Shown one piece after another: positions 1 to 43,023 of a stretch of 43,023 nt of DNA. Origin of the DNA: Holdemanella biformis DSM 3989 (GTDB taxonomy: Bacteria; Bacillota_I; Bacilli_A; Erysipelotrichales; Erysipelotrichaceae). Numbering within the stretch: position 1 is the stretch's first letter; the number at the start of each line of letters is the position of its first letter. The translations under genes were made by a program, and so were the position numbers. Under the pieces are notes generated by a model, which was not told where the DNA came from, made no database searches, and saw nothing but the letters and a program-made list of their open reading frames with translations. Location of the stretch: contig NZ_DS996841.1 of NCBI RefSeq assembly GCF_000156655.1, forward strand, positions 142,409-185,431. The letters run 5' to 3'.

Positions 1-2
1 AA

Positions 3-22
3 AAACCGTCAAGCGACGGTTT
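3..22. terminator. Bidirectional intrinsic terminator after pncB
   Basis: An 8-bp perfect stem (AAACCGTC / GACGGTTT) closes on a 4-nt AAGC loop. A T-run follows on the plus strand and an A-run precedes it, so it can stop transcription from both sides. It lies directly after the pncB stop codon. Confidence 0.8.
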
Positions 23-28
23 CTTTTT

Positions 29-1474
29 TTATTTATATTTCTTCAACATTTCTAGCTTAAGATTCAATAACTTTTCACTTAAGTCTACATAATATTCTTG
101 TGGATATACAAAACGTTTGATTTCATCCCAAATTGTAGCAAGTTCCTTTTCACTATATGCACGAATTTCTTCTAGAGTTGGTAAATCATAAACAAGCTTT
201 CCATCTTTAAAGATTGGCACTAACATATCACGTACTGTATATGTATTGGCAGGAATCACTTTATATTTCCAACGTGACATTGGATGATAGATAGTTAGAT
301 CTTGCGTTGTATCGATCACTTCATCTTCTAATGTCAATAAATCGGCAATGGCCATACCTGTTTCTTTATCCATGATACGATTTAAATTTTTCATACCTGG
401 ATTTGTCACTTTTTCAACATTGTCACTAATTTTGATTTTTGGGATTACTTGACCATCTTTTTCAATCGCCACCATTTTATAAACACCACCAAATACTGGT
501 GAATTTTTTGAACAAATCAAGTTTTCACCAACACCAAACGAATCAATTTTAGCACCTTGTTGGTGAATCAAAGATTCAATGACATATTCATCTAAGGAAT
601 TGGATACAACGATTTTACAATCTTCCATACCGGCTTCATCTAACATCTTACGAACTTTTTTAGAAAGATATGCCATATCTCCACTATCAATACGAACCCC
701 TTTTAAACGGTATCCATTGGGTTCTAGATAATCCTTAGCTACTTTAATCGCATTCACAATACCTGATTTTAAAGTAGAATATGTATCAATCAATAAAGTA
801 CATGCGTCTGGATATGTTTTGGCATAATACATAAATGCATCATATTCGGTATCAAAGCTTTGAATAAATGAGTGCGCCATTGTACCAAGTACAGGTACAC
901 CAAATTCTTTACCAGAATATGTTGTAGCACTTCCTGCACATCCTGCAATATAAGCTGCTCTAGCTCCTAGAATAGCTGCATCAAAGTTATGAGCACGTCG
1001 TGCACCAAATTCCATGACGGCTCTACCTTCACTAGCTTGTACAATACGACGTGATTTTGTCGCAATCAAAGTTTGGTGATTGATAGCCAAAAGTAATGCC
1101 GTTTCTACAAGTTGTGCTTCAATAATTGGTGCTTTTACACGAACCAATGGTTCATGAGGAAATACCGGTGTTCCTTCTGGAATCGCATAAATATCACCTG
1201 TAAAACGAATGATTGATAAATATTCTAAAAATTCTTCACTAAATTGGTTTAATGAGCGCAAATAATCAATATCTTCTTTTTCAAAATGCAAATTTGAAAC
1301 ATAATCCACAACCTGTTCTAAACCTGCAAATACACAATATCCCCCGTCATCCGGATTTTTACGATAGAATAAGTCAAATACGACTTCTTTGTCTTTATTA
1401 TCATTAAAATAACATTGACTCATTGTTAGTTCATAAAAGTCCATGACTAAACTTAAATTTCTCTTATCTTTCAT
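29..1474 (-). CDS. pncB: Nicotinate phosphoribosyltransferase
   Basis: Cytoplasmic NAD-salvage enzyme that joins nicotinate to PRPP, giving nicotinate mononucleotide with ATP hydrolysis. The 481-residue length fits the long Firmicutes PncB type. The N-terminus (MDFYELTMSQCYF) and the internal segments MEFGARRAH and VRIDSGD are characteristic of the family, the latter forming part of the phosphoribosyl-binding barrel. The ATG lies about 13 nt after an AAGGGAG ribosome site that sits in the end of pncA, so the 10-nt gap suggests one transcript. Together with the upstream nicotinamidase it forms the Preiss-Handler route from nicotinamide. No frame defect is seen. Confidence 0.95.
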   Translation of the reverse strand: MKDKRNLSLVMDFYELTMSQCYFNDNKDKEVVFDLFYRKNPDDGGYCVFAGLEQVVDYVSNLHFEKEDIDYLRSLNQFSEEFLEYLSIIRFTGDIYAIPEGTPVFPHEPLVRVKAPIIEAQLVETALLLAINHQTLIATKSRRIVQASEGRAVMEFGARRAHNFDAAILGARAAYIAGCAGSATTYSGKEFGVPVLGTMAHSFIQSFDTEYDAFMYYAKTYPDACTLLIDTYSTLKSGIVNAIKVAKDYLEPNGYRLKGVRIDSGDMAYLSKKVRKMLDEAGMEDCKIVVSNSLDEYVIESLIHQQGAKIDSFGVGENLICSKNSPVFGGVYKMVAIEKDGQVIPKIKISDNVEKVTNPGMKNLNRIMDKETGMAIADLLTLEDEVIDTTQDLTIYHPMSRWKYKVIPANTYTVRDMLVPIFKDGKLVYDLPTLEEIRAYSEKELATIWDEIKRFVYPQEYYVDLSEKLLNLKLEMLKKYK

Positions 1475-1484
1475 TTTTTTAATC

Positions 1485-2096
1485 TTACTCCCTTACTTCA
1501 GAAACAACTTGAATGCCATTCATTTCCATCATTCTAAATGCGACATCATTAAAGAATGTAGCTTCATGTACTTCTGGTATATGATAGGTTTCTGTACAGT
1601 TTTCAACCACGATAATACGATATTCATTCATATTGTGTTCATTGAACCAAGTGTTTAAACTTAACACAAAATGAAGCACACAAAGATCTGTACAACAACC
1701 TGTCACAATTATATCACGATAATATTTCAAATCTGAATTTAAAAACTCTTCAAATTCAGGTGCCATAAACGTATTCGTACTGTTCTTCTTGATGACATGT
1801 TTCACAAACGGCTTTAAAGAATCAACTACTTCAGATTCTTCACTTCCAATTACACAATGTGCTGGAAACGAATTGAATTCACGCGTCTTTGGTGGATGTG
1901 AATCACACACAAAAAAATTGTTGCACTCTAAACATGTTAATAGATTTTCAATATTCTTTTCCACATTGCCAATGGCTTCATCATGAAGTGGTCCTATATT
2001 CACAAACCCTTTAATCATATCCACCACAAATACAACCGGATTATTTAATTCAATTTTTTGAATGGATTTATAATTCTTATTTTCTAAACGTGCCAT
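1485..2096 (-). CDS. pncA: Nicotinamidase / isochorismatase-family cysteine hydrolase
   Basis: Probably deamidates nicotinamide to nicotinate, feeding the adjacent pncB. At 203 residues it has the isochorismatase fold pattern: the early Asp in FVVDMIKGFV (catalytic Asp), the metal-binding segment CDSHPP (Asp/His), and the nucleophile region VTGCCTDLCVLHF with the catalytic Cys. The order pncA-pncB makes nicotinamidase the likely activity rather than another isochorismatase-like one. The start follows an AGAGGT ribosome site. It lies downstream of recA past a terminator-like hairpin, so it may be expressed by read-through or from a weak promoter of its own. Confidence 0.88.
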   Translation of the reverse strand: MARLENKNYKSIQKIELNNPVVFVVDMIKGFVNIGPLHDEAIGNVEKNIENLLTCLECNNFFVCDSHPPKTREFNSFPAHCVIGSEESEVVDSLKPFVKHVIKKNSTNTFMAPEFEEFLNSDLKYYRDIIVTGCCTDLCVLHFVLSLNTWFNEHNMNEYRIIVVENCTETYHIPEVHEATFFNDVAFRMMEMNGIQVVSEVRE

Positions 2097-2118
2097 ATAA
2101 TATATACCTCTAAATGAA

Positions 2119-2146
2119 AATAAGAGTTCTACGCAGAACTCTTATT
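2119..2146 (-). terminator. Intrinsic terminator overlapping the recA stop codon
   Basis: A 12-bp perfect inverted repeat (AATAAGAGTTCT / AGAACTCTTATT) with a 4-nt loop. On the minus strand it is followed by a T-rich tail interrupted by an A and a C. The recA stop codon is inside the stem. The imperfect tail leaves room for read-through into pncA. Confidence 0.7.
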
Positions 2147-3158
2147 CTTCAACATCTTTGTTTGTTCTAAACTCCTTTAATTTCTCTTCAAGCATTGATT
2201 TGAATTCTGGATTTGCCTTGATGTAAGCTTTGGCAGCCTCTTTTCCCTGTCCAATTTTTTCTCCTTCATAGCTGAACCATGCCCCTGCCTTTTTTACAAT
2301 ATTGGCATCAACACATAAATCTAATAGTTCACTAATATAAGAGATTCCTTCTCCGTACATAATTTCAAGTACAGCCGATTTAAATGGAGGAGCTACCTTA
2401 TTTTTAACAATTTTTACTTTGACTTTATTACCTACAATGTCTGTACCATTTTTAATGGCATCTGCCTTACGAATATCTACACGAACAGATGAGTAGAATT
2501 TTAAAGCACGACCTCCAGGTGTTGTTTCTGGATTTCCATAAATAACGCCGACTTTTTCACGAAGCTGGTTGATAAAAATAGCTGTACAATCATTTTGGTT
2601 CATTGCTCCGGCAAGCTTACGCATAGCCTTAGACATCATACGAGCTTGTAATCCAACTTGATTATCACCCATTTCACCATCTAATTCGGCTTGTGGAACT
2701 AAAGCTGCAACACTATCTACAACAACCAAATCAACAGCTCCACTTTCTACAAGCATCAACATAATATCTAATCCTTGTTCACCTGAATCTGGTTGAGACA
2801 AAATTAATTCATCAATATTAACACCTAAATTTTTTGCGTATACAGGATCGATCGCATTTTCTGCATCAATAAAGGCTGCACGACCACCCTTTTTTTGAAC
2901 TTCAGCAACGGCATGTAAAGCAAGCGTTGTTTTACCACTTGATTCCGGACCGAAGATTTCAATAATTCTTCCCTTTGGATATCCGCCAATACCCAAGGCA
3001 TCATCTAAAAGTAAACTTCCTGAAGGAATAGGTTCAATATCAACAGCCGCTCGATCCCCAAGTTTCATGACAGAACCTTTACCATATTCCCTTTCGATTT
3101 CATTTAAAACATCACTTAAAAGCTTATCTTTATTTGTTTCTACTTTTTCTTTTGGCAT
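2142..3158 (-). CDS. recA: Recombinase A
   Basis: DNA-dependent ATPase for homologous recombination and SOS induction. The 338-residue protein carries Walker A (GPESSGKTT), the conserved IDAENAIDP segment (commonly AEHALDP in other RecA proteins), the [11 protein letters not shown] Walker B strand, and the L2-region segment NQLREKVGV(I/M) followed by [10 protein letters not shown]. It ends in a short acidic tail (DVEE). The start has an AAAGGAG site. It overlaps cinA by 19 nt, the common cinA-recA arrangement of Firmicutes, so the two are co-transcribed. Confidence 0.98.
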
Positions 3159-3634
3159 ATATTCTCCTTTTGAATTGTTTGAATCAATATATCAATCATC
3201 TGCATAACAACATGTTCTCTAACATCATTTCTAGACAAACTTGTACATTGAAAACCATACACTTGAATAGCTTTTTTTGATGCGATTGCACAATATACTC
3301 TTCCCGCTGGTTTTTCTTCCCAAGCATCCGGTCCAGCATTTCCTGTAAAAGAAATACAATAATCCACATCCATAATTTGTCTTGTATTTTTAGCCATCGC
3401 ATACGCACACTCTTCACTGATTACACCATATTTTTGAATTAAGTCCACATCCACATGAGCCAATACACTTTTCATTGGTGTAAAATAAGTCACTAAGCCA
3501 CCTTTTAATATGGCACTTGCCCCAGGTATGGAGGCAATCGTACTCGTAAATAATCCAGCCGTTAAACTTTCACAGCTAGAAATGGTTAAATGATTTTCTG
3601 TACATAAAGAAACTAGTTGTCTTGCATCATTCAT
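3140..3634 (-). CDS. cinA: CinA C-terminal domain protein (nicotinamide-nucleotide amidase)
   Basis: Stand-alone PncC/CinA-C domain of 164 residues, lacking the N-terminal MoaB-like domain of full CinA. It shows the family signature [19 protein letters not shown] near residues 22-40 and the [10 protein letters not shown] segment typical of GISGPAGP loops. The family hydrolyses NMN to nicotinate mononucleotide, recycling NAD. It overlaps pgsA at the start (TAATG) and recA at the end, so it belongs to the rodZ-pgsA-cinA-recA transcript. With pncA and pncB this makes three NAD-recycling genes around recA. Confidence 0.9.
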
Positions 3635-4221
3635 TACATAGTCTCCAAAACATATTTTTTTAATTGATTGAAATAAATCAATCCACTATATAAAGAAGCC
3701 GCTGTTGCTGCCCACAACAAAATTTGATCCATACGAATCCCCATATAGACAAATGGCCAATCTTTCAACAATAAGAACACAAGTGCAAACATTTGTAGTA
3801 CAGTTTTTAATTTTCCAAAAATTCCTGCACTGACAACTTCACCAGAATTTGCAGCACTCATTCTTAATCCATCTACGATCAAATCTCTTGCGATCATCAA
3901 TAATACGGCAATCACATTAGCCTTATGAAAATAAACCATCAAGATCAATACTGTATTGACTAACATCTTATCTGCGATTGGATCCGCAAATTTTCCAAAT
4001 GAAGTAATCCAATTGTTCTTTCTTGCCAACATTCCATCAAAGAAATCGGTAATACTCGCAACCGCAAAGATCACAAACGCAATCACATCTCGAAGGGCTA
4101 AGCCGCTTGTTTCATCAATTACGCAAAGAGTAGGATCCATACACAAATATACAGCTACAACTACCGGTACTAATAAAATTCTAATAATCGTTAGTCTGTT
4201 CGGTATATTCATTTTGGTCAT
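3634..4221 (-). CDS. pgsA: CDP-diacylglycerol-glycerol-3-phosphate 3-phosphatidyltransferase
   Basis: Membrane enzyme making phosphatidylglycerol phosphate, the first step to phosphatidylglycerol. The 195-residue protein (start chosen here) begins MTKMNIPNRLTIIRI, the standard PgsA opening. It carries the CDP-alcohol phosphatidyltransferase motif D-G-x2-A-R-x8-G-x3-D-x3-D, read as DFFDGMLARKN...FGKFADPIADK, and several hydrophobic helices. The open frame extends 36 codons further upstream. I place the start at 4221 because an AGGGGG site lies 9 nt before that ATG, and the start matches homologues. The start overlaps the end of the rodZ-like gene by 41 nt. Confidence 0.93.
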   Translation of the reverse strand: MTKMNIPNRLTIIRILLVPVVVAVYLCMDPTLCVIDETSGLALRDVIAFVIFAVASITDFFDGMLARKNNWITSFGKFADPIADKMLVNTVLILMVYFHKANVIAVLLMIARDLIVDGLRMSAANSGEVVSAGIFGKLKTVLQMFALVFLLLKDWPFVYMGIRMDQILLWAATAASLYSGLIYFNQLKKYVLETM

Positions 4222-5242
4222 ATGTATAATCCCCCTCTTGTCCATAATATTCATCTGAGTAACCATAATCATAGCCACTATCATCATATTGTGAATATTC
4301 TTCAGTCTCTTTTTGATTTCCTTTTCCAACCTGTAAAGTTATGATGGCCGGTTGACCTTCTTGCCAATCTGTTTTATCAAAAGAAATCTCTTTTTCATCA
4401 ATAGTAATCGAGTTATCTGAATACGTTTCAATACTAATTTCAAAAGTACAATTCTCGGATAATTCTAGAGATTGCGTAAATGTACCCGTATATACTTTTG
4501 TATCATCATTGATTGTTTCACCATCTTTTGTCACAGTGATCTTTGACTTTGTTGGCAATGTGATACTTAAATCTAATGTCTTCATATCCTCTTGTATATT
4601 TGAAAGCTGATATGCATTGGTTTCACCATCTATTTTTTTGACAACCAAAGCCGCAGCTTCTTTTGCCTTTTGACGCTGATTTGCCAATTTATTCGTTTCC
4701 TGTTCCTTTTTTGAAAGTTGTTCTTGACGCAAAGCCTCTTGCGTTTGAAGTTTCTGATTTGAAATGGCACGAAGCCCAAAATTAATAACAGATAAAACGC
4801 ATAAACCTGCAATTCCAATCAGGACAAGCACTTTAATCAATTGCGATTGATTTGTACTCAAAGAAGAACTTGTTCGACTTACATGTTTTTGAAACCAAGA
4901 TTTTTTCTTTTTAGTCGATGACTTCTTTTTCTTTTTTTGAACACTTGCCATCTGCTCTACCATTCGTCTTTGTGCCATTGTCAAAGCCATATCTTTTTGA
5001 TGAGCCACTTCATTAATATCCATGTCCACTTCATCAGCGATTGCTTGCCAATTTACACCAATGGCATCGCAATAGGCATGTACAAAATAACGAACAAAAG
5101 AAAAATCATCCGAAAAAACATCTAAGTTATGTTCTTCGATAGCTTGTATATATTGAGGCGCTAGTCGCGTCTGATTTGAAACATCCTGAATGGAAAGTTT
5201 TAGATTTGTACGACGTTCTTTTAAGATGTGATAATAAGCCAC
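4181..5242 (-). CDS. rodZ: RodZ-like helix-turn-helix membrane protein
   Basis: Likely cell-shape/cytoskeleton adaptor of the RodZ/YmfM type. Residues 1-80 form an HTH_25 domain (ILKERRTNLKLSIQDVSNQT, YIQAIEEHN). A lysine-rich linker runs through residues 100-120, a single membrane helix covers about 135-158, an extracytoplasmic coiled Gln/Glu/Lys-rich stretch about 160-200, and a beta-rich DUF4115-like domain about 205-310. The C-terminal 40 residues are acidic and hold 11 tyrosines, which is unusual. Start codon is GTG, 5 nt after GGGGGAG. It heads the rodZ-pgsA-cinA-recA cluster and is divergent from the PIN-like gene. Confidence 0.85.
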   Translation of the reverse strand: MAYYHILKERRTNLKLSIQDVSNQTRLAPQYIQAIEEHNLDVFSDDFSFVRYFVHAYCDAIGVNWQAIADEVDMDINEVAHQKDMALTMAQRRMVEQMASVQKKKKKSSTKKKKSWFQKHVSRTSSSLSTNQSQLIKVLVLIGIAGLCVLSVINFGLRAISNQKLQTQEALRQEQLSKKEQETNKLANQRQKAKEAAALVVKKIDGETNAYQLSNIQEDMKTLDLSITLPTKSKITVTKDGETINDDTKVYTGTFTQSLELSENCTFEISIETYSDNSITIDEKEISFDKTDWQEGQPAIITLQVGKGNQKETEEYSQYDDSGYDYGYSDEYYGQEGDYTYDQNEYTEQTNDY

Positions 5243-5298
5243 TAAAACTCCCCCTTTGAAGTTTATTATAACAAATAAAAGGAAAGAATACCATGTTG

Positions 5299-5307
5299 TG
5301 CTATAAT
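5299..5307 (+). promoter_or_regulatory. Extended -10 promoter of the PIN-like gene
   Basis: The extended -10 element TGCTATAAT ends 22 nt before the chosen ATG. No good -35 is visible, as is common for extended -10 promoters. A divergent TATAAT for the rodZ-like gene lies in the same 80-nt gap. Confidence 0.55.
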
Positions 5308-5329
5308 TATTTATGAAAGGATGAATGAA

Positions 5330-6076
5330 ATGTCACAACTTAATTTTTCAATTGGAACATTTTCTCAATGCATGAGTTTTTCACCTCAAAATATACAAAT
5401 CGATAATTTTGAAGACTGTACACTCTATTGTATTGATTGCGAAAATGTCCAACAATTCGATATTAATACACTGAACGCCACAAGTCCTAGCGTTTTCTTT
5501 TTCTTTGGAAACTTTGAAAAAATAGGACAAAAAGCATGGCAACAAATCTTTACGATTGCCAAAGATTTTCCTAATTCCTATTGTTTCAATACACACCAAA
5601 GTCAAAAGAATTTTGCGGACATCTATTGTGCTACACTTCTTGGTCAAGTTGTCGCCAATGTTATACCTAAAAAAATTCTTCTTGTCACAAATGATCAAGG
5701 ATTTCATGGCATTAAACAAGCTTTAATGTTTCAAGGTAAAGACATCGACATCGAAATTTTACAAACAAGAGATACATTCTTATTGCCATTAAAAGAAGAA
5801 CAGCCAAAACAAGTTCAAAAAGCAAAAAAACAACTCCCGCAAACAAATCAAAAGCCAAATGAGGCGAGTGATGAAGAGGTTTTAGAAGCCTTAAAAAAAT
5901 ATCCTAAAATCAATACACGCTATGCATCGATTGATGATTTAAGCAAATATTTAATGCCTATCTTAGCGAATAAACAAAAGAAGTGTAAACTTTCAAAATG
6001 GATCGAAAGTGATTACGCAAAAAAAGTAGGTCGATATAAAAAGGATTCGAAAGGAAAATATTATAAATTAAAATGA
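5330..6076 (+). CDS. PIN/NYN-like domain protein with C-terminal winged-helix-like region
   Basis: Probable RNA-associated protein of unknown substrate. The N-terminal half (about residues 30-150) resembles a NYN/PIN-like nuclease fold: an acidic opening motif (YCIDCENVQ), a mid-domain FADIYCATLLGQ with an Asp, and a late strand LLVTNDQGF with another Asp, which are the usual positions for metal-binding acids. A Lys/Gln-rich linker follows, then a basic 70-residue domain (LEALKKYP to the end) that may be a small winged helix. GAAAGG is 9 nt before the ATG at 5330, so I prefer it over the ATG at 5321. It overlaps msrA by 4 nt (ATGA), so they are co-expressed. Confidence 0.7.
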   Translation: MSQLNFSIGTFSQCMSFSPQNIQIDNFEDCTLYCIDCENVQQFDINTLNATSPSVFFFFGNFEKIGQKAWQQIFTIAKDFPNSYCFNTHQSQKNFADIYCATLLGQVVANVIPKKILLVTNDQGFHGIKQALMFQGKDIDIEILQTRDTFLLPLKEEQPKQVQKAKKQLPQTNQKPNEASDEEVLEALKKYPKINTRYASIDDLSKYLMPILANKQKKCKLSKWIESDYAKKVGRYKKDSKGKYYKLK

Positions 6077-6567
6077 TAAAAACAATATATTTAGCAGGTG
6101 GCTGTTTCTGGGGTGTACAACACTATTTTGATCAATTTGATGGCATCTTAAAAACAATTGTTGGATATGCGAATGGTAAAACGCAAAATCCAGAATATAA
6201 AGATGTTAAAGCAGGGCTTACAGGTCATGCAGAAACATTAGAAATTCAATATGATGACAAAACAATTTCATTATCTAAAATATTAGACTTATACTTTGAT
6301 ATCATTGATCCAGTATCTGTCAATCAACAAGGTGAAGATATCGGTATTTCCTATCGTACAGGTATTTATTATGTGGAAAAAACAGATTTAGAAACCATTC
6401 AATCTAAATATAATGAAATCCAAAAGAAATATGATTCACCTCTAGCTGTTGAAGTAGAGCCTATGAAAAACTTTTTTAATGCCGAAGAATATCATCAAAA
6501 ATACCTGGATAAAAATCCAGGTGCCTATTGTCATATTCCTGCATCAAAATTTAAGAAGGGACTTTAA
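6073..6567 (+). CDS. msrA: Peptide methionine (S)-sulfoxide reductase MsrA
   Basis: Repairs S-form methionine sulfoxide in proteins. The 164-residue protein has the catalytic motif AGGCFWG with Cys about residue 11, then GYANG, a TGHAE motif, YFDIIDP and SYRTGIYY, all hallmarks of MsrA. The frequent Glu after GCFWG is replaced by GVQ, as in many Firmicutes. No MsrB domain is fused. It is translationally coupled to the PIN-like gene upstream (4-nt overlap) and its 3' end converges on the flavoprotein gene, overlapping it by 4 nt. Confidence 0.95.
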   Translation: MIKTIYLAGGCFWGVQHYFDQFDGILKTIVGYANGKTQNPEYKDVKAGLTGHAETLEIQYDDKTISLSKILDLYFDIIDPVSVNQQGEDIGISYRTGIYYVEKTDLETIQSKYNEIQKKYDSPLAVEVEPMKNFFNAEEYHQKYLDKNPGAYCHIPASKFKKGL

Positions 6568-7787
6568 TTGGCCCCTTCTTTTATTGTGCTTCCCGCAACA
6601 TATCCTGTTGTCCATGCGATTTGTAGATTGTATCCACCTGTTTGTGCATCCAAATCTAAAACTTCTCCAACAAATTTTAAACCTTTAATTTTCTTAGCTT
6701 CCATTGTCTGAGGCTGAATTTGATTAGTCTTGATTCCACCCACAGTAATCATAGCTTGTTCAAAACCTGCAAAATTTGCGATTTCAAAACTTAAGCACTT
6801 CAATAATTCACTAATACTTCTTCTTTGTGCTTTTGTGGTTTCATTGGCTTTTAAAGAAGCATCAATATATAATCGATTCATAACATATTGAACCAATCGC
6901 TTAGGAATCATTGTTTCTAATATATGGCTCAATTTTTTATTCGAAGAATAATTCATTCGTTCTAACAAGAGCATGTCTACTTCATCGATTGATTTGTCAC
7001 AAATTAAATCTAAAATAATTCGTTCAGGTTTTGAATTAATGACATAGCTTGACATAGCCAAAATTGCAGGTCCACTCAAACCTTCATGGGTAAATAAAAT
7101 ATCACCACATTCTTTATAAAGAACTCTTTTACCTTTCTTTATTTGAATTCCAACATTAGACAATGAAAGTCCTGCCAAATCAAAGTCTTCCTTAGTGCGT
7201 AAAGCGACTAATCCAGGATACAAATCACTTACTTTAATATCCAAATTTTGAGCCCATTGATATCCATCTCCACTACTTCCTGTGGATACAAATGATTTTC
7301 CTCCCGTTGCGACAATAACTACATCAAATGAATATGATCCTTTACTAGTTTCAATACCAACAACTCTATCGTCTTCAACAACTACATTTGTACAAGCCTC
7401 ATCCATATGTAGGATGACATTATTTTTGCGTAATAAATCTACAAACAATAAGACAACGTCTTGACTTGAATTTGAACCTGGAAACATACGTCCGTGATCT
7501 TCTTCAATAGTAGGTAAACCATTGGATTTTAAAAACTGAATCATATCCAAATTTGAGAATTGTGAAAAAGAACTATACAAGAATTTTTCATTGTGTACAA
7601 CATGCTTGAAAAATTCATCTTTTGAACAATTGTTTGTCACATTACAACGCCCATGACCTGTGAGTTGTAATTTCTTACCCAATTGTTTATTCTTCTCAAA
7701 CAATTCTACTTGATGTCCTTCTAAACTTGCCGTATAGGCAGCCATCAATCCGGATGGACCGCCTCCAATTACGCATACTTTTAGCAT
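6564..7787 (-). CDS. HI0933/YhiN-family FAD-dependent oxidoreductase
   Basis: Flavoprotein of the HI0933/YhiN (BaiN-like) family. The 407-residue protein starts with a Rossmann FAD motif GGGPSGLMAA, followed by KKLQLTGHGRCNVTN, the family fingerprint, an ATGGKSF strand, the MITVGGI segment, and a C-terminal FAD-contacting GGYNLQIAWTTGYVAG. Cellular substrate is unknown for most members; some annotation pipelines assign bile-acid reductase names from one member, which I do not adopt. It overlaps the HAD gene by 7 nt and is part of a yitT-HAD-flavoprotein operon. Confidence 0.88.
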   Translation of the reverse strand: MLKVCVIGGGPSGLMAAYTASLEGHQVELFEKNKQLGKKLQLTGHGRCNVTNNCSKDEFFKHVVHNEKFLYSSFSQFSNLDMIQFLKSNGLPTIEEDHGRMFPGSNSSQDVVLLFVDLLRKNNVILHMDEACTNVVVEDDRVVGIETSKGSYSFDVVIVATGGKSFVSTGSSGDGYQWAQNLDIKVSDLYPGLVALRTKEDFDLAGLSLSNVGIQIKKGKRVLYKECGDILFTHEGLSGPAILAMSSYVINSKPERIILDLICDKSIDEVDMLLLERMNYSSNKKLSHILETMIPKRLVQYVMNRLYIDASLKANETTKAQRRSISELLKCLSFEIANFAGFEQAMITVGGIKTNQIQPQTMEAKKIKGLKFVGEVLDLDAQTGGYNLQIAWTTGYVAGSTIKEGAN

Positions 7788-8590
7788 AGAATCCCACTTT
7801 CTTCTAGATAAATAGCTAAGCCATCGTGATCATTATCCTGTTTAGTGATGGCATTAGCACAAGCTTTTGTATCATCTGTACCATTGATCATACAAACACC
7901 GCAACCCGCTACTTTTAACATGTCATTATCATTGGATGTATCTCCAAAGGCCATGACATCCTTTATATCTAAATCATTGAGTTCGCATATTTTTTGTAGT
8001 CCATATCCCTTATTAATTCTTTTATCACAAAATTCAAGTAGTGTGGATTGTGTTTTAAAACCATGATAATAAGGATTTGGATGTTCTTTTACCCAAGCTT
8101 CCGCCTTAGGCATATCCTCTTCTTTCATACGGAACATGATTTTTGCGTTTTCATGCGCATAGAAATCTTCTAATTTTACAACTTCCAATTCTTTATGCGA
8201 TGTCGTAGCCGAATGAATCATCATATCATCAATATGAACACAACGAATCTTTCCATTCCAATATATCATTGGATTACATTTGACAACTTTCATGATTTCC
8301 ATAGTTTCTTTTAACCATTCCTTTTTCATCATGAAATAACTATAAAATTTTTGATGCACTCCATCCCAAAGTTCTGCACCATTCATTCCTACCACAAAAT
8401 CAAAGTCAAAAGGTAAATCCCAATACTCTTTATTGCGTTTTAATTCATCTGCCGGACGACCAGATGCAATACCAAAATAAATCCCTTTTTCATGAAGTTG
8501 AATTAAATCTTTCTTCGTTCTAGGTGTCAATTCTTTCTTTTCATTCACTAATGTCGCATCAATGTCACAAATCACTAATTTTGTCGTCAC
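7781..8590 (-). CDS. Cof-type HAD-superfamily phosphatase
   Basis: Probable sugar- or nucleotide-phosphate phosphatase of the Cof/YidA type, 269 residues. Motif I is VICDIDATLVN (DxD nucleophile), motif II is GIASGRP, a C2 cap follows, then a motif III Lys in the NKGYGLQKI stretch, and motif IV is MAFGDTSNDNDML. The usual DLDGTL is DIDATL, a tolerated change. Start codon is GTG, overlapping the YitT stop (GTGA) and 7 nt after GGAGG. The substrate cannot be read from sequence. Confidence 0.9.
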   Translation of the reverse strand: MTTKLVICDIDATLVNEKKELTPRTKKDLIQLHEKGIYFGIASGRPADELKRNKEYWDLPFDFDFVVGMNGAELWDGVHQKFYSYFMMKKEWLKETMEIMKVVKCNPMIYWNGKIRCVHIDDMMIHSATTSHKELEVVKLEDFYAHENAKIMFRMKEEDMPKAEAWVKEHPNPYYHGFKTQSTLLEFCDKRINKGYGLQKICELNDLDIKDVMAFGDTSNDNDMLKVAGCGVCMINGTDDTKACANAITKQDNDHDGLAIYLEESGILC

Positions 8591-9462
8591 TTTAAATCCT
8601 CCAATTCATAAGTAAATCCTTCGCCATCGACTTCATGAACACTATTCACGATAATAAACGCTCTTGGATCCACCTTCATGATTTCATGTTCTAAATTCGA
8701 ATACATTTTTTGTGGAATAACAATCATCAATACAGGTTTGGATTCGTTTGTATATCCACCCTTACCTTCTAAAACAGTAACTCCACGTTTCATGTTATCT
8801 AACACATGATTTTTAATTTCAACCCATTGGTCCGAAATAACCATACAGTTAATAGCTGTACTTGAACCAATCAAAATCGTTTTATCAATCGCAAAACCAG
8901 ATGTGAATACAGATAAAACTCCAATCAAAGCTGGTTCTACACCATATGTAGACATTCCCAATAATACAGTTAAAGCATCAATGATCATTACAGAATTTCC
9001 AGAAGAAATATGCGTATATTTATGAATCAATAATGCAGGAATATCCATTCCTCCTGTACTTGCGTTTACTCTAAAACAAAGTCCTAAGCCAATACCTGAA
9101 ATCAACCCACAATAAATACTTGCCAACATGGGTTGCATCACAAATGTATCTTTTGGAAATAAAGTTGTCACATAAGTCAACAAAGAAACGAAAAACGAAT
9201 AACTAAATGTTGAAATTAATGATTTCAATGCGAATGCCTTTCCTAAAAAAACGGCTCCCACAATATAAAGTCCAATCATCAATATGTTGATCAACCATAC
9301 TGATGGAATAAATGGCAACAACGGTTTTAATGCCACTGCCACACCGGCTACCCCTCCAGTTAATGTATTATTCGGTAAAACAAAAAAAGCAACCGACACT
9401 GCCACCATAAAATTTCCCAATAATACAACCAATACATCTTTTACATAATTTGTTTTTTTCAT
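8587..9462 (-). CDS. YitT family membrane protein (DUF161/DUF2179)
   Basis: Integral membrane protein of unknown function. From the chosen ATG at 9462 (GGGGAGG 7 nt upstream) it has 291 residues with about five to six hydrophobic helices in the first 200 residues, including the GGVAGVA and NASTGGMDIPALL segments typical of YitT proteins. A cytoplasmic DUF2179 domain at the end (VLEGKGGYTNESKPVLMIV, DPRAFIIVNSVHEVDGEGF) resembles a small-ligand-binding fold. The open frame extends 19 codons upstream but without a ribosome site. It is the first gene of the operon with the HAD phosphatase and the flavoprotein. Confidence 0.9.
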   Translation of the reverse strand: MKKTNYVKDVLVVLLGNFMVAVSVAFFVLPNNTLTGGVAGVAVALKPLLPFIPSVWLINILMIGLYIVGAVFLGKAFALKSLISTFSYSFFVSLLTYVTTLFPKDTFVMQPMLASIYCGLISGIGLGLCFRVNASTGGMDIPALLIHKYTHISSGNSVMIIDALTVLLGMSTYGVEPALIGVLSVFTSGFAIDKTILIGSSTAINCMVISDQWVEIKNHVLDNMKRGVTVLEGKGGYTNESKPVLMIVIPQKMYSNLEHEIMKVDPRAFIIVNSVHEVDGEGFTYELEDLK

Positions 9463-9525
9463 ATAAGCCTCCCCAAACGCCATCTTTATTCTATCAAAAA
9501 AGAAGGGTTTATGAAACAAAAGAAA

Positions 9526-9543
9526 AAGCTGGGTATCCAGCTT
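9526..9543 (-). terminator. Terminator after the MarR gene
   Basis: 7-bp stem AAGCTGG / CCAGCTT with a GTAT loop, followed on the minus strand by a T-run (TTTTTC). It lies 4 nt after the MarR stop codon. Confidence 0.75.
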
Positions 9544-9547
9544 ATCT

Positions 9548-9970
9548 TTACAGCATTTCTTTTGCGGTTTGTGTAATCAAATCAAACAGTTCAATCACTT
9601 CAGGTTGTCTTTCATAGCCAATCTTATCAAACAATTCATCTACAATTTTTAAAATCTTTTCATGTTGCTTCTTATAGATTTTAATCATCGAATCATTTAA
9701 TGTAATATAGATTTTACGCGTATCCTTTTCACTACGAATACGTGTAATCAATTGCTTTTTTTCCATACTTGTAAGCGTACGATTCATCTGCGATTTTTGC
9801 ATGCGCATATAGTTGCATAAATCCGTTGCGGTTACATCTAAATCTTGATTTTGATATAAATAACGACAAATCATCGACTCATTGTAAGGAAGATCTGGAG
9901 TGATTCTTTCATTATTGATAACAGTTGTCATTTGAAGCCATGCTTCTAATACTTGTTCATTCTTTTTCAT
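9548..9970 (-). CDS. MarR-family transcriptional regulator
   Basis: 140-residue winged-helix repressor. The recognition region reads TATDLCNYMRMQKSQMNRTLTSMEKKQLITRIRSEKDTRKIYITL, matching the MarR wing with its D-R-R-like tip (here EKDTRK). It starts 4 nt after the stop of the choloylglycine-hydrolase-like gene and has no ribosome site of its own. An extended -10 (TGCTAGAAT) ends 6 nt before its ATG, so it could be translated by coupling or from a leaderless transcript. It probably represses its own operon through the palindrome at 11048-11066. Confidence 0.88.
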   Translation of the reverse strand: MKKNEQVLEAWLQMTTVINNERITPDLPYNESMICRYLYQNQDLDVTATDLCNYMRMQKSQMNRTLTSMEKKQLITRIRSEKDTRKIYITLNDSMIKIYKKQHEKILKIVDELFDKIGYERQPEVIELFDLITQTAKEML

Positions 9971-9974
9971 AATT

Positions 9975-11036
9975 TTATTCTAGCACAGAAATTGTGTATT
10001 TCGCATCATAATTTTGATTCACACAAATCGTTACCTTTTTATTCTTTAAATCATATACACAAGACCATTGTGTCTTTGATATTTTTCCCTGTTTGTTTTT
10101 ATGCGCATCTTGCGAACAATCGGATAAAAGTTGCATAGCTTCATGTTTGGATAGTTTTCCATTTGTGGAACTTAATTTTTCATCAATAATTTGGTAGCGG
10201 TCTTGGCCAAAATTAAATTCTGCATCGGGTTGAGTCAATAAGAAATTTGTGGCACACTGATAATTCTTGTCTGGATATACAGCCTTCATTTCATCATCCA
10301 CATACTCTACAACAACACTCTTTCCAGAAGCATCACAAATTTGGAAGTGATAACAACTATTCGCACTTGAATGCATGTCATAAGAAGATAATAATTCTAC
10401 TGCTTCATCCACATTTTTGGCCTTATCAAGCATTAAACGAATCGCTGTTGTTGTTGTGATATCCACCTTTTTTGTATTCTGATTTGTAGGTTTTGTATCA
10501 ATCAACAATACACCAACCGCTAATCCTTTTTCATTCATTCCATCTAATGGTGCATAAGGGGCTGCCAAAGTTACTAATGAATCCTTTAATGTATCTGGTA
10601 AATGTTTTTCGTTGTATCCCACAAAGCCCAAATTCACCATGGAAACAGAGGCATACCCATTTTTAGGTTTCGTCTTCACTAATACACTTGGCGAATAATC
10701 CATATCAAAGTTGCGTCCAAACAGATATCCTGAATCTTTATTTTGTGCAATAAATGTAGAACAACCTAAATCCGGAATATTTATGCTTAATGGTAATCCC
10801 TTCATGACGTGATTCACCACAAATTCGACAAGCTCTTTATCATTGCTTGCACCTTTTTCTAAAAACTCATCCAATCCATAATCCGCACTATAATCCATTG
10901 TATACATTGGATAAGCATCTACTTTTTTTAATGATTTTAATGAGCTATATTCCTTGTGAAACAGACAAACAATTCCTATTCCACAAATCAATAATAAACA
11001 TAATATAGTAATTCCTATTTTCTTTAATACTTTCAT
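9975..11036 (-). CDS. Choloylglycine hydrolase-like (C45/C59, Ntn) linear amide hydrolase, membrane anchored
   Basis: 353-residue Ntn-type amidase. Residues 5-26 form an N-terminal membrane anchor or uncleaved signal. The nucleophile is probably Cys92 in GCSTFIAQN, followed by GRNFDMDYSP, similar to GRNLD motifs of bile-salt hydrolase and penicillin V acylase, and by an MNEKGLAVGVLL segment. True bile-salt hydrolases begin at Cys2; here about 91 residues precede the Cys, so processing would be needed to free its N-terminus. The natural amide is unknown: conjugated bile acid, N-acyl amino acid or a beta-lactam-like ligand are possible. It is the first gene of a two-gene operon with a MarR regulator. 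Confidence 0.78.
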   Translation of the reverse strand: MKVLKKIGITILCLLLICGIGIVCLFHKEYSSLKSLKKVDAYPMYTMDYSADYGLDEFLEKGASNDKELVEFVVNHVMKGLPLSINIPDLGCSTFIAQNKDSGYLFGRNFDMDYSPSVLVKTKPKNGYASVSMVNLGFVGYNEKHLPDTLKDSLVTLAAPYAPLDGMNEKGLAVGVLLIDTKPTNQNTKKVDITTTTAIRLMLDKAKNVDEAVELLSSYDMHSSANSCYHFQICDASGKSVVVEYVDDEMKAVYPDKNYQCATNFLLTQPDAEFNFGQDRYQIIDEKLSSTNGKLSKHEAMQLLSDCSQDAHKNKQGKISKTQWSCVYDLKNKKVTICVNQNYDAKYTISVLE

Positions 11037-11047
11037 ACATACTCCTT

Positions 11048-11066
11048 TAGTTCATTTTGTGAACTA
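11048..11066. promoter_or_regulatory. Palindromic operator, probable MarR site
   Basis: Perfect 7-bp inverted repeat TAGTTCA-N5-TGAACTA between the -10 box and the ribosome site of the hydrolase-MarR operon. Its position over the transcription start fits repression by the operon's own MarR protein. Confidence 0.7.
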
Positions 11067-11070
11067 TTAA

Positions 11071-11098
11071 AGTATACAATATTAGTTTACATTGTCAA
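11071..11098 (-). promoter_or_regulatory. Promoter of the hydrolase-marR operon
   Basis: Minus-strand TTGACA (perfect -35) and TATACT (-10) separated by 16 bp, followed by the palindromic operator and then AAAGGAG before the hydrolase ATG. Confidence 0.75.
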
Positions 11099-11108
11099 CC
11101 ATAAAAAA

Positions 11109-11132
11109 TAGAGATGAAACTAATCATCTCTA
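11109..11132 (-). terminator. Terminator after the Bax inhibitor-1 gene
   Basis: 9-bp stem TAGAGATGA / TCATCTCTA with a 6-nt loop and a T6 tail on the minus strand; the gene's stop codon lies within it. Confidence 0.8.
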
Positions 11133-11791
11133 CGTCCTAATAATCGCAAAATGTATAAGAAAATATTCAAGAAATCTAAATATAGCTGTAGCGCCATATA
11201 AATCGAAATCTTTTCATCTTCATAGCCATTCAACATATAATTCATTTTTTGTATATCCCAAGCTGTAAGTCCAGTAAATAATAAGAGTCCAATCACGCTC
11301 CATAAGCGTACATCCATGCCAACTCTAAATAGCATGAAGAAAAATTGACTAAAGATCATCGCAATCAAACCAATCAAACAAATGTTTCCCACTTTACTAA
11401 GATCCATTTTAGTCGTCTTTCCAATAATAGCTAAACATGCAAAGTAGATAGCGCTAATGCCAAAGGCAGCTGCAATCTGTCCAGCACTATATACATAAGC
11501 CAATGATGTCATATTGATTCCCATTGTAAGTGAATACACAATAAACATCGTCTTCATTGTGGAAGCGGGTGTATTACGTGATAATTGACGTCCCATTGAA
11601 ATCGTTAACGAAATTTGTACTATGAATAATAATAGTGAAATCATGGGAATTTGAATAATAAGCATGAATATGCCTGAAGCATACAACAAGGCCGAAGTGA
11701 TTGCCGTAATTCCAAGGCCTACCATCATCCAGCTGTATACTTTATATAATGAATTTGTGCTAACTGAGTTTGAATAATTGTTTGTATACAT
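11120..11791 (-). CDS. Bax inhibitor-1/YccA family membrane protein
   Basis: 223-residue protein with seven hydrophobic helices and the family's C-terminal GLTAWDIQKMNYML and LYLDFLNIFLYILRLLGRRDD signature. Bacterial members (YetJ, YccA) act as pH-sensitive Ca2+ leak channels or FtsH modulators. The paired acidic residues that gate YetJ fall in the last helices, where this protein has Asp in TAWDIQ and LYLDFL. A strong AGGAGG site precedes the ATG. It is a single-gene unit. Confidence 0.92.
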   Translation of the reverse strand: MYTNNYSNSVSTNSLYKVYSWMMVGLGITAITSALLYASGIFMLIIQIPMISLLLFIVQISLTISMGRQLSRNTPASTMKTMFIVYSLTMGINMTSLAYVYSAGQIAAAFGISAIYFACLAIIGKTTKMDLSKVGNICLIGLIAMIFSQFFFMLFRVGMDVRLWSVIGLLLFTGLTAWDIQKMNYMLNGYEDEKISIYMALQLYLDFLNIFLYILRLLGRRDD

Positions 11792-11872
11792 AAATATATT
11801 TACCTCCTATTTTTAGAGTATTTTATGTTTTTTACATATACATTACAATGTACAACTTAATCAAATTGACTA

Positions 11873-13078
11873 TTATATCCATCGATCTTGCAATAAAAAA
11901 TCTTGTAGATGCACAATTTTGATTCCCTCATCATTTCCAACATCTAAATCATTTAACGTTACTACATACTTAGGATAATTATCTTGAATATCCTTCAAAT
12001 TCGAAGTTTCACGATCTGAATTTTCGGGTAATTGAACACAGACTTGTACATAGATTTTTTCATCTCTTAAAATAGCGACAAAATCGATTTCCTTTGTACC
12101 TAACTTTCCAACATAAACATCATAGCCTCGTCTTTTTAGTTCTAAATACACAATATTTTCCATTACAGCATCTAACATATTTCGATTATATCCAAACAAA
12201 GCATATTTCAATGAAATATCTGCCAAATAATATTTTTCTTGTGTTTTCAAAATATTTTTACCCTGCAAATCATATCGTCTACATGGATAAATAATAAAGG
12301 CTTGTTCTAACCATCTTAAATAATTATATATACTTTCATTTGAGAGTTGCCGATTCTCACTCTTTAAGAATTTAGAAATTGAATTGGCCGAGAATGTCTT
12401 ACCTGTATTTTCAACCACATATTTGACAACACGATCAAACAATTCTTGTTTATGAATACGATGACGATTTACAATGTCTCTAGAAACAACAGTATAATAT
12501 ATACCATTCACAATTTGATATGCCGCATTAGATTCATACTCATTTAATGCGACAATAGGAAAGCCTCCAAAACGTATATACTCATTCAACAACTCTCTTT
12601 TTGATAATTGACTCTTAGATTTAAATTGTAAATACTCCCTAAATGACAATGTATATACAGGTATTTGCACATATCTTCCAGTTAGATAAGTTGAAATCTC
12701 ACTCGACATTAATTTTGAATTTGAGCCAGTCACATAAATATCGAAATTTCCTTTTTCCAACAAAGAATTTACTACCTTTTCCCATCCCGATATTTCTTGA
12801 ATCTCATCTAAAATCAAATATGAATATTCATTATCTTTTGATTCACAAACTAGTTCATCATACATTTGTTTAGCCGTAATATTCTGCGCTATATCCATAT
12901 CTGTATATCTTTTACTGATGATACATTTTTTCTCAATTCCAGAAGCAAGCAATTTTTCTTTCAACATTTCAAAGATAGTTGATTTTCCACAACGCCTTAC
13001 ACCAGATAAGATTTTCACTAATGGTTGACCAATGAATGGAGCTATTCCTTCTATATAATCATGTCTATTAATAATCAC
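11873..13078 (-). CDS. AAA_14/DUF4143 family ATPase
   Basis: 401-residue ATPase with Walker A GVRRCGKS (residues 26-33), Walker B SYLILDEIQEI, and the sensor-like YVTGSNSKLMS. A winged-helix and a DUF4143 nuclease-like C-terminal domain follow (KLGTKEIDFVA resembles the PD-(D/E)xK core). These proteins are abundant in anaerobes, often patchily distributed, and their role is unsettled. Start is GTG after AAGGTG. Two GTATAC palindromes 14 bp apart lie upstream and contain TATACT-like -10 hexamers. The truncated homologue at 42659 is a different subfamily. Confidence 0.88.
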   Translation of the reverse strand: MIINRHDYIEGIAPFIGQPLVKILSGVRRCGKSTIFEMLKEKLLASGIEKKCIISKRYTDMDIAQNITAKQMYDELVCESKDNEYSYLILDEIQEISGWEKVVNSLLEKGNFDIYVTGSNSKLMSSEISTYLTGRYVQIPVYTLSFREYLQFKSKSQLSKRELLNEYIRFGGFPIVALNEYESNAAYQIVNGIYYTVVSRDIVNRHRIHKQELFDRVVKYVVENTGKTFSANSISKFLKSENRQLSNESIYNYLRWLEQAFIIYPCRRYDLQGKNILKTQEKYYLADISLKYALFGYNRNMLDAVMENIVYLELKRRGYDVYVGKLGTKEIDFVAILRDEKIYVQVCVQLPENSDRETSNLKDIQDNYPKYVVTLNDLDVGNDEGIKIVHLQDFLLQDRWI

Positions 13079-13188
13079 AATATCACCTTCTTTATTCTAA
13101 GTATACCAAATAAAGTATACAGTTTTAAACATTTTTTAAAATATAGCCTGTAAAACTTTTGGCTTATGAATACTTTTTCAAGTTAAAA

Positions 13189-13212
13189 AGAGAATGTATT
13201 TCTACACTCTCT
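13189..13212 (-). terminator. Terminator after the Arc-like gene
   Basis: AGAGAATGTA / TACACTCTCT imperfect 10-bp stem with one A-C mismatch, a 4-nt loop and a T-run on the minus strand, overlapping the end of the Arc-like gene. Confidence 0.65.
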
Positions 13213-13406
13213 TACTTAACATCCAATTCAATAGGCTCATCCATCGTATCACTGACGTATTTGCCATTCTTTTTTCTTTGTTTCACACACTCTGTCAACA
13301 AGTATTCGATTTGTCCATTAACACTGCGAAAATCATCTTCTGCCCATGAAGCGATTTGATCATACAATTTTTTTGAAAGACGCAAAGGAATCTGTTTCTT
13401 TTCCAT
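13212..13406 (-). CDS. Arc-like ribbon-helix-helix DNA-binding protein
   Basis: 64-residue protein with an Arc/MetJ-type fold: an N-terminal beta strand (KQIPLRLS), helix A (KKLYDQIASWAEDD), the turn RSVNGQIEYLL matching Arc's RSVNSEI, and a charged C-tail. It overlaps the stop of the SPFH gene (TAATG), so the two are translationally coupled. It could bind the two TGATATC sites 11 bp apart in the operon promoter, as this family binds tandem half-sites as a dimer of dimers. No toxin gene is next to it. Confidence 0.82.
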   Translation of the reverse strand: MEKKQIPLRLSKKLYDQIASWAEDDFRSVNGQIEYLLTECVKQRKKNGKYVSDTMDEPIELDVK

Positions 13407-14404
13407 TAATACAAACTGCCAGAATTAACAACTGGCTGCGCATCATGGTTTCCACAAAGTACGACTAACAAGTTAGAAACCATAGCCGCTTTCCTTTCTT
13501 CATCCAATTCTACAACCCCATTTTCATTTAAACGATCCAATGCCATTTCAACCATACCAACAGCTCCATCGACAATCATCTTACGCGCATCAATAATGGC
13601 ACTTGCCTGTTGTCTTTGAAGCATAACGGCTGCAATTTCTGGTGCATATGCCAAATATGTAATTCTTGCCTCAATAATTTCAAGACCTGCATCTTTTACT
13701 TTACATTGAATTTCATCACGAATTCTAGAAGCAACCACTTCACTAGAACCTCTAAGACTTCCCTCATCGGCAATTCCATCTCCTGTTGTATCTACATTTT
13801 CAGCTACATCATAAGGATAAATACGAACAATATTTCTTAATGCACTATCGCATTGTAAAGAAAGATATTCCTTATAGTTATCTACATTAAATACAGCTTT
13901 TGCGGTATCTGTAACACGCCACATCACGGCAATTCCAATCTCAACAGGATTTCCTAGACAATCATTGATTTTTTGGCGATTGTTGTTTAAAGTCATGATT
14001 TTCAGAGATACTTTTTTCGAAGCCATTTCTACCGTGCTATTATTTTGCGTTTGAAAAATACTCTTCTTAGACCCATCATCCACATCTCCACTTTGATTCA
14101 GTTTTGTCTTTGCGGCAGGATTGACAGCCTGACAAAAAGGATTGACATAATAGAATCCAGCATCCTTTAAAGTCCCTACATATTTACCAAACAATGTTAA
14201 AACCAAGGCTTCTTGTGGTTTCAATACTTTTAAACCCAAAAATGGAATCCAACCAATACATAGCCATACAACACCAATAATAAAGAGTGGCCAAATCACT
14301 GCAGCTCCTACTATTGTCATCAACACTGCTGCAAGATATAAAACAATCCATACTATAAGCATGGCCATGCCATTCTTTTTGTTGCTTAAAACTTTTTCTG
14401 TCAT
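13406..14404 (-). CDS. SPFH/Band 7 domain membrane protein
   Basis: 332 residues. Two hydrophobic helices at about 13-57 anchor it, then a Band 7 domain follows (PQEALVLTLFGKYVGTLKDAGFYYVNPF, VMWRVTDTAKAVFNVDNY). A helical stretch (EIQCKVKDAGLEIIEARITYLAYAPEIAAVMLQRQQASAIIDARK) is the classic flotillin/stomatin pattern. Such proteins scaffold membrane microdomains and protease complexes. The ribosome site is AGGAGG. It forms an operon with the Arc-like gene, an arrangement seen in other Firmicutes from general knowledge. Confidence 0.9.
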   Translation of the reverse strand: MTEKVLSNKKNGMAMLIVWIVLYLAAVLMTIVGAAVIWPLFIIGVVWLCIGWIPFLGLKVLKPQEALVLTLFGKYVGTLKDAGFYYVNPFCQAVNPAAKTKLNQSGDVDDGSKKSIFQTQNNSTVEMASKKVSLKIMTLNNNRQKINDCLGNPVEIGIAVMWRVTDTAKAVFNVDNYKEYLSLQCDSALRNIVRIYPYDVAENVDTTGDGIADEGSLRGSSEVVASRIRDEIQCKVKDAGLEIIEARITYLAYAPEIAAVMLQRQQASAIIDARKMIVDGAVGMVEMALDRLNENGVVELDEERKAAMVSNLLVVLCGNHDAQPVVNSGSLY

Positions 14405-14426
14405 ATAAGCACCTCCTGATACCTAG

Positions 14427-14454
14427 ATGATATCATTTTGATATCTATTGTCAA
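14427..14454 (-). promoter_or_regulatory. Promoter with tandem operator of the SPFH-arc operon
   Basis: Minus-strand TTGACA, 16 bp, then TATCAT preceded by TG (extended -10). Overlapping the -10 and spacer are two TGATATC half-sites (14428 and 14439) exactly 11 bp apart, which also read as GATATC-N5-GATATC. One-turn spacing is the usual geometry for ribbon-helix-helix repressors. Confidence 0.7.
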
Positions 14455-14463
14455 TAGAAAAAA

Positions 14464-14477
14464 GCAACCATTGCTGA
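14464..14477 (-). terminator. Possible weak terminator after upstream transcription, before manA end
   Basis: On the minus strand, AGCAA / TTGCT forms a short stem followed by a T6 run just after the manA stop. The stem is only 5 bp, so this is a weak call. Confidence 0.4.
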
Positions 14478-15431
14478 TTACTTTTCTTTCGGTGGTTCAC
14501 TTACTAATAAATCCACGTTTCCTTTTATAGAGTATACTTTTACACCACTTGTGACAATAAATCCAATTCCGGCATGAATATCATAATCCACTCCATTTAT
14601 GTTTAATACACCATTTCCGCTCAAGGGCAAACATAAAGAATATCGAGAATTTTGGATTGTGATTTCTTCTTCAATTTTATAACGAGTCACTCTAAAATAT
14701 TCCGTATTGACATATTCAATGACTTCATTACCTTGTACCAATGTAACGTTCAAAGAAATTTCAGGTTCTCTATGCGTAATATTCGTTACATTACACGCTT
14801 TATCGATATGTAGCTCTCTTGTATTTCCATTGGCATCTTTTCGATCATAATCATAAATACGATATGTAACATCGCTACTTTGTTGAACTTCAGCCATCAT
14901 AAGTTGACCTTCAATACCATGTACAGTTCCCGCAGGCGTATAAACAAATTCATTGGCATGAACTGGCTTTCGAATAAATAAAGTATCCCATTCTTTATTT
15001 TCTATCGCTTTGCGAAATTCTTCTTTTGTTTTAGCTGTATGACCACGAATGATCTTTGTTCCTTTTTCTACATCCAGCCATAAACAAAATTCAGCTTTTC
15101 CGAAATCATTTTCATATTTTTTCGCATAGGCCCCGTCTGGATGCACCTGTACAGAACAAGGTTCTTGAATCTCGTTAATTTTAACCAATAAAGGGAATTT
15201 TTCATGTGTATCTCGATCAAACAATTCCCTATGATTCGCATAGACTTCTTTTAAAGTTTCTCCTTTATATTTTCCATTGGAGATAACACTTAAACCATTA
15301 TCATGCGCACTAATAGCCCAATATTCACCAATTTTTAATGATTCATCCCCAATATGGAACTTCTTTTGAATTCGATTGGAACCATACGGTTTCTCTTTTA
15401 AGACCGAATCTAAAAATAAAACATTTTCCAT
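14478..15431 (-). CDS. manA: Mannose-6-phosphate isomerase, class I
   Basis: Zinc enzyme interconverting mannose 6-phosphate and fructose 6-phosphate. The 317-residue cupin protein has the family elements EPCSVQVHPD (Gln and His metal ligands), FGKAEFCLWLD (Glu), and TPAGTVHGIEG (His). It lacks the long C-terminal extension of eukaryotic enzymes, as is normal for the short bacterial type. It sits 2 nt after hxlB in the operon hxlA-hxlB-manA, sharing fructose 6-phosphate with the hexuloisomerase. The ribosome site TGGAG lies in the hxlB end. Confidence 0.92.
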   Translation of the reverse strand: MENVLFLDSVLKEKPYGSNRIQKKFHIGDESLKIGEYWAISAHDNGLSVISNGKYKGETLKEVYANHRELFDRDTHEKFPLLVKINEIQEPCSVQVHPDGAYAKKYENDFGKAEFCLWLDVEKGTKIIRGHTAKTKEEFRKAIENKEWDTLFIRKPVHANEFVYTPAGTVHGIEGQLMMAEVQQSSDVTYRIYDYDRKDANGNTRELHIDKACNVTNITHREPEISLNVTLVQGNEVIEYVNTEYFRVTRYKIEEEITIQNSRYSLCLPLSGNGVLNINGVDYDIHAGIGFIVTSGVKVYSIKGNVDLLVSEPPKEK

Positions 15432-15433
15432 AT

Positions 15434-15994
15434 TTACTCCATATTCGCATGACGCCCAAACATTGTATCACTATCCATGTGACGACGCTCCATCAACATC
15501 ATGATTGCGATATCCATAAAAGTTCCTTCAGACTGTTCAAACAATGACCCCATTGGCTGAATAGATTTGATATCTCCTTGTTTAGCGCTCTTGGGACTTG
15601 GTGCACTGATTTCAACCACGACATCTGCTAATTTGGCAATTGGGGATTCTGAATTGATTGTGATTAAAGCAATCTTAGCCCCTACCTCTTTCGCCTTCTG
15701 AGCATGATTAACTAAACTCTTGGTAGAACCAGATCCTGAACAAATAACCAACACTCCATTTTCATCAATATTTGGTGTACACGTTTCTCCGACAACATAA
15801 CTGGCGATTCCCATATGCATTAAACGCATCGCAAAACCTTTGATTTCAAAACCACTACGTCCAGCACCGGCACAAAATACTTCTTTTGCCCCATCCACAA
15901 GTTCTACAAACTTTTCAGCTTGCTCACTATCAATACGAGTTAATGTATGTGTTAATTCTCTTAAAACTACTTCTGCATATTCTTTATTTGTCAT
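15434..15994 (-). CDS. hxlB: 6-phospho-3-hexuloisomerase
   Basis: SIS-domain isomerase converting 3-hexulose 6-phosphate to fructose 6-phosphate. The 186-residue length and the segments FCAGAGRSGFEIKGFAMRLMH, VICSGSGSTKSLV and PMGSLFEQSEGTFMDI are typical of PHI enzymes. It is directly downstream of hxlA (9-nt gap) and upstream of manA, which fixes its role in the ribulose-monophosphate route. The start follows AGGAGG. Confidence 0.93.
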   Translation of the reverse strand: MTNKEYAEVVLRELTHTLTRIDSEQAEKFVELVDGAKEVFCAGAGRSGFEIKGFAMRLMHMGIASYVVGETCTPNIDENGVLVICSGSGSTKSLVNHAQKAKEVGAKIALITINSESPIAKLADVVVEISAPSPKSAKQGDIKSIQPMGSLFEQSEGTFMDIAIMMLMERRHMDSDTMFGRHANME

Positions 15995-16003
15995 AATATC
16001 CTC

Positions 16004-16630
16004 CTATTTTAAATGTGATTTAATTTCTTTGGCATACGCTTGACGATCTTTGGCATTACAAATTGCGCCACCAACAACGATGATTTCAGCTCCTTCGTTC
16101 ACAATTGCATCCACCGTTTCTAGTTTTACACCACCTGCAACTGCACTCTTTGCGTTTTTAATCACAGAGTTCACTGTTTTTAAATCATTCAAAGGATCTT
16201 GTCCTAGTTTTTGAACATCAAATGCCGTATGTACACAAATATAATCCACTCCCATTTGATCAATTTCTTCCGTTCTCTTTTTTAAATCAGGAACCGCAAT
16301 CATATCAACCATTACTTTCTTACCATATTTTTTAGCACTACGAACCACACCTTGAATGGTTTCGTCATGACTCACACCTAAAACTGTACAAATATCAGCA
16401 CCAGCCTCAAAACATTTATCAGCCTCATATCCACCGGCATCCATAATCTTTACATCCGCCAATACTTCAATATTTGGAAATTTGTCTTTAAATGCTTTAA
16501 CAGGAACCATACCCTCTTCAATAACGAATGGCGTCCCCACTTCTACAATATCGATAGAGCCTTTTGTTTCCTCCAATAATTCTAAACATTCCTCCAATGT
16601 TAGTGTGTCTAAAGCTGCTTGTAATTTCAT
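16004..16630 (-). CDS. hxlA: 3-hexulose-6-phosphate synthase (orotidine-decarboxylase superfamily)
   Basis: Condenses formaldehyde with ribulose 5-phosphate, or works in reverse to make ribulose 5-phosphate from fructose 6-phosphate. The 208-residue barrel begins MKLQAALDTLTLEE and holds the superfamily motif D-x-K-x2-D in ADVKIMDAGG, plus AVAGGVKLETV near the phosphate-binding end. Start at 16630 is set by GGAGG 8 nt upstream; a 14-codon upstream extension lacks a site and homology. The adjacent hxlB favours this activity over 3-keto-gulonate-6-phosphate decarboxylase. In a fermenter the reverse, pentose-forming direction is plausible. Confidence 0.9.
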   Translation of the reverse strand: MKLQAALDTLTLEECLELLEETKGSIDIVEVGTPFVIEEGMVPVKAFKDKFPNIEVLADVKIMDAGGYEADKCFEAGADICTVLGVSHDETIQGVVRSAKKYGKKVMVDMIAVPDLKKRTEEIDQMGVDYICVHTAFDVQKLGQDPLNDLKTVNSVIKNAKSAVAGGVKLETVDAIVNEGAEIIVVGGAICNAKDRQAYAKEIKSHLK

Positions 16631-16671
16631 TTGTTTTTCCTCCGTTTTTCTGCATTTCTTTTTACATCCCA

Positions 16672-16700
16672 AGTATAAAAAAACCAGTTATTTTCAACAA
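16672..16700 (-). promoter_or_regulatory. Promoter of hxlA-hxlB-manA
   Basis: Minus-strand TTGTTG and TATACT separated by 17 bp, about 42 nt upstream of the hxlA start. It lies in the gap shared with the divergent DeoR gene, which likely controls it. Confidence 0.55.
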
Positions 16701-16792
16701 TAGATTTTTGGTGTTTTTAGAATATCCAAGAATTTTTATTTGGTTTTATGAATTTTATACCCAAAATTGCCAAATTATTGTATGATATGGTT

Positions 16793-17551
16793 ATGAGTAA
16801 AAAAGCAGAAAATAGACAAAATGACATCTATTCTAAAATCTTATCCGATGGACAAGTCAAAGTTGTAGATTTAGCCAATCTCTACCATGTAAGCATGGAA
16901 ACCATACGTACTGACCTAGCTACTATGGCCAATCAAGGACTCATCAAAAAAGTACACGGTGGTGCGAAATTAAACGAATCCTATTCTGAAGTCAGTGTAG
17001 AATTTAAAATGACAAAAAATGCGAATGAAAAACAAAAAATTGCGAGAAAAGCATTGGAATATATCGAAGATGGAAGCACGATATTCTTAGATCCCGGTTC
17101 GACTACATTGGCACTTGCCAAATATCTTCCATTAAAAAAAGATTTGTTGGTTGTTACAAACTCCTTAAAAATAGCTCAGGTTGTATCGGAAACAAAACAC
17201 GATTTGATCTTCTTAGGAGGTAAAATGTTAAAAAAGGCAAAATCGACAACCGGCGCCTTCACAAATAATCATTTAGACGCTTTGCACATCGACTGTGCCT
17301 TTATGGGATGTGACGGATTTATGAATATGGAGGGGCCCACTACATTTGCCTTTGAAGAAATGGAAGTCAAACAACACGTCTTAAAAAATTCAACTAAAAA
17401 GTATCTACTGGCAGACCCATCGAAGTTTCACGAAACCGGAACCTACACATTTGCCAAATTTTCCAATTTTGACATATTATTTACAACCCATCTGAACAAT
17501 TATGAGAGAAGAGTTGTACAAGATGTTCAAAAAGTAATCATGGCTTTATGA
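16793..17551 (+). CDS. DeoR-family sugar-phosphate-responsive regulator
   Basis: 252-residue regulator divergent from hxlA. The N-terminal HTH reads VDLANLYHVSMETIRTDLATMANQGLIKKVHGGAKL, the DeoR signature, and the C-terminal domain (GSTTLALAKYLP, FLGGKMLKKA, MGCDGF) is the DeoRC sugar-phosphate sensor. It likely represses the hxl-manA operon in response to a hexulose or pentose phosphate. The start is uncertain: ATGs occur at 16748, 16787 and 16793 and none has a ribosome site. TATGAT at 16781-16786 ends 6 nt before the ATG at 16793, so a leaderless transcript starting at that codon is possible; no clear -35 is seen. Confidence 0.85.
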   Translation: MSKKAENRQNDIYSKILSDGQVKVVDLANLYHVSMETIRTDLATMANQGLIKKVHGGAKLNESYSEVSVEFKMTKNANEKQKIARKALEYIEDGSTIFLDPGSTTLALAKYLPLKKDLLVVTNSLKIAQVVSETKHDLIFLGGKMLKKAKSTTGAFTNNHLDALHIDCAFMGCDGFMNMEGPTTFAFEEMEVKQHVLKNSTKKYLLADPSKFHETGTYTFAKFSNFDILFTTHLNNYERRVVQDVQKVIMAL

Positions 17552-17564
17552 CCCTGACCAAACC

Positions 17565-17602
17565 GCACACTATTTCTATGTGATATTGAAATCGCAGTGT
17601 GC
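17565..17602 (+). terminator. Terminator after the DeoR gene
   Basis: Outer stem GCACACT / AGTGTGC with an inner ATTTC / GAAAT stem, followed by TCTTTTT on the plus strand, 13 nt after the stop codon. Confidence 0.75.
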
Positions 17603-17607
17603 TCTTT

Positions 17608-17990
17608 TTATATTCTTATTAAAACCTCTACGATCACATATCATCTATATCCAACATAAATATGGGTGAATCTAGCACAATAGCTCTTGCGATAAATAAA
17701 ATCTGCCATTGTACATATATAAAATAGTAATTTTATAATCTTTGATCGCACTGCTGATAGGTAGCACGAAACCAACAACAGCAAGAAGACGTGATATTTG
17801 ATTTTCTAAACATATTGAACAATATATGAAATGCATCCGAACGGATTTTATTGCGTTCCCGGACAAATAAAGAAGATGAATCGTTCATAGTCTTAATGTA
17901 AAATTTCAATTATCCTTTTAATGATTTATAATCGTTCATCAGTACCTTCAAAACTATATACCTATAAACAATTGGCTGTGCATATTGACA
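17608..17990. other. Gene-free stretch between convergent units
   Basis: About 380 nt between two terminators without a supported gene. A 64-codon minus-strand frame (17672-17866) has no ribosome site and no recognisable domain. Short open stretches in several frames suggest decayed sequence, but I cannot identify a parent gene. Confidence 0.5.
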
Positions 17991-17996
17991 AAAAAG

Positions 17997-18020
17997 AGGA
18001 GCACAATAAAATGTGCTCCT
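17997..18020 (-). terminator. Terminator at the end of the quinate/shikimate operon
   Basis: 9-bp perfect stem AGGAGCACA / TGTGCTCCT with a 6-nt loop and a CTTTTTT tail on the minus strand, 30 nt after aroD. Confidence 0.85.
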
Positions 18021-18049
18021 TACGAAGATGTCACTTCTTAACTTAATGA

Positions 18050-18811
18050 TTATAAACTTTTGTGTAAAGTTTCAAGAACTGTCTTAAGATCATTGACACC
18101 CATTTGACCTGGAGCACTCGCTTTTTTAGCAGCACCAAATGTCAAACAAGAACCAAATACTTCACCAGCTAAACGAGAAATTACTCCAGTAGCTGCCATA
18201 GACATTGTGATGATTGGACGATTGGCATGTTCTTCTACCATTTCATTTGTAGCAGACAATAATGTCAATACATCCTTTTTAGATTGAGGCATAACTGCAA
18301 TCTTAGGAATGTCTGCACCCTTTTCTTGCATAGCACACAAACGAGAAATGATTTCTTCTTTTGATGGTGTTTTGAAGAAGTCATGGTTCGACATGATTAC
18401 TTTTACTCCATTTTCATGCGCTGTCGTTACAATCGTTTCAACTTCCTTATCTCCTGTATATAATTCAATATCTACTGCATCTACATAACCGCTTTTGGCA
18501 ACTGCACAGTTTAATTCCACATAATATTCAGTAGATACTTCTAATTCTCCACCTTCTTTTTTAGAACGGAAAGTAGCTAAGACTGGAGTTTCTTTAAATA
18601 CTTCACGTAATTCTTTAGCCATTTCTACTACAGATGCAGTATTTTCAACTTGTTCAAACCAATCCATACGCCATTCAATAATATCAGCTGGAGTATCTAA
18701 AATAATCTTAGCTTGTTCTAAAACATCTTCCTTAGTTTTTCCACAAATAGGAACACAAATCTTTGGTACACCTGCACCAAATTCAACATTTTTCATTGTT
18801 ACTGTATTCAT
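18050..18811 (-). CDS. aroD: Type I 3-dehydroquinate dehydratase
   Basis: Schiff-base enzyme interconverting 3-dehydroquinate and 3-dehydroshikimate. The 253-residue protein carries the catalytic triad at the classical positions of the enterobacterial enzyme: Glu86 (KKEGG), His143 (MSNHDF) and Lys170 (IPKIAVMP), plus the C-terminal GQMGVNDLK. The reaction is reversible, so in this operon (last gene after a TRAP transporter and a YdiB-type dehydrogenase) it probably serves quinate/shikimate use rather than biosynthesis. The ribosome site AAAGGAG lies in the end of dctP; the gap is 5 nt. Confidence 0.95.
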   Translation of the reverse strand: MNTVTMKNVEFGAGVPKICVPICGKTKEDVLEQAKIILDTPADIIEWRMDWFEQVENTASVVEMAKELREVFKETPVLATFRSKKEGGELEVSTEYYVELNCAVAKSGYVDAVDIELYTGDKEVETIVTTAHENGVKVIMSNHDFFKTPSKEEIISRLCAMQEKGADIPKIAVMPQSKKDVLTLLSATNEMVEEHANRPIITMSMAATGVISRLAGEVFGSCLTFGAAKKASAPGQMGVNDLKTVLETLHKSL

Positions 18812-18816
18812 TTTTT

Positions 18817-19836
18817 TTATTCTCCTTTATTCATATTTTTTGTATACGCATCAAACAATTCGTCACCAACTTGTTGTCTGATTTCTTCATAAACCGAACT
18901 TAAACGGTTTCTCATTTCATTTAATACTTCTTGTGATAAATCAATCTTTTGTGTACCACTCTCTTTAATAATACTTAAGCGATCCGACACACGTTTATCA
19001 CATTGTTCACGCGAATAATCACGTGCATTTTGTGCTGCCTGATTCACGATTTTTTTATCTTTAGTTGATAAACGATTATAAAAATCTTCATTTACAATCA
19101 TCGAAAGCAAATGTAGTAAATGATTGGTCTTCACAACATAATCCTGTTGCTCATAGATTTTCCCAGATACAATGACTTCATAAGGATTTTCTTGCGCATC
19201 AATCGTTCCTTGCTGCAAGCCAATGTATACCTCACTAAATGCCATTGGCGTAGGATTGGCTCCAATGGATTGCCAGAAAGCTAAATGATATTTATTTTCC
19301 ATTGTACGAATCTTTTGGCCTTTAAAATCATCTAAAGATTCAATCTTTTTATTTGTCGTCATGACACGGAAATTTTGATCACTCATCGCAAGCAATCTTA
19401 CACTATGTTCCAAATATACTTGATTGATTAAATTCATAAATTCTTCATCATCTAAAGTACTTCTTAAATCTTCAATATTTGTATAAGCCATAGGCAAGTC
19501 AAAGATGGCTAGTTTTGGGATAAAGTTAGCTTGGGGAGCCGTATTTTGAACCACAAATGGGATATCACCATTCATACAACTTTCAACCAGTTCTCTATCC
19601 CCACCAACAGTACCATTATGATAAGCTTTGATTTGAATTTGCCCATTCGATAATCGCTCTACTTCTTCAACAAACTTATTTGTGAAAATACCTGTTACTG
19701 TATCAGGCGGTGAATCATTGGCGATGATCCAAGGAAAAGATTGACTAGCCTTTGCTGGATCTTCTTCTTTAGCTACACAGGCCGTTAATGAAAAGGCAGT
19801 TATCATCGAAATTAAAACGGAAACTATTTTTTTCAT
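18817..19836 (-). CDS. dctP: TRAP transporter substrate-binding lipoprotein (DctP family)
   Basis: Extracytoplasmic solute receptor for an organic acid, 339 residues. It has a lipoprotein signal with lipobox LTAC (Cys20), so it is tethered to the membrane. The conserved carboxylate-binding region reads KGQKIRTMENKYHLAFWQSIG with the key Arg, then PTPMAFSEVYIGLQQGTIDAQENP, the hallmark of DctP receptors. Ligand is not readable from sequence; co-transcription with ydiB and aroD suggests quinate, shikimate or a related cyclitol carboxylate. The ribosome site is AGGAGG. Confidence 0.93.
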   Translation of the reverse strand: MKKIVSVLISMITAFSLTACVAKEEDPAKASQSFPWIIANDSPPDTVTGIFTNKFVEEVERLSNGQIQIKAYHNGTVGGDRELVESCMNGDIPFVVQNTAPQANFIPKLAIFDLPMAYTNIEDLRSTLDDEEFMNLINQVYLEHSVRLLAMSDQNFRVMTTNKKIESLDDFKGQKIRTMENKYHLAFWQSIGANPTPMAFSEVYIGLQQGTIDAQENPYEVIVSGKIYEQQDYVVKTNHLLHLLSMIVNEDFYNRLSTKDKKIVNQAAQNARDYSREQCDKRVSDRLSIIKESGTQKIDLSQEVLNEMRNRLSSVYEEIRQQVGDELFDAYTKNMNKGE

Positions 19837-19845
19837 ACGTACCTC

Positions 19846-21138
19846 CTATGCCACTAATGCCAAAGAAATTTGTGGAATAAATGTAATCAACAATAAAGCG
19901 ATAAAGAAGAAACCAATTAATGGCAACGCTTTTTTCGCAATATTCATGACTGGAATATTCACTAAAGAACTGGCTACAAATAAGTTGATTCCAATTGGTG
20001 GTGTCACAAAACCAATAGCTAAGTTCACAACCATAATAATTCCAAAGTGTACCGCATCTACACCAACACTTTGAGCAATTGGAAGTAGAATCGGTGTTAA
20101 AATCAAGATAGCTGGACTTGTATCCATTACCATACCTACAATCAACAATAAGATATTGATCACAATCAATACAGCTACTTTTCCATGAATCGTATTCAAA
20201 ATAAAGTTTGCTGCTATATCTGGAATTTGAAGTAGTGTAATAATTCTTGAAAAGGCAACGGCCGAGGCAAGAATAAATAAGATTGGTGCAAATGTTTTGA
20301 TGGATTCTACAAATACGTCATATAAGTCTTTTACACGTAAAGATTTATAGATAAACATCGAAATAAATAAAGCGTAGAAAACCGAAATCACAGCCGCTTC
20401 TGTAGGACTTGCCACACCTGAATAGATACATCCCAAAATGATTACGGGTGTTAAAAGAGCCCAAAAGCTTTCAAAGAAAACTTTTTTAAAACCTTTATTA
20501 TGAAGCGCATTTACTTCTTCATTGATCTTATCTTTATCTTCACCATGTTTTTTACAATAGTAAAATGCATAAATCATCAATAGTGCAGCAATCAATAAGC
20601 CTGGAACAATACCAGCCATAAACATCTTTCCTACACTTGTACCACTTGCCATACCATATAAGATAAATGGAATACTTGGAGGAATGATTACGCCTAGACC
20701 ACCGGCAACCGCAACAATAGCTGTGACAAACGTCTTGTCATAACCTAATTTTACAAGTAAAGGAATGGTCATACTTCCTACCGCTGCAACCGTTGCAGGG
20801 GCACTTCCTGAAATTGCACCATAGAATAAACACGTAATAATCACCGCACATGGCATTCCGGCTGTTCTTTTTCCAATAAAGAAAGAAAACACATCAAATA
20901 ATTTTTTACTAACGCCACCTTTTGCCATTAAAATACCAGAAAGCACAAACATAGGTACGGCAAGCAATGGAAAGGAATCGATTCCTCCAAACATAGCACG
21001 AATAATGTATTCTGGTGAAATGGTAAAATTTGGATCAAATAGGGACGGAGCCAAAGAAACGATACTAAGGGTAGACGATATAGGAACGGACAATAATAGA
21101 AGCCCAATAAATAATATAAATACAACGATGGCTAACAT
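19846..21138 (-). CDS. dctM: TRAP transporter large permease (DctM family)
   Basis: 430-residue Na+-coupled permease with about 12 hydrophobic helices. Typical segments are FVLSGILMAKGGVSKKLFD, AISGSAPATVAAVGSMTIP, GGLGVIIPPSIPFILYG and the C-terminal NLAIGFVTPPIGINLFV. It follows dctQ with stop and start sharing one base and precedes dctP, giving the order Q-M-P. Confidence 0.95.
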   Translation of the reverse strand: MLAIVVFILFIGLLLLSVPISSTLSIVSLAPSLFDPNFTISPEYIIRAMFGGIDSFPLLAVPMFVLSGILMAKGGVSKKLFDVFSFFIGKRTAGMPCAVIITCLFYGAISGSAPATVAAVGSMTIPLLVKLGYDKTFVTAIVAVAGGLGVIIPPSIPFILYGMASGTSVGKMFMAGIVPGLLIAALLMIYAFYYCKKHGEDKDKINEEVNALHNKGFKKVFFESFWALLTPVIILGCIYSGVASPTEAAVISVFYALFISMFIYKSLRVKDLYDVFVESIKTFAPILFILASAVAFSRIITLLQIPDIAANFILNTIHGKVAVLIVINILLLIVGMVMDTSPAILILTPILLPIAQSVGVDAVHFGIIMVVNLAIGFVTPPIGINLFVASSLVNIPVMNIAKKALPLIGFFFIALLLITFIPQISLALVA

Positions 21139-21662
21139 TATCTTCCCTCCCTTGGATCTTGATCAATGATTTTTTCATGATTCAACATACGTTTTACATT
21201 GTCGATTTCATATATAATTTGTTGGAAAGAACGTATTGTAGCCAACACAAAACCAACAAAAGGCGCACATTGGACGTATGGCATTGGAAGTTGTAAAGCA
21301 GGGCTTGTCTGTTTTGAGGCAATTGATTGCATCAAAAATTTATATCCATGAATACTCAAATAAAAGAAGAGTACAAACAACAATATATTTAAGAATAATT
21401 GTGCAAATACATAAGCTTTTTTAGGAAACATATTGATGACTTGATCAACCTTAATGGAAATCCATCTTTTAATGCAGTAACTAATACTGATAAAGCAAGA
21501 CCAGATAAACATATATCTCGTTAGTTCTTCTGACCAGCTCAGTGAAAAATTCAGTATATAGCGACAGAAAACCTGAACTCCCATAATGCATGCCATTGCC
21601 ACAAGCAATATAATAAGTAGAATTTCTTCTAACTTGTCATCGAGCAATTTTATAACTTTCAA
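21138..21662 (-). CDS. dctQ: TRAP transporter small permease (DctQ family)
   Basis: 174-residue, four-helix small permease that partners DctM. It has the conserved CRYILNFSLSWSEELTRYMFIWSCFI motif region of DctQ proteins. The start codon is TTG, 4 nt after GGAAGTGA, which may reduce its translation relative to DctM and DctP. It lies 68 nt after the MFS gene in the same operon. Confidence 0.93.
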   Translation of the reverse strand: MKVIKLLDDKLEEILLIILLVAMACIMGVQVFCRYILNFSLSWSEELTRYMFIWSCFISISYCIKRWISIKVDQVINMFPKKAYVFAQLFLNILLFVLFFYLSIHGYKFLMQSIASKQTSPALQLPMPYVQCAPFVGFVLATIRSFQQIIYEIDNVKRMLNHEKIIDQDPREGR

Positions 21663-21730
21663 TTTATCACTTCCTTTTTTTCATTATTTTAGCAAAAATA
21701 CGGTACTTTTGTACCGCATTTTATTCATAA

Positions 21731-22936
21731 TTAATCTTGCGCAACTAAATTTTTGTAACGTAAGTTCACGTACAATCCAAGTAATACACCAACAGCAGTT
21801 AACACAATATTCATAGTCATAACGCCACTTGGTGTCATGTTACCTGCAGCTGTTAAGATTGTGTAGTTACATAAACTTGAAGCAATCATAACCAATGCAG
21901 TCACTGTACCTTTAATTTTAGGGAAGATCATATTACATACGGATGTAGCAATCTGTAGTAATCCACCAGCACCAGCCCATCCAATTACGAATGCACCGAT
22001 TGTACACATTGTTTGACTTGGAGCCACCAATACAACAATTAACATTGCCAAACAAATAGCTGGATAAGCCAAGATAAAACGAACATCTTTAATTTTACGA
22101 GTTAAGAATGAAGTTACGATTAAGGCAATCAAAGTTCCCATTGAATAGTATGTTTGCATAGCACTAGGATCTGCCCATCCAGCAACGTCTTTCGCAAAGT
22201 TTTGAGCACAGTTTAACCATAATTGGAATGTTCCTGTACATGTAAATCCAATTAAAATCATTGCGATAGATTCAATTGAGAAGTGTGTTTCTTTCATGCT
22301 GGCAATTAAGCCTTGTTTCTTTTCTCCATTTGCTGAATCTGTATCTGGCATTGGACAGAATAGAATCAATGCTGCAAGTACTACATAGGCAATTCCACAT
22401 ACCCAGAATAAGTGGTTGTAACTAGTTGCTCCTGTAGCTGTTGTACTTACGGCAACGCCTAAGAAGAATGGCAAGAACATCTGGCTAACTGAAATGAAGA
22501 ATTTGATTCCCATTGTCGCAACACCAGGTGCATCACTAATTGCTTCCGCAACGGCAGGATAGATTCCTGTATCCAAGAATGAGTTTGCGATACCACCAAC
22601 AATGGCACATACATAGGCAATTGTATGTCCTCCGTTTACTCCTGCATTAAATGCGAAGACTAAACCAATCATATATACGGCATAACTCAATCCACCAATA
22701 AACATAGAAATTTTACGTCCTAATTTATCAGATAATGGACCCGCAAAAGGAAGGGCGACTAAACGTCCAAGTCCTAATGCAGCTGAAATTTTTGTGATTG
22801 ACATTGGGTCACATCCCCAACTAGTCGCAAGTGATTCTTTAATCACAGCTTGTCCAAGTACTGAACATCCAACTCCATGAATAAAGTAGTTCAAGTACAT
22901 AATAAGGACAGAAGGTAAATACTTTTTATCTTTCAT
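21731..22936 (-). CDS. MFS transporter, YdiN-like (probable quinate/shikimate or product carrier)
   Basis: 401-residue, 12-helix major facilitator. The loop 2-3 signature reads GPLSDKLGRKISMF and the gene sits next to a YdiB-type dehydrogenase and with aroD, as ydiN does in E. coli (from memory). Having both an MFS and a TRAP carrier in one operon suggests either two substrates or import by one and export of a reduced product by the other. That division is inference. The ribosome site is AGAGGAAAG. Confidence 0.85.
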   Translation of the reverse strand: MKDKKYLPSVLIMYLNYFIHGVGCSVLGQAVIKESLATSWGCDPMSITKISAALGLGRLVALPFAGPLSDKLGRKISMFIGGLSYAVYMIGLVFAFNAGVNGGHTIAYVCAIVGGIANSFLDTGIYPAVAEAISDAPGVATMGIKFFISVSQMFLPFFLGVAVSTTATGATSYNHLFWVCGIAYVVLAALILFCPMPDTDSANGEKKQGLIASMKETHFSIESIAMILIGFTCTGTFQLWLNCAQNFAKDVAGWADPSAMQTYYSMGTLIALIVTSFLTRKIKDVRFILAYPAICLAMLIVVLVAPSQTMCTIGAFVIGWAGAGGLLQIATSVCNMIFPKIKGTVTALVMIASSLCNYTILTAAGNMTPSGVMTMNIVLTAVGVLLGLYVNLRYKNLVAQD

Positions 22937-22965
22937 GTTCTCTTTCCTCTATAATAATATCTTAA

Positions 22966-23838
22966 TTAAAAATCAAATCCCATTACTTTTTTAATGTGAT
23001 CTACAGGCATTTCTTTTCCAGTCCACAATTCAAATGCTGCAGCACCTTGGTAAAGCATCATTGGGAAACCATTTAATGTTTTACATCCAACACTTTCTGC
23101 CATTTCCAACAATTTAGTTTTTGCTGGGGCATACACTGTATCTGTTACAATTAAGTCTTCACGTAAGAATGAAGTGTCTGGCAACCAAGTTTGTCCTTCT
23201 AAAGGTTTCATACCCATACCAGTCGCATTTGTTAAGATATAGCTATCTTCGATTTCTTTACGCAATGCTTCTTTATCATCTAAATCAAACAATTTAGCTT
23301 TACAATTTGTGTTTTTGTTGATTTTTTCAACAGTTTCTTCAGCATTTGTCCAGAATTTATCTTTACGGTTGAAGATTGAAAGTTCGGCAACACCATCTAA
23401 TGCAGCTTGGATTTCAATAGCTGTAGCAGCTCCACCAGCTCCGGCAATTGTCATTTTCTTACCGATTGCGTCGATTCCTGCATCTTTTAAACCTTTCATG
23501 TATCCAACACCATCTGTGATTGTTCCTGTTAATACACCATTGTCATTTACAACTGTATTTACAGCTCCACACATTTCAGCTGCTGGAGTCAATTTGTCTA
23601 AGTATTTTCCGATCACAGTCTTGTTAGGCATAGATACGTTCCATCCACGAACCTTCATAGCTCTAAATCCTTTTACTGTATCTTCCAAAGTGTCATTATC
23701 TACTTCAAATGCAAGGTAAGCATAGTCTAAACCTAATTTAGCGAATGCTTCATTGTGCATCTTTGGTGATGATGAATGGCGAATAGGGTATGCGATCAAC
23801 CCAATTAATTCTGTGTGTCCTGTAATTCTTTCACTCAT
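22966..23838 (-). CDS. ydiB: Quinate/shikimate dehydrogenase, YdiB type
   Basis: Oxidises shikimate or quinate to the 3-dehydro acid, probably with NAD. The 290-residue protein matches the YdiB subfamily: ELIGLIAYPIRHSSSP, YLAFEVDNDT, VSMPNK with catalytic Lys73, LTPAAEMCGAVNTVVND, a catalytic Asp109, and the terminal LWTGKEMPVDHIKKVMGF. In classic AroE and YdiB the second site reads NTDG; here it is ITDG (Ile107), an odd change beside the substrate pocket. The strong AGGAGG site and position between the flavoenzyme and the MFS gene support a catabolic role. Biosynthesis is covered by the separate AroE-AroK fusion at 28206. Confidence 0.9.
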   Translation of the reverse strand: MSERITGHTELIGLIAYPIRHSSSPKMHNEAFAKLGLDYAYLAFEVDNDTLEDTVKGFRAMKVRGWNVSMPNKTVIGKYLDKLTPAAEMCGAVNTVVNDNGVLTGTITDGVGYMKGLKDAGIDAIGKKMTIAGAGGAATAIEIQAALDGVAELSIFNRKDKFWTNAEETVEKINKNTNCKAKLFDLDDKEALRKEIEDSYILTNATGMGMKPLEGQTWLPDTSFLREDLIVTDTVYAPAKTKLLEMAESVGCKTLNGFPMMLYQGAAAFELWTGKEMPVDHIKKVMGFDF

Positions 23839-23861
23839 GTTCTTTTCCTCCTAAAGTGATT

Positions 23862-25859
23862 TTATTCTAAGTATCCCTTTGTTTTTAATGTGTTTAAAAT
23901 ATTACGTCCTTCAGCCGTACCATCAATAATACGACGAGCACGAACACTATCACCAATATTAACGATTTCTACATCTTTATCTTCAAATGCATCTGTTAAA
24001 TCTTTCATCAATGGTGAATAGCTACGCATTCCTAAACAAACGAATCCATAATCAAAGTCTAATTGTTCGTTTTGATCATTGCGTTTTACAATAAAGTGAT
24101 CCGGATGAACTTCCTGTAAAGCAGTTGATGTTAAGATATTTACATGATTCTTTTCTAACAATGCATATGTACCTACTTTAGTAACGATATCTAAATCTTT
24201 ACCAACAACTGGAAGCATTTCTACGATAGAAACTTCAGCCTTACGATTTGAGAAGAATTCAACTACATCAAGACCTACAGCTCCACCACCAACAACAACA
24301 ACTTTTTTCCCCTCCATATCCATTGGATAGTTATCAATATTGTTGATCATACCTAAGATTCCTTTAACGCTGCTTTGTGGACGATCAATGTTTTCACGCA
24401 ATCCAATAATTGGAGGTAATAAAGGAGTTGATCCTGTTGCATTGACAATTACATCTGGTTTTAAAGCTTCTACAAATGGAATTGTAGCTTCTGTATTTGT
24501 GAATGTGATTAAGTTTTTCAATTTACTAGCACGACGAATCAAATAGTCTGGGAAATCTCTTAAACGTTTCTTTTCAGGAATTTTAGAAATTTCAACACTC
24601 AATCCCCCTAAATGATCTTCTTTTTCAATCAAGAATGTCATGCATCCAACTTCAGCAGCAGTACATGCTGCTTCAAGGCCTGCAGTACCTCCACCAATCA
24701 CAACAACGTTGCATGGTTTCTTTACTTTTTGGTTCTTATAAGCTTCACCCTCATTTACACTCGGATTGATTGTACAACGAATTGGACGGTTTAAGCCAAT
24801 ACGGTGACCACTACATCCAATGTTACAAGAAATACATTTACGAATTTCGTCTAAACGTCCTTCTTTCACTTTTAATGGCCATTGAGGGTCCGCTACAAAT
24901 TGACGTCCTAAACCAATGAAGTCTGCTTGATTTGATTCGATAATTTCATTTGCGACTTTTGGATCACGAATATTACCTACTGTAATAACTGGCTTATTAA
25001 ATTTTTCTTTAACTGCAGTCGCTAAGTAAGTTCTCCAACCATCTTTTAAATAATTGGCATCAATTTGGTATTGAATAGAATCTACAAGTCCACAAGATAC
25101 ATCAATAATATCGGCTTCTTCTTGGAAATATTCTAACAATTTTAATGTATCTTCCAATGTGTTTCCACCTGGTAAGAACTCATCTGCACTAATACGAATC
25201 AAGATTGGAAAGAAAGGTCCAACCGCTTCACGTACAGCTTTTAAAATCATTGTCGCAAAACGCGCACGATTTTCATAGCTACCGCCAAATTCATCTGTTC
25301 TATTATTCGTTAATGGTGATAAGAACTGACTAATTAAATAAGAGTGTCCACAGTGGATTTCAACTGCATCAAATCCAGCAATCTGAGCACGCTTAGCTGC
25401 TTTTGCATAACTTTCAACGATCGAATTGATTTCTTCTACAGTTAATGGACGAGGTGTAGCTCCACCTTTTTTATTTGGTAAATTACTTGCAGATACAGGC
25501 TGCATGTTGATTCTTTCAGCTACAGCACTTGCACCAGCATGATTTAACTGAACCGCAATTTTAGTATCGTGTTTGTGGATTGTTTCAGTTAATTTGAACA
25601 TTCTAGGAATGTAGCTATCTAAATCCAAACGCAACTGTGTTGTTCCATTTGATCCTGCTGGATAGTCAACACACGCGTTTTCAACGATGATAAGACCAGC
25701 TCCACCTTGTGCTCTTTGTTCATAATAATCAATGTGCAAAAAACTCATTTCTCCTGTGTTTTCTGCGAAGTTTGTTCCCATCGGAGTCATAACGATACGG
25801 TTTGGAATTGTACATCTTCTGACTTCTAATGGTTGAAACAATGAATTAAACTTTGCCAT
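23862..25859 (-). CDS. Enoate-reductase-like Fe-S flavoenzyme (old yellow enzyme family with FAD/NAD domain)
   Basis: 665 residues in the 2,4-dienoyl-CoA reductase / 2-enoate reductase / BaiCD architecture. An N-terminal FMN barrel (about 1-335) holds HCGHSYLISQFLSP with the probable proton donor Tyr174 and RTDEFGGSYENRARF. A 4Fe-4S cluster is bound by Cys342, Cys345, Cys349 and Cys362. A C-terminal FAD domain (VVVIGGGTAGLEAA) and an NADH-binding fold (VVVVGGGAVGLDV) follow. It reduces an activated C=C. As first gene of the operon with ydiB and aroD, its likely substrate is the enone 3-dehydroshikimate or a product derived from it; this is inference. Confidence 0.9.
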   Translation of the reverse strand: MAKFNSLFQPLEVRRCTIPNRIVMTPMGTNFAENTGEMSFLHIDYYEQRAQGGAGLIIVENACVDYPAGSNGTTQLRLDLDSYIPRMFKLTETIHKHDTKIAVQLNHAGASAVAERINMQPVSASNLPNKKGGATPRPLTVEEINSIVESYAKAAKRAQIAGFDAVEIHCGHSYLISQFLSPLTNNRTDEFGGSYENRARFATMILKAVREAVGPFFPILIRISADEFLPGGNTLEDTLKLLEYFQEEADIIDVSCGLVDSIQYQIDANYLKDGWRTYLATAVKEKFNKPVITVGNIRDPKVANEIIESNQADFIGLGRQFVADPQWPLKVKEGRLDEIRKCISCNIGCSGHRIGLNRPIRCTINPSVNEGEAYKNQKVKKPCNVVVIGGGTAGLEAACTAAEVGCMTFLIEKEDHLGGLSVEISKIPEKKRLRDFPDYLIRRASKLKNLITFTNTEATIPFVEALKPDVIVNATGSTPLLPPIIGLRENIDRPQSSVKGILGMINNIDNYPMDMEGKKVVVVGGGAVGLDVVEFFSNRKAEVSIVEMLPVVGKDLDIVTKVGTYALLEKNHVNILTSTALQEVHPDHFIVKRNDQNEQLDFDYGFVCLGMRSYSPLMKDLTDAFEDKDVEIVNIGDSVRARRIIDGTAEGRNILNTLKTKGYLE

Positions 25860-25899
25860 TTTTTCCTCCTAAATGTTAACTTATTCACAAGACAACCCT

Positions 25900-25928
25900 A
25901 TTATAATTATTTAAATCTATTGAAACAA
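25900..25928 (-). promoter_or_regulatory. Promoter of the quinate/shikimate operon
   Basis: Minus-strand TTGTTT, 17 bp, TATAAT. The LysR-type palindromes lie immediately upstream (towards higher coordinates), the usual activator position. Confidence 0.65.
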
Positions 25929-25937
25929 TTATGTTTT

Positions 25938-25968
25938 ATCTATTTATTTATAGATTTTATCTATAGAT
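25938..25968. promoter_or_regulatory. LysR operator cluster
   Basis: Two palindromes lie between the divergent genes: ATCTAT-N6-ATAGAT (25938-25955) and ATCTATAGAT (25959-25968). A further half-site-like ATCTATTG occurs near 25915. The arrangement fits a recognition site plus activation site for a LysR tetramer controlling the operon on the left and its own gene on the right. Confidence 0.65.
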
Positions 25969-25996
25969 TATTTTATAATCAAAGCAGGAGGACACC

Positions 25997-26884
25997 ATGA
26001 ATCTTAACCATTTATATTACTTTAAAGTACTTGCAGAAACCGAACACTATACGCAAGCCGCCAATATGTTAAATATTACCCAGCCTTCCCTATCGCATGC
26101 CATCTCGCAATTAGAAGATGAATTAAATTGTTATTTATTTGAAAAACAAGGAAGAAACATTCGTTTAACAAGATATGGAAAAATCTTCTATGAATATGTC
26201 ACAAAGGGATTAAGCGAAATCGAACTGGGTCAAAAAAAGATTGATGCCATCACTTCCCCTAATCAAGGATGGATCAACCTAGCATTTATTTATACACTTG
26301 GATATCGTTATGTTCCACATTTGATTCAGCATTTCCATTTTGATAAAAATAATAGTAAAATTAAATTCACTTTAAAACAAGGAAGCACAAGTGCACTACT
26401 TGATGGATTAGAAGAAGAAAAGTATGATTTAGTTCTTTGTTCCTATCAAGAAAATCGAAACAATATCAATTTTGTTCCTATCACAACGGAAGAATTGGTC
26501 GTTGTAGTATCAAAATTAAATCCATTGGCATTAAAAAATGAAATTGATTTGCAGGAACTACAGAATGAATATTTTATTTATTATAGTAAGCAAAGTGGAT
26601 TAAGACCTTTGATTGATGATTTATTTCATTCCAACAATATTGAACCCAACATCATGTTTGAAGTTGAAGAAGACAGTGCCATCCTTGGTCTAGTTGATAT
26701 TAACTATGGTGTAGCTGTTGTACCAAACATTCCCATGATTGATCATTTCCATTTAAAGAAGTTAAAAATCAAGAACCCACAAAAGAAACGTATTATTTAT
26801 ATGGCTACAGTAAAAAATAGATATGCACCTCCGGCTGTACATTCATTTTGTAACTTCATTATTCAAAACTCAAATATAGATTAA
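25997..26884 (+). CDS. LysR-family transcriptional regulator
   Basis: 295-residue regulator with the LysR N-terminal HTH (HYTQAANMLNITQPSLSHAISQLEDEL, LFEKQGRNIRLTRYGK) and a periplasmic-binding-like effector domain. It is divergent from the enoate-reductase/ydiB/aroD operon across a 137-nt gap containing palindromes, so it almost certainly controls that operon. The inducer may be shikimate or quinate, by analogy with the Listeria QuiR system as I recall it. TATAAT at 25974 and an AGGAGG site precede the ATG. Confidence 0.92.
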   Translation: MNLNHLYYFKVLAETEHYTQAANMLNITQPSLSHAISQLEDELNCYLFEKQGRNIRLTRYGKIFYEYVTKGLSEIELGQKKIDAITSPNQGWINLAFIYTLGYRYVPHLIQHFHFDKNNSKIKFTLKQGSTSALLDGLEEEKYDLVLCSYQENRNNINFVPITTEELVVVVSKLNPLALKNEIDLQELQNEYFIYYSKQSGLRPLIDDLFHSNNIEPNIMFEVEEDSAILGLVDINYGVAVVPNIPMIDHFHLKKLKIKNPQKKRIIYMATVKNRYAPPAVHSFCNFIIQNSNID

Positions 26885-26886
26885 AG

Positions 26887-26915
26887 GAAGAAATCATAAA
26901 TTGATTTCTTCTTTT
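26887..26915 (+). terminator. Terminator after the LysR gene
   Basis: 10-bp perfect stem GAAGAAATCA / TGATTTCTTC, 5-nt loop, TTTT tail, starting 2 nt after the stop codon. Confidence 0.85.
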
Positions 26916-26919
26916 GTCT

Positions 26920-26959
26920 AATAAGTTTTCATATTGAATATAGTTTCTTAAGAAAGTAA
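26920..26959. repeat. Decayed duplicate of the 3' end of the small membrane protein gene
   Basis: This 40-nt stretch matches 27248-27287 at 37 of 40 positions, and the similarity continues more loosely on the left through the TTTCTTCTTTT segment. Position 27248-27287 is the coding 3' end of the small membrane protein gene, so this copy is a leftover of a tandem duplication or a recombination scar. Confidence 0.75.
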
Positions 26960-26965
26960 CATGCA

Positions 26966-27237
26966 CATAAGTATACCAGGTCAACTCATTGAAACAATAT
27001 GGATTTTTTCTTTTCTTTAATATAACATCAATCCAAACACATCTGTCTTCATGTTATCGAAGCCTCCTTTTAACTCTATCATTTCCTTTTTAACTTTGGT
27101 AACGTTAAAAGTGAAGTTTTTGCGTTAAATCATTTCAGGCATAATAAAAGGCAAAAACGTCAACAATTTCAGGTTTATGAAGTACGCTTTTGCCATAAAT
27201 ATTATATTAAATCAAGAAAAAACGTGAATTTCTTCTT
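26966..27237. other. Gene-free intergenic stretch
   Basis: No supported gene. It holds an imperfect inverted repeat, GGCAAAAACGT (about 27150) against ACGCTTTTGCC (about 27184), which could form a hairpin, and otherwise AT-rich sequence without clear function. Confidence 0.4.
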
Positions 27238-27501
27238 TTAGTCCAATAATAAGTTTTCATATTGAATATGATTTCTTAAAAAAGTAATGCCTGCTAAAGC
27301 AAGTGCACAGCCTAGTCCTGAATAAAAGAAGACAATAAAGATATCTGAAAAAATGCCCATAGCTCTAAAGCCAACACCTCCACCCATCATGCAAGCCATG
27401 ATCATATAGGCTTTTAAATCAAAGAAGTACCAGAATGGACGTATTTCTTCATAGCCCATAATGCGTTTTGTATATTTTTTGTTCATCTTGATAAACATCA
27501 T
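27238..27501 (-). CDS. Small membrane protein, probably 5'-truncated
   Basis: 87 residues with two to three hydrophobic segments (AYMIMACMMGGGVGF, IFIVFFYSGLGCALALAGI). I do not recognise the family. The frame stays open upstream to 27597 without any ATG, GTG or TTG and encodes a further hydrophobic run (LYILTVVVFYVFGMM) in front of the first ATG, so a membrane helix appears cut off from its start. There is no good ribosome site at the ATG. The gene may be a remnant; its 3' end is duplicated at 26920-26959. Confidence 0.5.
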   Translation of the reverse strand: MMFIKMNKKYTKRIMGYEEIRPFWYFFDLKAYMIMACMMGGGVGFRAMGIFSDIFIVFFYSGLGCALALAGITFLRNHIQYENLLLD

Positions 27502-27607
27502 TCCAAATACATAAAATACAACAACTGTTAATATATATAAACTTTCATTCTTTCTGTCAACACTTATATTGAACCATGAATGTATTCGAAAAGTTTCTCA
27601 TATACAT

Positions 27608-27937
27608 TTATTGAATCAAGTACTTTTCAAACGCCTTTTCGACATCCAAATTAAAATTACGAAATAATAATATTAACCAAACAAGAATAGCTACAATTGC
27701 GACATATGCACTTAAATAATAAGATAGAACAGATCCTATACATAGAATCACAAAATAGATGAAACATTGATTACGCATATCTCTAGAAATATATGCCTTG
27801 TCATACTTTTCTGGATGGTTCAATGTATTAAAGCCAGAAACATAATTTGCACCTTTTTCTTTTAATAGCGCAAATATAATGCTTAATATTAAAAACAATA
27901 AAGCTAGTATTGTGCATATACAAAATCCAATATTCAT
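27608..27937 (-). CDS. DUF3784-like membrane protein
   Basis: 109 residues from the chosen ATG at 27937, with an N-terminal helix (FCICTILALLFLILSIIFALL), the motif KEKGANYVSGFNTLNHPEKYDKA that marks DUF3784-type proteins, and two further helices. Function is unknown. A GTGGTGA site precedes this ATG and a TATAAT lies 25 nt upstream, while the longer frame to 28042 has neither. It is divergent from the aroE-aroK leader. Confidence 0.7.
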   Translation of the reverse strand: MNIGFCICTILALLFLILSIIFALLKEKGANYVSGFNTLNHPEKYDKAYISRDMRNQCFIYFVILCIGSVLSYYLSAYVAIVAILVWLILLFRNFNLDVEKAFEKYLIQ

Positions 27938-28007
27938 AATAATCACCACTCTTATTATACTCTTTTGAAACAGCTTTCCTCTTTTTACATTTATTTTCAT
28001 TTTAGGG

Positions 28008-28036
28008 TTGCCAGTTTCAATGAAATGGTGTATCCT
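28008..28036 (+). promoter_or_regulatory. Promoter of the aroE-aroK leader
   Basis: TTGCCA (28008-28013), 17 bp, TATCCT (28031-28036). With normal spacing the transcript would begin at 28043, the A of the leader peptide's ATG. Confidence 0.5.
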
Positions 28037-28042
28037 ATGCAT

Positions 28043-28081
28043 ATGAACAATTCAAGACAATATTACTACTACTTTAAATAG
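28043..28081 (+). CDS. Tyr/Phe-rich leader peptide of aroE-aroK
   Basis: A 12-codon frame encodes MNNSRQYYYYFK and then TAG. Four consecutive Tyr codons and one Phe codon, followed directly by a strong hairpin and an intrinsic terminator ahead of a shikimate-pathway gene, fit a leader peptide whose translation senses charged tRNA-Tyr/Phe. In-frame ATGs at 28025 and 28037 could give longer forms. No clear ribosome site is present for the ATG at 28043, which would be the first base of the mRNA if the proposed promoter is right. Confidence 0.7.
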   Translation: MNNSRQYYYYFK

Positions 28082-28165
28082 CCCTGAAAAAAGCCATATG
28101 TATACGATGGTTATTTTTAAGTTTCAGGGCGTTACACAAAAGCATTTCTAATTCGAAATGCTTTT
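28081..28165 (+). promoter_or_regulatory. Attenuator: long hairpin plus intrinsic terminator upstream of aroE-aroK
   Basis: Two RNA structures follow the leader peptide. The first is a long hairpin with a perfect 9-bp base GCCCTGAAA (28081-28089) / TTTCAGGGC (28122-28130) and an inner AGCCAT / ATGGTT stem. The second is a terminator, AAAAGCATTTC / GAAATGCTTTT (28138-28165), with a T-run. Both are transcribed only towards aroE-aroK, since the upstream gene points away. The stop codon of the leader overlaps the base of the first hairpin. I could not find a convincing antiterminator, so the exact switching mechanism is open. Confidence 0.75.
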
Positions 28166-28205
28166 TTTCACATTTAAAGAGCTGTTCTAGAAAAGAGGAA
28201 ATGAT

Positions 28206-29489
28206 ATGAAATACGGATTGATAGGTGAACACTTGGGGCATAGTTTCTCCAAACAAATTCAGACAAGAATTGCAGAGATTGAGAATGTAAAAGATTATGA
28301 CTACCAATTAGTAGAATTAAATAAAGAAGAATTCAAAGAATTTATGGAAAAGAAAGATTTCAAAGGAATCAATGTGACTATTCCATATAAAAAAGATGTC
28401 ATTCCTTACTTAGATGAAATGGATGGGAGTGCTAAAGCCATTGGTGCTGTCAATACAATCATCAATGTAGATGGCAAATTAAAAGGATTCAACACAGACT
28501 TTGGTGGATTCTTATATATGGTTAAAGCACACAACGTACATATGGAAGGCAAAAAAGTCTTGATTATTGGTAACGGTGGTGCTTGTGCAGCAGTTAAAGC
28601 CGTTTGTGAACATGAAAAAGCCAAAGACATTGTGATTGTTTCAAGAAGTGCAGATCGTGGTGCCATTGGATATGATGAAATGTATACATCCCATTTAGAT
28701 GCAGATATTGTCGTCAATACAAGTCCTGTTGGAATGTTTCCAAATATTGCGAATGCACCAATTGATGTAAGCTGGTTCCATAAATTAGAATGTGTATTAG
28801 ACGTTGTATACAATCCCATTCTTACACGTTTATGTTTTGAAGCTCAAGAAGCCGATATCAAGCGTGTGATTGGTTTGGAGATGTTGATTGCGCAAGCCAA
28901 ATATACATTTGAAATCTTTGAAAATATGTCTTTTGACGACTCTATCATTGATGAAATCAAAAAGGAGATGTTGAAAGATCGTTGTAACATCGTATTGATT
29001 GGTATGCCAAGTGCTGGTAAAACAACAATTGGTAAAATGCTTGAAGAAAAGCTTGGAAAAGAATTTTTCGACTTAGACGATATGATTATTGCCAAAGCCG
29101 GCAAAAGCATTCCAGAAATCTTCCAAGAATCTGGAGAAGCAGGATTTAGAGCGATTGAAACAGAAGTTGCGATTGAAGCGAGTAAGATGAATAATAAAAT
29201 CATTGCAACTGGTGGTGGTGCCATTAAACATAAAGTCAATATGGACTTCTTACGTTTAAATGGAATCACGATCTTCATTGATCGCGATATCGATAAGTTA
29301 ATTAGTTCCGATCCAAATAGACCTTTATCAAGTTCTAAACAAGCCCTTCAACAAATGCATAAAGAAAGATACCCATTGTACCAAAAATACGCAGCTTATG
29401 TAGCCGTCAACAATGCGAATATTGAAGAAACGGTAGACGATATTGTGAATGCCTATCACAGCATTTTAATTGATGCCGTTGCAGACTAG
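28206..29489 (+). CDS. aroE-aroK: Fused shikimate dehydrogenase - shikimate kinase
   Basis: 427-residue bifunctional enzyme for two consecutive shikimate-pathway steps. Residues 1-255 are AroE: GHSFSK, VTIPYKK with the catalytic Lys, GAVNTIIN and FNTDFGGF with the catalytic Asp, and an IGNGGACAAV Rossmann loop. Residues from about 258 are AroK: Walker A GMPSAGKTT, FDLDDMI for shikimate binding, ATGGGAI, and the Arg of PNRPL in the lid. It keeps the NTD motif that the YdiB-type paralogue has lost. The ribosome site is AGAGGAA. Regulated by the leader at 28043-28165, it is likely the biosynthetic copy. Confidence 0.95.
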   Translation: MKYGLIGEHLGHSFSKQIQTRIAEIENVKDYDYQLVELNKEEFKEFMEKKDFKGINVTIPYKKDVIPYLDEMDGSAKAIGAVNTIINVDGKLKGFNTDFGGFLYMVKAHNVHMEGKKVLIIGNGGACAAVKAVCEHEKAKDIVIVSRSADRGAIGYDEMYTSHLDADIVVNTSPVGMFPNIANAPIDVSWFHKLECVLDVVYNPILTRLCFEAQEADIKRVIGLEMLIAQAKYTFEIFENMSFDDSIIDEIKKEMLKDRCNIVLIGMPSAGKTTIGKMLEEKLGKEFFDLDDMIIAKAGKSIPEIFQESGEAGFRAIETEVAIEASKMNNKIIATGGGAIKHKVNMDFLRLNGITIFIDRDIDKLISSDPNRPLSSSKQALQQMHKERYPLYQKYAAYVAVNNANIEETVDDIVNAYHSILIDAVAD

Positions 29490-29515
29490 CGAGAAGGTTT
29501 ATTATCTTCTCGTTT
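29490..29515 (+). terminator. Terminator after aroE-aroK
   Basis: 7-bp stem CGAGAAG / CTTCTCG, 8-nt loop, TTTTC tail, beginning right at the stop codon. Confidence 0.8.
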
Positions 29516-29571
29516 TCTTTTAAAAAAGGAGAAATTATATAGAAAATCAAGTTACTCAATTATTAAAAGCT

Positions 29572-31302
29572 ATGGTAAAACCAGACTATACAGCATGTAG
29601 CTATGCCTTCATGCAAAATGGAAAAATTGTATGTGCCGATGCGATAGGTGTCATAGACAAAATCAACAATCAGCCAATCACAACAGATTGCACATTTAAT
29701 GTATGTTCCATTTCTAAAATTTACTGCACTGTATGCATCATGCAGTTAGTGGATGAAGGATTGATTCAACTCGAAGATAAAGTTGCAGATATTCTTCCTG
29801 AATTCACAATGAAAGATGAAAGATATAAAGATATTACAGTACGTATGTGCTTAGATCATTCAAGTGGACTTCCTGGAACACAATGGAAACATTTTAGTGT
29901 AAGTACAACTTCTAAGTTTGACTACTATAGCGAAGTATTAAACTATTTTTCAAATAGCACTCTAAAGGCAGATCCAGGAACTTATAGTACCTATTGTAAT
30001 GATGGTTTTACACTCGCTGAAATGGTTGTTTCAAAAGTTCGTAATATGCCTTATGAAGATGTTTTAAAGAAATATATTACAGAAAAGATTGGCGCAAAAA
30101 GTACCAACACAACATATACAATCAATTCAGATTGTCCTTTAGTTTCTGAAGGTAAGAAACCAAAAGAATACTTCCCAATTCAAGGAGCTGGTGGTATCAC
30201 TACTTCTATGATTGATTTATGCAAATTTGGTCAACTCTTTCTAGAACCTAATTCTATTATTAGTGAAAAGTCAAAAACTTTAATGGCTAAATCCTGGGGC
30301 ACTACATTTCTTGAATCGGATCTAGGCGCCATTGATTTTGGCTTAGGCTGGGATCTAGTCAGACACCATGATCCAGACTATGATTTTGGTGATGGAGTTC
30401 TGGCAAAAGGTGGAAACAGTATGTTCTTTAGTTCAAGACTGATCATTGTTCCTAAATACAATGCCGTACTCGCATTCAGTGAAACACATGATTGTGGATT
30501 AGAAGTTCCGACAACTTTAATGCGCCTATTCAATACCTATTTAGAACCAAATACATATCCAGATTATTCAGGAATTTATGCCCATGCCTTTGGTTTACAA
30601 AAAATCACAACCATAAAATCAAGTATGGTTGTGCAAGACAAAACAGAAAAAGGCTGGATCATGAGTGATTTATTAAATTATTCCAATGGCAAATGGACCA
30701 ATGAAAAAGGAAATCAAATCTTCTTTGAAGGAGATTATCTTTTAAAGACAACAAGAAATCGTACGGGTGCGTTTGCACAAAAAGCCAAAAAACAAGAACT
30801 CAACTCAGTCTGGAAATCCAGATTAAATAAGAAATATATTGTGTGTGATACAACTTATTATGATATTGTCACAAACCAAATGTTATGCAGTGTTGAATTT
30901 AATAGGACAGAGGATACACTATCATTGATTGTTCATGGTAATAAATCCGAGCCAGTCATATCTGAATTTCCAATTGAAGTAATCGATGATACACATGCCA
31001 AAAGCTATTTAAATACGCCTTGTAACGGTTCTAGAGATCGTATTGAACCTTACTTTGAAGATGGTAAATTATATTGTGCTAGCTACACCTATATTTGTGA
31101 AGATGATATAGAACCATATAATTTTCAATTGTTTGAAAAAGAAAATCAAGTCTACAAAATCAACAACACTTTAGAAGTCTTACCAACGATTTGTGAAAAT
31201 CATCGAATTCTAGTATTAGATTCAAATGGAGATCTATACTATGATTCAATGGATGTCGAAGAATATAAACCTATTGAATCTGGATTTATCATCTTGGTTT
31301 AA
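29572..31302 (+). CDS. Beta-lactamase-family (class C fold) serine hydrolase
   Basis: 576 residues (or 587). The N-terminal 350 residues form a beta-lactamase/transpeptidase-like domain: SxxK as SISK, YxN as YCN in STYCNDGF, and a third motif KGGNS. The C-terminal half is a beta-rich accessory domain of unknown role. There is no signal peptide, so it may act in the cytoplasm as an esterase or peptidase. The first ATG has no ribosome site. AAGGAG at 29526-29531 is followed after 7 nt by an in-frame ATA (29539) that would give MENQVTQLLKAMV, a natural-looking N-terminus. Confidence 0.88.
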   Translation: MVKPDYTACSYAFMQNGKIVCADAIGVIDKINNQPITTDCTFNVCSISKIYCTVCIMQLVDEGLIQLEDKVADILPEFTMKDERYKDITVRMCLDHSSGLPGTQWKHFSVSTTSKFDYYSEVLNYFSNSTLKADPGTYSTYCNDGFTLAEMVVSKVRNMPYEDVLKKYITEKIGAKSTNTTYTINSDCPLVSEGKKPKEYFPIQGAGGITTSMIDLCKFGQLFLEPNSIISEKSKTLMAKSWGTTFLESDLGAIDFGLGWDLVRHHDPDYDFGDGVLAKGGNSMFFSSRLIIVPKYNAVLAFSETHDCGLEVPTTLMRLFNTYLEPNTYPDYSGIYAHAFGLQKITTIKSSMVVQDKTEKGWIMSDLLNYSNGKWTNEKGNQIFFEGDYLLKTTRNRTGAFAQKAKKQELNSVWKSRLNKKYIVCDTTYYDIVTNQMLCSVEFNRTEDTLSLIVHGNKSEPVISEFPIEVIDDTHAKSYLNTPCNGSRDRIEPYFEDGKLYCASYTYICEDDIEPYNFQLFEKENQVYKINNTLEVLPTICENHRILVLDSNGDLYYDSMDVEEYKPIESGFIILV

Positions 31303-32080
31303 CCTTAACGTGGATGGAAGTAATATATTCCTCCACTTTTTTTGTTTCATGTATATCAATCAATAAAAATTCCAAGAATGGTCCTTCGATTTTATAATTG
31401 TGTTCTTGAATCCAATCTTTCATTTTATAAAAGATTTGATTTGTACGATCATACTCTCCTGAATACGTATATGTACAATACATGCCTTCATCTAGAATGA
31501 AATCGTGTTTTTCTTCTTGAGTTAAAATAAATACACTTGTATAGACGAATTCATCATTTTTATATTCGACTACACTGCCTGAATCCATGTTTCCTAGCAC
31601 TGAAATATCTTCTTCCATCGATTCTGTAAGTTTTGTCAGTAAAAAATCGATTTTTTCATCTTGATCAATTTTTTCTTTTAAATACCGACAATATCTTTTG
31701 GGATATGCTTCAATTTTGCATGTATTAAAATCAATTTGTTTGGTACGATCCAAATCTTCAATACGTGTTTGAATGGAAGACAATGTAGATTGTAAATCTC
31801 GAATCTGTCTTTGAATCAGCTTTTCTTCTTCCTTTAAAAACGCAATCGTATTATTTACGCTTCGATTGTCTAAATATTCCTTAATTTGTGATGTATCATA
31901 CCCTAGTTTTAAACAATCTCGAATAATATTTAAAATATAGATATCATTCAGTGTATATAATCGATAATTGGATTTTGAGCGCATTGGACAAATTAATCCT
32001 ACTTCTTCATAGTATCTTAAAGAGTCTGTTTTAATATTGTATAATTTAGCGATTTCATTAATTTTATAATACTTTTTCAT
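31289..32080 (-). CDS. MerR-family regulator with C-terminal effector domain
   Basis: 263-residue activator of the BmrR/TipA type. The HTH opens KKYYKINEIAKLYNIKTDSLRYYEEVGLICP, a coiled dimerisation helix covers about 75-115, and a GyrI-like ligand-binding domain forms the rest (DFILDEGMYCTYTYSGEYDR, ending ITSIHVKVK). It is divergent from a MATE exporter with a MerR-type dyad between them, so it likely senses a drug-like compound and turns on the exporter. Its 3' end overlaps the convergent hydrolase gene by 14 nt. Confidence 0.92.
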   Translation of the reverse strand: MKKYYKINEIAKLYNIKTDSLRYYEEVGLICPMRSKSNYRLYTLNDIYILNIIRDCLKLGYDTSQIKEYLDNRSVNNTIAFLKEEEKLIQRQIRDLQSTLSSIQTRIEDLDRTKQIDFNTCKIEAYPKRYCRYLKEKIDQDEKIDFLLTKLTESMEEDISVLGNMDSGSVVEYKNDEFVYTSVFILTQEEKHDFILDEGMYCTYTYSGEYDRTNQIFYKMKDWIQEHNYKIEGPFLEFLLIDIHETKKVEEYITSIHVKVKPR

Positions 32081-32090
32081 ACCATCACCC

Positions 32091-32121
32091 TTGACCTTAG
32101 TATTATACCAAGGTTTACACT
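32091..32121 (+). promoter_or_regulatory. MerR-type promoter with 19-bp spacer driving the MATE gene
   Basis: TTGACC (-35) and TACACT (-10) are separated by 19 bp, the over-long spacer typical of MerR-activated promoters. A near-perfect 21-bp dyad lies across the spacer at 32094-32114 (ACCTT-A-GTAT-T-ATAC-C-AAGGT). Confidence 0.85.
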
Positions 32122-32136
32122 GTAATTGGTGATTTT

Positions 32137-33429
32137 ATGTTGAAACAATATCTTAAGTTTGTCATACCATCCATATGTTCGATGGTTATCTTTAATCTAT
32201 ATACTTTAGTAGATGGTATATTTGTTGCCCACTACCAAGGCGACACGGCATTAGCTTCCATAAACGTAGCTAGTCCTTATGTAACGACGATCTTCTCAAT
32301 CGGGGTATTATTTGCGATTGGATCAAGTACTGTAATGTCCATTTATCGTGGTGCGAATGAAAAAAGAAAAATGCATGAAGTATTCACAATGAATACCATC
32401 ACAATTTCTTGTGTGGCTCTATGCATTGCGGTTTTATCTTTTATAAATTCGCATCATATTACAGAATTTTTAGGAGCCAATGAAGATGTATTTAACTATA
32501 CAGATACCTACATAAAAGTATTATCCTGCTTCTCCTTCTTTTATATTGTATCTTATTGTTTTGAAGTTCTCTTAAAGGCCGATGGCTTTCCACAAAAATC
32601 CATTATAGGTATTTGTCTAGGAGCTGGAACCAACCTTGTTCTTGACCCATTATTTATGGGACCCTTGAATATGGGAATTAGTGGTGCTGCATTAGCTACA
32701 GGTTTATCTCAACTTGTAACTTTCTGCTTCTTCTTTTATCATTTTGCGTTTAGTCATAAATCACATTTCCATTTTGTGAAGGCAAACTATCCTTGGCATG
32801 AATATTCTAGAATTCTTTCATTAGGACTTCCCGATTGTATTTCTGAAATTTCTCCAGGCATAATGATTACAGTATTTAACTATCGGATCAATCAACTCCT
32901 TGGTACTAATGGACTCGTTACTTTTACCGTCTTAATGTATATCTATAACTTAGTATTGATGGTGATGGTGGGAACCAGTCAAGGAACGCAGCCTTTGGTT
33001 AGCTACTACTATGGTCGAAGCGATAAAAAAGCCGTTTCAACTTTCCATAAATATGCACGTGTTTTAGTCTCTTGTGCTGGAGTTTTATTATTCTTAATTG
33101 TAGAAGTATTTGCACCAAATATTACGACTGCCTTTATTCCGGTAAATACAGAAAACTACTTTAATACCATTACGGCCCTACGCCAATTTAGCTTTGTCTT
33201 TTTAATTATGGGACATGTCGTGATCACTAGCGGCTACATGGTCGCTTTAGAAGAGTCTAGAAAAGCCTTTGTGCTTTCGATTTCTCGTGGTATTCTCTTT
33301 GTCTTATTATCTCTATTTGTTTGTACAACATTATTTAAGGAAAATGGAATTTGGATCAGTTGTACCGTCTCTGAAATCTTCTGTTTAGGTATTGCCCTTT
33401 ATGATTTAAAAAAACAAAAGAAAATATAA
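32137..33429 (+). CDS. MATE-family multidrug efflux transporter
   Basis: 430-residue, 12-helix Na+- or H+-coupled antiporter of the MATE (MepA-like) family. Typical segments are NLYTLVDGIFVAHYQG, GIGSST-like ATVMS, the central GTNLVLDPLFM and the C-terminal half repeat SQGTQPLVSYYYG. It is transcribed from the MerR-type promoter and probably exports the regulator's ligand. A GGTGA ribosome site precedes the ATG. Confidence 0.93.
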   Translation: MLKQYLKFVIPSICSMVIFNLYTLVDGIFVAHYQGDTALASINVASPYVTTIFSIGVLFAIGSSTVMSIYRGANEKRKMHEVFTMNTITISCVALCIAVLSFINSHHITEFLGANEDVFNYTDTYIKVLSCFSFFYIVSYCFEVLLKADGFPQKSIIGICLGAGTNLVLDPLFMGPLNMGISGAALATGLSQLVTFCFFFYHFAFSHKSHFHFVKANYPWHEYSRILSLGLPDCISEISPGIMITVFNYRINQLLGTNGLVTFTVLMYIYNLVLMVMVGTSQGTQPLVSYYYGRSDKKAVSTFHKYARVLVSCAGVLLFLIVEVFAPNITTAFIPVNTENYFNTITALRQFSFVFLIMGHVVITSGYMVALEESRKAFVLSISRGILFVLLSLFVCTTLFKENGIWISCTVSEIFCLGIALYDLKKQKKI

Positions 33430-33434
33430 AAAAA

Positions 33435-33465
33435 ACAGATATTCAGTATAATTTTGAATATCTGT
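33435..33465. terminator. Bidirectional terminator between MATE and glpF-like genes
   Basis: 10-bp stem ACAGATATTC / GAATATCTGT with an 11-nt loop; a T-rich tail on the plus strand and an A-run on the left give both orientations. Confidence 0.8.
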
Positions 33466-33476
33466 CTTTTCTAATA

Positions 33477-34187
33477 TTAAATACCTAAAAACAAATGGCA
33501 GAACAAAGCAGCAAGTAATGCACCTACAAAAGGAGCAATTCCTGGAACTAATAGACCATATTGCCAATCATTATTGGCTTTATTTTTAATAGGTAATAAT
33601 TGGAAGGCCAAACGAGGTCCTAAATCACGAGCTTGATTCATCGCAAATCCAGTTGTTCCTCCAAGACCCATACCAACAGCCCATACAATAAGACCTACTC
33701 CAATTGGTAATTGTGTTTCATATTTTGTAGCAACAGCTAAAATGGCACTCAAGAAAACTGTAGTGGCAATCGTTTCGACAAAGAAGTTTCTTGGCAAATT
33801 TCTGCAGTTTGGATTTGTAGAGAAAATATTGCGAATGGCGATTGGATTTACATTTCCTTCACTTTCTGTAAAATGATCTTTATACATCACATAACAAATC
33901 AAAGCTCCTACAAGTGCGCCTAAAAATTCGGCAATAACGTATGGAATAAAGCTTGTCCATGGAAGCATGCCTAAAACACATTGTGCAAGTACCATGGCAG
34001 GATTCATGCATACGCCACCAAAAATGTATAGACAAACACTTATGCCAAATGCCCATGTTGTGATCGCAAAGATATGTCCGCTTCCGTGGTATTTTGTGTT
34101 TGTCAAAACCTCATCACAATGTACTCCCACACCAAATAAGATCATAAGTCCTGTTGATAAAAATTCCGCAATTAAATTGTGTAACAT
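33477..34187 (-). CDS. Aquaglyceroporin (GlpF/LarD-like MIP channel)
   Basis: 236-residue major intrinsic protein with six helices. The first pore motif is intact (GVCMNPAMVLA); the second reads MNQARDLGPR, with Gln instead of the Pro of NPA but the aquaglyceroporin Asp kept. Sitting 18 nt after larA in the same direction, it probably passes D/L-lactic acid, as LarD does in Lactobacillus plantarum; glycerol is the alternative. Confidence 0.88.
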   Translation of the reverse strand: MLHNLIAEFLSTGLMILFGVGVHCDEVLTNTKYHGSGHIFAITTWAFGISVCLYIFGGVCMNPAMVLAQCVLGMLPWTSFIPYVIAEFLGALVGALICYVMYKDHFTESEGNVNPIAIRNIFSTNPNCRNLPRNFFVETIATTVFLSAILAVATKYETQLPIGVGLIVWAVGMGLGGTTGFAMNQARDLGPRLAFQLLPIKNKANNDWQYGLLVPGIAPFVGALLAALFCHLFLGI

Positions 34188-34205
34188 AAATTCAAATTTC
34201 CTTCC

Positions 34206-35483
34206 TTACATATTTACAACGACACCCAAGCCATCAGGAATGACGGCAACTTTGGCATCTTTTCCTTTTATTTCAAATGCTTTTTCTAAAGCTTCATCTA
34301 CAGTTGTAGCTAAATCCATATGCATATCTTTCACAAGTTGAGGATCTACTAAATCGGAAACCAAAATAACTTTGTGATGAGCTAGAATACGTGCACAGAT
34401 TTGAGAGGTCCATTGATCTGGAACCGTTTCTAAACGAGGTGTATGAATAGCTTTTTGTTCAAATTCTTCTGGATCTTTTACATCGGCAATATTGTGGTAG
34501 AATCCAATACCTCCATGTCCATCACGACATCCTGCAATCATGATGATAATACCATCGGGATTTAATGTAGCTTCAGCAGCTGTCATACCTTTAATGGCTT
34601 GATAAATATTTTGATCCAAAGGATAACCACCATTCGTACTGATTGCGATATCGCAATTGACTTTATTTACACTTGCCAAAGAACGAACAAAATCACAACC
34701 TTTTTCATGAGCTTTTTCCATGTCTCCGGCAAAAGAGCCAATAATCTCATGATTTCCATTCAATACGACATTGACAATAAAGGCAAGTTTAGCCGTTCTT
34801 GCAGCATAAACCATATCTTCATGAATTAAATTGTGCTGCAAATTTCCTGGACGTGATTTTTTATCATTAATAAATTCACCACTATGATTTGCCATAATTG
34901 TTTTATAAGAAGCAATACCAGGCAACACTGATTTTCTTCCTCCAGAGAATCCTGCAAAGAAGTGTGCTTCAATAAAGCCTTCAGAAATCAATAAATCAGC
35001 TTCAGCTGCAACTTTATTGATAATGCAGTCTCCTCCACTTGGTAATTGTCCGATTTTTACCATTGAAGAATCATCTGTTGATACGTGCATGACGATTTCT
35101 TCATTTTTTACAATTTCTTCACCATATTTAGCTACAAGCTCTTCATGAGTACTTTCTCTATGAAATCCTGTCGCAACTAAGATTCGAATACGTGCATCGG
35201 GTGATACACTACGAATTCTTCTTAAAAGAATAGGTGTAATAATTTTTGAAGGTACAGGACGCGTATGGTCTGAGCTAATAATGACAATATTTTTCTTGCC
35301 TTTGGCAAGTTCTTCTAAACTTTTGGATCCAATTGGATTGTTTAACGATTGTTCTACAATTTCATTTTCAGAAAGTGTAGTTTTATAATCGCTTTGTCTT
35401 CCTTCAAGGACACCAGCTAAGTTCTTATCTTCTAATTTGATTTTCATTTGACCTTTATCATAAGGTACATTCATTTCAAACAT
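34206..35483 (-). CDS. larA: Nickel-pincer lactate racemase LarA (or related 2-hydroxyacid racemase)
   Basis: 425-residue enzyme using the nickel-pincer nucleotide cofactor. With the start at 35483 the active-site residues fall at the numbers known from L. plantarum LarA: His108 (ATGFHRE), His174 (IEAHFFAG), Lys184 (GGRKSVLPG) and His200. That agreement and AAGGAG in front support this start over the longer frame to 35546. It shares an operon with the aquaglyceroporin and faces a Crp/Fnr regulator. The cofactor genes larB, larC and larE are not in the window, so they must lie elsewhere. LarA homologues can act on other 2-hydroxyacids. Confidence 0.9.
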   Translation of the reverse strand: MFEMNVPYDKGQMKIKLEDKNLAGVLEGRQSDYKTTLSENEIVEQSLNNPIGSKSLEELAKGKKNIVIISSDHTRPVPSKIITPILLRRIRSVSPDARIRILVATGFHRESTHEELVAKYGEEIVKNEEIVMHVSTDDSSMVKIGQLPSGGDCIINKVAAEADLLISEGFIEAHFFAGFSGGRKSVLPGIASYKTIMANHSGEFINDKKSRPGNLQHNLIHEDMVYAARTAKLAFIVNVVLNGNHEIIGSFAGDMEKAHEKGCDFVRSLASVNKVNCDIAISTNGGYPLDQNIYQAIKGMTAAEATLNPDGIIIMIAGCRDGHGGIGFYHNIADVKDPEEFEQKAIHTPRLETVPDQWTSQICARILAHHKVILVSDLVDPQLVKDMHMDLATTVDEALEKAFEIKGKDAKVAVIPDGLGVVVNM

Positions 35484-35504
35484 TTTTATCTCTCCTTTTT
35501 TTAC

Positions 35505-35528
35505 CCGAATTAATATAATCCGAATTAA
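35505..35528. promoter_or_regulatory. Direct repeat upstream of larA, possible regulator site
   Basis: Two copies of CCGAATTAA are separated by TATAAT (15-bp period), just upstream of the larA ribosome site and 90 nt from the divergent Crp/Fnr gene. They may bind that regulator, although Crp/Fnr sites are usually inverted repeats. Confidence 0.45.
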
Positions 35529-35619
35529 ATAATTATGAAACCTCATTTTATGTTAACATTTGTTGTTTCGAAAAATTTGGAGTATTGTTATAATCCAAAA
35601 CTGGTAAAGGAGAGCGAAT

Positions 35620-36276
35620 ATGGACAATGAATACTTATTAAATTTTTTAAAAAAGAAAAATGTGCCTATTATACAGAAAAAAAGGCACACCTATTTAGCA
35701 TATTATGGGCTTGAACAACAAGATACCTATGTGTTAAAAGAAGGGGTAATTAAGACAAGTATCATCCTGCATGATGGTCGTGAATTCAACATTTCTTATA
35801 TCAATACACCTGATATTATTTCTTTATTAAAAGATGAAGTAAGTCAATATACATCGGCTCCATTTAATGTTCGTGTTGAAAGTGATGTGGCCACATTCTA
35901 TAGAATTCCTCGAGTGTTATTTTGGAGTTATGTAAATCAAGATCAAAAATTACAAGATTATGTAAACGCATATTATCGAGAAAAATTAACGGAAGCTATT
36001 TTCCGCCAACAACTTATGATGATGAATGGAAAAACAGGTGCAATATGCTCCTTCTTATATCAATTAATCCATTTATTTGGTCGAAAAGTAGAGGCGGGTA
36101 TTCTTATTGATTTTCAAATCACAAATGATGATATTGCAGGATTTTGTGGAATTTCCACTCGAAACAGTGTGAGTCGAATTCTTTGTGAGCTAAAAAAGGA
36201 AGGCGTCATTAAGATTGTAAATCAAAAAATATTAATTCTAGATATCGATTATTTAAAACAATATGTGCAATGCTAA
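35620..36276 (+). CDS. Crp/Fnr-family regulator (LarR-like)
   Basis: 218-residue regulator: a cyclic-nucleotide-binding-like beta barrel (about 10-120) without the cAMP-contacting Arg-Ser pair, and a C-terminal helix-turn-helix (NDDIAGFCGISTRNSVSRILCELKKEGVIKI). Only one Cys lies near the HTH, so no Fnr-type cluster is evident. Divergent from larA, it most likely plays the part of LarR, activating lactate racemase in response to a lactate isomer. An extended -10 (TGTTATAAT) and an AAAGGAG site precede it. Confidence 0.88.
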   Translation: MDNEYLLNFLKKKNVPIIQKKRHTYLAYYGLEQQDTYVLKEGVIKTSIILHDGREFNISYINTPDIISLLKDEVSQYTSAPFNVRVESDVATFYRIPRVLFWSYVNQDQKLQDYVNAYYREKLTEAIFRQQLMMMNGKTGAICSFLYQLIHLFGRKVEAGILIDFQITNDDIAGFCGISTRNSVSRILCELKKEGVIKIVNQKILILDIDYLKQYVQC

Positions 36277-36331
36277 ATCTTAATCTGTCCATACATCCTT
36301 ACCAAGTGTTTTTTAGAAGAAGAGGTATTTA

Positions 36332-36874
36332 ATGATGAATAGTATCACCAAAAAACTAGTATCTTGCGCTTTATGCATCGCTTTAGGTGTATTACTTCCA
36401 ATGGCATTTCATGTGATTCCAAATGCTGGAAGCATATTTTTACCAATGCACATTCCTGTATTAATTTGTGGATTATTTTGTGGCTGGCCATATGGTTTAG
36501 CATGTGGAATTATTACACCATTTCTTTCAAGTGTGACAACAGGTATGCCACCTGCAATGATGTTGCCACAAATGATGATTGAACTTGCGGTATATGGTTT
36601 AGTAGCTGGTTTATGTACACAATATATTTCAATGAAGAATGAAATGACAAAACTATATATGAGTTTGATCATTGCGATGCTTGCAGGAAGAATTGTGAAT
36701 GGTTTAGTCAATACATGTATTCTTAGTACACAAGGATATACATTATCTGTATTTATGACAGCTAGCTTTATCACTTGTCTTCCAGGTATCATCCTTCAAT
36801 TGATTGTCATTCCTGTTTTGGTTCGTATTTTAAATAGAAATATTTATAAACAACCAGAAAAAGTTTTAGCTTAA
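36332..36874 (+). CDS. ECF transporter S-component, substrate unknown
   Basis: 180-residue, six-helix membrane protein with the S-component pattern: N-terminal KKLVSCALCIALGVLLPMAFHV, then the PMHIPVLICGLFCGWPYGLACGIITPFLSS segment and GMPPAMMLPQMMIELAVYGL. It needs the shared EcfA/EcfA'/EcfT module, which is not in the window. It lies 55 nt after the lar regulator in the same direction, so it may be part of that unit; a vitamin or nickel-cofactor precursor are possibilities I cannot decide between. Confidence 0.82.
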   Translation: MMNSITKKLVSCALCIALGVLLPMAFHVIPNAGSIFLPMHIPVLICGLFCGWPYGLACGIITPFLSSVTTGMPPAMMLPQMMIELAVYGLVAGLCTQYISMKNEMTKLYMSLIIAMLAGRIVNGLVNTCILSTQGYTLSVFMTASFITCLPGIILQLIVIPVLVRILNRNIYKQPEKVLA

Positions 36875-36882
36875 TGACAAGA

Positions 36883-36921
36883 AAGACCGAATATTCAGAT
36901 TTTAATCTGACATTCGGTCTT
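36883..36921. terminator. Bidirectional terminator between ECF S-component and lipoprotein genes
   Basis: Outer stem AAGACCGAAT / ATTCGGTCTT with an inner TCAGATT / AATCTGA stem, followed by a T7 run on the plus strand and preceded by an A-rich stretch. Confidence 0.85.
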
Positions 36922-36928
36922 TTTTTCA

Positions 36929-37303
36929 TCATTGCCTATCAAAATATTTCTTACCAGAATCTGGATTAAAATAGGTTCGAATATACCCATCCGTGGATAC
37001 AACCACAAATTCATTGGTATTTTCTTTGTAGTATACATCATCTCCATCTTCTTTTTCTCTTTTATGTAAAGAATCTGGATCATTCACAACATCACTGGCA
37101 CTCATTTCGTATTCTTTTAATGATGAAAATCCCATTTCTTTACCATGTTTTTCATAGTGAGACTCTAACAAATCTTCATTACGAAAATGGTATTCTTGAT
37201 AGTCTACGACTACTTGTTTTTGTTCCTTAATTTCACATCCTGTTGGAAGCACAAGTGAGAATATACAAAAAAATAAGAGCAATTTATTCATGATTTTTTT
37301 CAT
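36929..37303 (-). CDS. Small lipoprotein of unknown function
   Basis: 124 residues with a lipoprotein signal: basic start, hydrophobic core (LLLFFCIFSLVL) and lipobox PTGC with Cys at about residue 23. The mature part is charged and holds a GKEMGFSSLKEYEMSASDVVN stretch and FVVSTDGYIRTYFNPDSGKKYFDRQ, which reads like a domain for an exported binding protein; I do not recognise a family. It overlaps the sensor kinase gene by 20 nt and is probably co-translated with it, so it could be an accessory to that sensor. Confidence 0.72.
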   Translation of the reverse strand: MKKIMNKLLLFFCIFSLVLPTGCEIKEQKQVVVDYQEYHFRNEDLLESHYEKHGKEMGFSSLKEYEMSASDVVNDPDSLHKREKEDGDDVYYKENTNEFVVVSTDGYIRTYFNPDSGKKYFDRQ

Positions 37304-39437
37304 ATTGTTTTTTGTACTCCTTTAAACTTAAGCGGTTCGCTCCACCTTTTAAATTTGGATCTTTATATTGTGCTTTATCATCTTCCCATCCACATACTGG
37401 ACAGATTTCATAGCTTCCTGGTCCGGATTGAAATGTATATTTTCCACAAACGGGACACTTAAATGTTAATACTCTTGATAAGGTTAAAATAACTTTATCC
37501 ATATCGATTGGCTTTGCGATATGTCCGTTCATTCCAATGGATAACGCTTTTTGTTTATCCTCTTCAAAGGCATTGGCCGTCATCGCCACGATTGGAATAT
37601 CACTAAGTTCACGAATTTTTTGTGTCGCTTGATAGCCATCCATATTTGGCATTTGAATATCCATCAAAATAAGATCATACTTATTTTCTTTCACTTTTTT
37701 AACACAAGCAATTCCATCATTTACGTGATCTACAATCAATCCATAGTCTGATAAAAGTGTCATCGCAATTTCTGCATTTAAATCATTGTCTTCAGCAAGT
37801 AAAATGTGTTTTCCTTTAAGGTCTATAATATTCGTTTCTTGATTTTTTTCTAACTCACTTTCTTTGGCAATTTCAAAATGAAATTTCATTCGAGTTGTTG
37901 TCCCTTGATTGACTTGACTTGATATTTCAATTGTACCATTCATTAATTCAACCAAAGATTTTACAATTGCTAAACCAAGTCCTGTACCTTTTACGCTCGT
38001 TTGCGTACCTGATTTTTCTCTAGAAAAGTCTTCAAAGGCATGTGGCAAATATGCTTCGCTCATTCCAATACCTGTATCTTGAATCATGCATTGAAACTGG
38101 CCAGATTCTCCTTCTTCTATTTGAATTAAAACCATACCTTCATCAGTATATTTAATGGAATTACCTATAATGTTCAATAATATTTCTTCAAGTTTAATTG
38201 GATCACAATAAATATATGGATGTTGAATTTTTGTCGTACATTGATACTCTAATCCTTTTTCATGAGCTAATTTTTCAAAGACAGAATTCAAAGAATCTAA
38301 CACATCAAATATATTACATGCCTTTATATTCAATGTTTCTTTTCCACTTTCAATACGAGCCATTTCTAAAATGGAATTAATCAAATCTAAAAGAAATTTA
38401 CTAGAAGAATGAATCTTGGATAGATAATCTTTTTCTTTTTCTGCATTTCCAATATTCTTTTCCATCAATTCCGTATATCCCATGATTGCGTTCATAGGTG
38501 TACGAATGTCGTGTGACATACTAAATAAGAAACGAGATTTGGCAGCACTTGCTTCTTGTGCTTTTTTTGCCTGCCATTCAATTTGACTTGCATACTCTAA
38601 ATCTTTTCGATGGCGAATTTCAAATTGAGCAATGGCTGCCGTTACTAGAAAATCAATTAAAACACTCGCAATAACTAAGCTTCTTATTACATATGTATTG
38701 ATCCAACCTTGTTTTGGCACAATTTCAAAATTCCATTTATTGTTGGGAAGCTTACATTTAATTAACAATGTATTTGAATCTATATTTTTTGAGCTTTGTG
38801 CTATTACTATCTTTTCCTTTGTACTACGATCTTTTTTCCAAATCACAAAATCATAAGATGCTTTTTTCAAATCACTTAAGTGAATTTCATCTAAAAATGC
38901 ATCCCAATCAATGACTAAAATGGAAAATCCCCAGAACTCTTCATTCACATAGATTGGATCGTACAATAAAGCTCCTTTTCCACCTTGTTTTAAATCATAC
39001 GGACCTTCCAATGTATATGTCTTTGTATCTTTTGCCAAAGTAGCAGCCTCTTTACGTTCATGTTCTGCCAACATATCCATGCCAATAGCTTTTTGATTTT
39101 CTTTGAAAGGATATACATTTTGAATAATTCCGTTTGGCGCAAGTTCAATTGTCTTAACAGCCGGATCATCTCCATACAGTCTAGATGCGATAGATTGAAA
39201 ATATGCATCATCTAATTCAATGCCCGATTCAATCGTTTTCTTTAGAAAATCCACTTTTTGTATATACGACTCAAGCTTTATTTCAACACGATCGATTGTT
39301 GAGTTTACTGTATATTCCGCTTTTAATTTTTCTTGTTGAATTACGCTGTTACGAATAAACAAACATACCACATTCGTGATAACAGAGATCAACACAAAAC
39401 CAATCAGTATTCGACAAACTAAATATTTATTTTCCAT
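37284..39437 (-). CDS. CHASE-domain hybrid sensor histidine kinase with receiver and CPCC tail
   Basis: 717 residues from ATG 39437. Order: membrane helix 8-28, extracytoplasmic CHASE domain about 70-200, membrane helix about 249-271, HisKA with phospho-His309 (SMSHDIRTP), HATPase with Asn426 in the N box and the GTGLGLA G box, receiver domain about 543-655 with phospho-Asp593 (LILMDIQMP), then a cysteine-rich CPCC zinc-ribbon tail 661-717 (CPVC, CPVCGW). The tail is unusual on a kinase. The frame is open upstream to 39620, but TTGTCA-17-TATAAT ends 6 nt before the ATG and there is no ribosome site, pointing to a leaderless mRNA. Confidence 0.9.
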   Translation of the reverse strand: MENKYLVCRILIGFVLISVITNVVCLFIRNSVIQQEKLKAEYTVNSTIDRVEIKLESYIQKVDFLKKTIESGIELDDAYFQSIASRLYGDDPAVKTIELAPNGIIQNVYPFKENQKAIGMDMLAEHERKEAATLAKDTKTYTLEGPYDLKQGGKGALLYDPIYVNEEFWGFSILVIDWDAFLDEIHLSDLKKASYDFVIWKKDRSTKEKIVIAQSSKNIDSNTLLIKCKLPNNKWNFEIVPKQGWINTYVIRSLVIASVLIDFLVTAAIAQFEIRHRKDLEYASQIEWQAKKAQEASAAKSRFLFSMSHDIRTPMNAIMGYTELMEKNIGNAEKEKDYLSKIHSSSKFLLDLINSILEMARIESGKETLNIKACNIFDVLDSLNSVFEKLAHEKGLEYQCTTKIQHPYIYCDPIKLEEILLNIIGNSIKYTDEGMVLIQIEEGESGQFQCMIQDTGIGMSEAYLPHAFEDFSREKSGTQTSVKGTGLGLAIVKSLVELMNGTIEISSQVNQGTTTRMKFHFEIAKESELEKNQETNIIDLKGKHILLAEDNDLNAEIAMTLLSDYGLIVDHVNDGIACVKKVKENKYDLILMDIQMPNMDGYQATQKIRELSDIPIVAMTANAFEEDKQKALSIGMNGHIAKPIDMDKVILTLSRVLTFKCPVCGKYTFQSGPGSYEICPVCGWEDDKAQYKDPNLKGGANRLSLKEYKKQYEKNHE

Positions 39438-39443
39438 GGTTTC

Positions 39444-39472
39444 ATTATAAAACGAAAAGAGATGTGTGACAA
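39444..39472 (-). promoter_or_regulatory. Consensus promoter of the hybrid kinase, predicted leaderless
   Basis: Minus-strand TTGTCA (one mismatch), 17 bp, TATAAT (perfect). Six bases (GAAACC) separate the -10 box from the ATG, placing +1 on the A of the start codon. Confidence 0.75.
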
Positions 39473-39480
39473 AACAAATA

Positions 39481-41250
39481 TCACACATCTTTTGCGTTAA
39501 ACTTTTCACTATAATGCGATTGCATAGCTTGCCAATCCATAAATAAAACATAGAAAACTCGACCAAAACGTTCGCTTTCCACAATTCTTCCTTGATCAAG
39601 TACAGGAATATAGGTTCCATCTTGTCTTCTCAATTGATAATGAATATAGTCATTCTTACTTCCACTTTCAATTTGATTCCAAATACTAGCTTCTACCGTT
39701 TTTTGTTGATCTTCACAAATTAAGTTTCTAAAACTTTTCTTTGTACCTTTAAATAATGCATCTAGATTTTCATATCCAGCCAAATCTAAAAATTCTTTAT
39801 TGGCATAAAAAATTTCATCATCCTCTTTATCCGCACGATAGATCATAAAGGCTCCAGGTAAGTTTTCAGAAATATCATTTAACACAAATCCTAGTTGTTT
39901 ACGAACACCCGATTGAAAACCTTCCTGATAGGCCATACATCCATTTTTACCATGAAGTTTTACTTCATAAAGAGATGTATCGGCACAACGCATGAGTTGA
40001 GATCTTTCAATCGCATTATTTGGATATTCGGCATATCCAAGTGAGATACTAAAAGAATATATTTGCCCTTTATACATAAATGTTTTTGGTGTTTTTGTGA
40101 ATTCAATCAATGATTCTTTTGCTTCTTTTGCCGTACAATTTGGTAAAAGCATACAGAATTCATCTCCACCATTTCTACCAAGCAATGCAGAAGATGAAAA
40201 AAATTTTTGCATATTTTCAGATAGGCTTATTAAAGCTTTATCCCCATAGGCATGTCCATACATGTCGTTTATTAATTTGAAATCATCTACATCTAATAAT
40301 ACGGCTACACAATGTTCTTTTGGATTTTTTGAAATCATCTTTTCGGCCATTTCATCAAATCCATATCGATTATAAAGCTTAGTCAGTCCATCTTTATGAG
40401 CTAGTTCTTTTAATTCAACTCTTCTTTCATCCAAAAGGAATAAGACTATTGTAAGTCCAGTTAGTAGAAGAACTAAGGATAGTCCTCCAAAGAAAATTAA
40501 ATATAAAGTTGTAGAGTTGCTCCATCCAGCTCCAGGCATGATTTCAAGTTTCCATTTTTCTTTTCCAACAGTCAAATTATAAGTGACTGGGCGAATCATT
40601 TTATCACAATTCGCATCAACCACTACATGTTTCTTATCTAAAACAGACGCTTCTCTTGAAAGTCGATAATTATATTTAAATTTAGATAAAGCGTTTGTCG
40701 AATCCTCAAAAACTTCAGGAACACGCAAAATCGCAATCGTAAATCCCCAAAAATATTCTTGTCCATTTTCATCTTTTAGATAAATAGGATTACGAACAAC
40801 AAGCCCAGAACCTCCTTGTTTCAATTCAATAGGACCTTGGGTAATAGTTATATTATGATCTTTTGCGTAATTTGAAATTTCACCTCGATATGAATCCTTT
40901 AATAAATCAATTTTACCTGTTTCATTTCCTTCTTCAGGATAAATATCTGTTACCACTCCATTTGGTGCTAATTGCACACTTTGCACAGAATAAGACATTA
41001 AATTTTCGGCTATTTTGGAAAAATTTATGATTTGACCATTTCCATTTATTAACAACTGTTTTAAAGTATCTGTTATTTCAATTCCATTTTCAATATCATT
41101 TTCTATATGCTGACCATATGTCACAGCATTTAATTTTGCGATCGTACGCCTATCTTTTTGAATTTGAACATTTGTATTATATGTAAATACGCTCAATAGA
41201 CATATTCCTACAAGAAATACAATCAACGGAACTATAGTCTTTTTCTTCAC
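39481..41250 (-). CDS. CHASE-GGDEF-PAS diguanylate cyclase
   Basis: 589-residue membrane enzyme making cyclic di-GMP. Order: membrane helix about 7-24, CHASE-like sensor about 60-200, membrane helix about 248-272, GGDEF domain about 283-440 with intact GGDEF (361-365) and the substrate segment HAYGDKAL, then a PAS domain about 460-570 at the C-terminus. No RxxD inhibitory site precedes GGDEF. Its sensor resembles that of the adjacent kinase (both have YP-E/K-N, ELKQGGSG/DLKQGGKG and FWGF), suggesting the pair senses a shared class of ligand. Start is GTG after GAGG; an extended -10 TGCTATAAT lies upstream. Confidence 0.92.
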   Translation of the reverse strand: MKKKTIVPLIVFLVGICLLSVFTYNTNVQIQKDRRTIAKLNAVTYGQHIENDIENGIEITDTLKQLLINGNGQIINFSKIAENLMSYSVQSVQLAPNGVVTDIYPEEGNETGKIDLLKDSYRGEISNYAKDHNITITQGPIELKQGGSGLVVRNPIYLKDENGQEYFWGFTIAILRVPEVFEDSTNALSKFKYNYRLSREASVLDKKHVVVDANCDKMIRPVTYNLTVGKEKWKLEIMPGAGWSNSTTLYLIFFGGLSLVLLLTGLTIVLFLLDERRVELKELAHKDGLTKLYNRYGFDEMAEKMISKNPKEHCVAVLLDVDDFKLINDMYGHAYGDKALISLSENMQKFFSSSALLGRNGGDEFCMLLPNCTAKEAKESLIEFTKTPKTFMYKGQIYSFSISLGYAEYPNNAIERSQLMRCADTSLYEVKLHGKNGCMAYQEGFQSGVRKQLGFVLNDISENLPGAFMIYRADKEDDEIFYANKEFLDLAGYENLDALFKGTKKSFRNLICEDQQKTVEASIWNQIESGSKNDYIHYQLRRQDGTYIPVLDQGRIVESERFGRVFYVLFMDWQAMQSHYSEKFNAKDV

Positions 41251-41371
41251 TTTCTTATACCTCGGTTATATTTTCCAATTTTATATTATAGCACAAGTCC
41301 TTATTAGGAACTATAAAATTTTTGTATAATACTTAATGTACGATTGCTGCATAATATCGTCAGTTAAGAAA

Positions 41372-41391
41372 CCTTACTGCTTGCGGTAAGG
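41372..41391 (+). mobile_element. Hairpin resembling an IS200/IS605 right end (remnant)
   Basis: CCTTAC-TGCTTGCG-GTAAGG forms a 6-bp hairpin followed by AGTAGTCAG, which resembles IS200/IS605 right-end structures as I remember them. It lies immediately before the point where the ABC ATPase reading frame begins mid-gene, consistent with an old insertion that cut that gene. Confidence 0.4.
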
Positions 41392-41403
41392 AGTAGTCAG
41401 TAC

Positions 41404-41769
41404 TTATTAAATAAGTTAACGGCACTTGAAAATGTTACTCTATCTATGGATATTGCGAATGTGCATCAAAATGATAAAGAAGTAAGAGCTGTTGAATTAT
41501 TGGAAAAAGTAGGTTTAGATCAAGACCAGATTCATCGTCGTATCTTAAAACTTTCGGGTGGTCAGCAACAAAGAGTAGCCATCGCAAGAGCTTTAAGTTA
41601 TGATCCAAAAATTATCTTGGCAGATAAGCCAATTGGAAATTTAGATTCGGATACGCGGGATGAAATTATGGATATTTTTGATGATTTAAAAGAACAAGGA
41701 AAATGCATTATCATTGTCACACATTCAAAAGAAGTGACCCAAAGAGCCGATAAAGTATATGCATTATAA
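41404..41769 (+). pseudogene. 5'-truncated ABC transporter ATPase
   Basis: The frame reads LLNKLTALENVTLSMDIA from 41404 and continues through the signature motif LSGGQQQRVAIARAL, Walker B KIILADKPIGNLD and the His-loop IVTHSKEV, ending KVYAL. The match starts in the middle of an MacB/LolD-type ATPase; the Walker A and Q-loop are missing, so it cannot bind ATP normally. Walker B also shows DKP where DEP is usual, losing the catalytic Glu. No permease gene is next to it. An IS-like hairpin sits at the break. Confidence 0.88.
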
Positions 41770-41774
41770 GAAAG

Positions 41775-41800
41775 AAAGCGTAGGAATTTTCCAACGCTTT
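41775..41800. terminator. Bidirectional terminator
   Basis: AAAGCGT / ACGCTTT outer stem with a GGAA / TTCC inner stem; flanked by T-run and A-run. Confidence 0.75.
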
Positions 41801-42417
41801 TACTGTAATATATACATATTATCTTCAATCAATCGAATCACTTTTCGTACAAATTGTACACTTACCAAATCATTGACTTTATGTCCCGTCGTTTCTAACT
41901 CACTAATTTCAATAATGGGTAAAGAATATTTGTCTAATTCTTCTTTTTTAATAGGTGTATGAAACGTATGTCCACAATCCAAATCGTAAAACAAGTAATA
42001 GTGATATATCGGCTCATCCTTAAGTTCAACATCTCCAAAGTACACAATGGAATAATCATCGTCTATATACTGCCCTTCGTAAAAGAATTGTTTCTTGTAC
42101 TTTTTGTACTCCTCAGTTTCGTAGCTATAGATTCTTTCAATCTTGTAACCAATGAATTCTTTGTGAATACAAATGGGTGTCAAAATTTGCAACAACATAT
42201 CTTTCATGCGATACATCTCTAGTTTCTTCTCTCTAGCTCCTTCAATAAATGCAGAATTATCTACATACCGATGACATCTAGAATACGCTCTTTGTTCCCT
42301 TTCTTTGTCCCGATAGTTTTTGGCTCGTTTATTCACACTATACAAACAATCCACTAGCATTTGTTTGGTGATAATGTGATTTAAAAGATTATCCCTATAT
42401 TCTTTTGGTGTTTTCAT
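41800..42417 (-). CDS. Hypothetical protein, charged, unknown family
   Basis: 205 residues from ATG 42417 (GGAGG 6 nt upstream). It is soluble and rich in Lys, Glu and Tyr. Helical N-terminal half (QMLVDCLYSVNKRAKNYRDK), then a strand-rich region with DCGHTFHTPI and a YHYYLFYDLDCG segment. I recognise no domain. It is a single gene between the ABC remnant and a possible invertible promoter at 42525-42648, whose other orientation would face this gene. Confidence 0.7.
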   Translation of the reverse strand: MKTPKEYRDNLLNHIITKQMLVDCLYSVNKRAKNYRDKEREQRAYSRCHRYVDNSAFIEGAREKKLEMYRMKDMLLQILTPICIHKEFIGYKIERIYSYETEEYKKYKKQFFYEGQYIDDDYSIVYFGDVELKDEPIYHYYLFYDLDCGHTFHTPIKKEELDKYSLPIIEISELETTGHKVNDLVSVQFVRKVIRLIEDNMYILQ

Positions 42418-42524
42418 ATTTGTCCTCCATTTTCGTATAATATTCAAATTTATAATTCTTATTTGAGAACAAATACTTGCATATTCATTATATCATTAAT
42501 AATCACTTTTTAGAGATAAATAAT

Positions 42525-42648
42525 CCTATTGAAATTTCTGCACGTTTTTGACATTATTTTCAGTAGCATTGACATTTATGTATATAATCGACATTATTTT
42601 CAGTAGCATTGATATTTATGTACAGTTTTGAATATAATTTCAATAGGA
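42525..42648. repeat. 13-bp inverted repeats flanking a promoter region (candidate invertible element)
   Basis: TCCTATTGAAATT (42525-42537) and AATTTCAATAGGA (42636-42648) are perfect inverted repeats around a 98-nt core that holds a tandem 33-bp repeat and a promoter (TTGATA 42609, TATAAT 42633) pointing right. Inversion would point it left at the 205-residue protein gene. Confidence 0.5.
42550..42622. repeat. Tandem 33-bp direct repeat, 40-bp period
   Basis: Positions 42550-42582 and 42590-42622 match at 32 of 33 positions. Each copy begins GACATTATTTTCAG and contains TTGACA or TTGATA, a -35-like hexamer, so the promoter region may have been duplicated or may hold repeated operator sites. 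Confidence 0.75.
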
Positions 42649-42658
42649 GGATGTGCAT

Positions 42659-42715
42659 ATGATAGTTCGAGAGAAATATTTATCAGAAATACGTCCATTT
42701 TATAATGCAATCTAA
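42659..42715 (+). pseudogene. N-terminal stub of an AAA_14/DUF4143 ATPase
   Basis: AATAGGAGG is followed after 8 nt by ATG and 18 codons encoding MIVREKYLSEIRPFYNAI, then TAA. The sequence is the usual N-terminus of AAA_14 ATPases (compare the start of the gene at 11873-13078), with the Walker A that should follow about 10 residues later missing. The IS200/IS605 element begins at this point, so the gene was broken by insertion; the rest may lie beyond the window. Confidence 0.75.
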
Positions 42716-43023
42716 GAACACTCGTGACTTTAGTCATGAGATGAATTGGATTGGCAGATGTTAGATAAATAATTTAAAAATAAATCATAAATATAGCGCT
42801 TAAAATATATACATATGTTATAATATTGATGAGGAGAAAACATATGGAAGTTGTTAAAGGAAGAGGCTATGTCTATTCAATACAGTATCATATTGTATGG
42901 TGTGTAAAGTATCGTCGTGATGTCTTGAACGGAAAGGTTTCAACAAGATTAAAAGAGTTGCTGACTCGGATTTCAAAGGATAATGGTTTTCAAATTCTGG
43001 AAATGAATATGGATGAGGATCAC
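42716..43023 (+). mobile_element. IS200/IS605-family element, left end and start of tnpA
   Basis: A 9-bp imperfect hairpin at 42721-42740 (CTCGTGACT / AGTCATGAG with one G-U pair) followed about 100 nt later by tnpA fits the subterminal left-end hairpin of IS200/IS605 transposons. The exact left boundary is uncertain by several bases. The element continues past the window. Confidence 0.75.
42844..43023 (+). CDS. tnpA: IS200/IS605 TnpA transposase (Y1 HUH), partial
   Basis: The first 60 codons are present and the window ends inside the gene. The segments YHIVWCVKYRRDVL and ISKDNGFQILEMNMDEDH are diagnostic; the last residue is the first His of the HUH metal-binding motif, with the catalytic Tyr expected downstream. 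An extended -10 (TGTTATAAT) and GAGGAG precede the ATG. Whether a tnpB follows cannot be seen. Confidence 0.93.
   Translation, partial: MEVVKGRGYVYSIQYHIVWCVKYRRDVLNGKVSTRLKELLTRISKDNGFQILEMNMDEDH

Follow-up and report, generated by a model that had tools for sequence, protein, structure and literature searches.

A probable Phe/Tyr-sensing leader-peptide attenuator upstream of aroE-aroK in Holdemanella and its relatives

Holdemanella is a gut bacterium whose fused aroE-aroK gene is preceded by a short region that we take, from comparative sequence analysis and with a probability of roughly 85%, to be a transcription attenuator in which translation of a leader peptide senses Phe and Tyr. The same succession of leader, hairpin and terminator is found in dozens of related species, which makes it very probable that the region is a switch responding to Phe/Tyr shortage. 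With charged tRNA-Phe and tRNA-Tyr plentiful, the translating ribosome would reach the UAG stop codon and depart, and the terminator would end most transcripts; with charged tRNA-Phe or tRNA-Tyr scarce, the ribosome would stall at the Phe/Tyr codons, letting more polymerases proceed into aroEK.

The leader of aroE-aroK and its distribution

The window (the whole 43,023-nucleotide stretch of DNA analyzed here) comes from a Holdemanella genome of 2.5 Mb, with a protein identity of 96% to H. porci. The elements of the leader lie on the plus strand. A putative promoter (28008-28036) comprises a -35 hexamer, TTGCCA (28008-28013), a 17-nt spacer and a -10 hexamer, TATCCT (28031-28036); both hexamers are identical in H. 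porci. The leader ORF that follows, MNNSRQYYYYFK-UAG (28043-28081), has 12 codons, reading Met (ATG, 28043-28045), Asn, Asn, Ser, Arg, Gln, four consecutive Tyr, Phe and Lys before the TAG at 28079-28081. The G of this stop codon is also the first base of hairpin A (28081-28130), in which an outer stem, formed by GCCCUGAAA (28081-28089) and UUUCAGGGC (28122-28130), encloses an inner hairpin (GCCAU/AUGGU, 28093-28097/28107-28111) and the U-rich stretch UUAUUUUU. Next comes an intrinsic terminator (28138-28168) with an 11-bp stem (AAAAGCAUUUC, 28138-28148; GAAAUGCUUUU, 28155-28165), a 6-nt loop and a run of seven T (28162-28168). The gene predicted to be regulated, the aroE-aroK fusion (shikimate dehydrogenase and shikimate kinase), occupies 28206-29489; the Pfam domains Shikimate_dh_N and shikimate kinase are present in its product. 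The leader RNA, about 125 nt to the terminator, folds better than shuffled sequences (z = -3.8).

The original prediction had described this 12-codon frame, a hairpin at its stop, a terminator and aroE-aroK, and sequence, folding and Pfam place all four as it said. The terminator at 28138-28168 was not listed by a simple terminator scan of the window because the rule used there requires T's 3' of the stem, and here they lie inside it. The closest plus-strand gene 5' of the leader, of LysR type, ends at 26884 and is separated from the leader by ORFs on the opposite strand; the terminator therefore does not serve that gene, as the original prediction had argued. One of the minus-strand ORFs (27608-28042) has its first ATG opposite the leader promoter, although it probably starts closer to 27937. 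Elsewhere in the window, a minus-strand gene at 22966-23838 encodes a second AroE-like protein (31% identity to the fusion over 141 residues); it adjoins an enoate-reductase-like gene and a transporter, and perhaps functions in quinate/shikimate use.

Relatives of aroEK are present in 143 of the 273 genomes of the family. Upstream of them are short frames that end in Phe/Tyr runs, with a hairpin and a terminator directly after; examples are MHTTTYETFYFYFR, MHLATSSVFYFYFQ and MKILSNSYFYFFN, and a typical end is FYFYFR-stop. Conservation of the leader frame was the test on which the original prediction had been prepared to fall, and the claim survived: the frame with its aromatic run, hairpin A and the terminator are kept in H. 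porci and across the family, and the hairpins, the terminator stem included, covary. The run is YYYYF in the window and YYFYF in H. porci, a difference of two base changes that turn one Tyr codon into a Phe codon.

Judged from their sequences, the leaders fall into two architectures, of which the window's is class 1. Covariance models were built from 16 class-1 sequences (R1) and 19 class-2 sequences (R2). A search of 316 genomes of the order with R1 at E<=0.01 recovered class-1 leaders in 32, all of this family; R1 matches at E>0.01 that had no convincing Phe/Tyr leader (L171 and L189-L191, for example) were left uncounted. For class 2, 49 of the family's 273 genomes gave a match at E<=1e-7, so that the two classes together cover about 80 of the 273, a single genome being on both lists. 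Beyond the family, in a sample of genomes of the class, there was no R1 match, and the sole R2 match (L213) was rejected as a false positive, there being no leader ORF at the site.

Nearly all related leaders end in a Phe/Tyr run. In a set of 81 leaders the share of Phe and Tyr at codons -2 to -6 is 76-96%, a level inflated by the selection of the set for Phe/Tyr content, as well as for hairpins and a terminator; the set includes some near-identical species, and counts from it ignore the tree. Most of the covariance-model matches, which were obtained without a Phe/Tyr filter, have the same run.

Two architectures and the evidence for switching

In class 1, the outer stem starts at the stop codon or just after it and contains an inner hairpin of the CCA..UGG type and a U run; some 4-9 nt further on stands the terminator. 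The inner hairpin and U run are probably a polymerase pause site. Across the 16 sequences the three helices jointly have 94.4% of cells paired, compared to 27-48% when slid, and the outer stem reaches 100%. Two-sided changes occur in nine pairs, and the covariation score is 0.348, against 0.182 +/- 0.019 in shuffled alignments. In some class-1 leaders (L037, L041 and L045 among them) the codons show complementarity to a large part of the terminator.

Class 2 is organized differently. A downstream segment, GGCAUUAUCUGAA, has three possible partners: the last codons together with the stop (UUUAGAUAG), the inner hairpin's 3' half, and the terminator loop (CGGAUAAUGCC). For the helix between segment and terminator, 84.3% of cells are paired (33-55% when slid) and the covariation score is 0.253, against 0.166 +/- 0.017; for the alternative helix between segment and inner hairpin the corresponding values are 77.8% and 0.211.

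One way to detect a functional pairing is to compare the pairing energy of each species' own two segments to that of pairs swapped between species. This comparison ignores the tree, and relatives improve the swapped pairs: it is conservative for class 2 and might mask a weak class-1 signal. The class-2 segment pairs with its own terminator at -18.9 kcal/mol and with those of other species at -15.0 kcal/mol, and none of 20000 permutations was as good. This supports coevolution of the terminator with the segment 5' of it, which an antiterminator would be expected to show.

A second measure was how far the 5' side of the terminator is occupied while the 3' arm has yet to emerge, with ribosome positions blocked. 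For the E. coli trp attenuator, a control with a hand-entered sequence, occupancy is 0.06 with no ribosome, 0.35-0.68 with the ribosome at the Trp codons and 0.06 with the ribosome at the stop. Occupancy of the class-2 terminator loop is 0.9 with the ribosome in the aromatic run and 0.7 with the ribosome at the stop, the direction that the attenuation model predicts. According to this model a stalled ribosome would cover the last codons of a class-2 leader, the inner hairpin would form, and the downstream segment (of the GGCAUUAUCUG type) would be freed to pair with the terminator loop (of the CGGAUAAUGCC type); were the ribosome on the stop codon, or absent, the segment would pair elsewhere and the terminator would form.

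The same analyses of class 1 gave a different picture. The own-versus-swapped comparison recovers both the outer stem (z about -15) and the terminator arms (z about -14), but detected no antiterminator between hairpin A and the terminator: the 3' arm of hairpin A pairs with the terminator 5' arm (which apparently resembles GCCCUGAA) no better in its own species than when swapped (z +0.6 to +2), and this candidate was rejected. Nor did the comparison give any signal for pairing with the ribosome-binding region of aroE. Pairing of the leader ORF with the terminator 3' arm gave a weak signal (z about -3, with dozens of tests made); we rejected it as a switch, since its logic is also contrary to classical attenuation. 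Occupancy of the class-1 terminator 5' arm is about 0.2 with a stalled ribosome and about 0.47 with the ribosome at the stop, opposite to the expected trend. Because class 1 has no detectable partner and a reversed occupancy trend, we offer a detailed switch model for class 2 only. The original prediction of ribosome-mediated attenuation is thus supported in part, by the conserved leader, hairpin and terminator; the antiterminator that such a mechanism would employ is supported in class 2 and undetected in the window's own class 1.

It is conceivable, though we consider it unlikely, that class 1 attenuates without any RNA antiterminator and that hairpin A itself lowers termination. A ribosome waiting on the UAG at the foot of hairpin A would keep the hairpin open, and stalling further upstream would let the hairpin close; once closed, it would act on RNA polymerase or hinder folding of the terminator from about 4-9 nt upstream. 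Such a mechanism would fit class 1 because hairpin A and the terminator show no pairing, UAG is preferred as stop codon (see below) and the spacer is short.

Less probable again is that Phe and Tyr are sensed but that termination is not the output, a ribosome stalled near the 5' end altering the decay or translation of aroEK RNA while the terminator sets a basal level. The undetectable class-1 antiterminator, and the apparent independence of hairpin A and the terminator, speak for this account; yet class 2, in the same family, has an upstream segment that coevolves with the terminator, and a search for conserved pairing with the region 3' of the terminator found none. A terminator also stands close behind every retained leader, but the filter demanded one.

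Start and stop signals of the leaders

The -10 hexamer of the window leader ends 6 nt before the ATG at 28043 (a second in-frame ATG lies at 28037). A -10-like hexamer ending exactly 6 nt 5' of the ATG precedes 26 of the 81 leaders and 27 of 576 ordinary ORF starts; in 25 of those 26 leaders, and in 11 of the 576 ordinary starts, there is also a -35-like hexamer 16-18 nt further up. The comparison is biased slightly toward the leaders, because in those with several in-frame ATGs any ATG could count, and the 576 starts are uncurated, which makes the true background rate uncertain. Shine-Dalgarno-like sequences are found in 37 of the 81 leaders, promoter spacing of the leaderless type in 26 and neither in 19, with both signals present in one leader only. 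Among 46 leaders lacking a Shine-Dalgarno sequence, a spacing of 6 occurs in 21 cases, compared to 2.3 in shuffles. From this exact 6-nt spacing we infer that in roughly one leader in three, that of the window among them, transcription probably starts at the start codon itself, which would make these leaders leaderless, a feature that the original prediction had not noted; in the window, transcription would begin at or next to the A of the leader ATG.

The stop codon is also biased. UAG ends 51 of the 81 leaders (63%), compared to 6 of the window's 38 ORFs and 11% of ORFs in related loci (11-16% of ordinary genes). Pairing of the G in class 1 may contribute in part to this preference; class-1 aroB leaders keep UAG although its G is unpaired. 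The bias, together with the fact that hairpin A begins at the stop codon, could be taken as a sign that the leader encodes an arrest peptide, which would sense free Tyr or Phe with the ribosome at UAG in the manner of TnaC. We regard this as very improbable: arrest peptides need specific residues, and here the peptide is unconserved outside the aromatic run, within which Phe and Tyr are freely interchanged, as codon sensing predicts. Moreover, induction by an excess of the product would have the wrong sign for a biosynthetic gene.

Even less credible is an unregulated 5' UTR, whose terminator merely limits expression or stops stray transcription. Equilibrium folding, in which the terminator is about 95% formed at every ribosome position, could be read in this way; however, we rejected this probability as a test of switching, since for the E. 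coli trp attenuator (with the same hand-entered sequence) it is likewise 0.96 in all states. An unregulated UTR also leaves unexplained why the aromatic run is conserved before several aro genes.

Regulon, T-boxes and known attenuators

Leaders of the two classes stand before aroE-aroK, aroB-aroC or aroF. The Holdemanella genome contains a second class-1 leader, MNIQSTYFYFYFR, with an SD-like GGTGAT, before aroF, which encodes DAHP synthase (L156, G000:C38:106462-106566, minus strand; E=1.8e-10), and H. porci has the same class-1 leader before aroF. In other genera leaders precede aroB, followed in one case (L158) by aroC and aroA; gene names beyond aroEK and aroF are from reading translations, Pfam having covered fragments only. 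In class 2, many leaders are found 2-3 kb away from aroEK, on its 5' side. The Tyr and Phe codons had been proposed to match the end products of the pathway, and the YYYYF of the window and the Phe/Tyr-rich leaders before aroEK, aroB-aroC and aroF throughout the family agree with this. As separate observations, class-2-like leaders MNDLVNTALHQVNYFYFIFC (L172) and MVNNHNITNISFFFFFR (L175) precede TrpX-like substrate-binding proteins of a transporter, and a weak class-2 match, with frame MPKEVKWQFYFLGL containing Trp, Phe and Tyr codons, precedes an amino-acid ABC transporter operon in Holdemanella (L169, G000:C34:76769-76887, minus strand) and in H. porci (L170).

T-boxes are frequent in the Holdemanella genome (21 matches, 17 over the cut-off), but the chance that the leader is itself a T-box or a metabolite riboswitch is negligible, the RNA of only ~125 nt having no T-box sequence and the window neither a match to the T-box model RF00230 nor an Rfam family at the gathering score. 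No Rfam family reached that score in 20 related loci either, a permissive search (E<=10) of 27900-28210 gave no family beyond implausible matches, and RF01743 (Leu/phe leader) matched neither the window nor the related loci. The original prediction had seen no T-box here, and was right. A genome-wide T-box search found none before aroEK or aroF of the Holdemanella genome; T-boxes stand instead before tyrS (L192, G000:C38:102959-103154), some 3.3 kb away from the aroF leader, and before pheS (L210, G000:C39:6499-6704; score just under the cut-off). The same genome thus employs both systems, T-boxes for tyrS and pheS and leaders for aro genes. The contrast that the original prediction drew with Firmicutes, as mostly using T-boxes or TRAP, was overstated, as leader-peptide attenuators have been reported or predicted there (PMC2965389, PMC5794164, PMC9413887).

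The mechanism is accordingly known in kind, from the trp, his and pheA attenuators, the His leaders of Erysipelotrichales and uORFC-13-1, and the Phe/Tyr leaders of this family are a new variant. For pheA, trp and his, attenuation by the translating ribosome is classical (PMC1183508). With the E. coli and Salmonella attenuators the family shares a short ORF with end-product codons, hairpins at the stop codon, a terminator and a biosynthetic gene downstream. It differs in that its leaders match no Rfam family, their control codons run nearly up to the stop, many appear leaderless, and one segment has three possible partners in class 2 while class 1 has no detectable antiterminator. The nearest aromatic case, uORFC-13-1, comprises 24 representatives, from Acholeplasma and environmental sequences only and before aroF only (PMC8632094); it too has a uORF with one or more Phe codons before a shikimate-pathway gene, an extra stem and a terminator.

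Within the same order, His leader-peptide attenuators have been predicted beside T-boxes in his operons (Erysipelotrichales, Peptostreptococcaceae and the B. cereus group; PMC9413887); they differ in using histidine codons. Leader peptides are also predicted for hisS paralogues in bacilli (PMC2965389). The Leu-rich ilv-leu attenuator of Staphylococcus aureus, which has genetic support (PMC5794164), and the Lactococcus lactis Leu/phe leader RF01743 (PMC2864571) are further cases of leader-peptide attenuation in Firmicutes, with other amino acids and genes. The putative leaderless transcripts with an attenuating leader ORF have a parallel in the polycysteine short ORFs of mycobacteria (Canestrari et al. 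2020, as cited in PMC9031893); these employ cysteine and belong to Actinobacteria, and their leaderless state, as cited there, is experimental, whereas here it is suggested by promoter spacing alone. A search of the open literature, to which our survey was confined, turned up no description of Phe/Tyr leaders from Erysipelotrichales.

The family-wide set, absent from Rfam 15, allows leaderless leaders to be compared to those with a Shine-Dalgarno sequence, and architectures with a visible antiterminator to those without; if class 1 truly lacks one, the mechanism of attenuation there is a directly testable question. More generally, it appears that in a lineage of Firmicutes Phe/Tyr leader peptides probably control much of the shikimate pathway, while the corresponding tRNA synthetases retain T-boxes. 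Two sensors of tRNA charging, for the same amino acids, would then operate together in one cell.
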